From Pelosinus fermentans JBW45 (GTDB taxonomy: Bacteria > Bacillota > Negativicutes > DSM-13327): a DNA stretch of 64,000 bases. Below, in pieces: positions 1 to 64,000 of this stretch. The stretch lies in NCBI RefSeq assembly GCF_000271665.2, contig NZ_CP010978.1:4695001-4759000 (forward strand), given 5' to 3'. Under the pieces are notes generated by a model. It was given only the letters and a program-made list of their open reading frames with translations. It was not told the DNA's origin and did not search any database. Both the position numbers and the translations under genes were made by a program. Positions within the stretch are counted from its first letter, which is position 1, and the number at the start of each line of letters is the position of its first letter.

Positions 1-2
1 TA

Positions 3-1064
3 ACACAAAACTTGCAAGCGGCCATGGCATCCGGAAAAAGTCCCGATGTTGTACAAATGGGGTATAGCTACTTAAATTATGCAGGTGAAAATTTAAAGTA
101 TGCGTCTATACCAGATATCATCACAAAACTATCACCAGAAGATAACACCTACTTAAAAGATAATTTCCTACCGAATGTACTCTCTTTAGCTACAACTGAT
201 GATGGTAAACAAATTGGACTTCCTTACTCTGTCAGTGTACCTGTACTCTACTACAATCCAGATGTTTTCAAACAAGCTGGTTTAGATCCAAGCCAACCAC
301 CACGCACTTGGCAAGAAGTAACACAATATGCCAAAACCATTAAAGAAAAAACTGGTATTATGGGCTTCTTTATGCAAGAGTATGCTGACAACTGGGCGCA
401 GCAAGCCTTGATAGAATCGAACGGCGGACAAATTTTAGCAAAAAAAGATGGCCGCACTATGGCTGGTTTTGACACTCCTGAAGCATCCGAGGCCTATCAA
501 GTACTAGCTGATATGGTGAAAAATGGTCACGGTCTGCACGCAACAAATGAGGAAGCCTTCCAAGCTTTCTTAAGCGGAAAATTAGGCATGGTATGCACAA
601 CAATTGGAAAACGGGATAATTTTGAAAAAAGTGCAAAATTCACCGTTATGGCTACACAGTTTCCATCGTTTGAAGGAAAAACAAGAAAACTCCCTGCGGG
701 CGGGAACTTGCTCATGATCTTCTCTCAGGATTCTGACAAACAAAAAGCAGCTTGGCGCTTCGTTAAATTTCTAGAATCTCCTGGAGCACTTGCCCTTTGG
801 AGTAAAGGCACTGGCTATCTGCCACCACGAAAAGGAGTAACAGAAGATCCTCAAGGATTGAAAGATTTTGCTGAACAAAATAAAAACATGCAAGTGGCTA
901 TGTCTCAAATGCCTGAAGTTGTAAAATGGGCTAGCTTCCCTGGTGCTAATGGTTTACAAGCCGAACAAGCACTTATCGATGTCCGGGATATCATACTCAG
1001 TGGAAAACAATCTGCTGCAGATGCTCTCAAACAAGCAGCTGCTAAAATCAATTCTATGCTTTAA
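3..1064 (+). CDS. Extracellular solute-binding protein of a carbohydrate ABC importer (5' end outside window)
   Basis: The reading frame is open from the first bases of the window, so the N-terminus and any lipoprotein signal are missing. The visible 350 or so residues match the family 1 extracellular solute-binding fold used by sugar and glycerol-phosphate importers (about 420 residues when whole), so roughly 60-80 residues are lost. Typical stretches are the early GLPYSVSVPVLYYN segment and a C-terminal lobe ending in KINSML. Two MalF/MalG-type permeases and a MalK/UgpC-type ATPase follow on the same strand, so it should deliver its ligand to that importer at the cell surface. The ligand cannot be read from sequence; a UgpB-like or disaccharide-binding role is possible. 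Confidence 0.88.
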   Translation, partial: TQNLQAAMASGKSPDVVQMGYSYLNYAGENLKYASIPDIITKLSPEDNTYLKDNFLPNVLSLATTDDGKQIGLPYSVSVPVLYYNPDVFKQAGLDPSQPPRTWQEVTQYAKTIKEKTGIMGFFMQEYADNWAQQALIESNGGQILAKKDGRTMAGFDTPEASEAYQVLADMVKNGHGLHATNEEAFQAFLSGKLGMVCTTIGKRDNFEKSAKFTVMATQFPSFEGKTRKLPAGGNLLMIFSQDSDKQKAAWRFVKFLESPGALALWSKGTGYLPPRKGVTEDPQGLKDFAEQNKNMQVAMSQMPEVVKWASFPGANGLQAEQALIDVRDIILSGKQSAADALKQAAAKINSML

Positions 1065-1080
1065 TCAATTTTTGCTAAAA

Positions 1081-1115
1081 ATGTCGTAACAATCCAAAAG
1101 GTTTTTTTACGACAT
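1081..1115 (+). terminator. Intra-operon stem-loop between binding protein and permease
   Basis: ATGTCGTAA (1081-1089) and TTACGACAT (1107-1115) form a 9-bp stem, with the T run inside the loop rather than after it. It is probably not a full terminator. By analogy with maltose-type operons, such hairpins protect the abundant binding-protein mRNA and lower permease expression. Confidence 0.5.
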
Positions 1116-1151
1116 TCTATGCTTACTACTTATGGAAGGATAACAAACCGA

Positions 1152-2030
1152 ATGAATCGTTTTACTTGGCAGTCTGCTTTATTTCTAGCGCCAGCCACCA
1201 TTACATTATTACTTTTTGCTTATTGGCCACTATTACAAGATGTCTGGCTCAGCTTCCACTCCTGGAATATGGTAAGCCCTACGATGAAATTCGTAGGACT
1301 TCAAAATTATCTACAGTTACTTTCTAGTGACGAATTGATCAAAATACTCTTAAATACAGTTCTTTATATTTTGGTTTTAGTCTGTGTAAATTTCATTTTC
1401 CCCTATCTTTTATCCTTTATCATTGCTCATCGTCTCAATCGATTCAGCTTTTTTTATCGTTCCGCCTTATTCATCCCCAGTACAGTTTCTCTGGCTGTAG
1501 CCAGTATTCTCTTCCTCTGGATATTGAATCCCTTAGCTGGCCCCCTCAATATTATCCTTTCGGCAATTGGTTTAGAATCTCCTCGTTGGTTCAAAGAGTC
1601 TGGGCTAGTTATTATCGTTATTGGACTGATTATTGGCTGGAAAGTTTTCGGCTATAACCTCATTCTACTAGTAGCGGCCATGGTGGATGTTCCTAAAGAA
1701 CTGATTGAAGCCGCTCGCCTAGAAAATGTCTCCAATTGGCAGCTTTTTCGACGCATTATTGTCCCTATGACATCATCAACAGCTCTTTATGTCTTTGTAA
1801 TTACCGTTGTATTTGGCTTACAATATGTTCTTGTTCCCGTGAATATGTTAACGCAAGGTGGCCCAGACCAAGGCAGCAGCAATTTGGTATACATCGTGTA
1901 TCAATACGGTTTTGTCTTTTTTCAAACAGGCAAAGCCTCTGCCTTCGCCATATTAACGATGCTAATATATGCTCTTTTTTTGATTGTGAAGACGAAGGTA
2001 TTAGACAAGAAGGTGCACTATGAAAATTAA
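1152..2030 (+). CDS. Sugar ABC transporter permease, MalF/UgpA type
   Basis: Inner-membrane permease of the binding-protein-dependent transport family, about 292 residues with six predicted membrane segments. The EAA loop that contacts the ATPase is recognisable in the ELIEAARLENVSNWQLFRRI stretch. An upstream in-frame ATG at 1119 exists, but the ATG at 1152 has GGAAGGA at 1134-1140 about 11 bases ahead and gives the usual N-terminus (MNRFTWQSALFLAPA), so I prefer it. The gene overlaps the next permease by 11 bases, so translation is probably coupled. It should form a heterodimer with that permease. Confidence 0.9.
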   Translation: MNRFTWQSALFLAPATITLLLFAYWPLLQDVWLSFHSWNMVSPTMKFVGLQNYLQLLSSDELIKILLNTVLYILVLVCVNFIFPYLLSFIIAHRLNRFSFFYRSALFIPSTVSLAVASILFLWILNPLAGPLNIILSAIGLESPRWFKESGLVIIVIGLIIGWKVFGYNLILLVAAMVDVPKELIEAARLENVSNWQLFRRIIVPMTSSTALYVFVITVVFGLQYVLVPVNMLTQGGPDQGSSNLVYIVYQYGFVFFQTGKASAFAILTMLIYALFLIVKTKVLDKKVHYEN

Positions 2031-2847
2031 CAGCTATCGGGACTGGTACTGGCATATTTTACTTTTATTAGCAGTAGTGATTCAACTTTGGCCTCTCCTC
2101 TTTATGCTTTCCACTTCCTTTAAGACTATGGACCAAATTTTCCTATCCACGTTAAATCCCCTTCCCGCCAAACCTGTAATAGACAATTACTTGTATGTGC
2201 TGAAAAATCTCCCACTAGTACAGTATATTGTAAATACCTTATTAATTGCTAGTAGTATCACTCTTGCTAAAATTATCACAAGTATTTTAGCTGGTTTTGC
2301 TTTTGTTTATTATGAATTCTCTCATAAAGAAAAGCTTTTTAACACATTATTACTGACCTTTTTTATTCCCATTACCGTTGTCATGATGCCAAACTATTTG
2401 CTTATATCCAAACTTGGTTTATTGAATACGCCTTGGGGAGTCATACTGCCTCAACTAGCTGACGGCATGGGAATCTTCTTAATGCGCCAAAGCATGCGCA
2501 ATATCCCTAAGCCATTGTTAGAAGCAGGAAGATTAGAAAACGCCAGTCCCTGGGTCATATTAACACGAATCATATTACCGCTTATCAAACCTTCCGTAAT
2601 TGCCATGGGAATTGTCTTCTTTATTAACTCTTGGAATGATTACTTTTGGCCATTGCTCATTCTACATGATAAACCCACGTACACATTGCCTCTGGCACTA
2701 CAAATGTTTATCAGTGCTGAAGGCGGCAGTGAATGGGGCATTGCCATGGCAGTCGCCATGCTTACTGCCCTACCACCCCTCTTATTATACCTAACCTGCC
2801 AACGTTTTATTATGAATACCTTTATGCAATCTGGGGTGAAAGGATAG
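2020..2847 (+). CDS. Sugar ABC transporter permease, MalG/UgpE type
   Basis: Second permease of the importer, 275 residues, six predicted membrane segments. Its EAA loop reads LLEAGRLENASPWVILTRII, and the C-terminus is the typical short tail of MalG-type subunits. Its start lies inside the end of the preceding permease gene, and its stop is 8 bases before the ATPase start, consistent with one operon. The partner ATPase and binding protein are adjacent, so a complete type I importer is encoded. Substrate class is inferred only from family (carbohydrate or polyol phosphate). Confidence 0.9.
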   Translation: MKINSYRDWYWHILLLLAVVIQLWPLLFMLSTSFKTMDQIFLSTLNPLPAKPVIDNYLYVLKNLPLVQYIVNTLLIASSITLAKIITSILAGFAFVYYEFSHKEKLFNTLLLTFFIPITVVMMPNYLLISKLGLLNTPWGVILPQLADGMGIFLMRQSMRNIPKPLLEAGRLENASPWVILTRIILPLIKPSVIAMGIVFFINSWNDYFWPLLILHDKPTYTLPLALQMFISAEGGSEWGIAMAVAMLTALPPLLLYLTCQRFIMNTFMQSGVKG

Positions 2848-2855
2848 ATGAACTC

Positions 2856-3953
2856 ATGAATGGAATTATTTTTGAAAATGTTTGCAAATCCTATGGTGAA
2901 ACTGCGGTGGTCAAAGATTTAAACATGACCATCCAAGAAGGCGAGCGACTCATTTTACTAGGTCCATCCGGTTGTGGAAAAACGACAACACTCCGAATGG
3001 TCGCTGGCCTAGAGAACATCACAGCAGGTACCCTCAAGATGGGAGGACAAGTTGTAAACACAGTAGAACCCGGTGCGCGAAACATCGCCATGGTGTTTCA
3101 AAACTACGCATTATATCCCCATATGACCATATGGGAAAATATCACTTTCGGTCTTTTCATTCAAAAAATACCAATAGAAGAAATCAAAGCAAGAACCAAA
3201 CAAGCACTAGAAATCCTCAATCTATCAGGCTACGAACAACGAAAGCCAAACGAATTGTCTGGAGGCCAAAAACAGCGAGTAGCTCTTTGTCGTTCACTAG
3301 TGAAACAAGCTCCTTATTTTCTCCTAGATGAACCTCTTTCCAATCTGGATGCACAGCTTCGCCTGCAAGCCCGTACGGAATTAGTTAAAATCCACAATCT
3401 CTATCGCCCAACTTTCATCTATGTTACCCATGACCAGGTAGAGGCTATGACTGTGGGACAACGAATCGCAATCATGAACCAAGGTGCTCTGCAGCAACTA
3501 GACACACCAGATGTCATCTACCAACGTCCTGCCAACACTTTTGTTGCCTCTTTCATCGGATCTCCTCCGATGAATTTGCTGCAAGGAGCTTTCCGCGATG
3601 GTGCCTTATGGATTGCAGGCAGCCGTGTAAATCCCCCCACTAAATGGCACACACTTTTAGCGGAGCATCAGGAACTATGGATTGGGATTCGTCCAGAACA
3701 ATGCTGTCTAAGCGACACCCCCATGCTCCATGGACAAATAGAATTTGTCGAACATCTAGGCAGTCAGCGCTGTATCCATCTTCGCCTACATCAAGACGGT
3801 CAACGCCTGCTATGCATGCTTCCAGCGGATCAACCAATTCCTACAGGAACAGTGGGGGTTTCTTTCTCTTGGCAGCATGTAAATGGATTTGATGGGCATG
3901 TTGGGAAGAATATTGGACTTCCAAACAAAATATCTCATAACTATGCATGCTAA
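2856..3953 (+). CDS. Sugar ABC transporter ATPase, MalK/UgpC/MsmK type
   Basis: Cytoplasmic ATPase of the importer, 365 residues. Visible motifs are Walker A GPSGCGKTT (36-44), the Q-loop VFQNYALYPHM, the signature LSGGQKQR from 134, Walker B LLDEP (156-160) and the H-loop THDQ (191-194). A C-terminal OB/TOBE-like region (about 240-365) is characteristic of sugar importer ATPases. The open frame extends upstream into the permease gene, but ATG 2856 gives the family N-terminus (MNGIIFENVCKSYG) and has AAAGGA upstream. The last gene of the run, an isomerase, starts about 60 bases further on. Confidence 0.92.
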   Translation: MNGIIFENVCKSYGETAVVKDLNMTIQEGERLILLGPSGCGKTTTLRMVAGLENITAGTLKMGGQVVNTVEPGARNIAMVFQNYALYPHMTIWENITFGLFIQKIPIEEIKARTKQALEILNLSGYEQRKPNELSGGQKQRVALCRSLVKQAPYFLLDEPLSNLDAQLRLQARTELVKIHNLYRPTFIYVTHDQVEAMTVGQRIAIMNQGALQQLDTPDVIYQRPANTFVASFIGSPPMNLLQGAFRDGALWIAGSRVNPPTKWHTLLAEHQELWIGIRPEQCCLSDTPMLHGQIEFVEHLGSQRCIHLRLHQDGQRLLCMLPADQPIPTGTVGVSFSWQHVNGFDGHVGKNIGLPNKISHNYAC

Positions 3954-4014
3954 CTTCTATTCTTTAGACGTAGAATTCTCTATTACATCACGATTTTAAA
4001 GGAGGTCAAAACCT

Positions 4015-4794
4015 TTGCTTATATCCCTTAGCAACTTATCCTTTATCGGATTTAACTATACCGCATTAAAACAACTCCCCAACAACTTAGGGTTAGAAAT
4101 TTTTTATGAATTCGGCAATCATTCTCATTGGGAAAAAGTGTTAAAACAAATTTATCCTCATCAATCACCGCATAATTTAAGTATTCACGGACCGTGTATT
4201 GGAGTTAACTTAGCTGATGAAAATGACAGCCACTATCTAACCTATTACAAAGAGGTCTTTGAATTTGCCGTCAAGTGGAATGCCAAATTTATTGTAGTAC
4301 ATACCAATGAAGAATTTACGGGAGACAAAGCGCTTATCCGTCAGCGAGTACAACATCGACTTCAAGAGCTTTTGCTATTCTCTAAAAATTATGAGATCCA
4401 AATACTCATTGAAAATGTTGGATTACAGACAAAAGGCACTCTATTATTTGATTGGACAGAATACCTAGAACTACTATTAACGTTACCAGAAGCAGGTGCG
4501 TTGCTCGATGTAGGACACGCATACATTAACCAATGGAACTTACCGGATGTCATTGAACAATTAGGAAAAAGGCTTATCGCCTGCCACCTCCATGATAATC
4601 ATGGACTATCCGATGACCACCTCCCTGTTGGTCATGGGACGATTAACTGGAATGTATTATTTTCCGCCATTTGCTCATCGGCTCCCGAAGCAACCCTTGT
4701 CTTTGAATACGCCAATGTGGATATTCAGACCGCTTTAACCAGCATTCAAACTATTAAAAACAATTATTTACAAGTGAGAGCTACCTACGATTAA
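4015..4794 (+). CDS. Sugar phosphate isomerase/epimerase (xylose-isomerase-like TIM barrel)
   Basis: 259 residues with the features of the AP endonuclease 2/xylose-isomerase-like TIM-barrel family: metal-ligand stretches LIENVGLQ, LLDVGHAY, ACHLHDNHG and VFEYAN. These enzymes bind divalent metal and isomerise, epimerise or dehydrate sugars. The start is a TTG preceded by a near-perfect AAAGGAGGTC at 3998-4007. The gene follows the ABC importer on the same strand and ends at a strong terminator, so it probably acts on the imported compound. The exact reaction cannot be assigned. Confidence 0.78.
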   Translation: MLISLSNLSFIGFNYTALKQLPNNLGLEIFYEFGNHSHWEKVLKQIYPHQSPHNLSIHGPCIGVNLADENDSHYLTYYKEVFEFAVKWNAKFIVVHTNEEFTGDKALIRQRVQHRLQELLLFSKNYEIQILIENVGLQTKGTLLFDWTEYLELLLTLPEAGALLDVGHAYINQWNLPDVIEQLGKRLIACHLHDNHGLSDDHLPVGHGTINWNVLFSAICSSAPEATLVFEYANVDIQTALTSIQTIKNNYLQVRATYD

Positions 4795-4833
4795 GATTCA
4801 GCTGAAGTGAATACTTCAGCTGAATCTTTTTTT
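4794..4833 (+). terminator. Intrinsic terminator of the sugar ABC operon
   Basis: A 15-bp perfect stem (arms 4794-4808 and 4813-4827, loop GAAT) is followed by a run of Ts. The T run overlaps the stop codon of the convergent aminotransferase gene. Confidence 0.93.
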
Positions 4834-6019
4834 AGATCATTACATTTTTTATCGCAAGAGCTAACCGTTGTATCCCTTCAATGATTTTTTCTTCCGACAT
4901 ATTTGAATAATTTAGTCGAAAGGTATTTTCAACACCGCCATTCGGAAAAAAGGAATCCCCCGGTACAAAAGCTACGTTATTTTTCAGACAGTCATGAAGT
5001 AAGTCTACGGACTTAATATGCCTAGGAAGCTCAACCCATAGAAACAGACCTCCCTGAGGGTGAGTAAAGCTTACTCCTTGAGGCATTGTTTTATTCAACA
5101 TTTCCACCATTACATCTCTGCGTTTTCGATATACGGCAACTAGCTTCTCTATATGTGTTTCAAAGTCAAACACATCCATGTAGGCTGCGATCTCCATCTG
5201 ACTTCTTATCGATGTACATAAATCAGCCCCCTGTTTTACTAATACATATTTTTCAATAAATTCAGCATCAGCAGCAATCCATCCTATACGTAATCCTGGA
5301 CAGAACGTTTTCGAAAAAGTGCTTGTAAAGATGACCTTTCCTGACCTATCCATTGATTTTAATGAAGGAAGAATCTCATTTTCAAAACGTAATTCTCCAT
5401 ATGGATTATCTTCAATAACTGGAATGTCATATTGTTGTACCAGTTTCATAAAATCACGTCTACGCTCCAGCGACCAAGTTTTTCCCGTAGGATTTTGAAA
5501 ATCAGGGATTACATAAATCAGCTTTATACTTTTCTGTGCTGCAATTATTTTTTCAAGTTCTTCTATAATCATTCCCTGGTCATCCGTGGGCACTTCTATA
5601 AAACGCGGTCCATAAGCTTTAAGAGCGCTAATGGCCGCCAAATAGGTTGGACTTTCGCACAGTACAATATCTCCTTCATCCAGGAAGAGCTTTCCAGAAA
5701 GGTCTAACGCCTGCTGTGAACCACAAGTGATTACTATGTTATCAGCAGTAACACTTGTTTTAAATTTTCGGTTCATTCGCTCTGCTATTTTCTCTCTCAA
5801 GGGTTTATATCCTTCAGTAGTGGAATATTGTAAGGCTTCTCTACCCATTTGTTCTAATACCCTTATGGATATCTCCTTTAATTCTTCCACCGGAAACAAT
5901 TCCGGAGCCGGTAATCCTCCTGCAAAGGATAATACCTCTTCCCTCTGAGTAATCTTTAGTATTTCCCTGATTTCTGACGCCCGCAATGTTTTCATACGTT
6001 TTGCAAAAGTAACCGCCAT
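4832..6019 (-). CDS. PLP-dependent aminotransferase, fold type I (2-aminoadipate/aromatic/branched-chain type)
   Basis: 395-residue aminotransferase of class I/II, close to LysN/2-aminoadipate and MocR-related enzymes. Visible features are ITCGSQQALDL (cofactor phosphate region), YVIPDFQNPTG (the Asn that contacts PLP), and STFSKTFCPGLRIGW, in which Lys237 should form the internal aldimine. A longer frame opens at 6100, but ATG 6019 has AGGAGGG eight bases upstream and gives the family N-terminus. It lies downstream of azlCD on the same strand and beside a divergent MocR regulator whose C-terminal domain is its paralogue. A role in branched-chain or related amino acid turnover is inferred from that context. 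Confidence 0.87.
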   Translation of the reverse strand: MAVTFAKRMKTLRASEIREILKITQREEVLSFAGGLPAPELFPVEELKEISIRVLEQMGREALQYSTTEGYKPLREKIAERMNRKFKTSVTADNIVITCGSQQALDLSGKLFLDEGDIVLCESPTYLAAISALKAYGPRFIEVPTDDQGMIIEELEKIIAAQKSIKLIYVIPDFQNPTGKTWSLERRRDFMKLVQQYDIPVIEDNPYGELRFENEILPSLKSMDRSGKVIFTSTFSKTFCPGLRIGWIAADAEFIEKYVLVKQGADLCTSIRSQMEIAAYMDVFDFETHIEKLVAVYRKRRDVMVEMLNKTMPQGVSFTHPQGGLFLWVELPRHIKSVDLLHDCLKNNVAFVPGDSFFPNGGVENTFRLNYSNMSEEKIIEGIQRLALAIKNVMI

Positions 6020-6096
6020 CACAAAGTCCCTCCTATATGTATTATTATGAAAATCTTTACTGTGAATAGAACTCCCATTTGAGTAAAACAGTAAAC

Positions 6097-6408
6097 TCAC
6101 ATCATGCGCAATACCAATATCATGGTCATACCTGCCCCCATAGTCACAATAGGAGGTTGACGATTATAAGCTACCAAAGCCGTTACTATGCCTGCCAGCA
6201 GATAATGATTTGAAAAAGTTAGTGCTATATAACCTTTTGGTGCAAAAAGGGCTGGCGCAATCAAAGCAGTAAGTATTGCAGTAGGTACATGCTTCAAGAA
6301 ACGTCCAAGCCCAGCAGGTACATCTCTCAAAAGCCCTATACTAGCAAAACGAGTCACAAACGTCACTACCGCCATAGCAAGGATATACATGAGAATTTCA
6401 AATCGCAT
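6097..6408 (-). CDS. azlD: AzlD-type branched-chain amino acid transport protein
   Basis: Small hydrophobic protein (103 residues, about four membrane segments) with the AzlD stretch VTFVTRFASIGLL and the central KHVPTAILTALIAPALF. AzlD works with AzlC as a two-subunit exporter of branched-chain amino acids and analogues. The chosen start (ATG 6408) has GGGAGGG upstream and lies inside the end of azlC, an 11-base overlap that suggests coupled translation. Longer in-frame N-termini would lie within azlC and lack a ribosome site. Confidence 0.9.
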   Translation of the reverse strand: MRFEILMYILAMAVVTFVTRFASIGLLRDVPAGLGRFLKHVPTAILTALIAPALFAPKGYIALTFSNHYLLAGIVTALVAYNRQPPIVTMGAGMTMILVLRMM

Positions 6409-7084
6409 CTTGTTTCCCTCCCATAAGACCGCCAGCCATAGCTGCAGCCAAGCAAGCAATAATGATATACCATTTACCAGGAATTAAAATAACAGCCCCT
6501 ACGCTAACCAGAGTTGCAACAAGGCATACGATTACACTGGCTTTGTCACGTAAGCGAGGAATCAGTAAGGCTAAGAAGGTAGCTGGCATAGCAAAATCCA
6601 ATCCCCAAGAAAGTGGATCACTTATGTAATCTCCTAAAATAACACCGCCGATCGTGGACATCACCCATAAGAGGTAACATATTACATTGCTTCCCAACTG
6701 ATAGGCTCCTGTATAACAGCCTGCTTGTGCACGTTGTATTGTCACAGCATAAGTCTCATCCGTCATTCCACAGGAAAGAAGAGCCTTAAACGGCATGGAT
6801 AGCCCACTCATATAAGGAGCAAGGGAGGCTCCCATTAAAAGATGACGAAGATTGATTAATAAGGTCGTAAAGCTAACCATTGCCAAGCTAGCCCCCTCCA
6901 TAAGCATCGGCAGACAGATAAACTGAGCAGATCCAGCAAAAACCAGTATGGACATTGCAATGGTCTCTCCTGAAGTTAAACCAACGGACTTTCCCAAAAT
7001 ACCATATGCTAAACCAAATGGAATCATCCCAACTATTAAAGGTATTGTGTCACTTACACCCTTGCGGAAGTCCTTTTTTTGCAT
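6398..7084 (-). CDS. azlC: AzlC-type branched-chain amino acid exporter subunit
   Basis: 228-residue inner-membrane protein with the AzlC signature near the start (DTIPLIVGMIPFGLAYGI) and SILVFAGSAQFICLPML. It is the large subunit of the AzlCD efflux pair. The first 7 codons include a lysine-rich leader before the first membrane helix. It is transcribed divergently from the MocR regulator at 7205 across 120 bases, so control by that regulator is likely. An aminotransferase follows azlD in the same direction. Confidence 0.91.
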   Translation of the reverse strand: MQKKDFRKGVSDTIPLIVGMIPFGLAYGILGKSVGLTSGETIAMSILVFAGSAQFICLPMLMEGASLAMVSFTTLLINLRHLLMGASLAPYMSGLSMPFKALLSCGMTDETYAVTIQRAQAGCYTGAYQLGSNVICYLLWVMSTIGGVILGDYISDPLSWGLDFAMPATFLALLIPRLRDKASVIVCLVATLVSVGAVILIPGKWYIIIACLAAAMAGGLMGGKQDAI

Positions 7085-7204
7085 TGTTATCCCTCCAATA
7101 CTTTACAGTTTTTTTACTTATAATAGCTTGCAGGAATTTAATTGTAAATATCCAATATAATATAATTAAAATACCAATTCTATCTTTTAAGGAGAATTAG
7201 ATAA

Positions 7205-8716
7205 ATGGATATTACCAAAATGCTAAGTGGTATTCGAATTGACCAATCTAGTTCAGCCCCCATGTATTTGCAGCTTGCAAATGGTTTAGCTGCAAAAATT
7301 CAAAATTCAACCCTCTCTGCTGGCACCAAACTGCCTCCAGAACGAGAACTCGTCAGATTACTGGAAGTTAGCCGTACTACAATAATTAACGCCTACAGGC
7401 TTCTGGAGGAACGGGGTTTGATAATAACACGAGTCGGCAGCGGCACTTACGTTGCTGGGCCATCATTTACAGATCAGTCAGCGGCCACTATTCTTTGGGA
7501 ACAATTGTTTACACCTCAATATAAATCACCACTGTCATCATTGCTGCGTACTTTAATTGCTACTCCCACGGCAGATGAGACAATTTCTCTTGCAGCTGGT
7601 ATGCCAGATCCAACCTTTTATCCTCTCTCCATTATTGAAAAAGCTCTCGTATCCAGTAAATATGACCTTGAAGTTTCAGATTTCGGCCACATGACTACTG
7701 AAGGATATCTTCCTCTAAGGCATTCCTTAGCAGCATGGCAAAGCCGTCTGGGAATACAAGCCACTCCTGATCAATTCTTAGTCGCCTCTGGCTCACAGCA
7801 AGGTCTGTATCTCATCGTAAAAGCCTTTGTAGAACCACGCGATTACGTTATTGTGGAATCACCTACTTACTTAGGAGCTATTCAGTCATTAGAAGCTTCT
7901 GGCGCTCGCATTCTAACCCTGCCACCATCTGATGGTATAAATTTTGAATTGCTTGAAGACTATCTAATACGCTATCGCCCTAAGTTAATGTATACAATTC
8001 CTACTTTTCAAAACCCCACTGGCAGGGTTATGTCGCTGCACGATCGGCAAGAATTAATTCGATTAGCCTCACGCTACCGCTTGGTCATCATAGAAGATGA
8101 TCCCTATAGTCAGCTCTATTACGGTCAGCAGCCCCCTCCTTCCCTCAAGAGTCTCGACACCTATGGCGGTGTAATTTATATGGGCACTTTCTCAAAAATA
8201 CTTTTTCCAGGTTTACGAACAGGCTGGGTCATCGCCGCTCCACAAGTTATCAATCGATTAGCACAAGAAAAACAGCACATCGATCTACACAGCAATAGTC
8301 TTTCTCAAATTATTCTTCATACTTGTCTGGAGGAAGATTACCTGACAAATCATTTAGCTACTGTCCGTATGGAATACAAAAAACGCCGAGATGCTATGGT
8401 TGGCGCTATCCGACGTTTTTGCAGCGGTTATATAAATTTTAATATACCTGAGGGAGGTTTTTATCTGTGGTGCAGCATAACGCCTCCGGCCTCTGGTGCA
8501 GAACTAATTCGCCGTGCAGCCACAGTAGGTGTTTCTTTTGTACCTGGTGAAGCTTTTTATACAAATGGAACTAAAAGCAATGAAATACGTCTTTGCTTTG
8601 CTACCCATAATGAAGAACTGCTAAAAGAAGGCATACGAAGATTAGGGCGCATCTTTGCATCAGGCGCTGCGAATGCAGCACAGCCGTCAGACATAGCTGG
8701 CCGACCAATTATTTAA
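7205..8716 (+). CDS. MocR/PdxR-family regulator: GntR DNA-binding domain fused to an aminotransferase domain
   Basis: 503 residues. Residues about 18-84 form a GntR winged helix (LPPERELVRLLEVSRTTI, GLIITRVGSGTYV). Residues about 120-490 form a fold type I aminotransferase domain that keeps the PLP lysine, Lys331 in GTFSKILFPGL. AAGGAGAA precedes the ATG. Such regulators sense PLP or a PLP-amino acid aldimine. It diverges from azlCD and the aminotransferase at 4832-6019, and its effector domain shares with that enzyme the motifs SGSQQ, ESPTYL and FQNPTG. It therefore probably controls this cluster in response to an amino acid that the neighbouring enzyme also binds. Confidence 0.88.
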   Translation: MDITKMLSGIRIDQSSSAPMYLQLANGLAAKIQNSTLSAGTKLPPERELVRLLEVSRTTIINAYRLLEERGLIITRVGSGTYVAGPSFTDQSAATILWEQLFTPQYKSPLSSLLRTLIATPTADETISLAAGMPDPTFYPLSIIEKALVSSKYDLEVSDFGHMTTEGYLPLRHSLAAWQSRLGIQATPDQFLVASGSQQGLYLIVKAFVEPRDYVIVESPTYLGAIQSLEASGARILTLPPSDGINFELLEDYLIRYRPKLMYTIPTFQNPTGRVMSLHDRQELIRLASRYRLVIIEDDPYSQLYYGQQPPPSLKSLDTYGGVIYMGTFSKILFPGLRTGWVIAAPQVINRLAQEKQHIDLHSNSLSQIILHTCLEEDYLTNHLATVRMEYKKRRDAMVGAIRRFCSGYINFNIPEGGFYLWCSITPPASGAELIRRAATVGVSFVPGEAFYTNGTKSNEIRLCFATHNEELLKEGIRRLGRIFASGAANAAQPSDIAGRPII

Positions 8717-8810
8717 CAACACAACACCAAAGAATTTGATCTACGAGTGAACCATACCATAATTCGGTCTAAAACTTTGGTAATTTGCGATTTAAATTAT
8801 ATATATATTT

Positions 8811-9203
8811 CTACCGTGCAATGTCATCTACATCCAGAGATTCATTTGACACTAAGTGAATCACAATGCGATAGGGCAAATTGACGACTTGTTGAGGCGG
8901 TTTGCTAATCCATCCCGTTTGTACACCGATCTGGCGGGGAGAATCGTCTTGCCGTATGCGAATCTTACCATCTTGGACTTCTATAATGGCATATTCCGTC
9001 TCGCCGCCAATACGAATTTCCTCATAATAGCCTTGCCTTAAGGTAATGGATTTAAACAGCTTATTGTCCACCCGAATTTCAGCAACTGTATTGGCTTGAG
9101 CGGGAAAGAGAATCACACTAAGAATAATTCCTGTAAACGATACTACGCAAAGCATCCCAATCAGCCATTTATCACCTAATGTAAGTCCTATCTTTTTCAT
9201 CAT
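8811..9203 (-). CDS. Membrane-anchored NusG domain II protein
   Basis: 130 residues: one N-terminal membrane segment (about 12-35) followed by a NusG domain II-like beta-barrel with the recognisable YAIIEVQDGKIRIRQDDSPR and GWISKPPQQVVNLPYRIVI stretches. Proteins of this type occur widely in anaerobic Firmicutes, often near Rnf or ApbE-like genes, and have no proven function. Two ATG codons are adjacent at the start; the second, at 9200, is better spaced from GGAGG. It stands alone here between a regulator gene and a LysR gene. Confidence 0.82.
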   Translation of the reverse strand: MMKKIGLTLGDKWLIGMLCVVSFTGIILSVILFPAQANTVAEIRVDNKLFKSITLRQGYYEEIRIGGETEYAIIEVQDGKIRIRQDDSPRQIGVQTGWISKPPQQVVNLPYRIVIHLVSNESLDVDDIAR

Positions 9204-9273
9204 ATATCCTCCAAATGGCTATTGCTATATATAGATTGTATCTAATTATTCCAAAGCGTGCAAATTTGTACCC

Positions 9274-10149
9274 TCATGCAGGCAGCAATAATTCAATAAG
9301 CCGCTTTAAAATAGGAGATAGATACTTATTTCGGTGATAAATAACACTAAATTGTCTTTTAAAAGACACCCCTTCTATTTCTATGATAGCAAGTTCTCTT
9401 CGCTCTATTTCCTTTTGCACAGCCATCCATGATATAACGGAAACCCCCAGGCCAATTGACACAGCATTCTTTATACTTTCTGCATTATTATAAATGCCAA
9501 TAACATTCCAGTTTATTCCTCTTCCTGTCATCACCGATTCAAATAAATTTCGAGTACCGCTTCCTGCTTCACGTACAATAACATCAGCCTCTTCAAGCTC
9601 CGCTAACGTAATCTTTCCTCTTCTGCCAAAGGGGTGAGCAGGAGCGCTTACCAATACTAACTCATCTTCCATAAAAGGCATATGTAATATTCCAGAGGAT
9701 TGTACTTTACCTTCAACCAGTCCGATATCTAACTGATCCGCCAGCAGCATTTCTTCAATTACTGTCGTATTATTCACAGTGGATACAACTTTTACCTTAG
9801 GATTACTTTGCCTAAATTCTCTTATCACACTGGGTAAAATATAAGTTCCGACAGTAACACTGGCACCGATCCGTAAGATACCATTATCATGAATCTCCCG
9901 CATAGCCTCCTCTACTTCTTGGTTCAAATTGACGATATGCCGGGCATACGTTAATAACTTTTGACCTGCAGTGGTAATAAATAACCTGCGGCCCAACCTC
10001 TCAAACAATTTCACATTATAATGTTTCTCAAGTTCAAAGATTGCCTGGCTGACGGATGGCTGGGCTATATAAAGTTTTTTGGCTGCGGCAGTCATATTGC
10101 CTTCATCGCATACACATAAAAAAACGTACAAATGTCGTAATGTCATCAT
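9274..10149 (-). CDS. LysR-family transcriptional regulator (CysL/YeiE-like)
   Basis: 291 residues with an N-terminal winged helix (LRHLYVFLCVCDEGNMTAAAK, then QPSVSQAIFELE) and a LysR substrate-binding domain (about 90-290). The paired ATGs at the start favour the second (10146) by spacing from AAGAGG. It diverges from a YeiH-type exporter gene, an arrangement very common for LysR regulators of that family, so it most likely activates yeiH in response to a small effector. The 100-base divergent region is AT-rich and should hold its site. Confidence 0.87.
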   Translation of the reverse strand: MMTLRHLYVFLCVCDEGNMTAAAKKLYIAQPSVSQAIFELEKHYNVKLFERLGRRLFITTAGQKLLTYARHIVNLNQEVEEAMREIHDNGILRIGASVTVGTYILPSVIREFRQSNPKVKVVSTVNNTTVIEEMLLADQLDIGLVEGKVQSSGILHMPFMEDELVLVSAPAHPFGRRGKITLAELEEADVIVREAGSGTRNLFESVMTGRGINWNVIGIYNNAESIKNAVSIGLGVSVISWMAVQKEIERRELAIIEIEGVSFKRQFSVIYHRNKYLSPILKRLIELLLPA

Positions 10150-10252
10150 AATCCTCTTACTATAGGCATTTACCTATTATTTTAATTATATTATAGTATT
10201 TTACATATTGTTCTTCAACTGATAGTATCATGCTTATCGAGGAGGAATCAAT

Positions 10253-11248
10253 ATGATCAAAAATAATCGTTTTAGCACTATCATGCCAGGTGCTTTTATC
10301 GTTACTATGATAGCTATTCCAGCCTGGTTTTTGGGAATCGCAATCCCTTTGGTGGGAGGACCGATATTTGGAATTCTATTCGGTATAATACTTGCCTTTT
10401 TAAAAAGACCCGCATCTTTGAACTTTGGAATCTCCTTTACTGCCAAAAAAGTCTTACAGTATGCGATTATTTTACTTGGCTTTGAAATGAATTTGTTTCA
10501 TGTTTTTGCAGTCGGCAGCCAGTCTCTGCTTATTATGATTTCTACTATAAGTGCCGCACTGATTACGGCATGGCTGGTGGGGCGCTATTTACGACTTACG
10601 GGAAACGTGAATATTCTCATTGGTGTCGGAACAGCGATTTGCGGCGGGTCGGCAATTGCTGCAGCAGCTCCTGTCATTGCGGCAACCGATAAAGAAGTCG
10701 CCTATTCCATATCCACAATATTCTTATTTAACATCGCTGCAGTATTTATTTTCCCATTTCTCGGACACATCTTTAGAATGAATGATATGGGTTTTGGAAT
10801 GTGGGCAGGAACAGCCATCAATGATACGTCTTCTGTAGTAGCTGCCGGCTATTCGTATAGTCAAGCGGCTGGCAACTTTGCTACCATCGTAAAATTAACC
10901 CGGACGTTAATGATTGTACCCATAACAATCGCACTAGCTATACTTACTTCCAGAAAAGCTGAAAATACGGGTTCTTTCAGCTTTTCCAAAATATTTCCAT
11001 GGTTTATTTTTGGTTTTATATTTGCGTCTATTGTCAATACCATCGGATTTCTCCCTTCATCCCTTTGCCTGACCCTTGCCCAAATCGGAAAGTTTTTTAT
11101 CGTGATGGCCATGGTTGCGATTGGCTTGAACACCCATTTGAAACAACTTATCGGCAATGGTATAAAACCGATTTTTCTGGGATTATCCTGTTGGATTGCC
11201 GTAGCTATTGTATCTCTTGCAGTACAACATTATTTGCATATTTGGTAG
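10253..11248 (+). CDS. YeiH/UPF0324-family putative sulfate exporter
   Basis: 331 residues, about nine to ten membrane segments, with the family stretches VGTAICGGSAIAAAAPVI and AGTAINDTSSVVAAGYSYS. The family is annotated as putative sulfate exporters; the transport activity is known for few members. GAGGAGG precedes the ATG. The gene is divergent from the LysR regulator and ends at a bidirectional terminator shared with the hypD gene. Confidence 0.85.
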   Translation: MIKNNRFSTIMPGAFIVTMIAIPAWFLGIAIPLVGGPIFGILFGIILAFLKRPASLNFGISFTAKKVLQYAIILLGFEMNLFHVFAVGSQSLLIMISTISAALITAWLVGRYLRLTGNVNILIGVGTAICGGSAIAAAAPVIAATDKEVAYSISTIFLFNIAAVFIFPFLGHIFRMNDMGFGMWAGTAINDTSSVVAAGYSYSQAAGNFATIVKLTRTLMIVPITIALAILTSRKAENTGSFSFSKIFPWFIFGFIFASIVNTIGFLPSSLCLTLAQIGKFFIVMAMVAIGLNTHLKQLIGNGIKPIFLGLSCWIAVAIVSLAVQHYLHIW

Positions 11249-11395
11249 CAAACTTTTCTTGTCACTAGCGCTCGCCACAGTCATGAAATAAATCACAGGA
11301 GTGCCAGAAAAGACATCCGATGCCCTTTTAAAAGAAACTTTTCTTGATAATTTTTCCTGTTAAGATTTATGAAATTTGTGTTTTCCTTGTTAATA

Positions 11396-11441
11396 AAAAA
11401 GACTGTCTCTCACATTTTTGCATCTGAGAGACAGTCTTTTT
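11396..11441. terminator. Bidirectional intrinsic terminator between yeiH and hypD
   Basis: A 17-bp stem (11396-11412 with 11425-11441) has A runs on the left and T runs on the right, so it can stop transcription from both convergent genes. The hypD stop codon lies 2 bases beyond it. Confidence 0.92.
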
Positions 11442-11442
11442 T

Positions 11443-13818
11443 TCAATAGAATCCTTGTTCCGTTCGTTCTATGATTTCATCTTGCAGTTCTTTGCTTAAG
11501 TTATGGAAATGATCGCTATAGCCTGCTACACGTACAATTAAATCTTTATACTCTTCAGGGCGCTTTTGAGCATCCAATAATGTTTTCGAATCAATTACAT
11601 TAAATTGAATATGATGTCCGTCTAAATTAAAATAGGTGCGAACTAAGGATACCATATTTTCTAAACCTTGGTCACCAGTGACAACAGAAGGGGTAAATTT
11701 CTGGTTGAGCAAAGTTCCTCCCGTCTTGATGTGATCCATTTTGGAAGCGGATTTAATAACAGCAGTAGGTCCTTTTCTGTCGGCACCTTTCTCTGGGGAT
11801 ATTCCTTCGGACAAAGGTTTATAGGCTTTTCTGCCATTAGGACTTGCCCCCATCACCGATCCGAAATATACATGGCAGGTAGTAGGCAGCATATCAATAC
11901 CGTAAACCCCGCCCTTTCGGGTCTTTCGTCCCACAACTTCATTATGAAACGCATTAAATCCTTCTACCATAATATCATCAGCATAATCATCATCATTGCC
12001 GTATTTAGGAGTCCGATTTGCCACTAGGTTATGAATGGTATCATGACCTATAAAATCATCTTCCAAAGCCTTTAGCAGTTCTTTCATCGTAAAACGTTTC
12101 TGGTCAAAAACATTGTACTTAATTGCTGACAGACAATCTGTCAGCGTGCCGATGCCCACTCCTTGTATATAATTGGTATTATAAAGAGCTCCGCCTGCGT
12201 TATAATCCTTGCCGCTGGCAATGCACCCGCTGGTAATGATCGATAAGAAAGGCACAGGCATATGCTTTGCATACAAATGCTCAATAATGTGATTGCCTGT
12301 AACTTTCACATTGATAAAATAATGAAGCTGTTTTTTAAAGGCATCGAATATCTCTTCATAGGTCTTAAAATCCTCAGCAGAGCCAGTCTTTAGGCCCGGC
12401 TGCTTTTTCCCGATCGGATCAAAACCATTATTGAGAGTTAATTCCAATACTTTAGGCAGATTAAAATATCCTGTCAGGATGTAGGCCTCTTTGCCAAAAG
12501 CACCTGTTTCCACACAGCCGCTGGATCCACCCTGCCGCGCATCGACAATATTCTTGCCTGCTCTTAATAGTTCTTCCACGATCGCTTCTGTGTTATAAAA
12601 AGCCGGCTGTCCCCAACCCTTGCGAGATATTTCGCAGGCTTTCTTGATGAAATTATGAGGCGACTTCTTGCTAATCTGAACATTAGAACTAGGCTGCAAT
12701 AATCGCATCTCATCCATGGTTTCCAAGATTAAATAAGATACTTCATTGATACCATCTGACCCATCATCCTTCACACCGCCAGTGTTAAGATTGGCAAAAT
12801 CCGTATAGGTACTGCTCTCTTTTAATGTAATCCCGACTTTAGGAGGTGCAGGCTGATTGTTAAACTTTACCCATAAACATTGCAGCAACTCTTTTGCTTT
12901 TTCCCTCGTGAGAGTTCCATCCTCTATGCCTTTTTTATAAAAAGGATATAAATGCTGATCCAACCGCCCAGGGCTTAACGCATCCCAAGGATTGATTTCT
13001 GTTGTAACGCCAATGTGTACAAACCAATACATTTGAATCGCCTGAGAAAAGGTTTCCGGTTTATGAGCAGGTACAACTTGGCAATTTGCTGCAATTTCCA
13101 ACAAGTCTGTCTTTTTGTCCTCATCTGTCTCATTTTGGGCCATATCTTTAGCATATTGAGCGTAGCGCTTCCCATATGTCACAATAGCATCACAACATAG
13201 CGCCATAGCCTCTAACTGGCTTTTCTTCTCATAAGCCTGGGGATCTTCCAAGAAATCAAGAGCTTTTATTTGTTCTTGTATCTCAGCTTTAGAATCCAAA
13301 AAGCCTTTTGTATACATTTTGCCATCTGCTACTGTATGCCCAGGTCCCCTTTGTTCCATAAACTCTGTGAAAATACCACTTTCATAACAATCTAACCATT
13401 CCGCGGACATTTGCGCTAAGATATTCTTGCGCATGGATCGATTTTCCCAAAAAGGTATAATCTTTTCCCTCTGCAATTTTTTTGCTGCGTCATCAACCTT
13501 AAAGAATATTTTATCTCTTTGATCCATAACCTCAAGGTCTTCTTCTGTATGACAACAAAGTTCTGGAAAGCTAGGTGCATATTGAGGCTGTTCGCCTTTC
13601 TCGCCAACAATGAGTTCTCCTTCATTAATGCACAACGTTTTATTCTCCATAATGTGCTGAAAGGTAAGAGCTCGCAATATGGGCGTTTCCACCTTTCCTA
13701 AATGTTTTTCATAAGCCTCGGTAACCAGACGTGCTCTTTCAATGGACAAATGGGGCTCTACCATTAGACTCTGATTCCTAAGTTTTCGAATTCTTTCATT
13801 CATACCTCTTTGTTCCAC
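11443..13818 (-). CDS. hypD: trans-4-hydroxy-L-proline dehydratase (glycyl radical enzyme)
   Basis: 791-residue glycyl-radical enzyme. The active-site cysteine and base are in SGCVETGAFGKEAY (Cys435, Glu437), and the radical glycine is Gly766 in VRVAGYSDHF. Residues assigned to HypD substrate binding are all found one position later than in the Clostridioides numbering I recall: His161, Asp279, Ser335 and Phe341. This fits HypD better than pyruvate formate-lyase (which has a Cys-Cys pair) or choline/diol lyases (GCVEP). It dehydrates trans-4-hydroxyproline to pyrroline-5-carboxylate, which ProC then reduces to proline; no proC is in the window. The start is a GTG preceded by GGAGGG. The activase gene is 3 bases upstream. 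Confidence 0.93.
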   Translation of the reverse strand: MEQRGMNERIRKLRNQSLMVEPHLSIERARLVTEAYEKHLGKVETPILRALTFQHIMENKTLCINEGELIVGEKGEQPQYAPSFPELCCHTEEDLEVMDQRDKIFFKVDDAAKKLQREKIIPFWENRSMRKNILAQMSAEWLDCYESGIFTEFMEQRGPGHTVADGKMYTKGFLDSKAEIQEQIKALDFLEDPQAYEKKSQLEAMALCCDAIVTYGKRYAQYAKDMAQNETDEDKKTDLLEIAANCQVVPAHKPETFSQAIQMYWFVHIGVTTEINPWDALSPGRLDQHLYPFYKKGIEDGTLTREKAKELLQCLWVKFNNQPAPPKVGITLKESSTYTDFANLNTGGVKDDGSDGINEVSYLILETMDEMRLLQPSSNVQISKKSPHNFIKKACEISRKGWGQPAFYNTEAIVEELLRAGKNIVDARQGGSSGCVETGAFGKEAYILTGYFNLPKVLELTLNNGFDPIGKKQPGLKTGSAEDFKTYEEIFDAFKKQLHYFINVKVTGNHIIEHLYAKHMPVPFLSIITSGCIASGKDYNAGGALYNTNYIQGVGIGTLTDCLSAIKYNVFDQKRFTMKELLKALEDDFIGHDTIHNLVANRTPKYGNDDDYADDIMVEGFNAFHNEVVGRKTRKGGVYGIDMLPTTCHVYFGSVMGASPNGRKAYKPLSEGISPEKGADRKGPTAVIKSASKMDHIKTGGTLLNQKFTPSVVTGDQGLENMVSLVRTYFNLDGHHIQFNVIDSKTLLDAQKRPEEYKDLIVRVAGYSDHFHNLSKELQDEIIERTEQGFY

Positions 13819-13821
13819 AAT

Positions 13822-14718
13822 TTACCCTCCAATCTGCACTTTATAATTTGCTTGTTTAAACATGGACTGGATCTCTTCCAACCTCAAATCTGACGGTCTT
13901 TCTAATACTGGTAATGGACAATTAAGCTTTTTATACTTCCCCTGCCCCATATGGTGATAGGGTAATAAGTTGATGGAATGTATCTTAAGAGTGGCAATAA
14001 AGTCAATGATGTCCTGAATCTGTTCATTCTTGGTGTTGATTCCCTCAATAAGCGGCAGCCGTAATTGAATGACTGCATCATGATTAGACAACAGTCTTAA
14101 ATTCTCTAATATTAAAGAGTTGTCCCGCCCGGTGTAATGTTCGTGATCCCGAGAGTCCATCAGCTTAATATCATATAAGAACACATCAACATATTTCATA
14201 ATCCGCAGGAAATTTTCACTAGGCGCATAACCGCAAGTATCGATGACAACCGTGATGCCTTGTTCTTTACATGCCTTTACCAACGCCTCTACAAAGTCAA
14301 TTTGGATCATCACTTCGCCACCAGATAAGGTCACCCCACCACCTGATTGTTCATAAAAGGGTTTATCCTTATGAATTTCTTGCATTACATCTTGTACGGT
14401 GTATTCTTTTCCGGCTATTTCTCTGGCATTCTTACAGCAATAATCAATACACATTTCACAAGCATTACATTTTTCGGCATCATAAAACAGCTGATGATTA
14501 TTCTGCCAGGCAGCTTGCTGACTGCAATGCTTTTCACATTCCCCGCACCGAGTACAGCGATCTCTATTAATTAAGATTTCCGCTTTGTAACTTTGGCTTT
14601 CTGGATTATGGCACCACTGACAGGTAAGGGGACATCCTTTGAAGAATATGGTAGTGCGAATACCGGGACCATCATGTACAGAAAACTTTTGAATGTTAAA
14701 TAGTAGTGCTTTTTTCAT
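13822..14718 (-). CDS. hypE: Glycyl-radical enzyme activating protein for HypD (radical SAM)
   Basis: 298 residues. The radical SAM motif of glycyl-radical activases is GCPLTCQWCHNPES (Cys29, Cys33, Cys36). A two-cluster ferredoxin-like insert follows (CTRCGECEKHC and CNACEMCIDYC), as in most activases other than PFL-AE. GGGVTLSGGE marks the SAM-binding region. It should install the radical on Gly766 of HypD, encoded 3 bases downstream. The XRE/cupin regulator gene is 30 bases upstream on the same strand, so all three are probably one transcript. Confidence 0.92.
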   Translation of the reverse strand: MKKALLFNIQKFSVHDGPGIRTTIFFKGCPLTCQWCHNPESQSYKAEILINRDRCTRCGECEKHCSQQAAWQNNHQLFYDAEKCNACEMCIDYCCKNAREIAGKEYTVQDVMQEIHKDKPFYEQSGGGVTLSGGEVMIQIDFVEALVKACKEQGITVVIDTCGYAPSENFLRIMKYVDVFLYDIKLMDSRDHEHYTGRDNSLILENLRLLSNHDAVIQLRLPLIEGINTKNEQIQDIIDFIATLKIHSINLLPYHHMGQGKYKKLNCPLPVLERPSDLRLEEIQSMFKQANYKVQIGG

Positions 14719-14748
14719 TTACTCACCTCAAACCTCTAAAAATAGGCT

Positions 14749-15309
14749 TTACATTTTAAAAGGATTAGGAGAACTAACGACCAGCATCCTTACCATTTTA
14801 TTCGTATAATTCGCCCAATTATGAACTGTAGAGGAATTGTAATGGGCTGAATCTCCAGGGAATACCTCGATTTGTTCATTGTTGATAAAAAGAGTTAAGA
14901 TTCCCTCTAACACGTAAATAAACTCTTCTCCCTCATGAGCGTACTGGCTTATATCCTCCTCGCTATTGATTGGCAATAATTCTACTAATCGAGGCAGCAA
15001 GGTTTTATCAGGTGCACCATTCGTCAGGTGATAATGAATAAATCGAGAATTCACGACTTGAAATACTTCCTTCTCATAGCTTCGCAAAACATAACTTTCT
15101 TTTTTTGTGGGACTCGTAAAAAAATAGGTTAGATCAACCCCCAGAACCTGGGCAATTTTTTGCAGTGAGTCCGTTGCAATATTGGTCAGCCCTCGCTCTA
15201 GCTGAGATAAAAGACCCGTAGAAAGAGTGGTTCGCTCACTAACATCCTTTAACGTCATCTTTTTTTGAGTTCGTAATTCTTTTACTTTTTTCCCAATATC
15301 TTTATTCAT
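14749..15309 (-). CDS. XRE-family regulator with C-terminal cupin domain
   Basis: 186 residues: a helix-turn-helix of the XRE type (about 5-62, MTLKDVSERTTLSTGLLSQLER) and a cupin sensor (about 105-182, HEGEEFIYVLEGILTLF and FPGDSAHYNSSTVHNW). Such proteins often regulate amino acid or polyamine metabolism by binding a small ligand in the cupin. It precedes hypE-hypD on the same strand with short gaps, so it is probably their autoregulated repressor or activator. A 22-base palindrome at 15482-15503 is a candidate site. Confidence 0.85.
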   Translation of the reverse strand: MNKDIGKKVKELRTQKKMTLKDVSERTTLSTGLLSQLERGLTNIATDSLQKIAQVLGVDLTYFFTSPTKKESYVLRSYEKEVFQVVNSRFIHYHLTNGAPDKTLLPRLVELLPINSEEDISQYAHEGEEFIYVLEGILTLFINNEQIEVFPGDSAHYNSSTVHNWANYTNKMVRMLVVSSPNPFKM

Positions 15310-15481
15310 ATTTGTGCCTGCTCTTTCTTGTTTTTAAGTTTGTAAAAAAATAAGTATTCTTCTAAGAATACTATATAACAATAAATTCTATTTTTCAATT
15401 ATTTTTTCATTTAAATGAACTTTATTTTATGATTATGAATAAATTAAATAATTTCTAGCTTTTAGAAGATGTTATATTAAT

Positions 15482-15503
15482 ATAATTCATTTTAATGAAT
15501 TAT
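15482..15503. promoter_or_regulatory. 22-base palindrome, candidate operator
   Basis: ATAATTCATT and AATGAATTAT flank a TT centre, giving a perfect inverted repeat about 175 bases upstream of the XRE/cupin regulator. It could bind that regulator. AT-richness raises the chance of coincidence. Confidence 0.4.
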
Positions 15504-15537
15504 CGTAAAAACCTGCGCAATCTAAAAAAAACATTTT

Positions 15538-15582
15538 GAACCACAAAGACGCAAAGGACACAAAGGGTTTTATTTATATTTT
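15538..15582 (+). repeat. Dispersed intergenic repeat, left unit (copy A)
   Basis: Contains GAACCACAAAGACGCAAAGG followed by ACACAAAGGG and a T/A-rich tail. It matches five other copies in the window (24642, 32846, 35630, 37098 and 60889). No inverted right end is seen here. Confidence 0.85.
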
Positions 15583-15613
15583 CCACCTATAAAACTTATA
15601 ATTTTGATATAAA

Positions 15614-15646
15614 AAAAGATTTGAACTTTGACGGTTCAAATCTTTT
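15614..15646 (-). terminator. Intrinsic terminator of the histidine kinase gene
   Basis: AAAAGATTTGAAC and GTTCAAATCTTTT form a 13-bp stem; on the minus strand it is followed by a long T run. Confidence 0.88.
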
Positions 15647-15654
15647 CATTAATT

Positions 15655-17007
15655 TTATTTTTTATAAGGAAACTTAAGAGAAAACGTACTGCCTGCCGTA
15701 TTTGTTTGAATATCAATAAGTGCATTATGCCTGGCTGCAATCTGATAGCATACGGCAAGACCCAAGCCTGTTCCTTTCTCCTTTGTCGTAAAGAAGGGAG
15801 TGCCTAGTTTTTCCAAAATTTCCTTTGAAATTCCTTTACCTTCATCCGCAACCTGCAATACAATGTAATGCTCTTCCTTAAAGGTGCTAACAACAACTTT
15901 TCCCTTGTCATCCATGGCCTCAAATCCATTTTTCACCAGATTAATGAGTACTTTATGAATATCAATTTTATCTACTAACAGATCCGGTATCGGCTGCAGC
16001 ACAAATTCGATAGAATGTCCGATTTCACTGCCCATGGCTTCCATCAGAGGTCCTATATCTTCAACAATTTTATTTAGATTCTGCATAGCGGAACCATTTA
16101 CGCGATTTTTAGCAAGAGTAAGAAAATCGGTAATAATTTCATTTGCTCGATCCAGTTCACATATCATCATTGAAAACTGTTCTGCAAATCCACTAAAATT
16201 TGACTTTCTTTGCATATAGCGCAAATATCCTCGTACAGTTGTCATCGGATTGCGAATCTCATGACCGATACTAGCTGCTAACTGCCCCACGAGATTCAAA
16301 CAACTTAACCTTTCAATATGTTGCTTTAACTCAATGGTTTCTGAAATATCTACAACGGTTAGGAGGAGCATACTCTGTTCATTAAACATTAGGTATTTTA
16401 TATTTAATAGAATCATATTTGCATTTTGTGATTTCACATTGAATCTGCATTTATAGTCTTTTACACTTTGCTGCTGGAGTAAACTCTTTCGTATATGATG
16501 GTAATCCCTTGGAGAAATCATCTCTTTTAATGAATGTATACTCCACTTGAGAATGGTTTCGTGATCCTGTCCTGCCAATTTTACGAAATGATCATTTGCT
16601 GTAATAACCTTTCGCGTATCAACAGATATAAGCGCCATGGGGAAGGGGCCGGAAAGAAACAATTCCCTAAATGCTTTCTCCATTTGATCTGCTTTACTGC
16701 ACAACGTACTTTTATGAATTGGTAAATTATTTTTATATCTAGTAAGCTTAGCTTTTTTTATTGATATTCGCCTACATTTACGGGTTCTCTTCTCAAGCAA
16801 TCCCATCTTTTCTAAAACAGCAGAATCATGCTGATTTATATTGATGCATCTTAATGTAGGAACAAAGGTAATTACATTTGTTAACTTTCGAATGGTCGTA
16901 AATAGAGCACGAAGAGTGTTCTTACTACCTTTCACCTTTACAGGTTTTTTACATGGATTTTTTGCAAAGCAATCTATACCATTTTTTTCCTTAGCGAGAA
17001 CAGACAC
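15655..17007 (-). CDS. Orphan PAS-domain sensor histidine kinase
   Basis: 450 residues, no membrane segments. There is a basic, poorly conserved N-terminus (1-105), a PAS domain (about 108-225, PFPMALISVDTRKVITANDH), a dimerisation/phosphoacceptor helix with His249 in SIGHEIRNPMTT, and an ATPase domain with NLVKNGFEAM, DEGKGI and GTGLGLAVCYQI. The start is GTG after AGGGGGG. The architecture resembles sporulation-type kinases of Firmicutes that feed a phosphorelay (KinA/KinE type). No response regulator is adjacent, so its partner is elsewhere. Confidence 0.87.
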   Translation of the reverse strand: MSVLAKEKNGIDCFAKNPCKKPVKVKGSKNTLRALFTTIRKLTNVITFVPTLRCININQHDSAVLEKMGLLEKRTRKCRRISIKKAKLTRYKNNLPIHKSTLCSKADQMEKAFRELFLSGPFPMALISVDTRKVITANDHFVKLAGQDHETILKWSIHSLKEMISPRDYHHIRKSLLQQQSVKDYKCRFNVKSQNANMILLNIKYLMFNEQSMLLLTVVDISETIELKQHIERLSCLNLVGQLAASIGHEIRNPMTTVRGYLRYMQRKSNFSGFAEQFSMMICELDRANEIITDFLTLAKNRVNGSAMQNLNKIVEDIGPLMEAMGSEIGHSIEFVLQPIPDLLVDKIDIHKVLINLVKNGFEAMDDKGKVVVSTFKEEHYIVLQVADEGKGISKEILEKLGTPFFTTKEKGTGLGLAVCYQIAARHNALIDIQTNTAGSTFSLKFPYKK

Positions 17008-17384
17008 ACTTCGCCCCCCTTAATATAGCAACATTCAACTAAAAGAAGATGATTTAGCATTCTTTCCCACATATAAAAATCCTTATTAGTATTTTCTGAT
17101 AATTTCGCTGTTAAATGTTTAATTTCCTTCTAAGAATCTCCATCAAAAACTGACAAATATCTTGTTAATTAGCATAATCCTATTCTGCACTATGTAATCT
17201 CTAGGACAATTGTGCAACTCTACATTTTGTTGCTTCCTTTACGTTATTAAATTCTTTCCAGCGAGAAACAGGAGCGAAATACGACCTTACTTTAGAAATT
17301 CTTAGCATAAAAGGTTAAGGATTGCCTTATTTCTAGCAATTCTTAACCTTCAGCTTTCTGATTAGTTATACTACTTCATAAAAT
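17008..17384. other. Intergenic region between histidine kinase and metY
   Basis: 377 bases without a gene. The half next to the kinase should carry its minus-strand promoter. The part next to metY carries the metY terminator (17311-17350). No other repeat or conserved RNA was recognised. Confidence 0.6.
17311..17350 (-). terminator. Stem-loop terminator downstream of metY
   Basis: Arms of 15 bases (17311-17325 and 17336-17350) pair with one mismatch. On the minus strand the stem is followed by TTTTATG, so it probably ends the metY transcript. Confidence 0.75.
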
Positions 17385-18707
<1,323 letters not shown>

Positions 18708-18953
18708 TTATACAACAATTGATTAACCTGGTACAAGAGACCCAAAGGTCCATATACATCTTCTTAATTGCATTTCGTGCCTTGCCAATTAAAAAGAAAA
18801 AGACTAAAGAAAGCCCTCTTCAGGAATTTCTTCAGCCTTCAGTTTGTCTGATCAGCTATAATATTGCTTAAATAATATCATAGCTCTATATTCTCGTCAA
18901 TAGATGCCTGCTATTTATCAGGGCATGCTCATGAAAAATTCATAAATAATGAC

Positions 18954-19154
18954 TTATTCAGCAGGTACTCCCATGGCTTTTATTAAGTTGGCTTTGCTGG
19001 TATTGAAATCATACATCGATTGAATATAATTAGTTTTAGCCGTGGTCAAAGCTACTTGCGCATCAATAACATCAACATTTGTACCTACTCCAACACTATA
19101 GCGAACTTGCTGAATCTCTACAGGTGCTGCAAATCCACTCATTAGCGCTGCCAC
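18954..19154 (-). pseudogene. TolC-family outer membrane efflux protein, C-terminal remnant
   Basis: Only about 66 residues remain: VRYSVGVGTNVDVIDAQVAL and a following helix (NYIQSMYDFNTSKANLIKAM) are the last helical repeat of TolC-type channels, which are normally above 400 residues. The frame upstream meets a stop (TAG) within about 20 codons and shows no TolC sequence. It sits at the end of the efflux operon whose other parts (HlyD, two ATPases, permease) are intact. It is therefore a deletion remnant, and the pump must use another TolC. Confidence 0.8.
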
Positions 19155-19283
19155 TAGATGTTTTTTCCAATTAGGCTACTTAGTCATGGAAAAAAATCTC
19201 CCCCTTCATGAAATCTAAGTAGATGCAACAGGTTTTAGACTCTCATCTACACCTCAATGACCTCTTATCTTACTGGATTGATT

Positions 19284-19883
19284 CTATTTCTTTATACTGA
19301 TACCATTTAGATAAATCCTGATTGCTTGACTAATATATTCTTCGTCAGAGCACTCCGAAAAAACGATAAATTCCTTTATAACAGGTGTTGTAAGAAAGTA
19401 AAAATTCAGTATCCCTGCTAGGGATACTGCTGCATAGCTAAGATTTAGATCAGGAGCAAAATCTCCAGCAGCAACTCCTTTACACAAAGAGGAGTGAACA
19501 AATTGATAAAGTTGAGAAATATATTTTTTTATTATTTTTTCACCACAGGGTGTTGGATTCGCAAGTTCACTATTTACAAACCGAGCTAAAAAGGGATGTT
19601 TTCTATGAAGTTTTACGATGTTCTGGGCATATATAGTAAGAAGCTCAATGGCATTTAGATCGTTCATCGTCTCCACTGATTTTAGCAACTTATCTACGGG
19701 CGAAAAATTAGCTTCTAACGCCGCTTGATATAACCCTTCTTTACTTTTAAAATAATAAGAAATGGCAGAACTATTAATCTGAACAGCATCCGCTACTTCG
19801 CGGATTGAAACAGCTACATATCCTTTCTTCGCAAATAATGGAATGGCTGTTTCCATTATTTTATCTGCTGTACTATATTCCAT
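19284..19883 (-). CDS. TetR-family regulator of the efflux operon (CecR-like)
   Basis: 199 residues: a TetR helix-turn-helix (about 8-55, FAKKGYVAVSIREVADAVQI and AISYYFKSKEGLY) and an all-helical ligand domain. It is the gene downstream of the permease in an HlyD-ABC-ABC-permease run, the same set of components that E. coli CecR (YbiH) controls (ybhG, ybhF, ybhS, ybhR). It probably represses the operon. AAGGAG lies 10 bases before ATG. A 50-base palindrome upstream of the first gene (24076-24125) may be its target. Confidence 0.85.
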   Translation of the reverse strand: MEYSTADKIMETAIPLFAKKGYVAVSIREVADAVQINSSAISYYFKSKEGLYQAALEANFSPVDKLLKSVETMNDLNAIELLTIYAQNIVKLHRKHPFLARFVNSELANPTPCGEKIIKKYISQLYQFVHSSLCKGVAAGDFAPDLNLSYAAVSLAGILNFYFLTTPVIKEFIVFSECSDEEYISQAIRIYLNGISIKK

Positions 19884-19968
19884 GTTAAAGCAACTCCTTA
19901 ATTAACTGTTTATTGAGAGAGATTATTTCAGCTTTCTTTTCACATTTCTAACATCTTCAGGTATTCCA

Positions 19969-21093
19969 CTAGGCAACCTTCTTCTGAAATTTTTTGATGC
20001 TAATTACTAGCGCAATCATTATATATATGATTAATGACAAAACTTGTGGCCATACGATGCTAAAACCCACACCTTTGAGTATGATGCTCCGCATGATCTG
20101 CAAGTAGAAGGTAAGCGGTAATATATTGCCAAGTAAATTAAAGAAGAGCGGCATGGCTTCCCTTGGAAACATAAACCCGGAAAGTAATATACTCGGTAAA
20201 AAAACAAAAAAGGACATTTGCATAGCTTGCATTTGCGTTTTTGCTACCGTAGAGATTAAAATACCTTGCGCCAGTGAGGCAATGATGAAGAAAGATGTAA
20301 GACCATAAAGTAAACCAAGACTACCGCGAATCGGCAAGTCAAATACCAAGATACCCACTAGTATAGAAACAGTGACTTGCACATAACCAACAATACTATA
20401 CGGAATAATCTTTCCCATCATAAGCTCCCAATTCTTCATGGGTGTAACAATGAGTTGTTCCAAGGTACCTCGTTCCCGTTCCCGGACAATGGCCATCGAG
20501 GTAATCATCACCATGGTCATGGTTAGAATTACCCCCATAATGCCTGGAACCATGTAAAAGGCCGATACAAAATCAGAATTGTACCATGGGCGGATACGAA
20601 TCTCATAAGGATTCTGCGTGGCATGTCCCGTATAGCCTTGCATTTTCTGCAGCAAAATTTTCTGTGATTTCAGTTGACCGATCAATTGAGCTGCGCTGAT
20701 AGCCGAAGATGCAGACAGCGAATCAGTTGCATCCACAATAACCTGTACAGTAGCAGTTCTACCATGCTTTAAATTCTCAGAAAAATCGGGAGGTATAATA
20801 ATACCTACCTTGGTCTTTCCAGAATCAACTGCATCATTTATTTCCTGAAAGCTGTTAGCAACATATTTTATATCAAAATATTCACTAGACGTCAAAGAAT
20901 TAAGTAAATCACGACTGTCTTGCTGCAAAGATTGGTCAAATACAATGGTAGGTAAATGCTTAACATCAGTATTAATGGCATAGCCAAAAAGTAAGAGCTG
21001 TACCATCGGGAATACAAGCATCATGGCCAAGGTTAACTTGTCACGTCGCATTTGGATGAATTCTTTAATCAGCAATGCTCGTAGACGCTTCAT
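19969..21093 (-). CDS. ABC-2 type exporter permease (YbhR/YbhS type)
   Basis: 374 residues: an N-terminal membrane anchor (about 20-40), a large extracytoplasmic domain (about 45-170), and five C-terminal membrane segments starting near 175, with the ABC-2 stretch VRERERGTLEQLIVTPM. Unlike E. coli, which has two such permeases, only one is encoded, so it probably acts as a homodimer. Its start overlaps the preceding ATPase by 4 bases (ATGA). Confidence 0.9.
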   Translation of the reverse strand: MKRLRALLIKEFIQMRRDKLTLAMMLVFPMVQLLLFGYAINTDVKHLPTIVFDQSLQQDSRDLLNSLTSSEYFDIKYVANSFQEINDAVDSGKTKVGIIIPPDFSENLKHGRTATVQVIVDATDSLSASSAISAAQLIGQLKSQKILLQKMQGYTGHATQNPYEIRIRPWYNSDFVSAFYMVPGIMGVILTMTMVMITSMAIVRERERGTLEQLIVTPMKNWELMMGKIIPYSIVGYVQVTVSILVGILVFDLPIRGSLGLLYGLTSFFIIASLAQGILISTVAKTQMQAMQMSFFVFLPSILLSGFMFPREAMPLFFNLLGNILPLTFYLQIMRSIILKGVGFSIVWPQVLSLIIYIMIALVISIKKFQKKVA

Positions 21094-21995
21094 ATTTTCA
21101 TCTCCTTACGCTTAGATTTCACCAAATACACAAATACATCTTCCAATCCTGGCGTGATTTGTTTGTAAGGGAAAGCTGCAATTTGAGCCAGTTGATCTTC
21201 CTCAAGCAGAATATGTAAACTGGCACCAAAAGGATAAATATCGAGATACGGAAAACTGCTGGCGATCATAGTCTCTAGTAGTTCCATGGGCTCATGAGTA
21301 GCAATACGCACCAATACACCTGGAACCATCTTTATGAGTTGCGACGGAGTACCATTTGCAATTAAGTTTCCTTCAAATATAAATCCAATCTCATCGCAAT
21401 GCTCGGCTTCATCCATGAAGTGAGTTGTAACCATTATCGTAGTACCTTGCGATGCTAATTTATATATAATCTCCCAAAACATACGTCTTGATTTAGGATC
21501 AACACCACCTGTTGGTTCATCAAGAAACAGAATCTGAGGGGTATGAATAATAGCGCAACCTAAGGCTAAACGCTGCTTCCAGCCACCGGAAAGATTCACT
21601 ACTAATTCATTTTGCCGATCTTCTAAGTCAGCTAAAGACAGCATTTCTTTAATTCTTCTTTCCCCTACATCTTCTGACAAGCTATACATCCCAGCATAAA
21701 ATTCTAGATTTTGCTTGACGGTTAAATCATCATAAAGACTGAATTTTTGAGACATGTAGCCTATTTTATGCTTGATATCCTCACTATCATGAGCAATATC
21801 TAAACCTAATATTTTACCACTTCCTGAGGTCGGTGTCATTAATCCACACAACATTCGAATCGTAGTAGATTTACCAGAGCCGTTGGGACCCAGAAAACCA
21901 TAGATTGAACCTTGTTTAATCTGCAAGGAAAGGTTATTTACGGCAGTAAAGTCTCCAAAACGGCGAGTAAGGTTTGTGAGTTCCACAGCATACAT
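21090..21995 (-). CDS. ABC exporter ATPase (second of pair, YbhF C-terminal half-like)
   Basis: 301 residues with Walker A GPNGSGKSTT, signature NLSGGWKQRLALGCA, Walker B LFLDEPTGGVDP and H-loop TTHFMDEAEHCD. It is contiguous with the preceding ATPase gene (no gap) and overlaps the permease gene by 4 bases. In E. coli these two nucleotide-binding domains are fused in YbhF; here they are separate. The C-terminal part (about 225-300) is the extra domain usual in drug-export ATPases. Confidence 0.9.
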   Translation of the reverse strand: MYAVELTNLTRRFGDFTAVNNLSLQIKQGSIYGFLGPNGSGKSTTIRMLCGLMTPTSGSGKILGLDIAHDSEDIKHKIGYMSQKFSLYDDLTVKQNLEFYAGMYSLSEDVGERRIKEMLSLADLEDRQNELVVNLSGGWKQRLALGCAIIHTPQILFLDEPTGGVDPKSRRMFWEIIYKLASQGTTIMVTTHFMDEAEHCDEIGFIFEGNLIANGTPSQLIKMVPGVLVRIATHEPMELLETMIASSFPYLDIYPFGASLHILLEEDQLAQIAAFPYKQITPGLEDVFVYLVKSKRKEMKI

Positions 21996-22895
21996 TCAAA
22001 AAACCTCCCTTGCTAGAGCGACAAAAACATCTTCCAATGTGGGCTGAATTTCTTCTAGTGTGATGTTTTCAATGTTCATCTCGCCTAGCACAGATTGTAT
22101 CTGTGTTGTAGCTAACGTTACGTCTTCCACTACCAAATGATATTTATCGCCGAACATGTTAATATCAAGAATCGAACATTTTTTTAAATGTTCTTTAATA
22201 TCTCGGTCTTTGGTTCCTAGTTCCAGTACTTTGTAAGGATAAGCTTGGCGTAAGCCTTCCGGAGAATCACAGGAGACGATCTGGCCATTGTGTAAAAAGG
22301 CAACACGTGTACAGAATTCCGCCTCATCCATGTAAGGCGTGGATACAAAAATACTTGTGCCTTCCTTATTCAGTTTGAACAACATTTGCCAAAACTCTCG
22401 CCTGGAAACGGGATCAACACCAGTTGTCGGTTCATCGAGAAAAAACAATTGGGGTTGATGCATCAAACCAGCTGCTAAAGCCAATTTTTGTTTCATGCCA
22501 CCTGATAAATTATCAGCCAGGCGATCCTTGAAGGACATTAAATTGGTAAAACCAAGGATATGGCTGGCCACAACATCAATTTTTTCTGCTGACTGACCGT
22601 ATAACGCCCCAAATACTCGAATATTTTCCATGACTGTTAAATCTCCATAGAGGCTGAATTTTTGCGGAACATACCCGAGATGTTCTTTGATTTTTTCCGG
22701 ATTGGCAGCGCCTAACACGGTAAGAGTTCCTGACGTTGGTGCGAGAAGACCTGCTAGCATACGGATAATCGTTGTTTTTCCGGCACCATCAGGCCCAACC
22801 AACCCGAATATTTCACCATTCTTTACTTCTAGAGAAACACCATTTACTGCCATCCTGGTGCCATAGTATTTCGTTACATTAGTTAATGTAATCAT
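21996..22895 (-). CDS. ABC exporter ATPase (first of pair, YbhF N-terminal half-like)
   Basis: 299 residues with Walker A GPDGAGKTTI (the usual Asn replaced by Asp, as in YbhF-type first domains), signature NLSGGMKQKLALAAG, Walker B LFFLDEPTTGVDP and a degenerate H-loop STPYMDEAEFC, in which the switch His is Pro. This suggests asymmetric catalysis, with the second ATPase providing the competent site. Its ATG overlaps the HlyD stop by 4 bases. Confidence 0.9.
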   Translation of the reverse strand: MITLTNVTKYYGTRMAVNGVSLEVKNGEIFGLVGPDGAGKTTIIRMLAGLLAPTSGTLTVLGAANPEKIKEHLGYVPQKFSLYGDLTVMENIRVFGALYGQSAEKIDVVASHILGFTNLMSFKDRLADNLSGGMKQKLALAAGLMHQPQLFFLDEPTTGVDPVSRREFWQMLFKLNKEGTSIFVSTPYMDEAEFCTRVAFLHNGQIVSCDSPEGLRQAYPYKVLELGTKDRDIKEHLKKCSILDINMFGDKYHLVVEDVTLATTQIQSVLGEMNIENITLEEIQPTLEDVFVALAREVF

Positions 22896-23863
22896 TGGAT
22901 TACCACATCTGCTGGCATACCTGGCTTTAAAATACCTTCAGAATTATCAATATATACTTTAACATAAAATACTTGGTTAGCCCGTTCTCGTTGAGTAATA
23001 CTCTGTCGTGGCGTAAATTCTGCAGTTTGACTAATTTCTTTAATTGTCCCGGAAAAAATTCGATCGGGGTAAGCATCAATATGAACATCCACTGGTTGCC
23101 CCAGTTGAATAAGACCAAGTTGCTCAGAAGAAACATAAATTTTGACCCAACAAGTATTTAGATCACCAACAGTGGCAATAGCTGAGCCAGCAGTCAGATA
23201 CTCGCCATTTTCATAATTTTTTGTTAATATTACACCGTTAATCGGACTATAAATAACTGTATCGGCCAAGGTAGCACGGTCAACATCACTGACGGCCTGC
23301 AATCTTTTTATTTCAGCTCGCTGGGCTTCAATAACATCAGGGCGGTTACCTTCTATTATCAAGCTCTGTTTTGATTGAGCGGCTAGGAGAGCATTGAAGG
23401 CTACATCATAGCTGGCTTTAGCTGCATCAAATTCTTGCGCGGCAATAGCTTTTTCATGATAAAGGGCGCGATAACGTTCCAAATCATTTTTTGTTTTTTC
23501 ATATGTTGCCTGGGCAGATACCATACTGGCTGTAGCTTCCTTGATTTCCTGCTCTCTCGGTCCTTTCTCAAGGTCGGTTAATTGAATCCTAGCTTTAGCA
23601 AGTGCGGCCTCATCAGCAACCAACTGAGCCTCTAAATCATTGCGACGAATATGAACAATAGTTTGACCAGCCTGTACAGAATCCCCTACTTGAATCATTA
23701 ACTGAGACATATAGCCATTCGTCTTGGGTACAATATCAGCAAGAGTCACTTCTACTGTACCAGTCGCAGTTATGCCCTTTTCCTTAGAAAAGTATAGTTT
23801 GTAGCTAGCAAAAGCCACCAAAGACAAGACAAGAATAGCAATGATAGGTATTTTCTTATTCAT
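22892..23863 (-). CDS. HlyD-family membrane fusion protein (YbhG-like)
   Basis: 323 residues: one N-terminal membrane segment (about 5-22), a biotinyl-lipoyl-like half (GYMSQLMIQVGDSVQAGQTI), a long alpha-helical hairpin (about 80-195, rich in Ala/Glu/Gln) and the second lipoyl half with beta-barrel (YSPINGVILTKNYENGEYLT, VHIDAYPDRIFSGTI). It is the periplasmic adaptor linking the ABC pump to a TolC channel and is the first gene of the operon. Its presence supports an outer membrane in this organism. Confidence 0.92.
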   Translation of the reverse strand: MNKKIPIIAILVLSLVAFASYKLYFSKEKGITATGTVEVTLADIVPKTNGYMSQLMIQVGDSVQAGQTIVHIRRNDLEAQLVADEAALAKARIQLTDLEKGPREQEIKEATASMVSAQATYEKTKNDLERYRALYHEKAIAAQEFDAAKASYDVAFNALLAAQSKQSLIIEGNRPDVIEAQRAEIKRLQAVSDVDRATLADTVIYSPINGVILTKNYENGEYLTAGSAIATVGDLNTCWVKIYVSSEQLGLIQLGQPVDVHIDAYPDRIFSGTIKEISQTAEFTPRQSITQRERANQVFYVKVYIDNSEGILKPGMPADVVIQ

Positions 23864-24404
23864 TTTTTCCCCTCCTAATAATCTTATAAGAACATTTCAA
23901 TTGTCTACATAAAATCATCCTACATCTTTAAGATCTTCTAAAATGTATAGCTTTGAATCATTCTTGAGCATTGCAATAATGGTCTCAAAAATGTTTCAGT
24001 CCCCTGCCTTAATGCTGATTCGATATAAAAGTAGTGAAATCAACTAATGATTACGGAATTTTTTTAAACAGTTTTTGGTAGTATTTAGATTAAATCAATC
24101 GATCGATTTAATCTAAATACTACCATATTTTATTTTTTTGTCAATAATTTCTTATCTACTTTTATTTATATTTAGAAATAAGCAAGATGCTCTACAAAAA
24201 AAATAATGGCTCACGGACTTGACCACACTGACTATACAAAAATGGTCAAGAGAGTTAATAATGAAGAAGATCACGTAAACGTATTATTTCTTCCTCAATA
24301 ATTTTATACCAAAAGGAATTTCAGCAGAAAGAAAGAATAAAATAGTATATTCTTTTTTTGAGAGACATTCTACCCAAAATAATGTTTAAGAAGGAGGTTA
24401 TTGG
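23864..24404. other. Intergenic region upstream of the efflux operon
   Basis: 540 bases. It carries the presumed efflux promoter (minus strand), the 50-base palindrome at 24076-24125, and an unsupported 31-codon frame at 24206-24301 without a ribosome site. The right end holds the promoter and AAGGAGG of the small gene at 24405. Confidence 0.6.
24076..24125. promoter_or_regulatory. 50-base near-perfect palindrome upstream of the efflux operon
   Basis: TGGTAGTATTTAGATTAAAT and its complement flank an ATCGAT centre, with a single A/C mismatch pair next to that centre. The inner TAAATC/GATTTA part resembles TetR-type operators. On the plus strand it is followed by a T-rich stretch, so a transcription-stopping hairpin is the alternative. 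Confidence 0.6.
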
Positions 24405-24611
24405 ATGCGTATTGTTGAACAGGCTTTTCGCGTTACAACACGTACTAGTATTATGAAAGCAGATCATCCCGCTAATTGTATATTCCAAATCTTTGTAAAG
24501 GGACGTCTTCAGGATAAGCAGAGCTACAAGATAGATGGTGAGAACATTAACTTTGGATTCGACTGTTTGGTACCAGGCGACTTAGTACAAGTCTTTTATT
24601 TCATTCCATAA
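24405..24611 (+). CDS. Small protein of unknown function
   Basis: 68 residues, not recognised. A perfect AAGGAGG eight bases before ATG and an isolated location with its own upstream region support a real gene. The protein has no membrane segment. Its C-terminal half (DGENINFGFDCLVPGDLVQVFYF) looks like short beta strands, suggesting a small beta-sheet fold. It ends 30 bases before a dispersed repeat. Confidence 0.65.
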   Translation: MRIVEQAFRVTTRTSIMKADHPANCIFQIFVKGRLQDKQSYKIDGENINFGFDCLVPGDLVQVFYFIP

Positions 24612-24641
24612 GTAGCTGATATTCTACATATAAAACGAATC

Positions 24642-24846
24642 GAACCGCAAAGACGCAAAGGACACAAAGGTTTTTGTCACTAACGAACAGAGTAAATCAA
24701 TCTCTTAGCAAGCAGGGGATTGTGTCCTATGCTCGCAATGACAGATTTATACGTCCTTAAAAACTACACATTATTCTATTGTTAGCGAAACAAGGAAATC
24801 CCACCGAATTTGGTGGGATTTCCTTGGCATTGTGCTTTTGTGGTTC
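24642..24846 (+). repeat. Dispersed intergenic repeat, two-ended copy with insert (copy B)
   Basis: Left end GAACCGCAAAGACGCAAAGG; right end is the inverted CTTTTGTGGTTC. The interior of about 150 bases includes a stretch with CTCGCAATGACA, like a second repeat type common in genomes, and a 14-bp hairpin (24792-24825) of GGAAATCCCACC type. It lies between the small gene and manC. Confidence 0.8.
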
Positions 24847-24868
24847 ATAAAATCCTAAATCAATCTAC

Positions 24869-26251
24869 CTATGGCCTCCCATATTTATCACTAAAACGAA
24901 TACTGTCATCCTCTCCTAAGTAACTGCCATTTTGCACTTCAATGAGCTGGAGGGGTAATTTCCCCGGATTTTCAAGACGATGTATGGTATTTTGAGGCAC
25001 AAAAGCACTCTCATTTTCATGCAATAGCTGTTCACTCTCACCTATGATCACTTTGGCTGTACCGCTGATCACAATCCAATGCTCACTGCGATGATAATGC
25101 ATCTGCAAGCTAAGCATTTCCCCTGGATTTACAACAATTTTCTTCATTTTATAACCTAAACCAACCCCCAGTACCGTACAATATCCCCAGGGATAATACA
25201 ACGTCCTAGGCTCATCTGCCTCGATTCGGCCTCGCTCTTTCAGCTGGGTTACTAAGTCTTTCACTTTTTGAGACTCACCTTTTTTGGCTACAACGATAAC
25301 ATCATCTGTTTCTACAACCAAAATATCTTCAAGACCAATGCCGCCAATAAGTCGGCTATGTGCCAATATAAGTGTATTGGAGCACTCAATGGGAATACAG
25401 TCCCCCTGCAATGCATTAGCGTCCCGATCCTTAGGCAACACATCATAGATCGCATCCCATGATCCAATATCATTCCATTCCACCGTAATTGGCAGCATGA
25501 CTAATTCTTTGGATTTTTCAGCTATGGCATAATCAAGAGATATGGATGGCATTTCAGCAAAGCTTTCTCCCATTTGATTCCACCCCGCCTCAGCCAGTCC
25601 ATATATCTCCATTTGATATTTTGCTAATTCACTCATAAAACATCCAATAGTAAAGGTAAACATTCCTGAATTCCAATAGTAATTTCCAGCAGCAAGATAT
25701 GATTCGGCTGTTTCTTGGTCGGGTTTTTCTCTAAAAGACTGAACACAAAATCCGCTGCTAAATGCTTCGCCTGCTTGGATATATCCATATCCCGTTTCTG
25801 GATGGTCTGGCTGTACACCTAAGGTTACAATCTTCCCCATCTTTGCCAGCCCTATAGCTTGGAGAAGGTTCTCATTAAAGGCCTTTACCGGACGAATAAT
25901 ATGGTCAGAAGGCGTTACATACAGAATCTCATTTGCATCGCACCCCAGTACATCGAGGCAATATCTTGCCGCAAATGCTACTGCCGGCGCCGTGTTACGT
26001 GCTGCTGGCTCCAAAAGAATATGTGCTTCATTAGCCTTTGCAGCAATAAGCTCCGTTCTAACATGATGAATGTATTCTTGATTTGTTACGATGACAATAT
26101 CACAAGGTCTAACTATGGGTAAAAATCGCAGGATAGTTTGAGCAAGTAATGAGTATTCTCCGTTCAATTTTAAGAATTGCTTTGGAAATCTTGTGCGAGA
26201 CAGAGGAAATAAGCGACTGCCTCCACCACCAGCAAGAATGATGACTTTCAT
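24869..26251 (-). CDS. manC: Mannose-1-phosphate guanylyltransferase / mannose-6-phosphate isomerase
   Basis: 460 residues in the bifunctional type II arrangement: an N-terminal nucleotidyltransferase (about 1-280, LAGGGGSRLFPLSRTRFPKQ and the FREKPDQ motif) and a C-terminal cupin isomerase-like domain (about 350-455, LQMHYHRSEHWIVISGTAKV). It makes GDP-mannose for surface polysaccharides. It has its own transcription unit: a terminator of the upstream gene lies at 26289-26316, and a dispersed repeat lies just past its stop. Whether the isomerase half is active cannot be judged. Confidence 0.9.
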   Translation of the reverse strand: MKVIILAGGGGSRLFPLSRTRFPKQFLKLNGEYSLLAQTILRFLPIVRPCDIVIVTNQEYIHHVRTELIAAKANEAHILLEPAARNTAPAVAFAARYCLDVLGCDANEILYVTPSDHIIRPVKAFNENLLQAIGLAKMGKIVTLGVQPDHPETGYGYIQAGEAFSSGFCVQSFREKPDQETAESYLAAGNYYWNSGMFTFTIGCFMSELAKYQMEIYGLAEAGWNQMGESFAEMPSISLDYAIAEKSKELVMLPITVEWNDIGSWDAIYDVLPKDRDANALQGDCIPIECSNTLILAHSRLIGGIGLEDILVVETDDVIVVAKKGESQKVKDLVTQLKERGRIEADEPRTLYYPWGYCTVLGVGLGYKMKKIVVNPGEMLSLQMHYHRSEHWIVISGTAKVIIGESEQLLHENESAFVPQNTIHRLENPGKLPLQLIEVQNGSYLGEDDSIRFSDKYGRP

Positions 26252-26288
26252 AGAATCATCACATTCCTTCCATCATCTATAATAAACA

Positions 26289-26316
26289 AATCGGCATAGT
26301 AAATACTATGCCGATT
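26289..26316 (-). terminator. Intrinsic terminator of the HD-GYP gene
   Basis: AATCGGCATAGTA and TACTATGCCGATT form a 13-bp stem with a two-base loop core; on the minus strand TTTGTTTATT follows. Confidence 0.85.
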
Positions 26317-26356
26317 CTTCCCAATACATGATACACTATGCTGATTCCTCATAGAA

Positions 26357-26995
26357 TTATGCAATCACTAGACGATAAGCAAAATCTCGATTACAAGTGC
26401 TTTGCAATTTTTTCTCAAATGCCAATCTCTTTAAAATTTCAACTATGCTGGGATCAAACTGACTCCCCCTACATCGCTCCATTTCCTCAATTGCTTCGCA
26501 AACACCGAAAGCTGAACGATACGTCCTCATTGTTGTCATTGCATCAAAAGAGTCGGCAACAGCTACAATTCTAGCCCCCAAAGAAATCTCGTCTCCACAC
26601 AAACCATCCGGATAGCCTTTACCATCAAAACGCTCATGATGATGACGAACAATATCAGAAACAGAACGAAACACTTTAATTTTCCCTACGATAGTACCAC
26701 CAATTTCAGGATGCTGACGAATGGTATCAAATTCTTCTTCTGTCAATTTTCCCGGTTTATTCAATATGGCATCTGGAATACCAATTTTTCCAATATCATG
26801 TAAATGGGCGCCAATATGAATTCGTTCCTGTTCCGCTAATGGCAGCCCCATGGTTTGCGCCATTAACAAGGAAAGTTCTGCCACTCGCTCCGAGTGGCCG
26901 CACATATAAGAATTTTTGGCATCCAATGCAGTGGATAAGGCATCTACAATATCATGTAAATCTTCTAACGTAACTGAATCAAACAAGATATACAT
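26357..26995 (-). CDS. HD-GYP domain protein, probable cyclic-di-GMP phosphodiesterase
   Basis: About 212 residues, essentially a stand-alone HD-GYP domain. Metal and signature motifs are GHSERVAEL, HLHDIGKIGIPDAIL, HHHERFDGKGYPDG and VADSFDAMTT, all intact, so hydrolysis of cyclic di-GMP is expected. An upstream TTG at 27022 would overlap the GGDEF gene, but ATG 26995 has a better-placed GAGG. It follows the diguanylate cyclase gene directly, pairing synthesis and breakdown in one transcript. Confidence 0.85.
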   Translation of the reverse strand: MYILFDSVTLEDLHDIVDALSTALDAKNSYMCGHSERVAELSLLMAQTMGLPLAEQERIHIGAHLHDIGKIGIPDAILNKPGKLTEEEFDTIRQHPEIGGTIVGKIKVFRSVSDIVRHHHERFDGKGYPDGLCGDEISLGARIVAVADSFDAMTTMRTYRSAFGVCEAIEEMERCRGSQFDPSIVEILKRLAFEKKLQSTCNRDFAYRLVIA

Positions 26996-27014
26996 CGCTC
27001 CCTCGTCACTACGC

Positions 27015-27953
27015 TCAAGCAACCTTATGAATCAAATGACTATCAGGGTCATAAATGGAAACACTATTTCTTCCAACCTTTTTCGAATAATAAAGTGCTT
27101 GATCTGCGTAATTATATAATTTTTCTTTATCAAAGTAGCACAAAAATTGAGAAATTGTACAAATGCCAATGGATACTGTCACCGAGATGTGCTGATTTTC
27201 ATTTAATATAAAATCATGATTTGCAATATTCTTATGAATCCTGCTGGCAATGCCTACAGCCTGTTGCGAATCCGTTTCCGGTAATAATAGAGCATACTCT
27301 TCTCCGCCAATACGAGCAGCCAAATCGCCGTCTCGACTATTTTCCTGGATAATCCTTGCCAGCTCCAGCAAAACAATATCACCCGTCTGGTGACCATAAT
27401 TATCATTGACCTTTTTAAAAAAGTCAACATCAAAAATAAGCAATGAAATCGGATGATAATTACATACTAACGCTTTAAAATGTCGCTCTAACGTATCAAA
27501 AAAACATCTCCGATTTGCAATCGCAGTTAAAGGATCTGTCATTGCCATAACTTGCATACGGCTACGAGACTCTTGCAAATCATCAACGGCCTGCCTGAGA
27601 GCCTTCTCCCTAAATTCGATCTGCCTCGCCATCCAATTCATATCTCGCATAAGAGTGAGTATATTGTCCTCTTCATCTCTTGCTTCATTAGGGAGCGACA
27701 AAAGTTCTTGGTAATTTCCTTGTTTCACTCTGGAACATAATTGACGCATACTATTTAAATGTTTGCCAATTAGCCAGTCCGCTACTAAGCTAGGCATTAC
27801 CAAAATTAAGAATAATGCACTTGCTAACGATAGAGCCTCAATTTCATTAATATATTTATTCCCTCGTAAAGGTGAATCAAATGCCATCCAAAACATAATG
27901 CCTTGGGGGATCATTAATAGTATTAGAAAAACGAACCGAAGCTTACTTACCAA
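27015..27953 (-). CDS. Membrane diguanylate cyclase (GGDEF domain)
   Basis: About 312 residues: two N-terminal membrane segments, a HAMP-like linker and coiled region (about 70-135), and a GGDEF domain (about 145-300). The active site reads ARIGGEEYALLLPETD (Tyr in the last signature position, seen in active variants), and the inhibitory I-site RDGD stands five residues before it, so product feedback is likely. The open frame begins at a GTG at 27977, but GAGGAGG lies inside that extension eight bases before TTG 27953, so the TTG start is preferred. Confidence 0.85.
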   Translation of the reverse strand: MVSKLRFVFLILLMIPQGIMFWMAFDSPLRGNKYINEIEALSLASALFLILVMPSLVADWLIGKHLNSMRQLCSRVKQGNYQELLSLPNEARDEEDNILTLMRDMNWMARQIEFREKALRQAVDDLQESRSRMQVMAMTDPLTAIANRRCFFDTLERHFKALVCNYHPISLLIFDVDFFKKVNDNYGHQTGDIVLLELARIIQENSRDGDLAARIGGEEYALLLPETDSQQAVGIASRIHKNIANHDFILNENQHISVTVSIGICTISQFLCYFDKEKLYNYADQALYYSKKVGRNSVSIYDPDSHLIHKVA

Positions 27954-28217
27954 GATTTGTTCCTCCTCTTTAAGCACATAAGACTGAAAATATGATGTTC
28001 AAACGGTATGATATTTCCCATTCTTCCACCGAATTATTTACTACATATTCGTAAGAACCATTTCATTATTGAAAACAATTCTCATTATCTTTCCATAATA
28101 ATGCAATTTCCCTTTCTGTGTCAATATCTGCGAACTGGTTTTATTAAATAAAGATGTTTTATGGAAAAACTTTATTATCTTTTTCTGCATTGCTTCCCTT
28201 ATCATACAAAAATGTCA

Positions 28218-28246
28218 TTTACAGTTTTTAAATTTAATAGTAAAAT
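28218..28246 (+). promoter_or_regulatory. bioB promoter
   Basis: TTTACA (28218-28223), 17-base spacer, TAAAAT (28241-28246). It lies immediately upstream of the BirA-like operator. Confidence 0.65.
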
Positions 28247-28255
28247 AACAGTATC

Positions 28256-28283
28256 GTTAACCATTATTATTTTTATCGTTAAC
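28256..28283 (+). promoter_or_regulatory. BirA-type biotin operator
   Basis: Two GTTAAC half sites (28256-28261 and 28278-28283) are separated by 16 bases, matching the known Firmicute BirA operator of GTTAACC ... GGTTAAC halves with 15-16 base spacing. It covers the expected start of transcription of the bioB operon. Confidence 0.8.
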
Positions 28284-28338
28284 ATTTATTTTTCATGATT
28301 TATAAAATGCATATATTGAGTGAAAGGAGGCTGCTAGG

Positions 28339-29325
28339 GTGCACTATCATGAAATTATGACTCTGGGAGAGTCAATATTACAGGGACATCAAATTCAATA
28401 TGAAGAAGCATTACAGCTCACTACTATAATGAATGAAGACATTCCTTTACTTTCTGCTTTTGCTAATAAGATTCGTATCCAATTTTCTGGTAAAAACGTT
28501 GATATGTGCGGCATTGTAAATGCCCGCTCAGGGATGTGCTCTGAAGACTGTAAATTTTGCGCCCAATCCGTTTATCACGATACGAAGGCGCCTATACATA
28601 ATTTATTAGACATTGCGCAAATTGCTGCAGCAGCGCAAAAGGCTCAGGAACAAGGGGCAAAACGGATTAGCATTGTCACCAGCGGCAAGGGTATGGACAG
28701 TGACCCTGACTTTCCAAAGATCTTAGAGTTAATACAGGTAATTATGAACCATACCAGCTTAAAGGTCTGTGCTAATCTTGGCACACTTAGTCTAGAGCAG
28801 GCACGCATGCTGGCATCTGCCGGCGTCAAGCGTTATGCTCACAATTTAGAAACCAGCGAAAACTTCTATCCCTCGGTATGTACAACCCACTCTTATCAAG
28901 AACGTGTCAATACCATTCAGACGGCAAAAGCTGCTGGCATGGAGCTTTGCACCGGAGGTATTATTGGTATGGGAGAAAGCTGGCAGGATCGCATTGATTT
29001 TGCTTTTGCCTTAAAGAGCCTGGATGTTGCCTCCATTCCCATCAATATTCTCAATCCTATTAAAGGTACTGCTCTGGAAGATGTTACGCCTCCCTCTCCC
29101 CTTGATATTATTAAAACCTTTGCTATTTTTCGTTTTATTTTCCCTGACAAAATCATCCGTCCTGCTGGCGGTCGAGAAATAAGCTTGCGTGATATGCAGG
29201 GACACCTGATGTTATCTGGAGCAAATGGTCTTATTATTGGCAATTACTTAACCTTTACAGGTCGTAACACAGTGGCGGATTTTCAGATGGTACAAGACGC
29301 TGGGTTAATTCCTGCGCTACTGTAA
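28339..29325 (+). CDS. bioB: Biotin synthase homologue (radical SAM), first copy
   Basis: 328 residues. The radical SAM cluster motif is CSEDCKFCAQS (Cys67, Cys71, Cys74). Of the ligands of the sulfur-donating auxiliary cluster in E. coli BioB (Cys97, Cys128, Cys188, Arg260), the equivalents Cys144, Cys204 and Arg279 are present, but the Cys97 position is Ser111 in KRISIVTSG. This may alter or abolish the normal [2Fe-2S] cluster. The start is GTG with AAGGAGG eight bases upstream. A BirA operator precedes it, and a second bioB copy with all ligands follows after 70 bases. Confidence 0.88.
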   Translation: MHYHEIMTLGESILQGHQIQYEEALQLTTIMNEDIPLLSAFANKIRIQFSGKNVDMCGIVNARSGMCSEDCKFCAQSVYHDTKAPIHNLLDIAQIAAAAQKAQEQGAKRISIVTSGKGMDSDPDFPKILELIQVIMNHTSLKVCANLGTLSLEQARMLASAGVKRYAHNLETSENFYPSVCTTHSYQERVNTIQTAKAAGMELCTGGIIGMGESWQDRIDFAFALKSLDVASIPINILNPIKGTALEDVTPPSPLDIIKTFAIFRFIFPDKIIRPAGGREISLRDMQGHLMLSGANGLIIGNYLTFTGRNTVADFQMVQDAGLIPALL

Positions 29326-29395
29326 AAAACAAATAACTCTCGTAAATTACATGGCTATTTTTGAGAGTACACAAAGAATACTAGGAGGAATCAAC

Positions 29396-30388
29396 ATGGA
29401 CAACTATGATTTAATTTTTTCTCTAGGGAAAAAAATATTAGAAGGTAATCAGCTTACCTTCGATGAGGCCCTGTCCTTAACAACCATTGAAGAAAGTGAT
29501 ATTCCCATACTACTTGGCGTTGCAAATAAAATTAGGGAAAAGTTTACGGGATCCTATGTAGATACTTGCCAAATTCTGAATGCTCGTTCAGGAAACTGTA
29601 CGGAAGACTGTAAATTTTGTGCCCAATCTGCCCATCATGATGTAGAAGTAGATGTGTACCCACTCATGAATGAAAATGCAATTGTCCAGGCAGCCCAAAG
29701 AGCAGAGGAAGATTCTGCCTACCGTTTCTGTGTGATTACTTCGGGATGTGGCATGGAAGGTGATCGAGATTTTGAGAAAATTACAGCAGCAATTGAAAAA
29801 ATCGGTCAGGAAACAACTCTTCAACGTTGCTGTTCCTTAGGAACCTTGCAAGAACAACATGTAGCCGCACTCAAAAAAGCTGGTATTACGCGTTATCATC
29901 ATAATTTAGAAACCAGCGAAAGTCATTTTAGTGAAATTTGTACAACTCATACCTATGAAGAGCGTGTAAATACAATTAAAAGAGTGAAAGCTGCTGACAT
30001 TGAAGTGTGTTCCGGCGGTATCATTGGCATGGGTGAAACTTGGCGTCAGCGTATTGAATTGGCCTTTACATTAAAAGAATTGGATGTTGATTCCGTGCCC
30101 ATTAATGTTTTGAATCCCATTAAAGGAACCGCGCTGGAAAACCAAGAAAAACTGAACCCAATGGAAATTCTGCAGACCTTTGCTATTTTCCGAATGATTC
30201 TGCCTACAAAAATCATTCGTTATGCTGGCGGCCGCGAACATAATCTTGGAGAATTAGTTCCTCTAGGATTCTTATCCGGAGTTAATGGCATGCTTATCGG
30301 TCATTATCTGACTACACAAGGACGAGGAGCTAATAAAGATCTCCAAACTGTAACAGATTTAGGGCTAAAACTACTAAAAAACGCTTAA
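29396..30388 (+). CDS. bioB: Biotin synthase (radical SAM), second copy
   Basis: 330 residues. It carries CTEDCKFCAQS (Cys68, Cys72, Cys75) and all auxiliary-cluster ligands: Cys112 in RFCVITSG, Cys145 in QRCCSLG, Cys205 in VCSGG and the Arg of YAGGRE. It should convert dethiobiotin to biotin. ATG 29396 has AGGAGG seven bases upstream; an earlier ATG at 29351 lacks one. With no terminator after the first copy, both are probably under the BirA operator. The following cobT-like genes have a separate promoter. Confidence 0.9.
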   Translation: MDNYDLIFSLGKKILEGNQLTFDEALSLTTIEESDIPILLGVANKIREKFTGSYVDTCQILNARSGNCTEDCKFCAQSAHHDVEVDVYPLMNENAIVQAAQRAEEDSAYRFCVITSGCGMEGDRDFEKITAAIEKIGQETTLQRCCSLGTLQEQHVAALKKAGITRYHHNLETSESHFSEICTTHTYEERVNTIKRVKAADIEVCSGGIIGMGETWRQRIELAFTLKELDVDSVPINVLNPIKGTALENQEKLNPMEILQTFAIFRMILPTKIIRYAGGREHNLGELVPLGFLSGVNGMLIGHYLTTQGRGANKDLQTVTDLGLKLLKNA

Positions 30389-30407
30389 TAGTGACGCATT
30401 TTCAGCA

Positions 30408-30437
30408 TTGACGAGTAATGATTTTACTTGATATAAT
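30408..30437 (+). promoter_or_regulatory. Promoter of the arsAB-like operon
   Basis: TTGACG (30408-30413), 18-base spacer, TATAAT (30432-30437). Strong consensus match about 130 bases upstream of the first cobT-like start. Confidence 0.75.
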
Positions 30438-30491
30438 GGCAATGATTATAAATATAGCGTTGCTATCTCAGCGCAAAAATCAACAGTTGGT

Positions 30492-30529
30492 GGCTTTTTT
30501 GGTATTAATTTCCGAAAAAGCCCTTTTTT
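30492..30529 (+). terminator. Leader hairpin with T run (possible attenuator) before arsA-like gene
   Basis: GGCTTTTT (30492-30499) pairs with AAAAAGCC (30515-30522), followed by CTTTTTTC. It lies between the promoter and the start codon, so some transcripts may stop here. Confidence 0.6.
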
Positions 30530-30565
30530 CTGCATTAATGGTGACAAAGACAATTGGAGGTTACT

Positions 30566-31624
30566 ATGAGTTTATTATTCGAAACATGTTCGCAAATTGC
30601 CCCTTTAGATCAAAAAGTCATGGAAGCGGTTCAATTACGATTAGACACATTGATTAAACCCCAAAACAGTCTTGGCCGTCTGGAAGAGATGGTAAAGCAA
30701 TACGCTGGTATTCGAAAAGAAGAACTCCCTAGAGTGCCTCGCACATGCATGGTTATCGCCTGCGCCGATCACGGCGTAGCTCGCAACCAAATCAGTGCCT
30801 ATCCTGTAGAAACTACACTGCAAATGACTAAAAATTATGTGGGTGCCAAAGGTGCCAGCGCTAATGCTTTTGCAAACTTTAGCGGTGCTGATATGGTCGT
30901 AGTAGATGCCGGGGTTGCCGCTGACCTATCTGATACTAAAGGGCTATGGCATCGTAAAATTGCCTATGGGACAAAGGACTTCACGCAAGGTCCAGCAATG
31001 ACACGGGAAGAAGCCACTCAAGCCCTGGAAATTGGAATCGAAATCGTGAATGAAAAGGTGCGTGCTGGCTACAGTTGTTTCAGCCTGGGTGAAATGGGTA
31101 TCGGCAATACCACTTCCAGCGCAGCAATTGCAGCAGCCTTTACCAATATTACTCCCGAACAAGCTACAGGACGCGGCACTGGCATTTCAGACAGCCGTCT
31201 TGTCTTTAAAATTGATATGGTACGCCAGGCACTTACTGTGAATCAGCCAAATCCTCAAGATGGACTGGATGTTCTGGCAAAAATCGGAGGTTTTGAAACA
31301 GGGGTTTTAGCAGGAGTTATACTGGGTGCTGCTGCAAATCGCTGTGTGGTTGTTATTGATGGTCTTAATACAACTGCCGCTGCGTTGATTGCCAACGCTC
31401 TTCATCCCATGGTCCCCCACTACCTTATGCCTTCTCATTTATCAGGTGAACCTGCTCATCGCATTGCCCTAAAGTTTCTTGGCCTAGAAGCGTGCATTGA
31501 TATGGGAATTCGGCTAGGAGAAGCAATTGGTGCGTCTATAGTAGTCGATATGCTGGGTGCTTCTATTAAAATGCTGGCTGGTATGATTTCTTATGAAGAT
31601 TCTGCTGGTAAAAAGGAAGCATAA
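30566..31624 (+). CDS. arsA: CobT-family phosphoribosyltransferase, probable ArsA-like subunit
   Basis: 352 residues, homologous throughout to nicotinate-nucleotide:dimethylbenzimidazole phosphoribosyltransferase: ADHGVARNQISAYP, GEMGIGNTTSS (175-185), and the C-terminal SHLSGEPAHR and IRLGEAIGAS. Glu319 in the last motif corresponds to the catalytic Glu of CobT. A second CobT homologue follows 26 bases on. In Sporomusa ovata such a pair (ArsA and ArsB) forms a heterodimer that ribosylates phenol and p-cresol for phenolyl cobamides. I infer the same here; two independent CobT enzymes is the alternative. ATG 30566 has GGAGG upstream. Confidence 0.82.
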   Translation: MSLLFETCSQIAPLDQKVMEAVQLRLDTLIKPQNSLGRLEEMVKQYAGIRKEELPRVPRTCMVIACADHGVARNQISAYPVETTLQMTKNYVGAKGASANAFANFSGADMVVVDAGVAADLSDTKGLWHRKIAYGTKDFTQGPAMTREEATQALEIGIEIVNEKVRAGYSCFSLGEMGIGNTTSSAAIAAAFTNITPEQATGRGTGISDSRLVFKIDMVRQALTVNQPNPQDGLDVLAKIGGFETGVLAGVILGAAANRCVVVIDGLNTTAAALIANALHPMVPHYLMPSHLSGEPAHRIALKFLGLEACIDMGIRLGEAIGASIVVDMLGASIKMLAGMISYEDSAGKKEA

Positions 31625-31650
31625 TTTGTTGATAACAGGAGGTCTCACTT

Positions 31651-32748
31651 ATGATGCAAGATACGATTTCGTTAATTAAACCACTTGATACAATCGCGAT
31701 GGAAAAATGCCAAATACGCCTTGATAACTTAACCAAACCTCTAAACAGTTTATATTCATTTGAACATTTGGCACGTCAGCTTTCCGGTATTACTTATAAT
31801 CCTAGACCGCGCAGCCTAAAAAAAAGTATTATCATCATGGCAGCAGACCATGGGGTAGCAGCAGAAGAACCTTGCGCTTTTTCTAAACAAGAAGTGATCC
31901 TTCAAAGAATTCATAATATTTCACAAGGCGGCGCCGCAGTCAACATTTTCGCTGACCATGTTGCTGCCGATTTACTCCTTGTAGATATGGGTATTGCTGC
32001 CAACGTACCGCCTCTTCCTTTGGTAAGAAATGAAAAAATCGCCTATGGAACTAAAAACATAAATCATGGTCCTGCAATGACTCGGGAAGAAGCGATAAAG
32101 GCAATCGAGATTGGCATTAGAGTCGCTGCTGAAACTATTAAAAAAGGTTCTCATGTCCTAGGATTAGGCGAAATGGGAGTCGCCAATACGATTTCCAGTA
32201 CTGCTATCATTGCCTGCTACAGCCAAAGCCCGCTGACTGAGTTGGTGGGAAAGACTGCAGATTCTTCTAGCGATCTTTTTAATAAAAAACTTGCACTCAT
32301 TCGTCACGCCATTACCGTGAATACTCCAAATATTCATGATCCAATTGATGTATTAAGTAAGCTGGGTGGCTTTGAGATTGCTGGACTGGTTGGGGTTATC
32401 CTAGGTGCAGCTTCAGGCGGTGCTGCCATCGTCTTAGATGGTCTTGTAACCAGCACTGCTGCCTTACTTGCGGTAAAATTAGCTCCTCAAGTAAAAGACT
32501 ATCTCATTGGTTCTCATTGCCCCCCAGAACCTGCACATAAAGCCAGCCTTGACTTAATTGGCATTCCCGCTTACCTTCATCTCAACATCTTCTTAGGCGA
32601 AGGAGTGGGTGCTGCATTAGGAATGTCCTTACTCAATGCCTCATTACATGTTTTAAATGATATGAAAACCTTTGGCGATGCAGAGGTACCTGTCGCACAT
32701 GACGGACCGGGCGCTCTTAAACAAGATAAGAATGTAAAAGATGAATAA
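31651..32748 (+). CDS. arsB: CobT-family phosphoribosyltransferase, probable ArsB-like subunit
   Basis: 365 residues, the second member of the tandem pair. CobT motifs AADHGVAAEEP, GLGEMGVANTISS and the C-terminal SHCPPEPAH and IFLGEGVGAALG are present, with a Phe where CobT usually has Arg before LGEG. Divergence from both canonical CobT and its neighbour fits the ArsB subunit of the S. ovata heterodimer. AGGAGG lies eight bases before ATG. A short polar tail (last 20 residues) extends beyond the fold. A strong terminator follows immediately. Confidence 0.8.
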   Translation: MMQDTISLIKPLDTIAMEKCQIRLDNLTKPLNSLYSFEHLARQLSGITYNPRPRSLKKSIIIMAADHGVAAEEPCAFSKQEVILQRIHNISQGGAAVNIFADHVAADLLLVDMGIAANVPPLPLVRNEKIAYGTKNINHGPAMTREEAIKAIEIGIRVAAETIKKGSHVLGLGEMGVANTISSTAIIACYSQSPLTELVGKTADSSSDLFNKKLALIRHAITVNTPNIHDPIDVLSKLGGFEIAGLVGVILGAASGGAAIVLDGLVTSTAALLAVKLAPQVKDYLIGSHCPPEPAHKASLDLIGIPAYLHLNIFLGEGVGAALGMSLLNASLHVLNDMKTFGDAEVPVAHDGPGALKQDKNVKDE

Positions 32749-32750
32749 AC

Positions 32751-32793
32751 AAAAAGATGGCAGCAGTTCATAACAAACTGCTGCCATCTTTTT
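32751..32793 (+). terminator. Intrinsic terminator after the arsAB-like pair
   Basis: An 18-bp perfect stem (32751-32768 and 32776-32793) has flanking A and T runs. Confidence 0.93.
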
Positions 32794-32845
32794 GTTTATT
32801 CCATTAGAATTTAGATAAATTTTGTAAGCAAAAAATATAAATAAC

Positions 32846-32876
32846 CCCCTTTGTGTCCTTTGCGTCTTTGTGGTTC
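32846..32876 (-). repeat. Dispersed intergenic repeat, left unit, inverted (copy C)
   Basis: The reverse complement reads GAACCACAAAGACGCAAAGG followed by ACACAAAGGGG. It lies between convergent arsB-like and cheW-like genes; the flank before it (AAAACATATAAAACAATC on the minus strand) is shared with copy D. Confidence 0.85.
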
Positions 32877-32892
32877 GATTGTTTTATATGTT

Positions 32893-33372
32893 TTATGCAG
32901 GAACATAGTTCTGCAAATTTTCTAATGCAAGTCCATTAATCTCTACTCCAGTCAATAAATGATCCATATCTAACATAACAATGAGACGCTCCTCCACTTT
33001 GCCAATTCCAATTATGAATTTACTTTCTGCTTCTTGAATAAAAGAGGGCGCAGCTTCGATCTCTTCGGAATTAAATACCACAATGTCCGTTACTTCATCC
33101 ACTAAGCATCCTACGATACGCTCATTCGTCTGAACCATAATAATCTTACTTTCATCATTTATTACTTGGTTTTCTAACTTTAATTTTTTGCGTAAGTTAA
33201 AAACATATCGAACATTATCTCTCCAATTTATCATACCTTCCATATTGCCCAAGGTACCCGGGACCACCTGAATATTGACTCGATTCGCTCTAATAATACC
33301 ATGTACTGTTGCTGCCTCTAGGGCAAATTCAGTACCATTCATTTCAAAAACAACCATTTGTACACGTGCCAT
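32893..33372 (-). CDS. cheW: CheW-like chemotaxis coupling protein
   Basis: About 159 residues forming a single CheW domain: VQMVVFEMNGTEFALEAATV, GMINWRDNVRYVFNLRKKL, VGCLVDEVTDIVVF and a C-terminal VMLDMDHLLTG. CheW couples chemoreceptors to the kinase CheA. AGGAGA stands seven bases before ATG 33372; the longer frame starting at 33420 lies inside the receptor gene. It directly follows a soluble chemoreceptor gene, so the two are probably co-expressed, with CheA elsewhere. Confidence 0.88.
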   Translation of the reverse strand: MARVQMVVFEMNGTEFALEAATVHGIIRANRVNIQVVPGTLGNMEGMINWRDNVRYVFNLRKKLKLENQVINDESKIIMVQTNERIVGCLVDEVTDIVVFNSEEIEAAPSFIQEAESKFIIGIGKVEERLIVMLDMDHLLTGVEINGLALENLQNYVPA

Positions 33373-33409
33373 ACCATCATCTCCTAGCCCTAAATCAGTA
33401 ACTACACTT

Positions 33410-34459
33410 TTACATATCATTAGCTAAGGCATATAACTCTTCCGCCATGCCAGTTACTTCTTCAATGCTAGCGGTTACTTCCTCAATGGCAGCCGCCTGC
33501 TGTTCTACGGTTGAGCTGGTAGCACTTCCCATAGCAACGGTCTTATCTACGGATTGCTGAATAATGGTAGTAAATTCTTTAATTTTACCCACTGTCTGTT
33601 TCGAATCCCCGGAGAGCTTTCTGATTTCTTGTGCCACCACACCAAAACCGAGACCTGCTTCGCCTGCTCTGGCTGCCTCGATTGCTGCATTTAGTCCTAA
33701 CAAACGGGTTTCATCAGCAATTTCTTTGATAAAATCCATCACTTCATTAATTTTCCCTGATACTACATTTACGTTATTTATTTCTGTATTCAAGGAACTT
33801 TGATTCACGCTAACATCGCTTGCAGAAGCTGCCAGCTCTTCCATTGTAGCTGATATTTGAATCACACTATCATTAATAATACCAGCCATATTCCTTAATT
33901 TACTTTGCTGATACCACATTTTCGATAGGGTATTGGCAACTAAATATAAGACATGAGCAGCAGCCTCCACGCTTTTTCTAGGCACTTGCTTGATTTCACT
34001 TAACGACTTCATATATTCGTCAGGATCTACGCCGATTTCTTGGGCTATTTGACGAAATTTTCCTTCATCTGGAGCAGAAGTCAAAACCTGTCCGCCTAAT
34101 ATCGTCCCGATCTGTTTACCCTCCAGCATAATAGGAGCTGCAAAATCAACTAAACCAGCATGACAATCATAAATCGCTGGCTTGCCTGTTCTGGCGGACT
34201 CTTCACCGCCTTTGCTGTCACATTCCATACAGCGTTTGTTCCCAACATTCGATTCCCGCGTATGTTTCATACAGAATGTTGTGAAATTGCTGGGAGTAGT
34301 GACGGGCTTCCCCTCAATATCAACTGCAATACTGGCTACCCCTACAGCTTCGGCAAAGTTATCCTGAAAGGTCTGCAAAAAGTTTACATCAATAATATCT
34401 ACTAACTTGACTTTACTAAAATCTTCTAAAGGCTGTTTTACTGCTGTCACCTTTGTCAT
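33410..34459 (-). CDS. Soluble methyl-accepting chemotaxis protein with PocR sensory domain
   Basis: About 349 residues without membrane segments. Residues about 15-175 resemble the PocR ligand-binding domain (the Cys-containing FCMKHTRES and [10 protein letters not shown], then [17 protein letters not shown]). Residues about 190-349 form a short chemoreceptor signalling hairpin with its conserved tip ([15 protein letters not shown]). PocR domains sense small compounds such as 1,2-propanediol; four Cys residues suggest metal or redox sensing is also possible. ATG 34459 has GGAGG eight bases upstream, whereas the longer start lacks one. The cheW-like gene follows. Confidence 0.87.
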
Positions 34460-34603
34460 GGATTTTGCCTCCATTTTCTAATTTTTCAGTTTTTTATTTA
34501 ATGATAATTTTCGACAAAGACAACATGATTTCCTTGAGAATTTTTTAGCTTCATTATTGCACATTATTGCCATTTTTTAATCTTTTTGTAATATTATGTC
34601 GTT

Positions 34604-35419
34604 TTAACCAAACATAGCAATTCCTAATGGCGTAACTAACAAAGGATGAGGGGGAACGTGTACTTTACGTCCGAAAGCTTTGCTAAATTCTTCACCAAAA
34701 CCAGTCAGATAAGCGGTACCGCCTACCACATATACAGGGTAATCCTGATATTCATCATATTCTGCCAGCATGTTCTTTACAATCGTTGCCATCTTTTCAA
34801 TAACAGGTAAAACAACCGGCATGATGCGTCGATGCTGGGATACATCTTTTTTAAGAACTTCCGCTTCCTCGTAGGTAATTTTATATGCTCCAGACAGCAC
34901 CAGAGATATGTGAGTACCTCCTGTTGCCTCATCAGCGGTGAAAACTAAATCTCCGTTCTTTAATACAGCAATCCCTGTAGTTCCGCCACCAATATCCACC
35001 ACGATACCATGACCGATATTTAGAGCTTTAGCTGCTGCCACTGGTTCATCCACTTGGCAGATAGGTTCGATCCCCGCCCCTGCAATCACATGTCCGCAAG
35101 CCTGGGCATTACGCCCTACTGTACCTGGCGGAATGGCCGTTGCACCTTTCTCTAGAGTAATCCCCATAATGTTCTCTACCTCAACCTTTAGTTCTTCAAC
35201 AATCGTCGTCGCTCCCCTAAAATCAACAACTAAACCATCTTTCACCACCGATGCCCAGCGCAGGCTTCCAGCTACAGGATTCCCCTGGCTGTCAGTCACC
35301 ACCAGTACCACATCAGCCGTTCCCAAATCTACTCCCACTTTATAAGGTCCTGGCAAATCGGCTGCTGTTCCTGTTTCGATCAGATGATGCAATTGATGAA
35401 TCTTTTCATATGCTTCCAT
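34604..35419 (-). CDS. eutJ: EutJ-family Hsp70-like protein
   Basis: 271 residues with the actin/Hsp70 ATPase fold: phosphate loop YKVGVDLGTADVVLVV, a second loop GIVVDIGGGTTGIAVLK and VYVVGGTAYLTGF. Sequence and length fit EutJ, an ethanolamine-utilisation protein of chaperone type. No other eut gene or microcompartment shell gene is in the window, so its role here is unclear. ATG 35419 follows GGGAGG by six bases; the longer frame upstream is unlikely. The neighbouring receptor has a PocR domain, another link to microcompartment substrates. Confidence 0.85.
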   Translation of the reverse strand: MEAYEKIHQLHHLIETGTAADLPGPYKVGVDLGTADVVLVVTDSQGNPVAGSLRWASVVKDGLVVDFRGATTIVEELKVEVENIMGITLEKGATAIPPGTVGRNAQACGHVIAGAGIEPICQVDEPVAAAKALNIGHGIVVDIGGGTTGIAVLKNGDLVFTADEATGGTHISLVLSGAYKITYEEAEVLKKDVSQHRRIMPVVLPVIEKMATIVKNMLAEYDEYQDYPVYVVGGTAYLTGFGEEFSKAFGRKVHVPPHPLLVTPLGIAMFG

Positions 35420-35629
35420 ACTTGTCCTCCCTATCGCTATTGCCAAAGGCAATTGTATGCTCTTCCTTAACTTAACTCTAACTCGCTGACCAAGTCTCTC
35501 TTTATGATTATCCAAATCTTAATTTATATCCTGCTCCAAAAGGCCTAATAGAATGCCCACTTCTTTTACTATCTTGCTCAAATTATTTATAAAAGGCTGA
35601 TATATCCTCTTAAAACATATAAAACAATC

Positions 35630-35660
35630 GAACCACAAAGGCGCAAAGGACACAAAGGGC
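35630..35660 (+). repeat. Dispersed intergenic repeat, left unit (copy D)
   Basis: GAACCACAAAGGCGCAAAGG followed by ACACAAAGGGC, with the same AAAACATATAAAACAATC flank as copy C. No right end is seen. Confidence 0.85.
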
Positions 35661-35671
35661 TTAAAATTAAT

Positions 35672-35708
35672 AAAGAACCAAAATCTCATAAAGGAATTTT
35701 GGTTCTTT
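35672..35708 (-). terminator. Stem-loop downstream of the phosphatase gene
   Basis: AAAGAACCAAAAT and ATTTTGGTTCTTT form a 13-bp stem; on the minus strand it is followed by a T/A-rich tail. Confidence 0.75.
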
Positions 35709-35718
35709 ACATCGTGTA

Positions 35719-37002
35719 TTATTGGAATTTTATATTCTTATCAATGGACCAAGCATCAATTAACACACCACTTTGCTTATATGCTTTTACATGTAGAATC
35801 TGATTTTTCATCTCCACTACAAGATAATTTGGTTCATCCAATGGATTATAAAAGAATGCATCCCATTCACTTGCTGCCGTATCATTGTAGGTTTTGGTGC
35901 CGCTTCGCCCAGTCGTTACATAGATCGTCCCCTTGCCCGGACTATCTACCACTTGATCCTCATATATAGGATAGGTACGGGCGTAATTATGTTCGTGACC
36001 AGAAAAGACCACATCCACATGATATTTATCTAAGATAGGTACAAAAGCTCTTTTAATCCTGGAATTAGCTCCTCCCACCTTGTTATGGTATGGTGGTCTA
36101 TGTAAAAAAACAATTTTCCACTTTTTATCCGTTGCTGCCAGATCCTGCTCTAACCAAGTTTTCTGTATTTCTAGTATTTCGGGAATAAGCTGAACTTGTT
36201 CGCCGATTTGACTATCTAACATAACGAAATGTACATCCCCATAATCGAAAGAATAAACTTGCCTTCTAAGACTTTCAGGACCATTAACAGGGACTTTGAG
36301 TTGAGCCGTAAATAATACAGGCTGTGAAAAGCGCCTTTCTGGTGTATAGTTCTCATGATTACCCGTCAAAGGCATTGCTGGAATCCGATCAATGACCCCT
36401 TGACTCGCGTTAAACCATGCATCCCATTGCGCATAATCCTGCCCTACATCGACTAAATCTCCCACATTAATAAAAAATTTCGCATCTTGGTTAGTCTGAT
36501 ATGCCTGCTGCAGAGTCGTACGCCAAACCTCATAGTTAATACTCTGGGAATCGCCAAATACCAAAAATTTAAATCCCTCATTCTTTGCTGGCGGTGTAGA
36601 AAAAGTACGATTTTCCCCCCATCCACTGCCTTCATTGATTTGATATACATAACGTGTACCAGGCTTCAAACCCATTAGCGTAACCGAATGGATATTCATA
36701 TTTTCCCGATTCGTGACTAATGTCTCCATCTTGGCATCTATGATTCGGGCATTATGAGGAAAAGACTTAATTAATTCCCTCTGGGCATAACGCACCTGCC
36801 CCGCAAGTTCCGTCTCCTCTGTTCTCCAGGTAATAGTCTGGGTTGTTTTAGGATCGGACTCCCAAGTAAGGGTAACATGATCTACCCCAGCGGCAGCTGC
36901 CAAAGGCTGCTCTAAAAACGGCATCATAGAAGAAGCTATAAGAAGAACAATTCCTATAAAAGAGATACCAATGCTTTGAAATAACTTCCTTTTGTGCAGC
37001 AT
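35719..37002 (-). CDS. Exported purple-acid-phosphatase-type metallophosphoesterase
   Basis: About 427 residues: an N-terminal signal peptide (about 1-37, two hydrophobic stretches), a fibronectin-like N-terminal domain (about 40-130) and a dinuclear metallophosphatase domain with FLVFGDSQS, INVGDLVDVG, LTGNHENYT, FLHRPPYH and FSGHEHNYARTYP. These are the full ligand set of purple acid phosphatases. It probably releases phosphate from esters outside the cytoplasm. The start at ATG 37002 follows AGGGAGA. Flanking repeats D and E suggest a single-gene unit. Confidence 0.88.
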   Translation of the reverse strand: MLHKRKLFQSIGISFIGIVLLIASSMMPFLEQPLAAAAGVDHVTLTWESDPKTTQTITWRTEETELAGQVRYAQRELIKSFPHNARIIDAKMETLVTNRENMNIHSVTLMGLKPGTRYVYQINEGSGWGENRTFSTPPAKNEGFKFLVFGDSQSINYEVWRTTLQQAYQTNQDAKFFINVGDLVDVGQDYAQWDAWFNASQGVIDRIPAMPLTGNHENYTPERRFSQPVLFTAQLKVPVNGPESLRRQVYSFDYGDVHFVMLDSQIGEQVQLIPEILEIQKTWLEQDLAATDKKWKIVFLHRPPYHNKVGGANSRIKRAFVPILDKYHVDVVFSGHEHNYARTYPIYEDQVVDSPGKGTIYVTTGRSGTKTYNDTAASEWDAFFYNPLDEPNYLVVEMKNQILHVKAYKQSGVLIDAWSIDKNIKFQ

Positions 37003-37097
37003 GCTGTCTCTCCCTTGTCCAAATATATATGATCTCAATCATTTCATTTATAACATGTCATCAACTAAATATTCTTTAAAAAACCGATAAAGCGAAT

Positions 37098-37162
37098 GGA
37101 ACCACAAAGACGCAAAGGACACAAAGGGCTTAACCGCATTAGCCGCATTGTGCCTTTGTTTC
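37098..37162 (+). repeat. Dispersed intergenic repeat, compact two-ended copy (copy E)
   Basis: Left end GAACCACAAAGACGCAAAGG plus ACACAAAGGGC; right end GCATTGTGCCTTTGTTTC is the inverted partner. At about 65 bases it is the shortest two-ended copy, lying between the phosphatase and phosphoglucomutase genes. Confidence 0.85.
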
Positions 37163-37185
37163 ATAAAATCTCATCTTCTTCGCAC

Positions 37186-38838
37186 TTAAATACTACTTGC
37201 TTTGAAAGCTTCATTAACGATTTCTTTTGCTTCTTCTTGAATTTGCTTGAGATGGTCTGCCCCTTTAAAGCTTTCGGCATATATTTTGTACACCTCTTCT
37301 GTTCCGGATGGTCTTGCTGCAAACCAGCCATTCTCGGTGCAAACCTTTAATCCTCCTATATCGGCTTGATTACTAGGTGCCTTAGTCAACTTCGCCGTAA
37401 TGATTTCCCCGGCTAATGTTTGCGCTTTGACCCGCTCTGGTGAGAGCTTCGACAATATAGTCTTCTGCTGCGTATTCGCAGCAGCATCGATGCGTGCATA
37501 TACAGGCGCTCCAAACTTCTCACTTAAATCCTGATAATGCAGCCCTGGATCTCGGCCAGTTTTCGCAGTAATCTCTGCAGCTAATAGGCACAGAATAATA
37601 CCATCCTTATCTGTTGTCCAGACAGTACCATCCTTTCTGAGAAAAGATGCTCCAGCACTTTCTTCACCGCCAAAACCAAAGGAACCATCAACGAGTCCGT
37701 CAACAAACCACTTGAAACCCACAGGGACTTCCGCAAGTCTTTTACCTAGACTGGCAGCAATGCGGTCAATCATCGAAGAACTGACCAATGTCTTACCAAT
37801 AGCAGCATCTTCACGCCATCCCTTACGGTTTTGAAACAAATAGGAAATGGCTACGGATAGATAGTGATTGGGATTCATTAAACCAACGCTGGGAGCAACA
37901 ATACCGTGACGATCAAAATCTGGGTCGTTGCCGAAAGCGAGATCATATTTTTCTTTTAAATCGATAAGCCCGGCCATGGCATAAGGAGACGAACAATCCA
38001 TGCGAATTTTCCCGTCTGCATCTACATTCATAAAGCCAAAAGTAGGATCGGGATACCCATTGATTACATCAATGTCAAGACCATAGGTTTCTGCGATGGG
38101 TGCCCAATAACCAAGACCCGCACCACCTAGAGCATCAGCCCCCAACTTCAGACCGGAAGCCTTTATCACTTTCATATCAATTACCTGTTCTAAATCATTC
38201 ACATAAGGCGTAATAAAATCATATTCATGTACATAAGTTGTTTTTAACGCTTTTTCATAAGGTAAGCGTTTGATCTTTTGATTGCCCTCTAGTAAGATTT
38301 GATTAGCTTTATCAGCAATCCATTTGGTAATATGAGTATCCGCTGGTCCACCATTAGGAGGATTGTACTTAATGCCGCCATTATCCGGCGGGTTATGAGA
38401 AGGCGTAATGACAATACCATCGGCCAGCCCTTCTTTTCTGCCTTTGTTATATTTGAGAATTGCGTGAGAAATGCCCGGTGTCGGGGTATAATTCATATCC
38501 TTAGCAATGAAGGTTTCTATGTTATTAGCCGCTAAAACTTCTACTGCCGAAATAAAAGCAGGTTCAGACAAGGCATGAGTATCAAAGCCAATAAACAGCG
38601 GACCCGTAATATTTTGGGTTTTGCGGTAGCAGCAGATCGCCTGGGTAATCCCATAAATATGCTGTTCATTAAAGCTGGATTGCAGTGAATTTCCTCGATG
38701 CCCAGAAGTTCCAAAAACAACTTGCTGCCCTGGAATATTGACATCCGGATTATTAATATAGTAGGCACTAACTAAACGTGGGATATTGACTAACATGCTT
38801 TTAGGAGCTTTTTTCCCTGCCATGGAGTGAATCGACAT
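37186..38838 (-). CDS. pgm: Phosphoglucomutase (alpha-D-glucose phosphate-specific)
   Basis: 550 residues. Motifs of the alpha-D-phosphohexomutase family are present: FGTSGHRG near the N-terminus, the phosphoserine loop [11 protein letters not shown] (Ser147), the metal loop NDPDFDRHG, the sugar-binding [10 protein letters not shown] and the C-terminal phosphate loop [10 protein letters not shown]. It interconverts glucose 1- and 6-phosphate. The open frame begins at a GTG 12 bases earlier, but ATG 38838 is better placed after GAGG. Confidence 0.92.
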
Positions 38839-38936
38839 AGATAGATGCACCTCACAATTTATTTTATATTGTTTCTACATCCTAAGTGACTGCCTATTTA
38901 TTATTACATTCCCCAGCCACTGCAAAATACCCTGCC

Positions 38937-38964
38937 AAAGCCCTCACTAGTAAGGGCTTTTTTT
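38937..38964 (+). terminator. Short terminator-like hairpin upstream of the amino-acid ABC operon
   Basis: AAAGCCCT and AGGGCTTT pair around an 8-base loop, then TTTT. No plus-strand gene lies upstream, so it may end a short RNA or read-through antisense to pgm. Confidence 0.5.
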
Positions 38965-39027
38965 ATGCATTTTCAAAACATTAAGCAATTATGTTTCTCC
39001 TGAAAAAACATTTTCTGCATTTAGGTG

Positions 39028-39056
39028 ATGACAACGTCTATTTTTAATGATATACT
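39028..39056 (+). promoter_or_regulatory. Promoter of the polar amino-acid ABC operon
   Basis: ATGACA (39028-39033), 17-base spacer, TATACT (39051-39056). Transcription should start near 39063, giving a leader of about 95 bases. Confidence 0.55.
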
Positions 39057-39092
39057 GTAACTACAAATTTCATAAACATAATTGGCAATGAC

Positions 39093-39128
39093 GCCGTGCA
39101 CTTGTAGGGATACCTATGAGGGCACGGC
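39093..39128 (+). promoter_or_regulatory. Structured leader RNA before the amino-acid ABC operon
   Basis: An outer stem GCCGTGC/GCACGGC (39093-39099 and 39122-39128) encloses an inner hairpin TAGG-GATA-CCTA (39105-39116). It is GC-rich in an AT-rich region and lies between promoter and start codon. I do not recognise it as a known riboswitch class. Confidence 0.5.
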
Positions 39129-39158
39129 TTTGATTTGTTTCAAGAAAGGGGGTATTTG

Positions 39159-39884
39159 ATGATTAAAGTACAAGGAGTCAATAAATTTTTCGGTCCACTA
39201 CATGTTTTAAAGGATATTAATCTCAACGTAGACAGCGGTGAAAAAGTCGTTGTCATTGGACCAAGCGGTTCTGGGAAAAGTACCTTAATCCGTTGCATGA
39301 ACTTATTAGAAACGCCAAGCACGGGTCAGATCGTAGTTGACGGTGTCGACATCACGGCACCTAAGGCGCCGATTACTAAAGTTAGAGAGTCTGTAGCAAT
39401 GGTTTTTCAACAGTTCAATCTATATCCTCACAAGACAGTGCTGGAAAATTTAACATTAGCGCCAACGCTCATAAAAAAAATCTCCCGTGACGAAGCAAGT
39501 GAATCAGGTCTCGCTTTTTTGGAACGAGTTGGTTTACGCGAAAAAGCAGATGCCTATCCGGCTCAGCTTTCTGGAGGACAGCAACAACGGGTTGCCATTG
39601 CTCGCGCCCTTAACATGCGTCCTACGGTTATGCTCTTTGATGAACCAACTTCTGCTCTTGATCCTGAAATGATACAAGAAGTATTGGATGTAATGGTTGA
39701 CCTTGCAAAAGAAGGAATCACCATGGTAGTTGTTACTCATGAAATGGGCTTTGCCAAACAAGTAGCAGATCAGGTTATTTTTATGGATGGAGGCACAATA
39801 CTTGAAAAGGGTTCTCCAGAGCATTTCTTTACAAACCCAGAACATGATCGTACGAAATTATTTTTAAGCCGCATTCTTCGCTAA
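39159..39884 (+). CDS. Polar amino-acid ABC importer ATPase (GlnQ/ArtP type)
   Basis: 241 residues. Motifs: Walker [12 protein letters not shown]-loop [12 protein letters not shown], signature [15 protein letters not shown], Walker [13 protein letters not shown] and [10 protein letters not shown], the last typical of polar amino-acid importers. The open frame begins earlier at 39135, but ATG 39159 has AAGAAAGGGGG upstream. It leads an operon with a binding protein and two permeases. Confidence 0.92.
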
Positions 39885-39924
39885 ACATAACGGATTCATA
39901 AAAAATATATGGAGGTTATTAAAA

Positions 39925-40743
39925 ATGAAAAAATTATATGTTCTTATCCTTAGTTTAATGATGTTCATCGCCCTAGCAGTTGCTGGTTGCGGCAGCACAA
40001 CAGATTCCAAGCCTGCAGCAGGTGGAACGGGTACAGCTCCTGAAGTCAAAGCGATACAGGATCGCGGCACATTAAAAGTAGGCGTTAAGGTTGATGTACC
40101 GAAATTTGGTTTTAAAGATCCTAAAACGGGCCAAATTGACGGTTTTGAAATCGACTTAACAAGAGCATTGGCCAAGAAGATTCTCGGTGACGAGAAAAAA
40201 TTCGAAGCACAAGGAGTTACTGCCAAAACTCGCGGTCCTTTACTTGACAATGGTGAAGTTGACTTAGTCATTGCAACCTTTACCATTACAGAAGAACGTA
40301 AACAAAGTTACAATTTCTCTGATCCTTATTTCACAGACGGTGTTGCTTTAATGGTCAAGAAAGATTCCGGCATTACCGATCTTAAAGGCTTAGCAGATAA
40401 AACAATTGGTGTTGCTCAAAGTGCTACCAGTAAAAAAGCCATTCAAGAGGCAGCGGATAAACAAGGCATTAAGGTTAAATTCTTAGAATTTGGTACGTAT
40501 CCAGAAATCAAAACAGCTCTTGACTCTGGTCGTATTAATTGTTTTAGTGTAGATGGCGCTATTTTATATGGTTACTTAGATGATACCACTGTAATTTTAA
40601 ATGATCGCTTCACACCACAAGAGTATGGAGTAGCAAGCAAAAAAGCCAACGCAGGATTAGCTAAAGTAGTAAACGATACCATAAACGATATGAAAAAATC
40701 AGGTGAACTAGATAAGCTGATGCAAAAATGGGGACTTAAATAG
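39925..40743 (+). CDS. Amino-acid-binding lipoprotein of the ABC importer
   Basis: 272 residues: a lipoprotein signal (hydrophobic 5-20, lipobox before Cys in VAGCGS), then a family 3 solute-binding fold with RGTLKVGVKVDVPKFGF, DGFEIDLTRALAKKI and NFSDPYFTDGVALMV. The features resemble glutamate/aspartate or glutamine binders (PEB1-like), but the ligand is not certain. The stop overlaps the next start by one base. Confidence 0.9.
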   Translation: MKKLYVLILSLMMFIALAVAGCGSTTDSKPAAGGTGTAPEVKAIQDRGTLKVGVKVDVPKFGFKDPKTGQIDGFEIDLTRALAKKILGDEKKFEAQGVTAKTRGPLLDNGEVDLVIATFTITEERKQSYNFSDPYFTDGVALMVKKDSGITDLKGLADKTIGVAQSATSKKAIQEAADKQGIKVKFLEFGTYPEIKTALDSGRINCFSVDGAILYGYLDDTTVILNDRFTPQEYGVASKKANAGLAKVVNDTINDMKKSGELDKLMQKWGLK

Positions 40744-41414
40744 TGCCAGGACCTTTTGCTGGATTCAAGTGGTTAGCGCTGATCAATGATTGGTCTGTCT
40801 TTGCCGAAGGTTTTGTTCAGACCATTCTTTTATCAGCCCTAGGACTAACGTTGGCTTTAGGCCTAGGAATCTTCTTTGGTCTTTTGGGTACATCACATGT
40901 AAAACTATTTAAACTACTCAATCGGGTTTATGTAGAATTTATTCAAAATACACCTTTAGTTATTCAAATTTTCTTCTTATACCATGGCTTACCGCATCTA
41001 GGGATTATGTTGCCTGTCTTTGTTGTGGGAGTGCTGGGCGTAGGTGTTTACCATGGTGCCTATATTGCAGAAGTCATTCGGGCAGGTGTGGAATCTGTAC
41101 CAAGAGGACAATTGGAAGCCGCCTATTCCCAAGGATTCTCCTATTGGGGAGCAATGATTCATATCGTATTGCCCCAAGCCAAACGAATTTCTTATCCTCC
41201 ACTGACCAACCAAGCTGTGAATTTAATCAAAAATACTTCCGTATTAGCCATGGTTGCAGGTGGTGAACTTATGTACCATGCGGATTCTTGGTCAAGTAAT
41301 AATCTTTACTATGGCCCTTCTTATGTGGTAACCGGTTTACTGTATCTCTCATTATGTTTTCCATTGGCTTCTTTTGCCAAACGCATGGAACGCAAATTGG
41401 AGGTATCATCATGA
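40743..41414 (+). CDS. Polar amino-acid ABC permease, first subunit
   Basis: 223 residues of the HisMQ permease family, about five membrane segments, with [20 protein letters not shown] and the conserved [15 protein letters not shown] segment. The start is a GTG whose G is the last base of the binding-protein stop codon. It should pair with the next permease. Confidence 0.9.
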
Positions 41415-42061
41415 TTGAAGAATTGTTGCAATGGGAACTGCTTAGTTTTCTCGGAGCTGGTCTCTTAACGACATTGCAAATTGCAATCAGTTCCATTGTT
41501 TTGAGCATGATTTTAGGAACCATCTTAGGCATAGCCCGACATTCCAATCATACTCCCCTTAGTCAGGCAGCTTCCTTTTATGTCGAAGTCGTACGAAATA
41601 CCCCTTTATTATTATTTATTTTGGCGGTTCGCTTCATGACAAAACTTCCTCCTATTTATGCCGGTATTGTTGCCATGACTATCTTTACAACTGCAATGAT
41701 TGCTGAAATTGTCCGTGGCGGCTTGAATTCCGTAGGCAAAGGGCAATGGGAAGCAGCCAAATCCCAAGGATTTACCTACACACAAACACTGATTTATATT
41801 GTGTTACCTCAGGCACTGCGCAATACGATACCTCCTCTAGTATCCCAATTTACAACAGTCATTAAGGATACCTCTCTTGTCTGGGCAGTGGGCATTGAAG
41901 ACCTAACAGGAAAGGGCATGATCATCATGGGACAATATGGTACCACGGCTCAAGTCTTTACTATTTTCGCTGCCATAGCGGTAACTTACTTTGTCTTTAA
42001 TTATGCTCTTTCCATATTGGCCCGCTATCAACAGCGGCGCTTATCACTAAGAAGCTATTAA
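41411..42061 (+). CDS. Polar amino-acid ABC permease, second subunit
   Basis: 216 residues of the HisMQ family with [38 protein letters not shown] and [17 protein letters not shown] longer frame exists, but ATG 41411 overlaps the previous stop by 4 bases (ATGA), the usual coupled arrangement, and gives the family N-terminus. A terminator follows immediately. Confidence 0.9.
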
Positions 42062-42064
42062 TCA

Positions 42065-42107
42065 AAAATGAGAACTCCCCAAAGATCTTTCCGGGAGTTC
42101 TCATTTT
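42065..42107 (+). terminator. Intrinsic terminator of the amino-acid ABC operon
   Basis: AAAATGAGAACTCCC and GGGAGTTCTCATTTT form a 15-bp stem followed by a T-rich tail. Confidence 0.92.
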
Positions 42108-42145
42108 CTTTTCTAGAATGCATAGAACCGTCACAATTTTATGTT

Positions 42146-42634
42146 TTATCCTACTCTTCCATGAAAGAGTGTTTTAATGGGGGTATGGTACAGTGCATAG
42201 GCAATCAAGCTGCCCCCAGTTGTACTAATTAGAAACGGAAGCACAAAGAAAAAAGCACCGACCTCAGAACCAATAATATATTTTGCTATGGGAAAGGCCA
42301 CAAGACTTCCTACTATTCCGGTACCAACAATCTCACCCACAATAGCACCCGCAATGTGATTGGTCTTCTTATACAAAATACCTGCCAATGCGGATCCCAA
42401 GATACTTCCTGGGAAGGCCAGCAACGATCCAGTACCAAGAATATTGCGCAATAAAGATATACTAAAGGCAGCACTGACAGAATAACGCGTTCCCAAAAGC
42501 ACTGCTAATAAAACATTAATTGCATGCTGTACCGGAAAGCACTTTGCAATACCAATCGGAATATACACCAAATGCGCGGAAAAAACGCCAATCGCTATAA
42601 ATAAGGCTGTAAAGGTTAATTTTCGAATTTCCAT
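42146..42634 (-). CDS. thiW: ThiW, ECF-transporter S component for thiazole
   Basis: 162 residues, about five to six membrane segments, with the ThiW stretch YIPIGIAKCFPVQHAINVLL and GSLLAFPGSILGSALAGILY. ThiW is the substrate-binding component for the thiazole precursor of thiamine and works with a shared ECF energising module, which is not in this window. ATG 42634 has GGAGG five bases upstream. It lies 45 bases downstream of the SbmA-like transporter gene on the same strand with no terminator between, so they are probably co-transcribed. I saw no TPP riboswitch. Confidence 0.85.
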   Translation of the reverse strand: MEIRKLTFTALFIAIGVFSAHLVYIPIGIAKCFPVQHAINVLLAVLLGTRYSVSAAFSISLLRNILGTGSLLAFPGSILGSALAGILYKKTNHIAGAIVGEIVGTGIVGSLVAFPIAKYIIGSEVGAFFFVLPFLISTTGGSLIAYALYHTPIKTLFHGRVG

Positions 42635-42679
42635 ATTTTCCTCCAAACTGCAGCTTCGTATTACTCCAACTATGCCCTT

Positions 42680-44401
42680 TTATTCAAGGCGCCAGCTACC
42701 CGTGTCGTCGATTATCAGTTTACGTTTGTGATAATTCACTAAGGTATTGCGATGCCCAACACTAATAATCGTTGTATAGTTAAGCTGGGAATGCAGCAAT
42801 TGATATAAATGAGCCTCTGTTATTTCATCAATTGCTGAAGTTGCTTCATCAAGAAATAACCAGTCTGGCTGCTGCAATATAGCCCGTACAAAGGCTATTC
42901 TTTGCTGTTCACCGAAAGACAGAACATGAGACCAATCCTCAACTTGGTCAAGTTTATCAACAAGATCCTCTAATTTGCAATGCTCCATAACGCTGCGAAT
43001 TTTTTCATCCGCTGCAAAATCCTCTTTGTAAGGATACAATACAGAATCTCGTAAGGTTCCAAGAGGTAAATAGGATCTCTGGGGCAAAAATAAAAGTTTC
43101 TGTTCTGCTGGAATACGAACACTGCCTTGTCCAAATGGCCAAATACCGGCTAGAGTACGCATGAGAGTGCTTTTCCCGCAGCCAGAAGGACCCATAATTA
43201 ATAAAGAATCCCCCTTATGAATTGTTAATTGTAAGTCCTTAAGCAGTTCTTCCCCATTGGGTAAATCAATTTGCAGTTGGTGCACATGTAAGGATGGGTC
43301 AGCACCATAGGTTACACCAATCACTTTCTGGTCTGCGATATGTTCTACACGATTCATAGCCTGGTTAAAGCCTAGTAAACGTTTAACGACGGACTGCCAC
43401 TGAGCCAAACTGGAGTAACTCTCAATGAGAAATGACAACGAGTCTTGTACTTTGCCAAAAGCCCCAGATATTTGAAGTAATCCACCTAACTGCATCTGAT
43501 TGCTAAAATAGCGTGGGGCCGCAACAACCAAAGGGAAAATAATAGCAATTTGGCCATAACCTGACGTAAACCAGGTTAGTTTTTTCTGCCGTAACATTAC
43601 CGCCTTAAAATTATCAAATACCATCTGAAAACGCTCTGTCAGTTTCGCTTGCTCTTGTACCTCTCCGCCATACAAAGCAATACTCTCACTGTTTTCCCGC
43701 AAACGAATTAAACTAAAACGAAAATCAGCTTCATAACGCTGCTGACTAAAATTAAGATCCACCAGGGGTTTACCAATTTTAACGGTTAACCAGTTACCAG
43801 CTACCGAATAAAAAATCGCAACCCAAAACATATAGCCCGGGATAGTAACTTGCGTCTGCCCTATAGGAATCGTCAGAGAGCCAGAAAGATTCCATAAAAT
43901 AAACATAAATGAAAATAAGGTCACGGCAGCTTTTAAAAGCCCAATGGAAAGGCCTAGTGTCAAATTAACAAACAGCTTCAAATCCTCACTAATTCGCTGG
44001 TCAGGATTATCCGTATGATGATCCAATAGCTGCATCTGATAATAAGCTCGTTTATGCAACCATGTTTGCAGATATTCTGCAGTAAGCCAGCGACGCCATT
44101 TAATTTCAAGGAATTGCTGCAAGTAAAGCACATAAACAGCCACAATGATATGAGAAGCTGCCAAAATGCAAAAAGTGCCTATCGCACTTACAAAACCATC
44201 TTTGTCATGATTCTGCAGTGTATTATAAAAGGTATTATTCCATTCATTTATCAGCACGAATATATAAACATGTCCTAAGTTAAGAGCAACAATGACTGCT
44301 AACAGTGCTCTAGCCTTCCATTTTTCTTCTGAAAACCAATACGCCTTGGTAATTTGCCACATTCCCTGCATAAAATTGCGATTATATACATTTATCATCA
44401 A
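42680..44401 (-). CDS. SbmA/BacA-like ABC transporter (membrane domain fused to ATPase)
   Basis: 573 residues: an N-terminal membrane domain of the ABC_membrane_2/SbmA-BacA type (about 1-340, six segments, NEWNNTFYNTLQNHDKDGFV and NPDQRISEDLKLF) and a C-terminal ATPase with Walker A GPSGCGKSTL, a modified signature LSFGEQQRIAFVRAI and Walker B LFLDEATSAID. Relatives import peptides, bleomycin or vitamin B12. AAAGGA lies eight bases before ATG. The following thiW gene raises the possibility of a vitamin-related substrate. Confidence 0.87.
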   Translation of the reverse strand: MMINVYNRNFMQGMWQITKAYWFSEEKWKARALLAVIVALNLGHVYIFVLINEWNNTFYNTLQNHDKDGFVSAIGTFCILAASHIIVAVYVLYLQQFLEIKWRRWLTAEYLQTWLHKRAYYQMQLLDHHTDNPDQRISEDLKLFVNLTLGLSIGLLKAAVTLFSFMFILWNLSGSLTIPIGQTQVTIPGYMFWVAIFYSVAGNWLTVKIGKPLVDLNFSQQRYEADFRFSLIRLRENSESIALYGGEVQEQAKLTERFQMVFDNFKAVMLRQKKLTWFTSGYGQIAIIFPLVVAAPRYFSNQMQLGGLLQISGAFGKVQDSLSFLIESYSSLAQWQSVVKRLLGFNQAMNRVEHIADQKVIGVTYGADPSLHVHQLQIDLPNGEELLKDLQLTIHKGDSLLIMGPSGCGKSTLMRTLAGIWPFGQGSVRIPAEQKLLFLPQRSYLPLGTLRDSVLYPYKEDFAADEKIRSVMEHCKLEDLVDKLDQVEDWSHVLSFGEQQRIAFVRAILQQPDWLFLDEATSAIDEITEAHLYQLLHSQLNYTTIISVGHRNTLVNYHKRKLIIDDTGSWRLE

Positions 44402-44493
44402 AACTATCCTTTCTTTCCATGCTATTACTGCTTTTCTTTAATCTTTCTCGTTTTCTCGAAAATTATCGAAATTCCTTTTAATTATTATAAAAA

Positions 44494-44522
44494 AACTGAC
44501 AACCTTAAAAAAGGTGCCAGTT
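44494..44522 (-). terminator. Leader hairpin with T run before the SbmA-like gene (possible attenuator)
   Basis: On the minus strand AACTGGCACCTT pairs with AAGGTTGTCAGTT (one bulge) and is followed by seven Ts, about 90 bases before the ATG. Confidence 0.6.
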
Positions 44523-44815
44523 CTCATACTTCCTATTAAAAATAAAACTAGCTATGTCTTTTTGAAACATATTCATAGTCACTTAACTCAATCATATTTC
44601 ATTCCCAGAAATTTCCTTTACGGGGACTTACTGTAAATAGAATTTCACTTCTCAATAAACGTTGATACTCATAAGAACTATTGACTCCACGATCGAGCAT
44701 TGATCCCAAGATCAGTGCTTAATTTATTTTTGCTTATTCTTCTCTTCGCTCTGCGGTCTTACTGTCGATACCATCTACACCCACATCCATTTATTTTTAT
44801 AGTTAAAAATAAAAG

Positions 44816-44868
44816 AGACTTGGCATCTGCCAAGTCCCTAGACATCGGCAGATGCCTTAGTCTTTTTT
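44816..44868. terminator. Terminator complex after the PTS sugar-acid operon
   Basis: AGACT-T-GGCATCTGCC pairs with GGCAGATGCC-TT-AGTCT, with T runs on both outer sides. An alternative short hairpin (GACTTGGCA/TGCCAAGTC) inside it would serve the minus strand. Confidence 0.85.
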
Positions 44869-44912
44869 ATTTCGAATCAAGGTGAACTGCCAAAAAATAA
44901 AAATAATCATAC

Positions 44913-45560
44913 TTAGTAAGATTTGTTTTTAGCCGCATAAACAGCAACAACAATTTCATTGGCTTTACGCTTGACCGCTTCCCAATCTCCTCGCGCGGCA
45001 GCGGCAAAATCAACGAGCTGACCGCCAGCACCGACAGCCCTTGCACCAGCTTTAATAAATTCTACAGCATTATCCTTGTTCACACCACCAACTGCCATAG
45101 TTGCAATCTGGGGTAATGGACCACGAAGTTCCCGAAAATAGTTAGCCCCGATAGATGCTGCCGGGAAAATTTTCACCATTTCGCAGCCCAACTCATAGGC
45201 TCTTACAGCTTCTGACGGTGTCATTACACCAATTACTGCGGGAATTTTGGCCTGGCAGCAAACAGCTAGTGTTTCTTGGGCAAGGTGCGGCGTTAGCACA
45301 AAGGTCGCACCGGCCTTGATCGCAGCATGAGCATCTTCGCCTGTCATGACTGTCCCAGCACCAATTGGCAATTTTTTACCGATTGCTTCCTTGAGCGCCG
45401 TGATTCCCTGAAGTGCACCTTCACTGTTTAATGTTATTTCAATTGCCCCTACACCAGCGTCTACCAATGCTTGTCCGAGGGGCACAAGTATGCTAGGATC
45501 AACACCACGCAGAATGGCTACTACACCATTTTCAGTCACATGTTCCAATACAGCATGCAT
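44913..45560 (-). CDS. eda: KDPG/KHG-type aldolase (Eda family)
   Basis: 215 residues. The class I aldolase barrel shows GVVAILRG, VGAIEITLNSEGAL (catalytic Glu), GAGTVMTGEDA and the Schiff-base lysine in GCEMVKIFPAASIGANYF. It splits 2-keto-3-deoxy-6-phospho sugar acids to pyruvate and a triose phosphate. ATG 45560 has AGGAG eight bases upstream, whereas the GTG at 45569 lies too close. As the last gene of a PTS operon with an IlvD/Edd dehydratase, it should cleave the dehydrated phosphosugar acid. Confidence 0.9.
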   Translation of the reverse strand: MHAVLEHVTENGVVAILRGVDPSILVPLGQALVDAGVGAIEITLNSEGALQGITALKEAIGKKLPIGAGTVMTGEDAHAAIKAGATFVLTPHLAQETLAVCCQAKIPAVIGVMTPSEAVRAYELGCEMVKIFPAASIGANYFRELRGPLPQIATMAVGGVNKDNAVEFIKAGARAVGAGGQLVDFAAAARGDWEAVKRKANEIVVAVYAAKNKSY

Positions 45561-45635
45561 GAACTCCACTCCTTTCTTCTTATTGTTTATCCGATGACCA
45601 AGTCGCTCTAAGACTCCATCTGAATCAAGTCTTCT

Positions 45636-47036
45636 TTATAGCGGTGTAGACTTGTTTTGTATCGCAGCATACGTGTTTTCTTCTTCATCTTCCATTAACT
45701 TAATTGCTTTGCGCTGCTGGGATTTTGCCACTAATAAAAAGAGGCCAAAAACTACTGCGGAAATAATCACACCGCTCAAAATAAAGGATAAAGTCTGCAT
45801 AATTGCATAGGTAACAAATAAGGAACCACCAGAGAAAGAGGCAACGCCTACAGCCCCTTCTGGCATTTTGCCACCTACGGCTAAAAATATTTTGGTCAAA
45901 ACAGGAGAAGTTACAGTACCGCACAATAGTACTTGTACCAATACAACTGCACCGATAACCAAGGTACGAAATACATTGCCGTTAACCAGTGCCACAACAA
46001 AAGCAATCCGAAAAGGTATGACTGTAATATCTGCAAAAGGGAGCATCTGATTTCCTGGCAAAATAGCTGCCAATACTAATACAAATGGAGTTAAAATTAA
46101 TGCTGCGGTTAAAACGGAAGGATGCCCAATTGAAATCGCTGAATCCAAACCAAGAAATATCTCCCGGCCTCCAAGATGTTTTTGCAAAAATTCACTACTA
46201 GCTTCTTGTATTGGCATTAAACCTTCCATTAGAATAGCAACTACTTTAGGTAGAATAATCATAACAGCAGCTAAGTTCATCGCCAAATTTAAGGAATCTT
46301 TTATTGAATATTTAGCCATGATTCCGATAACCAGTCCAATGATGACAGCCAGTACTGCAGGTTCGCCAAATAAACCGAGGTATTTCCTCACCGAATCAAA
46401 ATTACCGCGAATATTTTTCACACCAGGAATACGATCTAATAACTCATTGATCGGCGCTGCGATGACCAACTCAGATATAGAAGACAAGGTTGGCATCGAG
46501 ATTCCTGGCAGTCCATAAAATTTTTGCAAGAAAGGAGCAGCCCAGTCAGCTGTCAACCAGGTTATGAAAGCAGCCAGCATCATTCCCGCAAATCCAAGAT
46601 ATACATTATCGGTTGCGTAATAGGTTAAGACACCAGCAGTTATCAAATGATGGTAATTCCAAATATCAACCATTAACGTTTTAGTCACGCGGAAATAAAG
46701 TAATACTAGATTAAAGATTAGCAATACGGGAATGCCGATGGCCCCCATAGGCGTAGCCCAGATAGCTGCTGCAACAGCACCCCAGCCCACATCCATAACA
46801 TCCAACTTGAGCCCTGAGTTTTTGGAAAGCGCCTTCATCGCCGGCCCTAAATTATCACCCATAAAGGCAACAACCATTTTAATACCAATCAGCGCAATGG
46901 CAATGAAAATAGCTGCTCGAATGGCTTTGCTGGCTTTAGTCCCTAACGCCAAGGCAAATAAAAATATAAAAAACGGGAGTACTACATTAGGTCCAATATC
47001 AAATATTATTTTAAAATAACTTGCAATCATTTCCAT
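45636..47036 (-). CDS. PTS IIC component, galactitol family
   Basis: 466 residues, about ten to twelve membrane segments, with stretches typical of the Gat family: the N-terminal FDIGPNVVLPFFIFLFAL, WNYHHLITAGVLTYYATDN and FLGLDSAISIGHPSVLTAAL. It is the sugar-translocating subunit and works with the IIB (47061) and IIA (49023) of the same operon. Gat-family permeases are best known for galactitol, but the companion dehydratase and aldolase point to a sugar acid here. Confidence 0.88.
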   Translation of the reverse strand: MEMIASYFKIIFDIGPNVVLPFFIFLFALALGTKASKAIRAAIFIAIALIGIKMVVAFMGDNLGPAMKALSKNSGLKLDVMDVGWGAVAAAIWATPMGAIGIPVLLIFNLVLLYFRVTKTLMVDIWNYHHLITAGVLTYYATDNVYLGFAGMMLAAFITWLTADWAAPFLQKFYGLPGISMPTLSSISELVIAAPINELLDRIPGVKNIRGNFDSVRKYLGLFGEPAVLAVIIGLVIGIMAKYSIKDSLNLAMNLAAVMIILPKVVAILMEGLMPIQEASSEFLQKHLGGREIFLGLDSAISIGHPSVLTAALILTPFVLVLAAILPGNQMLPFADITVIPFRIAFVVALVNGNVFRTLVIGAVVLVQVLLCGTVTSPVLTKIFLAVGGKMPEGAVGVASFSGGSLFVTYAIMQTLSFILSGVIISAVVFGLFLLVAKSQQRKAIKLMEDEEENTYAAIQNKSTPL

Positions 47037-47060
47037 ATTTATCCCTCCCTACTATTTTTG

Positions 47061-47348
47061 TTATTGTAAGTGCTTTTTAATTTCTTCTAAGGTTTCTTTT
47101 AGTCCCATGCCTGTGAGAAAAGGAAGTCCTTTAATCAAAGGTGTATTTACGGTATCAGGAAGTGTTGCTCCCATGGCCATTAAGACTATTACATCCACTT
47201 TATCAGCATACGAAGCCAGTTCTCCGATTTTTGCCTGAATTACTTCACAACGAACGTTGGCATTTGCCATATAATCCTGAATCTTTTTACAAGCCACAGT
47301 AGAAGTTGCCACCCCATTGCCACATAATACTAATACTCGTTTTGCCAT
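47061..47348 (-). CDS. PTS IIB component, galactitol family
   Basis: 95 residues, single IIB domain. The phosphorylated cysteine is Cys9 in VLVLCGNGVATSTVACKKI. It receives phosphate from the IIA protein encoded upstream and passes it to the sugar at IIC. It is separated from IIC by 24 bases and from the dehydratase by 33 bases. Confidence 0.88.
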   Translation of the reverse strand: MAKRVLVLCGNGVATSTVACKKIQDYMANANVRCEVIQAKIGELASYADKVDVIVLMAMGATLPDTVNTPLIKGLPFLTGMGLKETLEEIKKHLQ

Positions 47349-47381
47349 TACAAAATCCCCCTTACTATTTTTTATTACTAT

Positions 47382-49019
47382 TTATAGTCCCCAGATTGCT
47401 CCTTTGACAGTTGGACCAACCTGCTTGCTATACCTAAGCAGCAAATTTGAGTCGGTTTCCTTCACTAGCGGCTGCCAATTAAGACGCCTGCGTTCCAATT
47501 CTGCTGGGTCAACCTTAAGATGAACCGTGCCATCTGTAAGACTAATCGTTATGGTATCACCGTCCTCAACCAAAGCAATCGGCCCGCCTTCCGCTGCTTC
47601 AGGGCATAAATACCCAATACTTAATCCTGCACTGGCCCCGGAAAAACGACCATCTGTTATTAACGCCGTATTGGGAACCCCTTTTAGTACCTCCGTAACC
47701 CGATGCAGCTCCCGCATGCCAGGACCTCCTTTAGGTCCTTCATAACGGACAACCACAACTTGGCCAGACTTAATTTTATTCTCATGCAAGGCAGTATGAC
47801 ATGCCTCCTCACTTTCAAATACAATGGCTGGCCCGCTAAATAGATGTTGTTCCTCTGGGACAGCAGAAGCCTTGACCAATGCCCCGCATGGTGCCATAGA
47901 GCCATACAATACTTGAACACCACCCGTTGGAGCAAGAGGCTTGTCAAAAGCCTTAATCACATCCCGATCCCCCTCTGAGGCACTGCAGGCAACATCACCA
48001 ATGGTTATTCCACCTACAGTTTTAGCCTCCATTTTAAGCAGCGATTGAAGCTCCTTAAGCACCGAAGGTAAGCCGCCAGCACGATATAAATCGTATACCG
48101 TCTGGTTACCGTTTGGCACAAGTGCCGCCAATAGCGGGGTCTTATCACTCACTTCTTCAAAGCTGTCCCAGGATAAGGAGATACCTGCCTCAGCAGCAAT
48201 GGCTGGAAGATGCAGAAAGGCATTTAATGAACCGCCTAAGGCATTTAATACCACCAGCCCATTATAAAATGCATCTGTTGTGGCAATATCCCTTGGTCTG
48301 ATGCCTTGCTTAATCATATCCATTACCGCCCTACCGGATTGTTCAGCGGAAAACCGCCGGGCACTGGTTGGCGCTGGAAGGACGCTGCTGCCTGGCAGCA
48401 TCAGCCCCATGGCCTCACAGAGAACAGCCATGGTGTTGGCCGTACCAAAAAACGGACATACTCCAGGACCAGAATAGTATTGAAGTGAACCCTCAATTAG
48501 TTGACGTTCTGTAATCTCACCTACAAGGAACTTCGTGCGCAGCTGTTTCGAATCTGATGGCTTACATTCCGGTACAGAAGCACCAGCGGTGACGATCACA
48601 GCTGGAAGATTGATCCGCAGGGCTGCCTGCATCATACCTGGAATAATCTTGTCACAGGAGCCCAGTAATACGATTCCATCAAATATTCCATGACCAAGAA
48701 CCATTACTTCTACAGAATCAGCGATCATATCACGATGAGGTAATGTATAGCGCATACCAAGATGCCCTTGACTAATACCATCACACATACCAATGGTGTT
48801 AAATTCAATTGGCTCCCCGCCTGCTGCCCGTATGCCGGCCTTAACAGCTTCAGCCAGCTTCAATAATGGCTCGTGTCCGGGACATACTTCGTTCCAACTA
48901 TTCGCAACAGCGACTAAAGGTTTACCATCCAGTGCATCCAGCGATATTCCTGCAGAGGCAAGATGTACTTTGGCGATGGCCCGTTGATAAGGCTCCAGAC
49001 GATCAATGGCGCGTTCCAT
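47382..49019 (-). CDS. IlvD/Edd-family sugar-acid dehydratase
   Basis: 545 residues. Family motifs: NSWNEVCPGHEPL (Cys46), GMCDGISQGHLGM, GSCDKIIPGMM (Cys122), GPGVCPFFGTANTM (Cys188) and TDGRFSGASAGLSIG. The Cys46/122/188 spacing fits the Fe-S ligands of dehydratases such as L-arabinonate dehydratase. Members include dihydroxy-acid dehydratase and 6-phosphogluconate dehydratase. Placement between PTS IIA and IIB with a KDPG aldolase favours a phosphorylated or free sugar acid rather than branched-chain synthesis. AAGGAGG of its ribosome site lies within the last codons of the IIA gene. Confidence 0.88.
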   Translation of the reverse strand: MERAIDRLEPYQRAIAKVHLASAGISLDALDGKPLVAVANSWNEVCPGHEPLLKLAEAVKAGIRAAGGEPIEFNTIGMCDGISQGHLGMRYTLPHRDMIADSVEVMVLGHGIFDGIVLLGSCDKIIPGMMQAALRINLPAVIVTAGASVPECKPSDSKQLRTKFLVGEITERQLIEGSLQYYSGPGVCPFFGTANTMAVLCEAMGLMLPGSSVLPAPTSARRFSAEQSGRAVMDMIKQGIRPRDIATTDAFYNGLVVLNALGGSLNAFLHLPAIAAEAGISLSWDSFEEVSDKTPLLAALVPNGNQTVYDLYRAGGLPSVLKELQSLLKMEAKTVGGITIGDVACSASEGDRDVIKAFDKPLAPTGGVQVLYGSMAPCGALVKASAVPEEQHLFSGPAIVFESEEACHTALHENKIKSGQVVVVRYEGPKGGPGMRELHRVTEVLKGVPNTALITDGRFSGASAGLSIGYLCPEAAEGGPIALVEDGDTITISLTDGTVHLKVDPAELERRRLNWQPLVKETDSNLLLRYSKQVGPTVKGAIWGL

Positions 49020-49022
49020 GAT

Positions 49023-49502
49023 TTAATGCACCTCCTTTAGCTTTAAATACTGATTTAAAATTTTTTCAATTTCTTTTGGGTTAGTCGCCCCTAGCAAAAT
49101 TTCTAAAACTTCAGGATTCTGAAAGGTTTCAATTAAATTCTGTAATAAATCGACTTGAGCATGAGGTTCTTTCATTGCTAATAAAAATACGATACTAACT
49201 TTTAGTGTATTGCCTGAATCACCCATATTGCCAAAAGCCACTGGATGAGCCAAAGTCGCGACTGCGATGGCTGGCTTATTTACATGCTCCACATCAGTAT
49301 GAGGAATAGCTACATTAATATTGCCAAGAGGAAGACCCGTGGGAAATATTCCTTCTCTTTTTATCACTGCTGGTATATAAGAATCCTTTACATAACCAAA
49401 AGCATGCAGCTTATTTCCAAGAGACTCAATGATCTCCTTAACGTTCGCAGCCTCTAATTGCGATATAATTAAATCTGCTGATAAAACTTGATTGCTACTC
49501 AT
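49023..49502 (-). CDS. PTS IIA component, fructose/galactitol type
   Basis: 159 residues forming a PTS_EIIA_2 domain. The phosphorylated histidine is in INVAIPHTDVEHV. It accepts phosphate from HPr and donates it to the IIB of the operon. It lies just downstream of the PRD regulator gene and 3 bases before the dehydratase start. No HPr or enzyme I gene is in the window. Confidence 0.88.
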   Translation of the reverse strand: MSSNQVLSADLIISQLEAANVKEIIESLGNKLHAFGYVKDSYIPAVIKREGIFPTGLPLGNINVAIPHTDVEHVNKPAIAVATLAHPVAFGNMGDSGNTLKVSIVFLLAMKEPHAQVDLLQNLIETFQNPEVLEILLGATNPKEIEKILNQYLKLKEVH

Positions 49503-49557
49503 TTTTTAGCCTCCTACTCTATCCTAGCCTCAGCACAAATGTGCCGGGAAAATTATC

Positions 49558-51663
49558 TTAGCCCCTGGACCAGGACAGAAACATTTGAGATATTTTTTCG
49601 ATTTCACTTTCACTGCGAAGACAGGCTATCTTTTCTGCATCACTGAGAATATTGGTTAATTCCAGCAATGCAATAACATGAGAGGAATGGTCCACTGCTG
49701 CCAGAGCAAATATCATATCCACTGGATCATTTTCCGGTGTTCCAAAGACAACAGGCTCCTTAAGCCTAATAAAACTGAATCCCGATTTTTTAACTCCACA
49801 ATCAATATCTGCGTGAGGGAGGGCAATGCCCTTCCAAAATACGATATAGGGTCCCATTTTATCGACTACATCAACCATTGCTTGTCCGTATATTTGTTCA
49901 ATATATCCCTCTTGATACAATACATTTCCTGCTTCATAAATAGCATCCCGCCAATTCTGGACAGGCACATTGAGTCTAATATTTGAAGCAGGCAATAGCT
50001 GATATAGCGATGGCGGATCAGAATTAATCCGCGTTTCTTCTAACGTAGCATTCAGCACGCTGTCTAACTCGCGGCGCAATTGAGGGTAATCTTGAATGCT
50101 GCAATATTTTTCAATTACCTTCACAAGATCGTCAACGGAGGATGTTCCTTTTGCTTTGTCCATGTGATTTTCTAATAATGCAATATCATGAGGAGGTAAG
50201 AGAGGGTTAACAATCAGTATGGGTATCGAAACGGGAGGAATCGGTACTGTAGATACAATAATGTCTACATGATGACTCTCTAACAGCATTTGAACCTGAC
50301 GGCAAGGTGCTACAGCGACAATTTTTATGTCAAATAAAGACTGTAAACGAGATGATAACAAATTAGCTGTTCCTGTACCTGCCGCACAAATGACAAGCAC
50401 TGAAGGCTGGGTTTTATCTCTGTTTTTCATCCTTTCAAGTGCAGCGCTAAAATGAACCGTTAAATAACTGATTTCTTCATCTAACAGTTGTCCACCAATA
50501 TAAGCAGCCAAAGAATTCGTATGTTTTCTTACTGATTCAAATAACACCGGATAATTGGACTTGACTTCATCCAAGTAAGGGTTCTCTAAACTTAATCCAT
50601 ATTTTACTCGAAACAATGTAGGGCGAACTTCTTCCAAAAGTCCTTCTAACAATTGATGGTCTTCTGTCAAATCGTAAGGTACATCCTGACTTACGCGTGC
50701 AATGAGATTACATGCCAACATTTGTATTTCCGTTCTGCTCTCTTGTTCTTCGACTGCTGAAGATGCGACATTACTTCCTAAAATATACTCCGTAAAAAGG
50801 CTGACTTCATCAAGAGGAATGGATAAATCAAATCGTTCTTCCAAAAGTGGAATGGTAGTAAGAGCAATGGCAAAGGTACGTGAGCTCTGCAATACTTCCA
50901 ATTCTGACTGCCGGCCAACGATATCACGCCCCGCTCTAATTCGATGAATGGAGACAATTAAGTAAATTACCAGTCCACTAAATGCTACATCTGAAAAGAC
51001 AACCTTAAGCTCATTTTCTAACCGACGAATATAGGTTTGTAGGAAGGCTACATCAATGTTCTCCAGCCAACATTTAAATAGCTGGCTATCACTCAAGTTA
51101 GGTTCTGGTGTCGTGATCCATTCCAACATATAGGACAACGATAGATTTTTGCGCAGCAGTTCCACAACAGCTTGACGGAATTCTCGTTCCGGTCCTACAA
51201 CTTTGATTCCATATTTAGGTATGGAGCGTAATTCTAGATGCCTTCTTTCCAACCACTCGCGCACTTTCTGTAAATCTTTGATGACGGTTCCTCGACTGAC
51301 ATATAAAATAGCTGCAAGGTCATTGATTCTAATATAATCTTTAACATATAATAACTCGGCTAAAATTTTCTGCAGTCGTTCATTAGATGACAATACATAC
51401 TGATACAACCCTAAATGTTGAAACAATCTTAATAGCTTCGTTTTCTCTTCAACGGATTCGACAAACTTCACACCACCGTTTTGTTTGCGAATCAATGATG
51501 ATAGATTGTTAAATTGCAAAAAATCATCCACCACATCCAGATCATAACGAATCGTGCGGTCACTAACATGAAATTTCTGAGCTAAATCTCGAATCCGAGC
51601 CCAGCCTTCATTTTCCAAAATATCTAGAAGTACACTACAACGGCGTTCATTTAGCAACATCAT
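49558..51663 (-). CDS. PRD-containing PTS-regulated transcriptional activator (MtlR/LicR type)
   Basis: About 701 residues with modules in order: N-terminal helix-turn-helix (DLAQKFHVSDRTIRYDLDVV), a second helix-turn-helix (NDLAAILYVSRGTVIKDLQK), two PRD domains (about 190-400), a Gat-type IIB-like domain (VLVICAAGTGTANLL) and a C-terminal IIA-like domain with the His of GIALPHADIDCG. Such regulators are switched by phosphorylation from the PTS they control. It is the first gene of the operon and should activate it when substrate drains phosphate. Paired ATGs at 51663 and 51660 follow GTGGGGGTG. Confidence 0.9.
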   Translation of the reverse strand: MMLLNERRCSVLLDILENEGWARIRDLAQKFHVSDRTIRYDLDVVDDFLQFNNLSSLIRKQNGGVKFVESVEEKTKLLRLFQHLGLYQYVLSSNERLQKILAELLYVKDYIRINDLAAILYVSRGTVIKDLQKVREWLERRHLELRSIPKYGIKVVGPEREFRQAVVELLRKNLSLSYMLEWITTPEPNLSDSQLFKCWLENIDVAFLQTYIRRLENELKVVFSDVAFSGLVIYLIVSIHRIRAGRDIVGRQSELEVLQSSRTFAIALTTIPLLEERFDLSIPLDEVSLFTEYILGSNVASSAVEEQESRTEIQMLACNLIARVSQDVPYDLTEDHQLLEGLLEEVRPTLFRVKYGLSLENPYLDEVKSNYPVLFESVRKHTNSLAAYIGGQLLDEEISYLTVHFSAALERMKNRDKTQPSVLVICAAGTGTANLLSSRLQSLFDIKIVAVAPCRQVQMLLESHHVDIIVSTVPIPPVSIPILIVNPLLPPHDIALLENHMDKAKGTSSVDDLVKVIEKYCSIQDYPQLRRELDSVLNATLEETRINSDPPSLYQLLPASNIRLNVPVQNWRDAIYEAGNVLYQEGYIEQIYGQAMVDVVDKMGPYIVFWKGIALPHADIDCGVKKSGFSFIRLKEPVVFGTPENDPVDMIFALAAVDHSSHVIALLELTNILSDAEKIACLRSESEIEKISQMFLSWSRG

Positions 51664-51821
51664 GTTCACCCCCACTTCCATTTTTATTCTACATGATTAT
51701 TTGAATAATCAGAAGTTTAACATCTTTCACAAAAATTATGGCAAAAATGAACTAATAGAGCCTCCCAGGCAAAGCGGATTTTACTATCTAATTACATTTG
51801 CAACGTTCTTAACCATTCCAT

Positions 51822-51872
51822 AAAGGCAAAAAATCCTTATAACCAAAAGGTTGTAAGGATTTTTTTGCCTTT
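51822..51872. terminator. Bidirectional terminator downstream of gltA-like gene
   Basis: Long stem AAAGGCAAAAAATCCTTATA plus ACC pairs with GGTTGTAAGGATTTTTTTGC plus CTTT (one wobble/bulge), ending in a T run on each strand. Confidence 0.85.
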
Positions 51873-51909
51873 AAAATGTCAATCGATTGTCTTGCTGCAA
51901 CCTGATCTT

Positions 51910-53277
51910 TTAGCAATTCTCCAATAGTTTCTTTGCTTCCACATATTGGGCGATCCCTGCGGCCAGTTTCTTTGCTTCTTTCATAGCTAGAACAACGGTT
52001 GCTGGTTGATGTACTACATCCCCACCTGCAAAAACGCCTTTGCGTGTAGTCATGCCGTAAGGACGTTCCCGTGTGATCACATATCCATTGCCACTTACTT
52101 CAATACCTTCCGTAGTAGATACGATCCTAGCTGCCGGACGCTGACCAATGGCTGGAATGATCTTATCGGCTTCTATTATTTCCTTTACTCCTGTACCGCG
52201 TAACTTGCCATTTTCATCGATTTCCTGCAATTCATACTCTAAGCCCGTAACCTGTTCTGTTCCTAGGATGGCAGTCGGATTGGACAGCCACTGAAACTCT
52301 ACGCCTTCCGCTTTTGCTGCTTCCATTTCAGATGGCAGTGCAGTCACCTCTTCCTCTGTACGGCGATAGATGACAGTAACCTTGGAAGCTCCTAAACGAA
52401 TGGCTGTACGAGCAGCATCCATGGCAACATTGCCGGCACCAACTACTATCACTTTGTCACGCGTATTAATCGGGGTTTCTTTGCGATCAATTTTTTCCGT
52501 ACGAATTAAGGTAACCATTCTCAAAAGGTAGGTTGCCTGTATCACCCCAATCAGGTCCTTACCGGGAATATCAAGAATCCTCGGCAGAGCAGTGCCTGTA
52601 CCAATAAAAATAGCGTCAAAGCCATCTGCAAACAAATGATCCACTGTCATATCCTGGCCTACTACAACGCCGGTTTTAACCTCCACGCCCAAATCTTCAA
52701 TTCTTTTAATTTCTCGACGAACTACTTCCTTGCTTAAGCGAAATTCTGGAATACCATACAGTAAGACACCGCCCGCTTCGGCTTGGGATTCAAAGATAAC
52801 GACTTGAAACCCCAATTTTGCCAAATCACCGGCTACTGTCAAGCCTGCCGGTCCCGAGCCAATGACTGCAACTTTCCCCTGTACACCAGGGACAGGCTTC
52901 GGTCTTGCAATCCCCATTTCTGCATCAAAGTCAGCAATAAAGCGTTCCAGTTTGCCAATCTGAATACCGCGATTTTTTTTATTAAGAATACAGGCACCCT
53001 CACATTGTTTTTCATGTGGACAAACCCGCCCGCAAACCGCAGGAAGATTACTGCACTGAGCGATAATAGCACTCGCTTCTCCAACATTCCCTTTTGCCAA
53101 AGCTTGAATAAAGTTAGGAATTTCATTTTCAATAGGGCAGCCACCACGACATAAGGGTTTCGGACAGTTTAAGCAGCGTTTTGCCTCCGCTATAGCCTCT
53201 TTTGTAGTAAAACCTTCATCGATTTCATTAAAGGATAATTTCTCTTTAGAAAAATTTGTATGCTTATCGATTAACAT
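51910..53277 (-). CDS. gltA: NADPH-dependent glutamate synthase small-subunit-like flavoprotein (GltA/SudA type)
   Basis: 455 residues: an N-terminal double-cluster Fe-S domain (CLNCPKPLCRGGCPIENEIP and CGRVCPHEKQCEGACIL) followed by FAD- and NAD(P)-binding domains (VAVIGSGPAGLTVAGDL, VIVVGAGNVAMDAARTA, FAGGDVVHQPATVVLAM). The same protein type serves as the NADPH subunit of glutamate synthase, sulfide dehydrogenase SudA or NfnB. No large glutamate synthase subunit and no NfnA/SudB partner is adjacent, so the actual electron partner is open. Confidence 0.85.
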   Translation of the reverse strand: MLIDKHTNFSKEKLSFNEIDEGFTTKEAIAEAKRCLNCPKPLCRGGCPIENEIPNFIQALAKGNVGEASAIIAQCSNLPAVCGRVCPHEKQCEGACILNKKNRGIQIGKLERFIADFDAEMGIARPKPVPGVQGKVAVIGSGPAGLTVAGDLAKLGFQVVIFESQAEAGGVLLYGIPEFRLSKEVVRREIKRIEDLGVEVKTGVVVGQDMTVDHLFADGFDAIFIGTGTALPRILDIPGKDLIGVIQATYLLRMVTLIRTEKIDRKETPINTRDKVIVVGAGNVAMDAARTAIRLGASKVTVIYRRTEEEVTALPSEMEAAKAEGVEFQWLSNPTAILGTEQVTGLEYELQEIDENGKLRGTGVKEIIEADKIIPAIGQRPAARIVSTTEGIEVSGNGYVITRERPYGMTTRKGVFAGGDVVHQPATVVLAMKEAKKLAAGIAQYVEAKKLLENC

Positions 53278-53335
53278 CTAGTCTACCTTCTTTCTTAAAA
53301 TATTTTTATAGCCTGCAATTGGAAGATTTTACTCA

Positions 53336-53364
53336 TTGACCTTACATTTTTAGTTTGTTATATT
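53336..53364 (+). promoter_or_regulatory. Promoter of the first outer-membrane protein gene
   Basis: TTGACC (53336-53341), 17-base spacer, TATATT (53359-53364), about 90 bases upstream of the start codon. Confidence 0.7.
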
Positions 53365-53452
53365 CACATTGATTCATTATCCAATTTAAGGTCCGCCAGA
53401 TAAGTGGAGCTCGAATTCAGATGGAATACATAGCATTCTTGGAGGTCTTATT

Positions 53453-53941
53453 TTGAAAAAAATCGTAATTATTTTAGCAGCACTTCTTACTGTAACCGGT
53501 ACTGGCTTGTCTGCCCCAGTCAATGATCTGGATAAGGGTCAAACTGCTGCTGGCATAGGTAACAACACATTTTATCTTGAGCACAAGCTGGCTGACAATT
53601 TTACATTAGGCTTACAGAATGTAAATTGGGATCAACGTAACAACATGGATAATATCTATGGACAGTTGCAACTTGCTAACAACTTCAGAGGAATTATCGG
53701 CAGTAATGATGTGGATTCCAATGCCAAAGTATATGTGGGAATGGCTATAAACGGTCCCATTGCACCTGAGTGGGAAGGATACACCTCTCTAATCGCTGGG
53801 AAGGAGTTTAAAGAACTGCAAGTTGGTGCCAACTTCAAAATCACTTACAATGCAGACATCAACTTTACCTATCACACTTACATGCCTGACGAAGGTGAAA
53901 ATAAAAGTGGTGTAGGGATTGGCGCAACCTTGAAATTCTGA
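53453..53941 (+). CDS. Small exported beta-barrel protein, probable outer membrane
   Basis: 162 residues: a signal peptide (MKKIVIILAALLTVTGTGLSA) with cleavage near residue 21, then alternating hydrophobic/polar beta strands (NTFYLEHKLADNFTLGLQNV, VYVGMAINGP, LQVGANFKITYNADINFTYH) ending in the aromatic C-terminus GIGATLKF typical of outer-membrane proteins. The start is TTG with GGAGG upstream. It resembles the next exported gene in the N-terminus after the signal (DLDKGQTAAGIGNNT versus EFEKGAISVEIGST), suggesting one family. Function unknown. Confidence 0.75.
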   Translation: MKKIVIILAALLTVTGTGLSAPVNDLDKGQTAAGIGNNTFYLEHKLADNFTLGLQNVNWDQRNNMDNIYGQLQLANNFRGIIGSNDVDSNAKVYVGMAINGPIAPEWEGYTSLIAGKEFKELQVGANFKITYNADINFTYHTYMPDEGENKSGVGIGATLKF

Positions 53942-53975
53942 AAATCTCCTACAACCGTAAAATCCAAATAAGAAG

Positions 53976-54015
53976 ATCGTTACTTATTGCCTAAAAAGAT
54001 GAGTAACGATTTTTT
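53976..54015 (+). terminator. Terminator of the first outer-membrane protein gene
   Basis: ATCGTTACT and AGTAACGAT form a 9-bp stem followed by TTTTTG. Confidence 0.8.
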
Positions 54016-54167
54016 GTTATAATCTTTTGGCGACTAAATAGTCTTCCGTTTCTAACTGCATTTTTTTATGGTAAAATAAGCATTGTGTCGAAATTACTCA
54101 TTTTTTCCCGATAAAAATACTATACCTGATAAATGACAAAAATCCAATCCCATTTCAAGGAGGAAAT

Positions 54168-54851
54168 ATGCGCAAGTTAATCGCTCTATTCACGCTTATA
54201 ACAGGGCTTTTCATGACAACCAGTATCGCTTATGCCTCTCCCGTAACTGAATTTGAAAAAGGTGCCATTAGCGTGGAAATCGGCAGTACACTTGATTCTA
54301 AAGTTAGTGGCAGAGGGAAAGTTTCAGCTGACGTCGTTGGTGATTTTGGATTTAAAGCTACAGCGACTGCAGGTGTGAATGATCGTTTTGCAGTACAGTT
54401 TAAACATGGAATGTTCAAGTCAAAAGTATCTACTATTCCAACGGCTCTTGGTTCATTGACGACTTATGCAAAAGCAGAACCTAGTGATCTTAACGTTTTG
54501 TATAAAATCAATCCGAACCTTACCTTCATCACAGGATATGAGCACACCAAAATTTCTTATGGTGCTCATGTTTATGACGCCTCTAAATCAGCCTTACATA
54601 TTGGTTTCACAGGAACTCATAAACTCAATGATCAATACACTTTATTTGCGACCATGCTGGGAGGCAAAGACGTTTCCTTAAAAGAAATTGGTGTCAGTTA
54701 CAAAATATCAGATTCCACCACTTTTAATGTTTCCTATGCTGAGCGCGAAGTAAAAAATGTAGATTTAAAGTTAAAGGCGACCAGTCTTCTAGACGGCAAG
54801 GAGAACTACACCATGAAAGGAATTTCCTGCCTCCTTGCCTTTAAATTATAA
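54168..54851 (+). CDS. Exported beta-barrel protein, probable outer membrane
   Basis: 227 residues: a signal peptide (about 1-23, ending SIAYA), then repeated amphipathic strands (GDFGFKATATAGVNDRFAVQ, LNVLYKINPNLTFITGYEHT, IGVSYKISDSTTFNVSYAER) and a hydrophobic/aromatic C-terminus LLAFKL. Strand count suggests an eight- to twelve-stranded barrel. AAGGAGG precedes the ATG. It is related in its N-terminal motif to the protein encoded at 53453. Both genes stand as single units with their own hairpins. Confidence 0.75.
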   Translation: MRKLIALFTLITGLFMTTSIAYASPVTEFEKGAISVEIGSTLDSKVSGRGKVSADVVGDFGFKATATAGVNDRFAVQFKHGMFKSKVSTIPTALGSLTTYAKAEPSDLNVLYKINPNLTFITGYEHTKISYGAHVYDASKSALHIGFTGTHKLNDQYTLFATMLGGKDVSLKEIGVSYKISDSTTFNVSYAEREVKNVDLKLKATSLLDGKENYTMKGISCLLAFKL

Positions 54852-54912
54852 TCTATACCCATAGCTATCATCAGAGACGGAATATCCCTATATTCCATTC
54901 AATATGCGAAGA

Positions 54913-54958
54913 TATAATCAGAAGGTCCTGCATAGACGTGCAGGACCTTCTGATTATA
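54913..54958. terminator. Perfect 20-bp stem-loop between outer-membrane gene and fabV
   Basis: TATAATCAGAAGGTCCTGCA and its exact complement flank a six-base loop. No good T run follows on either strand, so it may act as a bidirectional block or mRNA stabiliser between the convergent genes. Confidence 0.75.
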
Positions 54959-54986
54959 GTACGTTTTATATATAGGAAAATTATAC

Positions 54987-56177
54987 CTAGGATTTAATAC
55001 TTAAAATAGGAACCTCTTCCCTCACATCTTCTTCATACTGTACATCATCAAAACCAAAACCAAATAATTTAAAGAACTCTTTACGGTATTCCTCAAGGTC
55101 AGGAATAATATCAATCTCACCGATACAAACCTTTTCCCATAAGGCAGAAACCTCAGCTTGCACATCATCTTGCATTTCATAATCATCAATACGAATCAAA
55201 TGATCCCCATTAAGTAACTTTTCTGCACAATACAATCGATTTGCTAACAGACGATACATTTGCTCAATGCAGTTTTCATCCAGCCCCTTTTTACCCAAAA
55301 CTCTTGCTAATAACATTAAATATAAAGGAACAACGGGAATTGCTGCACTTGCCTGAGTAACCAGTGCTTTATTTACAGCAACAAAGGCTCTGCCATTTAT
55401 ATCTTGAATTTGCTTGTTTATTTCTTTGCTGGTAGCATACAAATGATCCTTTGCTCTTCCGATAGTACCTTCTTTATAAATTGGATAGGTTAGCTTAGGA
55501 CCAATATAGGAATAGCTTATGGTAGTGGCTCCAGGAGCAAGAACACCCGCCTCTTTTAAAAGGTGCATCCATCGTTCCCAATCCTCACCGCCCATGACTG
55601 CTACGGTGCTGCGGATTTCTTGCTCGCTGGCTGGCTCTAAGGTCACATCGACGATTTCATTGGAATTCATATCTATCGTTTTGCTTGTAAAAGAATCTCC
55701 AATGGGTTTAATGACAGACGTAAACATCTCGCCGCTAACAGGATGAGTCCTTCTTGGTGCAGCAATACTGTAAACGACCAGATCGACTTGCCCTAATTCT
55801 TCTTTAATTAACGCAATAGTCTTCTCCTTCACCTGATCAGAGAAAGCATCACCGTTAATACTTTTCGCATAATACCCTGCTTCTGTTGCTGCTGTTTCAA
55901 ATGCTGCAGTATTATACCACCCGGCAGTAGCTGTATTTCCATTGGAAGCTGGCTTTTCCAGAAAAACGCCAAGAGTACTTGCACCTGATCCAAAGGTAGC
56001 AACAATTCTTGATGCCAGACCATATCCCGTTGACGCGCCAATTACAAGAACTTTCTTCGGTCCTTGAATGGGCTTTTGTTTTTTTACATAATTTATCTGC
56101 TCTTGTACAGAATGAGCACATCCTACGGGATGTGAAGTAGTACAAATAAAGCCGCGAAACTTTGGTTTAATAATCAT
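54987..56177 (-). CDS. fabV: Trans-2-enoyl-CoA/ACP reductase, FabV type
   Basis: 396 residues, the usual FabV length. The cofactor motif is VIGASTGYGLASR (about 45-57), and the catalytic pair Tyr234 and Lys243 has the FabV-specific Tyr-x8-Lys spacing in YPIYKEGTIGRAK. The N-terminal extension (GFICTTSHPVGCAHSV) is also typical. It reduces the enoyl double bond in fatty acid or butyryl-CoA type metabolism with NADH; FabV enzymes are triclosan-insensitive. It is a single gene, not in a fab operon. Confidence 0.93.
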   Translation of the reverse strand: MIIKPKFRGFICTTSHPVGCAHSVQEQINYVKKQKPIQGPKKVLVIGASTGYGLASRIVATFGSGASTLGVFLEKPASNGNTATAGWYNTAAFETAATEAGYYAKSINGDAFSDQVKEKTIALIKEELGQVDLVVYSIAAPRRTHPVSGEMFTSVIKPIGDSFTSKTIDMNSNEIVDVTLEPASEQEIRSTVAVMGGEDWERWMHLLKEAGVLAPGATTISYSYIGPKLTYPIYKEGTIGRAKDHLYATSKEINKQIQDINGRAFVAVNKALVTQASAAIPVVPLYLMLLARVLGKKGLDENCIEQMYRLLANRLYCAEKLLNGDHLIRIDDYEMQDDVQAEVSALWEKVCIGEIDIIPDLEEYRKEFFKLFGFGFDDVQYEEDVREEVPILSIKS

Positions 56178-56340
56178 ATTATAAACTCCTCATCATTGCT
56201 TCCCTATACATTCATGAATAACGCCTTCTTTAATTCATGCTTTAGGTTAATTCTTATAGGATAGTGAGCATTTAGGTTTTTCCCTAAATTCTACCACAAT
56301 CTCTTTATATACGCAACGCTTTCCTCTTTCTGTCATCCTT

Positions 56341-56583
56341 CTACAAACGATGGTTCTTTTCAAGTGCATATAAATCTTCAACTTTTTCAAACATAAAGGC
56401 ATGTGCGTCTTTTATTGCCTGATTATAAATTACTGCACCCACTTTCTCCATCATAAAGTCTAATAATAATTCTGCTCCTAATTGTCCGATTTCCTCCTCT
56501 CGCTTTTCCATAAAATATTTTTTTAGATCATCAACAGCTTGTTTTTTTAATTCTTTGGATAAATGAATCACTGCCATAGCCAC
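56341..56583 (-). CDS. DUF2164-family small protein
   Basis: 80 residues matching the DUF2164 pattern as I recall it: IHLSKELKKQAVDDLKKYF, then EEIGQLGAELLLDFMMEKVG and YNQAIKDAHAFMFEKVEDL. The family is helical and of unknown function. The start may be the GTG at 56583 or the ATG at 56577; AAGGAG spacing favours the former slightly. It lies between fabV and folA without a shared regulatory pattern. Confidence 0.8.
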   Translation of the reverse strand: MAMAVIHLSKELKKQAVDDLKKYFMEKREEEIGQLGAELLLDFMMEKVGAVIYNQAIKDAHAFMFEKVEDLYALEKNHRL

Positions 56584-56668
56584 CTAAACTCCTTCCTATA
56601 CTATAGATTGATACGTGCTACTTGATATACAAGTTCTTCATGCATCGTAAATTGTCATCTTATCCTTC

Positions 56669-57190
56669 TTAGCGATCCTTGGTCTTCCAATCCTTCTGCT
56701 CCAGATTTTTATAAGTTGCAAATCGATAGGTAATATCTTTATAACTTTGCACAGAGCTCTCTTCTATGCACTGCCACTCTGACTGCTTATCTAAATTAGG
56801 AAAGCACGTATCAGCATGATGCACCTTACTGATTTTTGTAATATATGCCTCTGAACAATAGGGCAGACATTGCCGATATACGGATTCGCCTCCAATGATA
56901 AAAATATCCTCACTATGATATAAAGATAAGCTTGAGAATAACTGCAGCAAAGAATGGCATAGAGTAACGCCTTCCCAATGTATCTTTATATTTTTAGTCA
57001 ACACAACATTAATTCGTCCCTGAAGGGGTTTTTGGCCAGGCAGTGATTCAAATGTCCCCCTACCCATTACTACCACTTTTCCTTTGGTTTTCTCTTTGAA
57101 ATGCTGCATATCCGCGGGAATAGTGACCAATAATTGCCCATTGCATCCAATACCCCACTGCTCATCCACAGCGACGATTAGTTTCATCAT
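56669..57190 (-). CDS. folA: Dihydrofolate reductase
   Basis: 173 residues. Landmarks are LIVAVDEQWGIGCNGQLLVT, the Asp-containing IPADMQHFKEKTKGKVVVMG, RGTFESLPGQKPLQGRINVV and IFIIGGESVYRQCLPYC. It reduces dihydrofolate with NADPH. There is no thymidylate synthase neighbour. Two adjacent ATGs start the frame; the second is better spaced from AGGAG. The C-terminal tail is Lys/Asp-rich and slightly longer than usual. Confidence 0.91.
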   Translation of the reverse strand: MMKLIVAVDEQWGIGCNGQLLVTIPADMQHFKEKTKGKVVVMGRGTFESLPGQKPLQGRINVVLTKNIKIHWEGVTLCHSLLQLFSSLSLYHSEDIFIIGGESVYRQCLPYCSEAYITKISKVHHADTCFPNLDKQSEWQCIEESSVQSYKDITYRFATYKNLEQKDWKTKDR

Positions 57191-57308
57191 AACACTCCTA
57201 ATTACTAAATTGATCTAAACAGCGACCTTTGCATTATCACTAGTATATCCCTCAATGTAAAGTCTTTCTACTAAAAAAAATATTCTTTACTCTATTTATA
57301 GAAATAAA

Positions 57309-57346
57309 AATAGTCCTTTAGGAGATCTACTTCCTAAAGGACTATT
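57309..57346 (-). terminator. Intrinsic terminator of the D-2-hydroxyacid dehydrogenase gene
   Basis: AATAGTCCTTTAGGA and TCCTAAAGGACTATT form a 15-bp stem; on the minus strand TTTTTATTT follows. Confidence 0.9.
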
Positions 57347-57394
57347 CTGTTCATTTACAATACGATATACAGGATAGAATTAAGGTTTGAGAAA

Positions 57395-58360
57395 TTATAG
57401 CGAACCGTTTACAACATTCAATGGTTTGCCTTGAATAAAAGATTCAATATTCTCAGCCATAAGGCCAATCAACCTTTGTCTTGATTCCAAGCGTCTCCAG
57501 CCAATGTGGGGCGTTAAGATTACATTGTCCATAAAAAATAAAGGATTGTTTAATTCCGGAGGTTCTGGATCCTGCACATCAAGTGCCGCACCAGCAATGA
57601 TCCCTTGCTGCAAAGCTTCAATTAAATCGACCTCGTGTATAATCGGTCCTCTCGAAGAATTTATAATAAAAGCCGTTGGCTTCATTTGCTTTAGCTTATC
57701 TTTATTGATGAGATGCTTCGTTTCTGGAGTAAGGGGACAATGAATACTTACAAAATCACTTTGGGTGAGAAGTTCTGCAAGAGAAACAAATTGTACCTTT
57801 GCCTCACCCCAAGGTTTAGGAGTACGGTTGTATACCAAAATGTTCATGCCTAAGGTTAGAGCAATCTTGATTACTTCTTTTCCTATGGCCCCTGCACCAA
57901 TTACACCAAGAGTTTTACCTTGCAATTCAAAATGCGGAACTTGTAAATGCTTTGTAAAATTATCAAAATTCTTTTCTTGAAGCATCGTTTGCTGACGAAT
58001 TAATGAGGAACTTTGATTTAAGATGAAGGTAATCACCAACTGGGCAACAGCCTCTGTACTGTAGCTCGGGACGTTGCAGACTGCAATATTTTTCTCTTTG
58101 GCTGCTGCAATATCAATATTGTTGAAACCTGTGCCAGCCTCACAAATTAGCTCTACTGAAGACGGGAATTGAGAAATCAAATCTCTTCCTACAGACAGCT
58201 CTTTCGTGATAACAATATGCTGCCCCTGAACCCGTTCCAGGATTTCGTCATTGCTGCTTGCATCATACTTAGTCACAGTGGTGAGATTGGACAATGAAGA
58301 AAATTCCAGCTTGTTATCAAAATCTAATTTCGCCGCATTGAGAATTACTGTGTTCTTCAT
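57395..58360 (-). CDS. D-2-hydroxyacid dehydrogenase (NAD-dependent)
   Basis: 321 residues. Features: CEAGTGFNNIDIAAAKEKNI in the substrate domain, the dinucleotide fold LGVIGAGAIGKEVIKIALTL, catalytic Arg in NSSRGPIIHE, Glu in DVQDPEPPE and His in LTPHIGW. It reduces a 2-oxo acid such as hydroxypyruvate, glyoxylate or phenylpyruvate; the substrate is not identifiable. GGGGG lies before ATG. It is upstream of a terminator and downstream of the PdxR-like regulator gene on the same strand. Confidence 0.88.
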   Translation of the reverse strand: MKNTVILNAAKLDFDNKLEFSSLSNLTTVTKYDASSNDEILERVQGQHIVITKELSVGRDLISQFPSSVELICEAGTGFNNIDIAAAKEKNIAVCNVPSYSTEAVAQLVITFILNQSSSLIRQQTMLQEKNFDNFTKHLQVPHFELQGKTLGVIGAGAIGKEVIKIALTLGMNILVYNRTPKPWGEAKVQFVSLAELLTQSDFVSIHCPLTPETKHLINKDKLKQMKPTAFIINSSRGPIIHEVDLIEALQQGIIAGAALDVQDPEPPELNNPLFFMDNVILTPHIGWRRLESRQRLIGLMAENIESFIQGKPLNVVNGSL

Positions 58361-58433
58361 GGCTACCCCCTAATATTAAAATACTCTAACTATAAGTATA
58401 TTTACGCTTCCACTAACTGTCAACTTATTAAGT

Positions 58434-59843
58434 CTATAGATGACTAAACCATGCTTCTTTTAATCTTATAATCCCCGCTTTCATCTCATTTGCAGGTATT
58501 TTAGAAAAATATAGCAGTACTTGAGGCATCCTCTCTGGTGATAGCTGCCAATAATAATCCTGAATTGAAGCTACGCGACAGCCATTTGCAAGAGCTCTTG
58601 CAGCTAATTCCTGAGCTGACAATTCGGATTTCAAACTCAAGATCACATGAAGACCCGATTCTGTGCCATTTATCTTGGCATTCTCACCAAGAATTTTTTG
58701 GATTTCTTCTAAAAACAATTTTCTTTTTTCATAATATAGCTTACGTAAACGGCGTATCTGTCTTTCCAAATGACCATCCGTCATAAACTGGGCAAGGGCA
58801 AGTTGTTCAATGGTAGATGCTGTCTGATTATATAAGGAGGACTTCTTTTGATATATCTCTAAAAATTTTTCTGGCAGCACCATATAACTAACACGGATGG
58901 AGGGTGGAATCACTTTTGAAAAAGATCCCAGATATACTACCCGTTCTCTATTATCAAGCCCTTTAAGCGCTGGTATCGGACGACCAAAATAACGAAATTC
59001 ACTGTCATAATCATCCTCGATGATAATACCATTTTTTTGTTCTGCCCAATTGAGCAGCTGGTATCTCTTACCGATGGGCATAATATATCCGGTGGGAAAT
59101 TGATGAGATGGGCTTACATAAACAAGCCTTTCACCACTGTTTTCAAGCTCTGCCGTATCAATACCATCTGTCTTCATTTTTACTGGTACAATCGCAAAGG
59201 CATGATCGGCAAAAATACGTCTTCCATTTTTAAATCCGGGTTCTTCAAAAGCAATGCTGCTATATTCCAGTTTGAGCATACTGCAAAGCATGCTCAAAAG
59301 ACTTTGCACACCAGCACCGATTATGATTTGTTCCGTATGAACATAAACGCCTCTTGATTTTTCAATATACTTTGCAATCTCTTTGCGCAGCTCTTCTTCC
59401 CCTTTAATATTTCCATATCCAACAAGGCGCTCTTTCTGAAAAAAAGCTTTACTAATATATCGCTTCCATAAGGAAAAATCAAAACCCTCCCTATCCATTT
59501 CGCCACTTGAAAAGTCATAGATAATTTTTTCTTCTTTTATCTCTTGGCTATGATGGTGGTGATTTGCCATACTAACAGCAGGAGTATTAAAAACGATTTC
59601 TTCCAGTTTATTTACCGTATATCGGGAACGGTTATAATTTTTGATATAGCCTTCACTCATCAACTGTTGATATGCCTTTTCAACCGTAATTTTACTAACA
59701 GAAAGACTTCTGGAAAGGCCTCGAATGGATGGCAGCTTTTCACTTTCCCTCAGCCTATTTTGCTCAATGGCAGCTTTATAGTACAGATAAAGTTGTATAT
59801 ACAGTGGCTCTTTGCTCTGGCTGTCAAATACGATTAAATCCAT
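58434..59843 (-). CDS. pdxR: PdxR-like MocR-family regulator (GntR plus aminotransferase domain)
   Basis: 469 residues: a GntR winged helix (about 10-75, LPSIRGLSRSLSVSKITVEK and AYQQLMSEGYI) and a fold type I aminotransferase domain with the PLP lysine in YLGSFSKVIPPSIRVSYMV. Divergence from a pyridoxamine kinase gene across 155 bases is the hallmark of PdxR-type regulators that sense PLP and control vitamin B6 genes. It probably regulates that kinase. This is the second MocR-family protein in the window, and the two differ strongly outside the motifs. Confidence 0.88.
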   Translation of the reverse strand: MDLIVFDSQSKEPLYIQLYLYYKAAIEQNRLRESEKLPSIRGLSRSLSVSKITVEKAYQQLMSEGYIKNYNRSRYTVNKLEEIVFNTPAVSMANHHHHSQEIKEEKIIYDFSSGEMDREGFDFSLWKRYISKAFFQKERLVGYGNIKGEEELRKEIAKYIEKSRGVYVHTEQIIIGAGVQSLLSMLCSMLKLEYSSIAFEEPGFKNGRRIFADHAFAIVPVKMKTDGIDTAELENSGERLVYVSPSHQFPTGYIMPIGKRYQLLNWAEQKNGIIIEDDYDSEFRYFGRPIPALKGLDNRERVVYLGSFSKVIPPSIRVSYMVLPEKFLEIYQKKSSLYNQTASTIEQLALAQFMTDGHLERQIRRLRKLYYEKRKLFLEEIQKILGENAKINGTESGLHVILSLKSELSAQELAARALANGCRVASIQDYYWQLSPERMPQVLLYFSKIPANEMKAGIIRLKEAWFSHL

Positions 59844-60004
59844 AATTCCTCCAAACTGTACCTAATAAAAATGTGATTTCTGTATATTTCAAAAGGTTCA
59901 AATTCATTTTATAATACAATTATGCTTTTGGAAACCCCTAACCTATAGGATAATTATGTTCTTGCTATTTTAGCACAATAAAACAAATACTGGAGGATAT
60001 GAAT

Positions 60005-60853
60005 ATGAAACAAAAACTTGCAAGAGTCGTGGCAATTCACGATATGTCCGGCTATGGTAAATGTTCACTTACTGTAGCAATCCCAGTTATTTCAGCAGCC
60101 GGCATCGAGGTTTGCCCTCTACCTACTGCCCTGTTATCTACAAATACTCTTTTCCCAGGATTTAAATTCTTTGACTTTACTCCGCAAATGAATGAGTTTA
60201 TTAATCATTGGAAAGAAATTGGTTTTAAGACCGATTGCGCTTATAGCGGATTCTTAGGCTCAGCAGAGCAAATCCAAATCGTCAAAAATTTCATGCTGGA
60301 TTTTAAATGCTCATTAAAAATAGTTGATCCTGTAATGGGCGATAATGGCATAATCATTAAAACCTATACACCTGAAATGTGCAGTACCATGCGAGAGCTT
60401 GCCAGTATTGCTGATATCGTTACACCAAACCTTACAGAAGCTTATATTCTTACAGGCAGAGATTATATCGATGGAGAAGTAGATAGCGACACCTCTCGCA
60501 AGCTCTGTGCACAAATCATTGAAATGGGTGCTAAAAACATCGTATTAACTGGTGTGGTCAGAGGAAATTCCTTATATAACTGCGCAATGAGTGAAGATCA
60601 ATCCTACTTTGAAGTAGCCGTTGATCTGCTTCCCTACCATATGCATGGTACAGGCGACCTTTTCACCAGTGTACTTACAGCAGGCGTTATAAATGGCTAC
60701 ACCTTAAAAGAAAGTGTAGAAAGTGCAGCTCACTTTGTACGCGATGCGATGATCGTCAGCAATGATATTGAAGATGCCTTCGATCGCGGCGTTGCCTTTG
60801 AACCCATTGTCTACAAATTACGCGGCGGCCTCTATAATAAAGATTTGGCTTAG
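60005..60853 (+). CDS. pdxY: Pyridoxamine/pyridoxal kinase (ribokinase fold, PdxY/PdxK type)
   Basis: 282 residues. Features are AIHDMSGYGKCSLTVAIPVI and PLPTALLSTNT near the N-terminus, VDPVMGDNGII, VTPNLTEAYIL and the anion-hole motif GTGDLFTSVL. It phosphorylates B6 vitamers in the salvage of PLP. The ATG at 59999 is only 2 bases from GGAGG, so the ATG at 60005 is preferred. Divergent from the PdxR-like regulator. Confidence 0.9.
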   Translation: MKQKLARVVAIHDMSGYGKCSLTVAIPVISAAGIEVCPLPTALLSTNTLFPGFKFFDFTPQMNEFINHWKEIGFKTDCAYSGFLGSAEQIQIVKNFMLDFKCSLKIVDPVMGDNGIIIKTYTPEMCSTMRELASIADIVTPNLTEAYILTGRDYIDGEVDSDTSRKLCAQIIEMGAKNIVLTGVVRGNSLYNCAMSEDQSYFEVAVDLLPYHMHGTGDLFTSVLTAGVINGYTLKESVESAAHFVRDAMIVSNDIEDAFDRGVAFEPIVYKLRGGLYNKDLA

Positions 60854-60888
60854 TTCCTGACGCGTCCTTTAAAACATACAAACATAAT

Positions 60889-60985
60889 CAAACCACAAAG
60901 ACGCAAAGGACACAAAGGGCTTTATTTATATTTTTTTGTGTACTCCTTTGTGTGCCGCATCAGCGGCATTGTGCCTTTGTGGTTC
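60889..60985 (+). repeat. Dispersed intergenic repeat, two-ended copy (copy F)
   Basis: Left end CAAACCACAAAGACGCAAAG plus GACACAAAGGGC; right end GCATTGTGCCTTTGTGGTTC is the inverted partner. The middle holds GCCGCATCAGCGGC, a small hairpin. It sits after pdxY. Confidence 0.88.
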
Positions 60986-61019
60986 AAATTTTTAACCCCT
61001 ATCTGCATATATTGATACG

Positions 61020-61060
61020 AAAATCTGCAACGTTTTGTAAACCTAAACGTTGCAGATTTT
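61020..61060. terminator. Bidirectional terminator between pdxY and the MFS gene
   Basis: AAAATCTGCAACGTT and AACGTTGCAGATTTT form a 15-bp perfect stem between convergent genes. Confidence 0.87.
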
Positions 61061-61080
61061 CTCATAACAAATATTATTTT

Positions 61081-62279
61081 CTATTTCATTTCCTTACTAA
61101 TCACCCCAGTGGCCTTTGGAATTTTAAAGAAGACAAGCAATCCAATCATGATCAATACGCTTCCAGTGAAAAGAAATACAGGTCCAATTCCCAGCCAAGA
61201 ACTGATCATACCGCCAACAAGGGGACCTACCATCGAACCTAGATGATTTGCTGTAGTTGTAAGACCAAAGATCCGCCCTGAAACGCTTTATCTGTCGAAT
61301 TTACAGCAATTGTATTGATAGCAGGATATACGCCAACGATAAATAGACCAAAAAAGAATTGGAGTACACTAAACTGATAAATATTGACTATAAAAAATTG
61401 TCCCATATTAAAGATCCCTGCACCGATAAAGGCAATCACTAAAATTTGAATAAACCCCTTTTTCTGCCCCAGCTTGCCCCACATCGGTGCCGATATCGCA
61501 CCAGCAATACCTGCCATACTATATATAATCCCTGCCGTTAACGCAACCCCCTCCATATTTCCCTGGAGCTCGGCAACATACAACGTAATCAGAGGCTGCA
61601 GTGTCATACTAATCATTTGTGCACCGAAAAGCAGCAGTAGCATTTCTACTAGCTTTCGGTTATGAAATGCAATCTTCAAATCATCCAACATACTGCCTTC
61701 ACTAGGCGGTTCATTATTGACTGGCTCTTTTACCAATATGCCTACGCCAACGGTTCCTAGAAATATAATACCTGCAGCAATCACAAAAGATAAACGCATA
61801 CCGAAAAAATGTGATAAGCTTCCGCCCATTAACGGACCTAAAATTCCGCCCATTAAAAGTGTTGTCTGCATAACGCCTAAACTAAAGCCCATTTTTTCTT
61901 TTGGTACAGATGAAGCTATAATCGCCATAGATGCTGGCACAAACCCATTGGCAAAGCCCTGCAGAATTCTGACTAACAATAAATCCACAGGATTTCTAAC
62001 AAATGCGCCCAAAAAATATACGACTGCAAGGCTAAATCCAGCTCGCATAATCATACGTCGTTTACCGCTTTTATCCGCGTGTCGTCCCCAATAAGGTGCC
62101 ATTATGGCCGAAACCAAAAAAGAGATGGAGAAGATAACACCTGACCACACATTTACATCACTCTGACTTACACCTATATCCAAAAGATATAATGGTAAAA
62201 ACGGAATGACCATTGTATAACTTGAACCTGATAACATCACTGCAATAGATAATACCCAAAGATTTCTACGCCAACCCAA
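61081..62279 (-). pseudogene. MFS drug-efflux-type transporter, frameshifted near the C-terminus
   Basis: The first 335 or so residues are an intact major facilitator: motif A APYWGRHADKSGKRRMIM, PFLPLYLLDIGVSQ and about ten membrane segments. After FQGG the frame shifts near 61272 and ends at 61239 with an unrelated tail. Moving the reading frame by one base restores IFGLTTTANHLGSMVGPLVG, two further membrane segments and a normal stop at 61081, so one base is missing relative to the intact gene. The tail is essential for a 12-helix transporter, so the protein is probably inactive, unless this is a sequencing error. Confidence 0.85.
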
Positions 62280-62805
62280 GTTTAAAGCCCCCTAAACTAC
62301 CTAAAAATAATAAGAAATAGATCCACTCTAGCCTCCTAAAAAATTCCTAACTACATTTGATGTGTCAACTCGCTTATTTTTTTTACTATATCATAAAGAA
62401 GCCTTTGATTCCATTAAAACTCCTTTTTCTCTCAATTTAATTGCATTTTGTAACTTTCACCCCAAATCAACTACTTTGAAATCAATTTATCTTACTTATT
62501 TATATTAATTGCGCTTATTTTTAGAATATTTGTTTATTTCTGAATGTTTTCTTTGTTCAAATGTTTGGCTATGTTTGAATTTTTAAGAAAATAGAAGTAA
62601 ATTCTATCTAATTTTGTTTAATGAGCCATATGCTGGTCAGACCACCTCTTAAAGGATTTGATAATACTTCGCTAATCTATTAAACTAAGAATTGCCTTAT
62701 AGACGCAATCTATATCCTATTTTTTAAATTGTCAGTTTAATCTATATGTACACATTATTTAGAACTTTTTTACATTCGGGAAAAAACACAGAAAGGGTTG
62801 ATCTC
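62280..62805. other. Intergenic region between the MFS gene and the small membrane peptide gene
   Basis: 526 bases, AT-rich, no gene. It holds a GntR-type palindrome at 62634-62644, a possible promoter TTGATA (62658-62663) with TAAACT (62681-62686) at 17-base spacing, and a weaker one TTGTCA (62729-62734) with CATTAT (62753-62758), both pointing toward the peptide gene. Confidence 0.55.
62634..62644. promoter_or_regulatory. FadR/LldR-type GntR operator-like palindrome
   Basis: TGGTCAGACCA is a perfect palindrome with the TGGTC/GACCA halves used by FCD-type GntR regulators. It lies 14 bases upstream of a candidate -35 box. No such regulator is in the window. Confidence 0.45.
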
Positions 62806-62895
62806 ATGGTTCTTCAATTAGGCGCTTTCGCTTTCACTGCCATTGCAGTAATGTTAACACTGCTAGAAGTAGCACACCTCTCCCATCTTATTTAA
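62806..62895 (+). CDS. 29-residue single-span membrane peptide
   Basis: MVLQLGAFAFTAIAVMLTLL followed by EVAHLSHLI: nearly all hydrophobic, one membrane segment, one Glu near the end. AGAAAGGG stands eight bases upstream of the ATG, and a strong terminator follows 47 bases after the stop, so it forms a complete short transcription unit. I do not recognise it. It could be a small membrane regulator, a toxin-like peptide or a subunit of a membrane complex. Confidence 0.6.
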   Translation: MVLQLGAFAFTAIAVMLTLLEVAHLSHLI

Positions 62896-62942
62896 TCTGA
62901 TAACAATAAGCTAACCATGTTCGCGTATAGTATGAGGCTATG

Positions 62943-62978
62943 AAAAACCCAAACCGTTTTCTTGCGGTTTGGGTTTTT
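62943..62978. terminator. Bidirectional terminator after the membrane peptide gene
   Basis: AAAAACCCAAACCG and CGGTTTGGGTTTTT form a 14-bp stem with A and T flanks, serving the peptide gene and the convergent gene at 63005. Confidence 0.92.
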
Positions 62979-63004
62979 CTATGGATAAATTTTTTGCATT
63001 TTTC

Positions 63005-63739
63005 TCAATAATCCCCTTCTTTACCAGGTAATTGGACCGCCCTATCAATTCCTGCTTCTTTGAAATACCGAACCATGGCAGCAGCAGAAAGTTTTATATT
63101 TTGTAACTTCCATAAGAAATACTCTATTGTTTCCTGCCGGATCTGAATCAGCTGGTTCTCATCCCTGGAAACCATTGAATTTTTCTCCATATGATCAATA
63201 ACCTGCTGTATATAGGATACCAAAATCACATCATTGATTGGCTCTTTAAGCATATCATTGATTAACTGTCCAAAATGGTTTTGATATTGGAAAATTAGAT
63301 TTTCGGGACCAAACATCGTAAAAATAATTTTTTCTAGATCATCGATTGTAGGATGTACCAACTGATCCAATAATTGATCTTTCTCCACTAGATAAGGTAA
63401 AATTGCCAAGATATACCCTTGAGTGAGATAGCCTAATCCAGTCCCATCCTTACCATTTGTATAATCTGAGAAATTACACATTTTCTGATGATGATCCGTA
63501 ATGATAAATAACCCTTCAAATAATGATTTAGGAACCTCAATTAACCAATAATAAGTAAGACCTCTTTGCTCCAAGTCTGGCATTGCCATTATATCCTGCG
63601 TTAACATTGTGATTTCTTCTAAAAAGGTATCGTGTATATATTCTTCCCTCGAAAACAAAAGTGGTCGAAATATTGGCCCTAAGAAACTTCGTGTCAAGAA
63701 AATTTTCGTTAAGCTATTTTCCCCTATGCCTCTCACCAT
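63005..63739 (-). CDS. Protein of unknown function, 244 residues
   Basis: Not recognised. The protein is soluble and mostly helical, with many aromatic residues, no signal peptide and no clear catalytic motif. Segments such as TYYWLIEVPKSLFEGLFIIT and LILVSYIQQ-like helices recall the ligand-binding half of TetR-type proteins, but no DNA-binding helix-turn-helix is present at the N-terminus. AGGGTG precedes ATG 63739 by six bases. A terminator lies at each end, so it is a single-gene unit. Confidence 0.6.
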   Translation of the reverse strand: MVRGIGENSLTKIFLTRSFLGPIFRPLLFSREEYIHDTFLEEITMLTQDIMAMPDLEQRGLTYYWLIEVPKSLFEGLFIITDHHQKMCNFSDYTNGKDGTGLGYLTQGYILAILPYLVEKDQLLDQLVHPTIDDLEKIIFTMFGPENLIFQYQNHFGQLINDMLKEPINDVILVSYIQQVIDHMEKNSMVSRDENQLIQIRQETIEYFLWKLQNIKLSAAAMVRYFKEAGIDRAVQLPGKEGDY

Positions 63740-63885
63740 ATTCTTCACCCTATCTTATTTTAAAATCCTTTTATTTAGATGCTCACTCGCTGATAACGCA
63801 TTTACCACTTTACACTCTAAAAATATAGGACAACGTTAAGGTTTCTCCATTTTTTATCTAGCAATCCGTAGTTTTAATACCGTAA

Positions 63886-63925
63886 AAAGGGGACTCTTCT
63901 ACAAAAATGTAGAAGAGTCCCCTTT
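63886..63925 (-). terminator. Terminator facing the right edge of the window
   Basis: An 18-bp perfect stem (63886-63903 and 63908-63925) is followed on the minus strand by TTTTT. It probably ends a minus-strand gene lying beyond the window. Confidence 0.85.
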
Positions 63926-64000
63926 GACTCAAGCGTTTCACTTTCAAAATTACCGCGCAGAAAGGACATTCGTTCTCTTATGATATACATTATACTGCCA

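Follow-up and report, generated by a model that had tools for sequence, protein, structure and literature searches.

Two adjacent CobT-family genes on the forward strand of the Pelosinus fermentans JBW45 chromosome, arsA (30566..31624) and arsB (31651..32748), are very probably an arsAB pair, in which ArsA would act catalytically on phenol or p-cresol, ArsB would close the pocket and the product would be a phenolyl or p-cresolyl cobamide (about 93%, in our estimate). Coordinates are those of the analysed window, the whole 64-kb stretch at genome positions 4695001–4759000, the genome being a single 5,380,816-base contig. The reference system is that of Sporomusa ovata, where ArsAB activates phenol and p-cresol as lower bases.

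The JBW45 pair is an ordinary one, of a kind already in print. For Shelton et al., arsAB means a pair of neighbouring cobT genes, each encoding a protein of 300–800 amino acids, and their count is 27 species, almost all of them Negativicutes (PMC6461909). P. fermentans R7 and P. propionicus are listed among predicted ArsAB genomes, R7 as a putative phenolyl-cobamide maker (PMC8123684, Table 1), and a review table citing Men et al. (2014) has R7 providing [Phe]cobamide to Dehalococcoides (PMC11321594). The main prediction for JBW45, that of an unusual cobamide, is thus already on record at species level, in what these tables credit to R7. At contaminated sites, Pelosinus is reported to become dominant once nutrients are added (PMC4582584), and the arsAB pair offers a gene-level explanation for the supply of phenolyl cobamide by Pelosinus to dechlorinating partners (PMC11321594).

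The arsAB locus

Both reading frames are intact. The arsA gene opens with an ATG at 30566, preceded by a GGAGG, and stops at 31624 (the program-called frame opens at a TTG at 30554). A 26-base spacer (31625–31650) separates it from arsB, which also has a GGAGG-type ribosome site. The predicted proteins of 352 (ArsA) and 365 (ArsB) amino acids fall within the published size range, share around 41% identity and match nearly the full PF02277 profile with 392.5 and 361 bits respectively (cut-off 22.6), confirming the description of two complete but divergent CobT-family genes lying 26 bases apart.

It had also been proposed that the two genes share one promoter and one terminator. The terminator half of this proposal is well founded: a hairpin at 32744..32800 has a predicted energy of −36.4 kcal/mol (z −10.3), and none of 200 shuffled sequences was equally stable. 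The terminator scan assigns this hairpin to the minus strand, but the stem has T-runs at its end on either strand and it probably terminates transcription in both directions. A sigma-70-like promoter candidate is indeed present on the forward strand at 30408..30437 (TTGACG-18-TATAAT, with a TG before the second hexamer and 11/12 matches), but it is only suggestive, because such sites are no commoner in the region than in shuffled sequence (13 found between 28000 and 33000, against 12.8 expected).

Orthology with S. ovata ArsAB

Compared with solved structures, each JBW45 protein finds its best relative, by a wide margin, in the matching S. ovata subunit, as expected if the two CobT homologues resemble ArsAB. 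ArsA matches chain A of 4hdk with 485 bits (E 1e-144), the next structure being a CobT with 220, whilst ArsB matches chain B with 420 bits (E 7e-125), followed by ArsA with 238.

A maximum-likelihood tree including S. ovata ArsA and ArsB and canonical CobT, the check suggested in the original prediction, places each protein inside the corresponding clade; a position of both outside these clades, which would have told against the prediction, was not observed. For the tree, 90 rows were chosen from the CobT-family proteins of 60 genomes, JBW45 included, and of 80 named loci, the top-ranked of 583 confirmed loci by similarity to JBW45 ArsA and its relatives. Within these best 80 of 583, an uncultured Pelosinus supplies the nearest named locus (94% identity in ArsA), although very near records possibly lie outside the comparison. 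In the first tree, a single ArsA clade of 40 rows (100/99) includes JBW45, S. ovata and Veillonella parvula, with JBW45 and S. ovata sharing a 15-row subclade (100/99) and V. parvula falling in another. All 29 ArsB rows form one clade (100/100) together with a single long-branched row labelled CobT, L131_C, which is perhaps a derived ArsB. A second tree, from which five rows were left out (L127_B, L131_C, L003_C, Tth_1wx1 and L014_C), recovers each of ArsA and ArsB as a single group with 100% bootstrap support (200 trees); the monophyly of ArsB here is owed in part to the omission of the intruder L131_C. In neither tree are JBW45 ArsA and ArsB placed with the S. enterica-type CobT. These results support the assignment of 30566–31624 and 31651–32748 as orthologues of S. 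ovata ArsA and ArsB.

S. ovata DSM 2662 ArsAB (4hdk, 4hdm, 4hdn, 4hdr, 4hds) has the same gene order as JBW45, with identities of 66% (ArsA) and 59% (ArsB), and the same ArsA pocket residues and ArsB tail. The flanking genes differ, however, and S. ovata ArsB is some 14 residues shorter, mostly through one gap in a core whose length is retained in JBW45. V. parvula ArsAB (L101) falls in the same two clades but is more distant (47% and 33%), with a more eroded ArsB core; a preference for phenolic bases is reported for it (PMC4657239). The fused or miniature ArsAB proteins of Selenomonadaceae and Pectinatus have an ArsA part and an ArsB tail homologous to those of JBW45, but are encoded by one gene. 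Canonical CobT (S. enterica 1jh8 and the JBW45 protein encoded at genome position 3674522) shares the PF02277 family and the class of chemistry, but has one kind of subunit only and lies outside the ArsA and ArsB clades on long branches.

Active-site residues

In S. enterica CobT numbering, JBW45 ArsA has Y80, P81, M88, E174, M175, K213 and E317, that is, Glu 174, Lys 213 (which we take to be an active-site residue in the CobT family), Glu 317 and a hydrophobic base pocket. The same seven residues recur without exception across the tree set (39 ArsA rows), even in L119_A, which is paired with a protein other than an ArsB. PDB titles (4kqj and 4kqk) record crystals of an S80Y/Q88M/L175M variant of S. 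enterica CobT with p-cresol. The Y/M/M trio was considered as a stand-alone marker of ArsA and rejected, the alignment revealing the same trio in Thermus CobT.

JBW45 ArsB retains E174, K213, E317 and the GVANT loop but has F, S and R at positions 80, 81 and 88, where S. ovata ArsB has Q, Q and R. Across the family, E317 is retained in 26 of 32 separate ArsB rows and 3 of 23 fused rows, and E174 in 14 and 1 of these, respectively. The C-terminal LGE glutamate (E317) is found in both JBW45 proteins, in the differing contexts RLGEA and FLGEG, just as had been described. As a mark of ArsAB, however, it is not diagnostic, because ArsB tolerates its loss and S. enterica CobT also carries it. The ArsB tail (LNDMKTF...DGPGALKQ in JBW45), a feature derived in this analysis rather than from the literature, is retained in all but two of the 55 ArsB rows, and both exceptions (L016 and L018) are frames cut at the end of the locus.

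Lower bases and proposed product

ThiH releases p-cresol from tyrosine, and tyrosine phenol-lyase releases phenol. The JBW45 genome encodes both, with 527 bits for ThiH (cut-off 380) and 881 bits for tyrosine phenol-lyase (cut-off 720.7); a second ThiH-family match (301 bits) may be HydG. Searches of the same genome gave no match above cut-off, either for BluB (best 62 bits against 150) or for the single Bza model used, TIGR04386, which found one ThiC-like protein only (528 against 700). Since this protein scores below the cut-off and sits around 700 bases from thiH, it is probably a thiamin enzyme. Two CobS genes are present.

In the scheme that we infer from these assignments for JBW45, phenol from tyrosine phenol-lyase or p-cresol from ThiH would flow to ArsAB, where the ArsA active site, as a predicted NaMN:phenol/p-cresol phosphoribosyltransferase, would transfer the phosphoribosyl group of nicotinate mononucleotide to either base. 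ArsB, the predicted partner subunit, need not catalyse; its N- and C-terminal segments would close the ArsA base pocket in the heterodimer. A cobamide synthase would then join the activated base to the corrin ring, giving a phenolyl or p-cresolyl cobamide, a type that cannot coordinate its own cobalt.

The PDB titles record S. ovata ArsAB crystallised with phenol and with p-cresol. Given that it also binds DMB (title of 4hdr) and is said to activate benzimidazoles (PMC8123684), the lower base that ArsAB uses depends on supply. Other cobamides are likely in JBW45 too, because the genome encodes a third, canonical CobT.

Proposed erosion of ArsB

Among the named loci (best 80 of 583), 40 carry ArsAB, 21 with two frames and 19 with a single fused frame; their titles name Negativicutes groups, three saying Bacillota only. 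The remaining 40 have a single CobT, and 39 of their titles name other phyla, that of L078 giving only an uncultured bacterium. By its wording, the published marker of two adjacent cobT genes misses ArsA–ArsB fusions in a single gene, and the phenolyl-cobamide trait is probably undercounted as a result; such fusions account for 19 of the 40 ArsAB loci in this best-80-of-583 set.

In 20 of 23 fused rows, the part following ArsA is 287–368 amino acids long, but in three Pectinatus rows (L059, L061 and L063) it is reduced to 137–139. Nothing in the P. haikarae remnant aligns with JBW45 ArsB residues 54–260 and only patches of 261–303 do so; the core columns that still align with the Pectinatus remnant are 261–274, 284–286 and 304–325. 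The remnant of around 138 residues consists chiefly of the N- and C-terminal pieces that are conserved in full-length ArsB proteins. A search with the ArsB tail found a short ArsAB frame of 484–512 amino acids in all five genomes of genus g31 covered by that search. It is the only CobT-family frame in three of them (G045, G269 and G275), the other two (G187 and G229) having another CobT, and CobS is encoded in all five.

The base pocket of S. enterica CobT is closed by a small domain, built of N- and C-terminal parts, that the neighbouring subunit contributes. Measured as mean pairwise identity over 27 ArsA–ArsB pairs, with segment boundaries chosen after viewing the Pectinatus alignment, conservation in ArsB is 0.58 for residues 8–52 and 0.73 for 326–344 but 0.42 for the intervening 53–325, although 241–270 are also fairly conserved (0.57–0.64). 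The corresponding segments of ArsA display the reverse pattern, with ends at 0.41 and 0.29 and a core at 0.63. The contrast between ends and core is reached by only one of 341 circular shifts, and when loci are compared in pairs ArsB is less conserved than ArsA in 349 of 351 cases. In S. enterica CobT, both chains are reported to contribute to the base pocket (PMC9561151).

An AlphaFold2 model of the P. haikarae fusion, built from 14 rows, has a mean pLDDT of 85.8 and a pTM of 0.91. The ArsB remnant (361–460) is helical, with block means of 80–96, the last 17 residues falling to around 66; through its ArsA part the model matches 4hdr_C with a TM score of 0.94 (normalised by target length). The simplest reading is of one working site per heterodimer, composed of the ArsA core and the ArsB end segments, and ArsB looks like a cap for the ArsA base pocket. 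We infer that ArsB has eroded across the Negativicutes by decay of the core and fusion to ArsA, leaving around 138 residues in Pectinatus. Such a series amounts to a deletion experiment carried out by nature, bearing on which portion of a partner subunit is required by an active site.

Two apparent extensions of this picture were rejected. Open frames of 844 and 1195 amino acids suggested that ArsAB might be part of a larger fusion protein with a further enzyme, but the frame simply runs on upstream across tex, which is read in another frame and overlaps the ArsAB frame by one base. The ArsB tail search also matched 194 of 398 genomes of the phylum. Among the matches listed, the top 11 come without exception from the class to which JBW45 belongs, the best from outside has an E-value of 4.9e-17 and those from outside mostly end near model position 45–54, before the ArsB tail; we read these as ordinary CobT C-termini rather than ArsB. 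Within the class, the figure of 269 matched out of 300 overstates the frequency of ArsB, because ordinary CobT C-termini match there too.

Canonical CobT and a possible second cobamide

The third CobT of JBW45, at genome position 3674522, is canonical and distant from arsAB. It is grouped with cobC and cobS, next to a diol dehydratase operon and a PocR-type kinase and regulator; Pfam confirms cobS and the large subunit of the dehydratase, the other names being assigned by eye. The second cobS lies elsewhere in the genome. We examined 21 canonical CobT loci, from 19 of the 28 genomes counted as having such a CobT plus two Pectinatus genomes. Eighteen lie near dehydratase or lyase genes, the dehydratase large subunit in 16 and eutB in two (L199 and L206), and 16 have a cobS in the surrounding stretch. 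Neither gene is seen near the other three, two of which are on short contigs (L190 and L200) and one seen mostly from one side (L207). As for the nine CobT genomes outside this set, coordinates place CobT and the dehydratase less than 6 kb apart in G035 and G044 and on different contigs in G007, G016, G033 and G051; diol dehydratase is absent from G012, G042 and G049.

The presence of canonical CobT and of dehydratase agrees in 53 of 60 genomes (both in 23, neither in 30, CobT only in five, dehydratase only in two; Fisher 1e-9), and by genus (n=41) the counts are 12, 24, three and two (p 4e-6), with shared ancestry inflating both sets of numbers. CobT class was assigned by hand, or by tree for G016. 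Both states occur in genus g10, concordantly.

Diol dehydratase is taken here to be a base-on enzyme, against the statement of one review (PMC4785665). Non-coordinating cobamides are reported to be inactive in base-on enzymes (PMC6759758; PMC9600662), and p-cresolyl cobamide is reported not to support growth dependent on ethanolamine ammonia-lyase (PMC12013260). Together with the position of canonical CobT near dehydratase and lyase genes, this suggests that ArsAB and canonical CobT serve different enzyme classes with two cobamides. V. parvula, which has a separate cobT besides arsAB, is said to express the two differentially (PMC8123684), which fits separate roles. A broader proposal, which we put forward tentatively and at slightly under even odds, is that Negativicutes with ArsAB run two cobamides: a phenolyl cobamide made through ArsAB for base-off enzymes, and a coordinating one for base-on enzymes made through a CobT, often with its own CobS, encoded beside a diol dehydratase or ethanolamine ammonia-lyase operon. 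ArsB, freed from catalysis, would have become a pure cap, present in Pectinatus as an ArsA-fused domain of around 138 residues from which the catalytic core is nearly all lost. The association of canonical CobT with dehydratase or lyase genes would make it possible to ask directly, by genetics, why two lower-ligand systems are kept in one cell.

ArsB erosion and the proximity of CobT to dehydratase genes seem less known than ArsAB itself. A literature search of listings and passages, with subscription papers mostly outside its scope, found no statement of ArsB erosion or of a CobT–dehydratase link in ArsAB genomes.

Alternative interpretations

Could the two genes be redundant canonical CobTs, acting for example on DMB or adenine, that arose by tandem duplication? 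Both proteins pass the general CobT model TIGR03160 (380.5 and 338.7 bits, cut-off 319.3) and both retain E174, K213 and E317. The two clades to which they belong are, however, separate and common to many Negativicutes families, which argues against a local duplication, whilst the ArsB-specific tail, the distant third CobT beside a cobS and the sub-threshold scores for BluB and for the single Bza model used leave this reading highly improbable. Unlikely, though less so, is that Pelosinus ArsB is itself catalytic, giving a heterodimer with two working sites of different base preference. The three retained residues and the GVANT loop are compatible with a residual second site in JBW45 ArsB, and a congener (L117_B) retains Y, P and M at 80, 81 and 88. 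Against this stand the F, S and R found there in JBW45, the frequent loss of E174 amongst both separate and fused ArsB rows, a core conservation of 0.42 against 0.63 in ArsA and the relaxed state (0.41 and 0.29) of the ArsA end segments that would be needed to close an ArsB site. ArsB as a cap is the reading that we prefer.

The two-cobamide proposal faces a stronger competitor, to which we give an even chance: that CobT and diol dehydratase lie together through general cob/pdu clustering and co-regulation, with no need for a separate cobamide. The cob, pdu and pocR genes of Salmonella are clustered and co-regulated in just this way, and PocR-type regulators (named by eye, and conserved across loci) lie between CobT and the dehydratase in JBW45. 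Moreover, one review has diol dehydratase working base-off (PMC4785665). General clustering sits less easily with L126, the sole locus with its ORFs listed, where inspection by eye recognised genes for the nucleotide loop (cobT, cobC and a cobS) but none for the corrin ring, nor with the reported failure of non-coordinating cobamides in base-on enzymes (PMC6759758) and of p-cresolyl cobamide in ethanolamine ammonia-lyase growth (PMC12013260).

Neighbouring genes and other replicons

Within the 64-kb window, no Rfam match above gathering score was found that would indicate riboswitch control, and no tRNA was found. A search for ArsAB on plasmids matched 125 records, all below 60% identity, and of the ten listed nine are annotated as cobT and one is unannotated; these were rejected as ArsAB. 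Tandem biotin synthase genes lie upstream of arsAB in all six same-genus loci with upstream flanks (L033 and L113–L117) and near arsAB in none of the other loci compared, some of which have short flanks. Seen, among the loci compared, only in those of the genus Pelosinus, they are treated here as unrelated neighbours rather than as functionally linked to arsAB.

Genes surrounding arsAB

In the window, arsA (30566-31624) lies directly downstream of a tandem pair of biotin synthase genes (28339-29325 and 29351-30388), the products of which match TIGR00433 with scores of 389 and 412 bits, respectively (cut-off 225). All six other same-genus loci for which upstream flanks were fetched also have the tandem; none of the remaining loci in the same neighbourhood comparison, some of which have short flanks, shows it. 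Convergent with arsAB are genes (32893-35515) encoding CheW, a chemoreceptor whose sensory domain is of the PocR type and a EutJ-family protein, and a relative of the last of these (83%) is likewise found near arsAB in two fetched loci, L043 and L123.

The canonical cobT gene is located elsewhere on the chromosome (locus L126, 421-13521; genome positions ~3664420-3677520), together with a PocR-type kinase and regulator, cobC and a cobS, adjoining a diol dehydratase operon. A similar arrangement is seen in other Negativicutes.

Variant forms of the pair

In locus L119 (genome G011, 5565-8448), the deepest ArsA-clade gene is partnered not by ArsB but by a CobT of another clade, ~600 bases away. 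The same arrangement is found in L005 (G031), and this type of pairing possibly represents an ancestral state of the ArsAB pair.

At the three named Pectinatus loci (L059, L061 and L063), an ArsB remnant of 137-139 residues is fused to ArsA. The short fusion frame also occurs in the five genomes of one genus that the ArsB-tail search covered (G045, G187, G229, G269 and G275), and in three of these it is the only CobT-family frame. In genome G083, an ArsB tail (the conserved C-terminal segment; contig C3, 53479-53667) is found within an open frame of just 136 amino acids, which can be read either as an ArsB remnant or as a second mini-ArsB; another tail lies ~5 kb away in a 354 amino acid frame.

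In five Selenomonadaceae loci (L180-L182, L184 and L185; family f11), tex, encoding an RNA-binding transcription factor, either overlaps or immediately precedes a fused arsAB gene.
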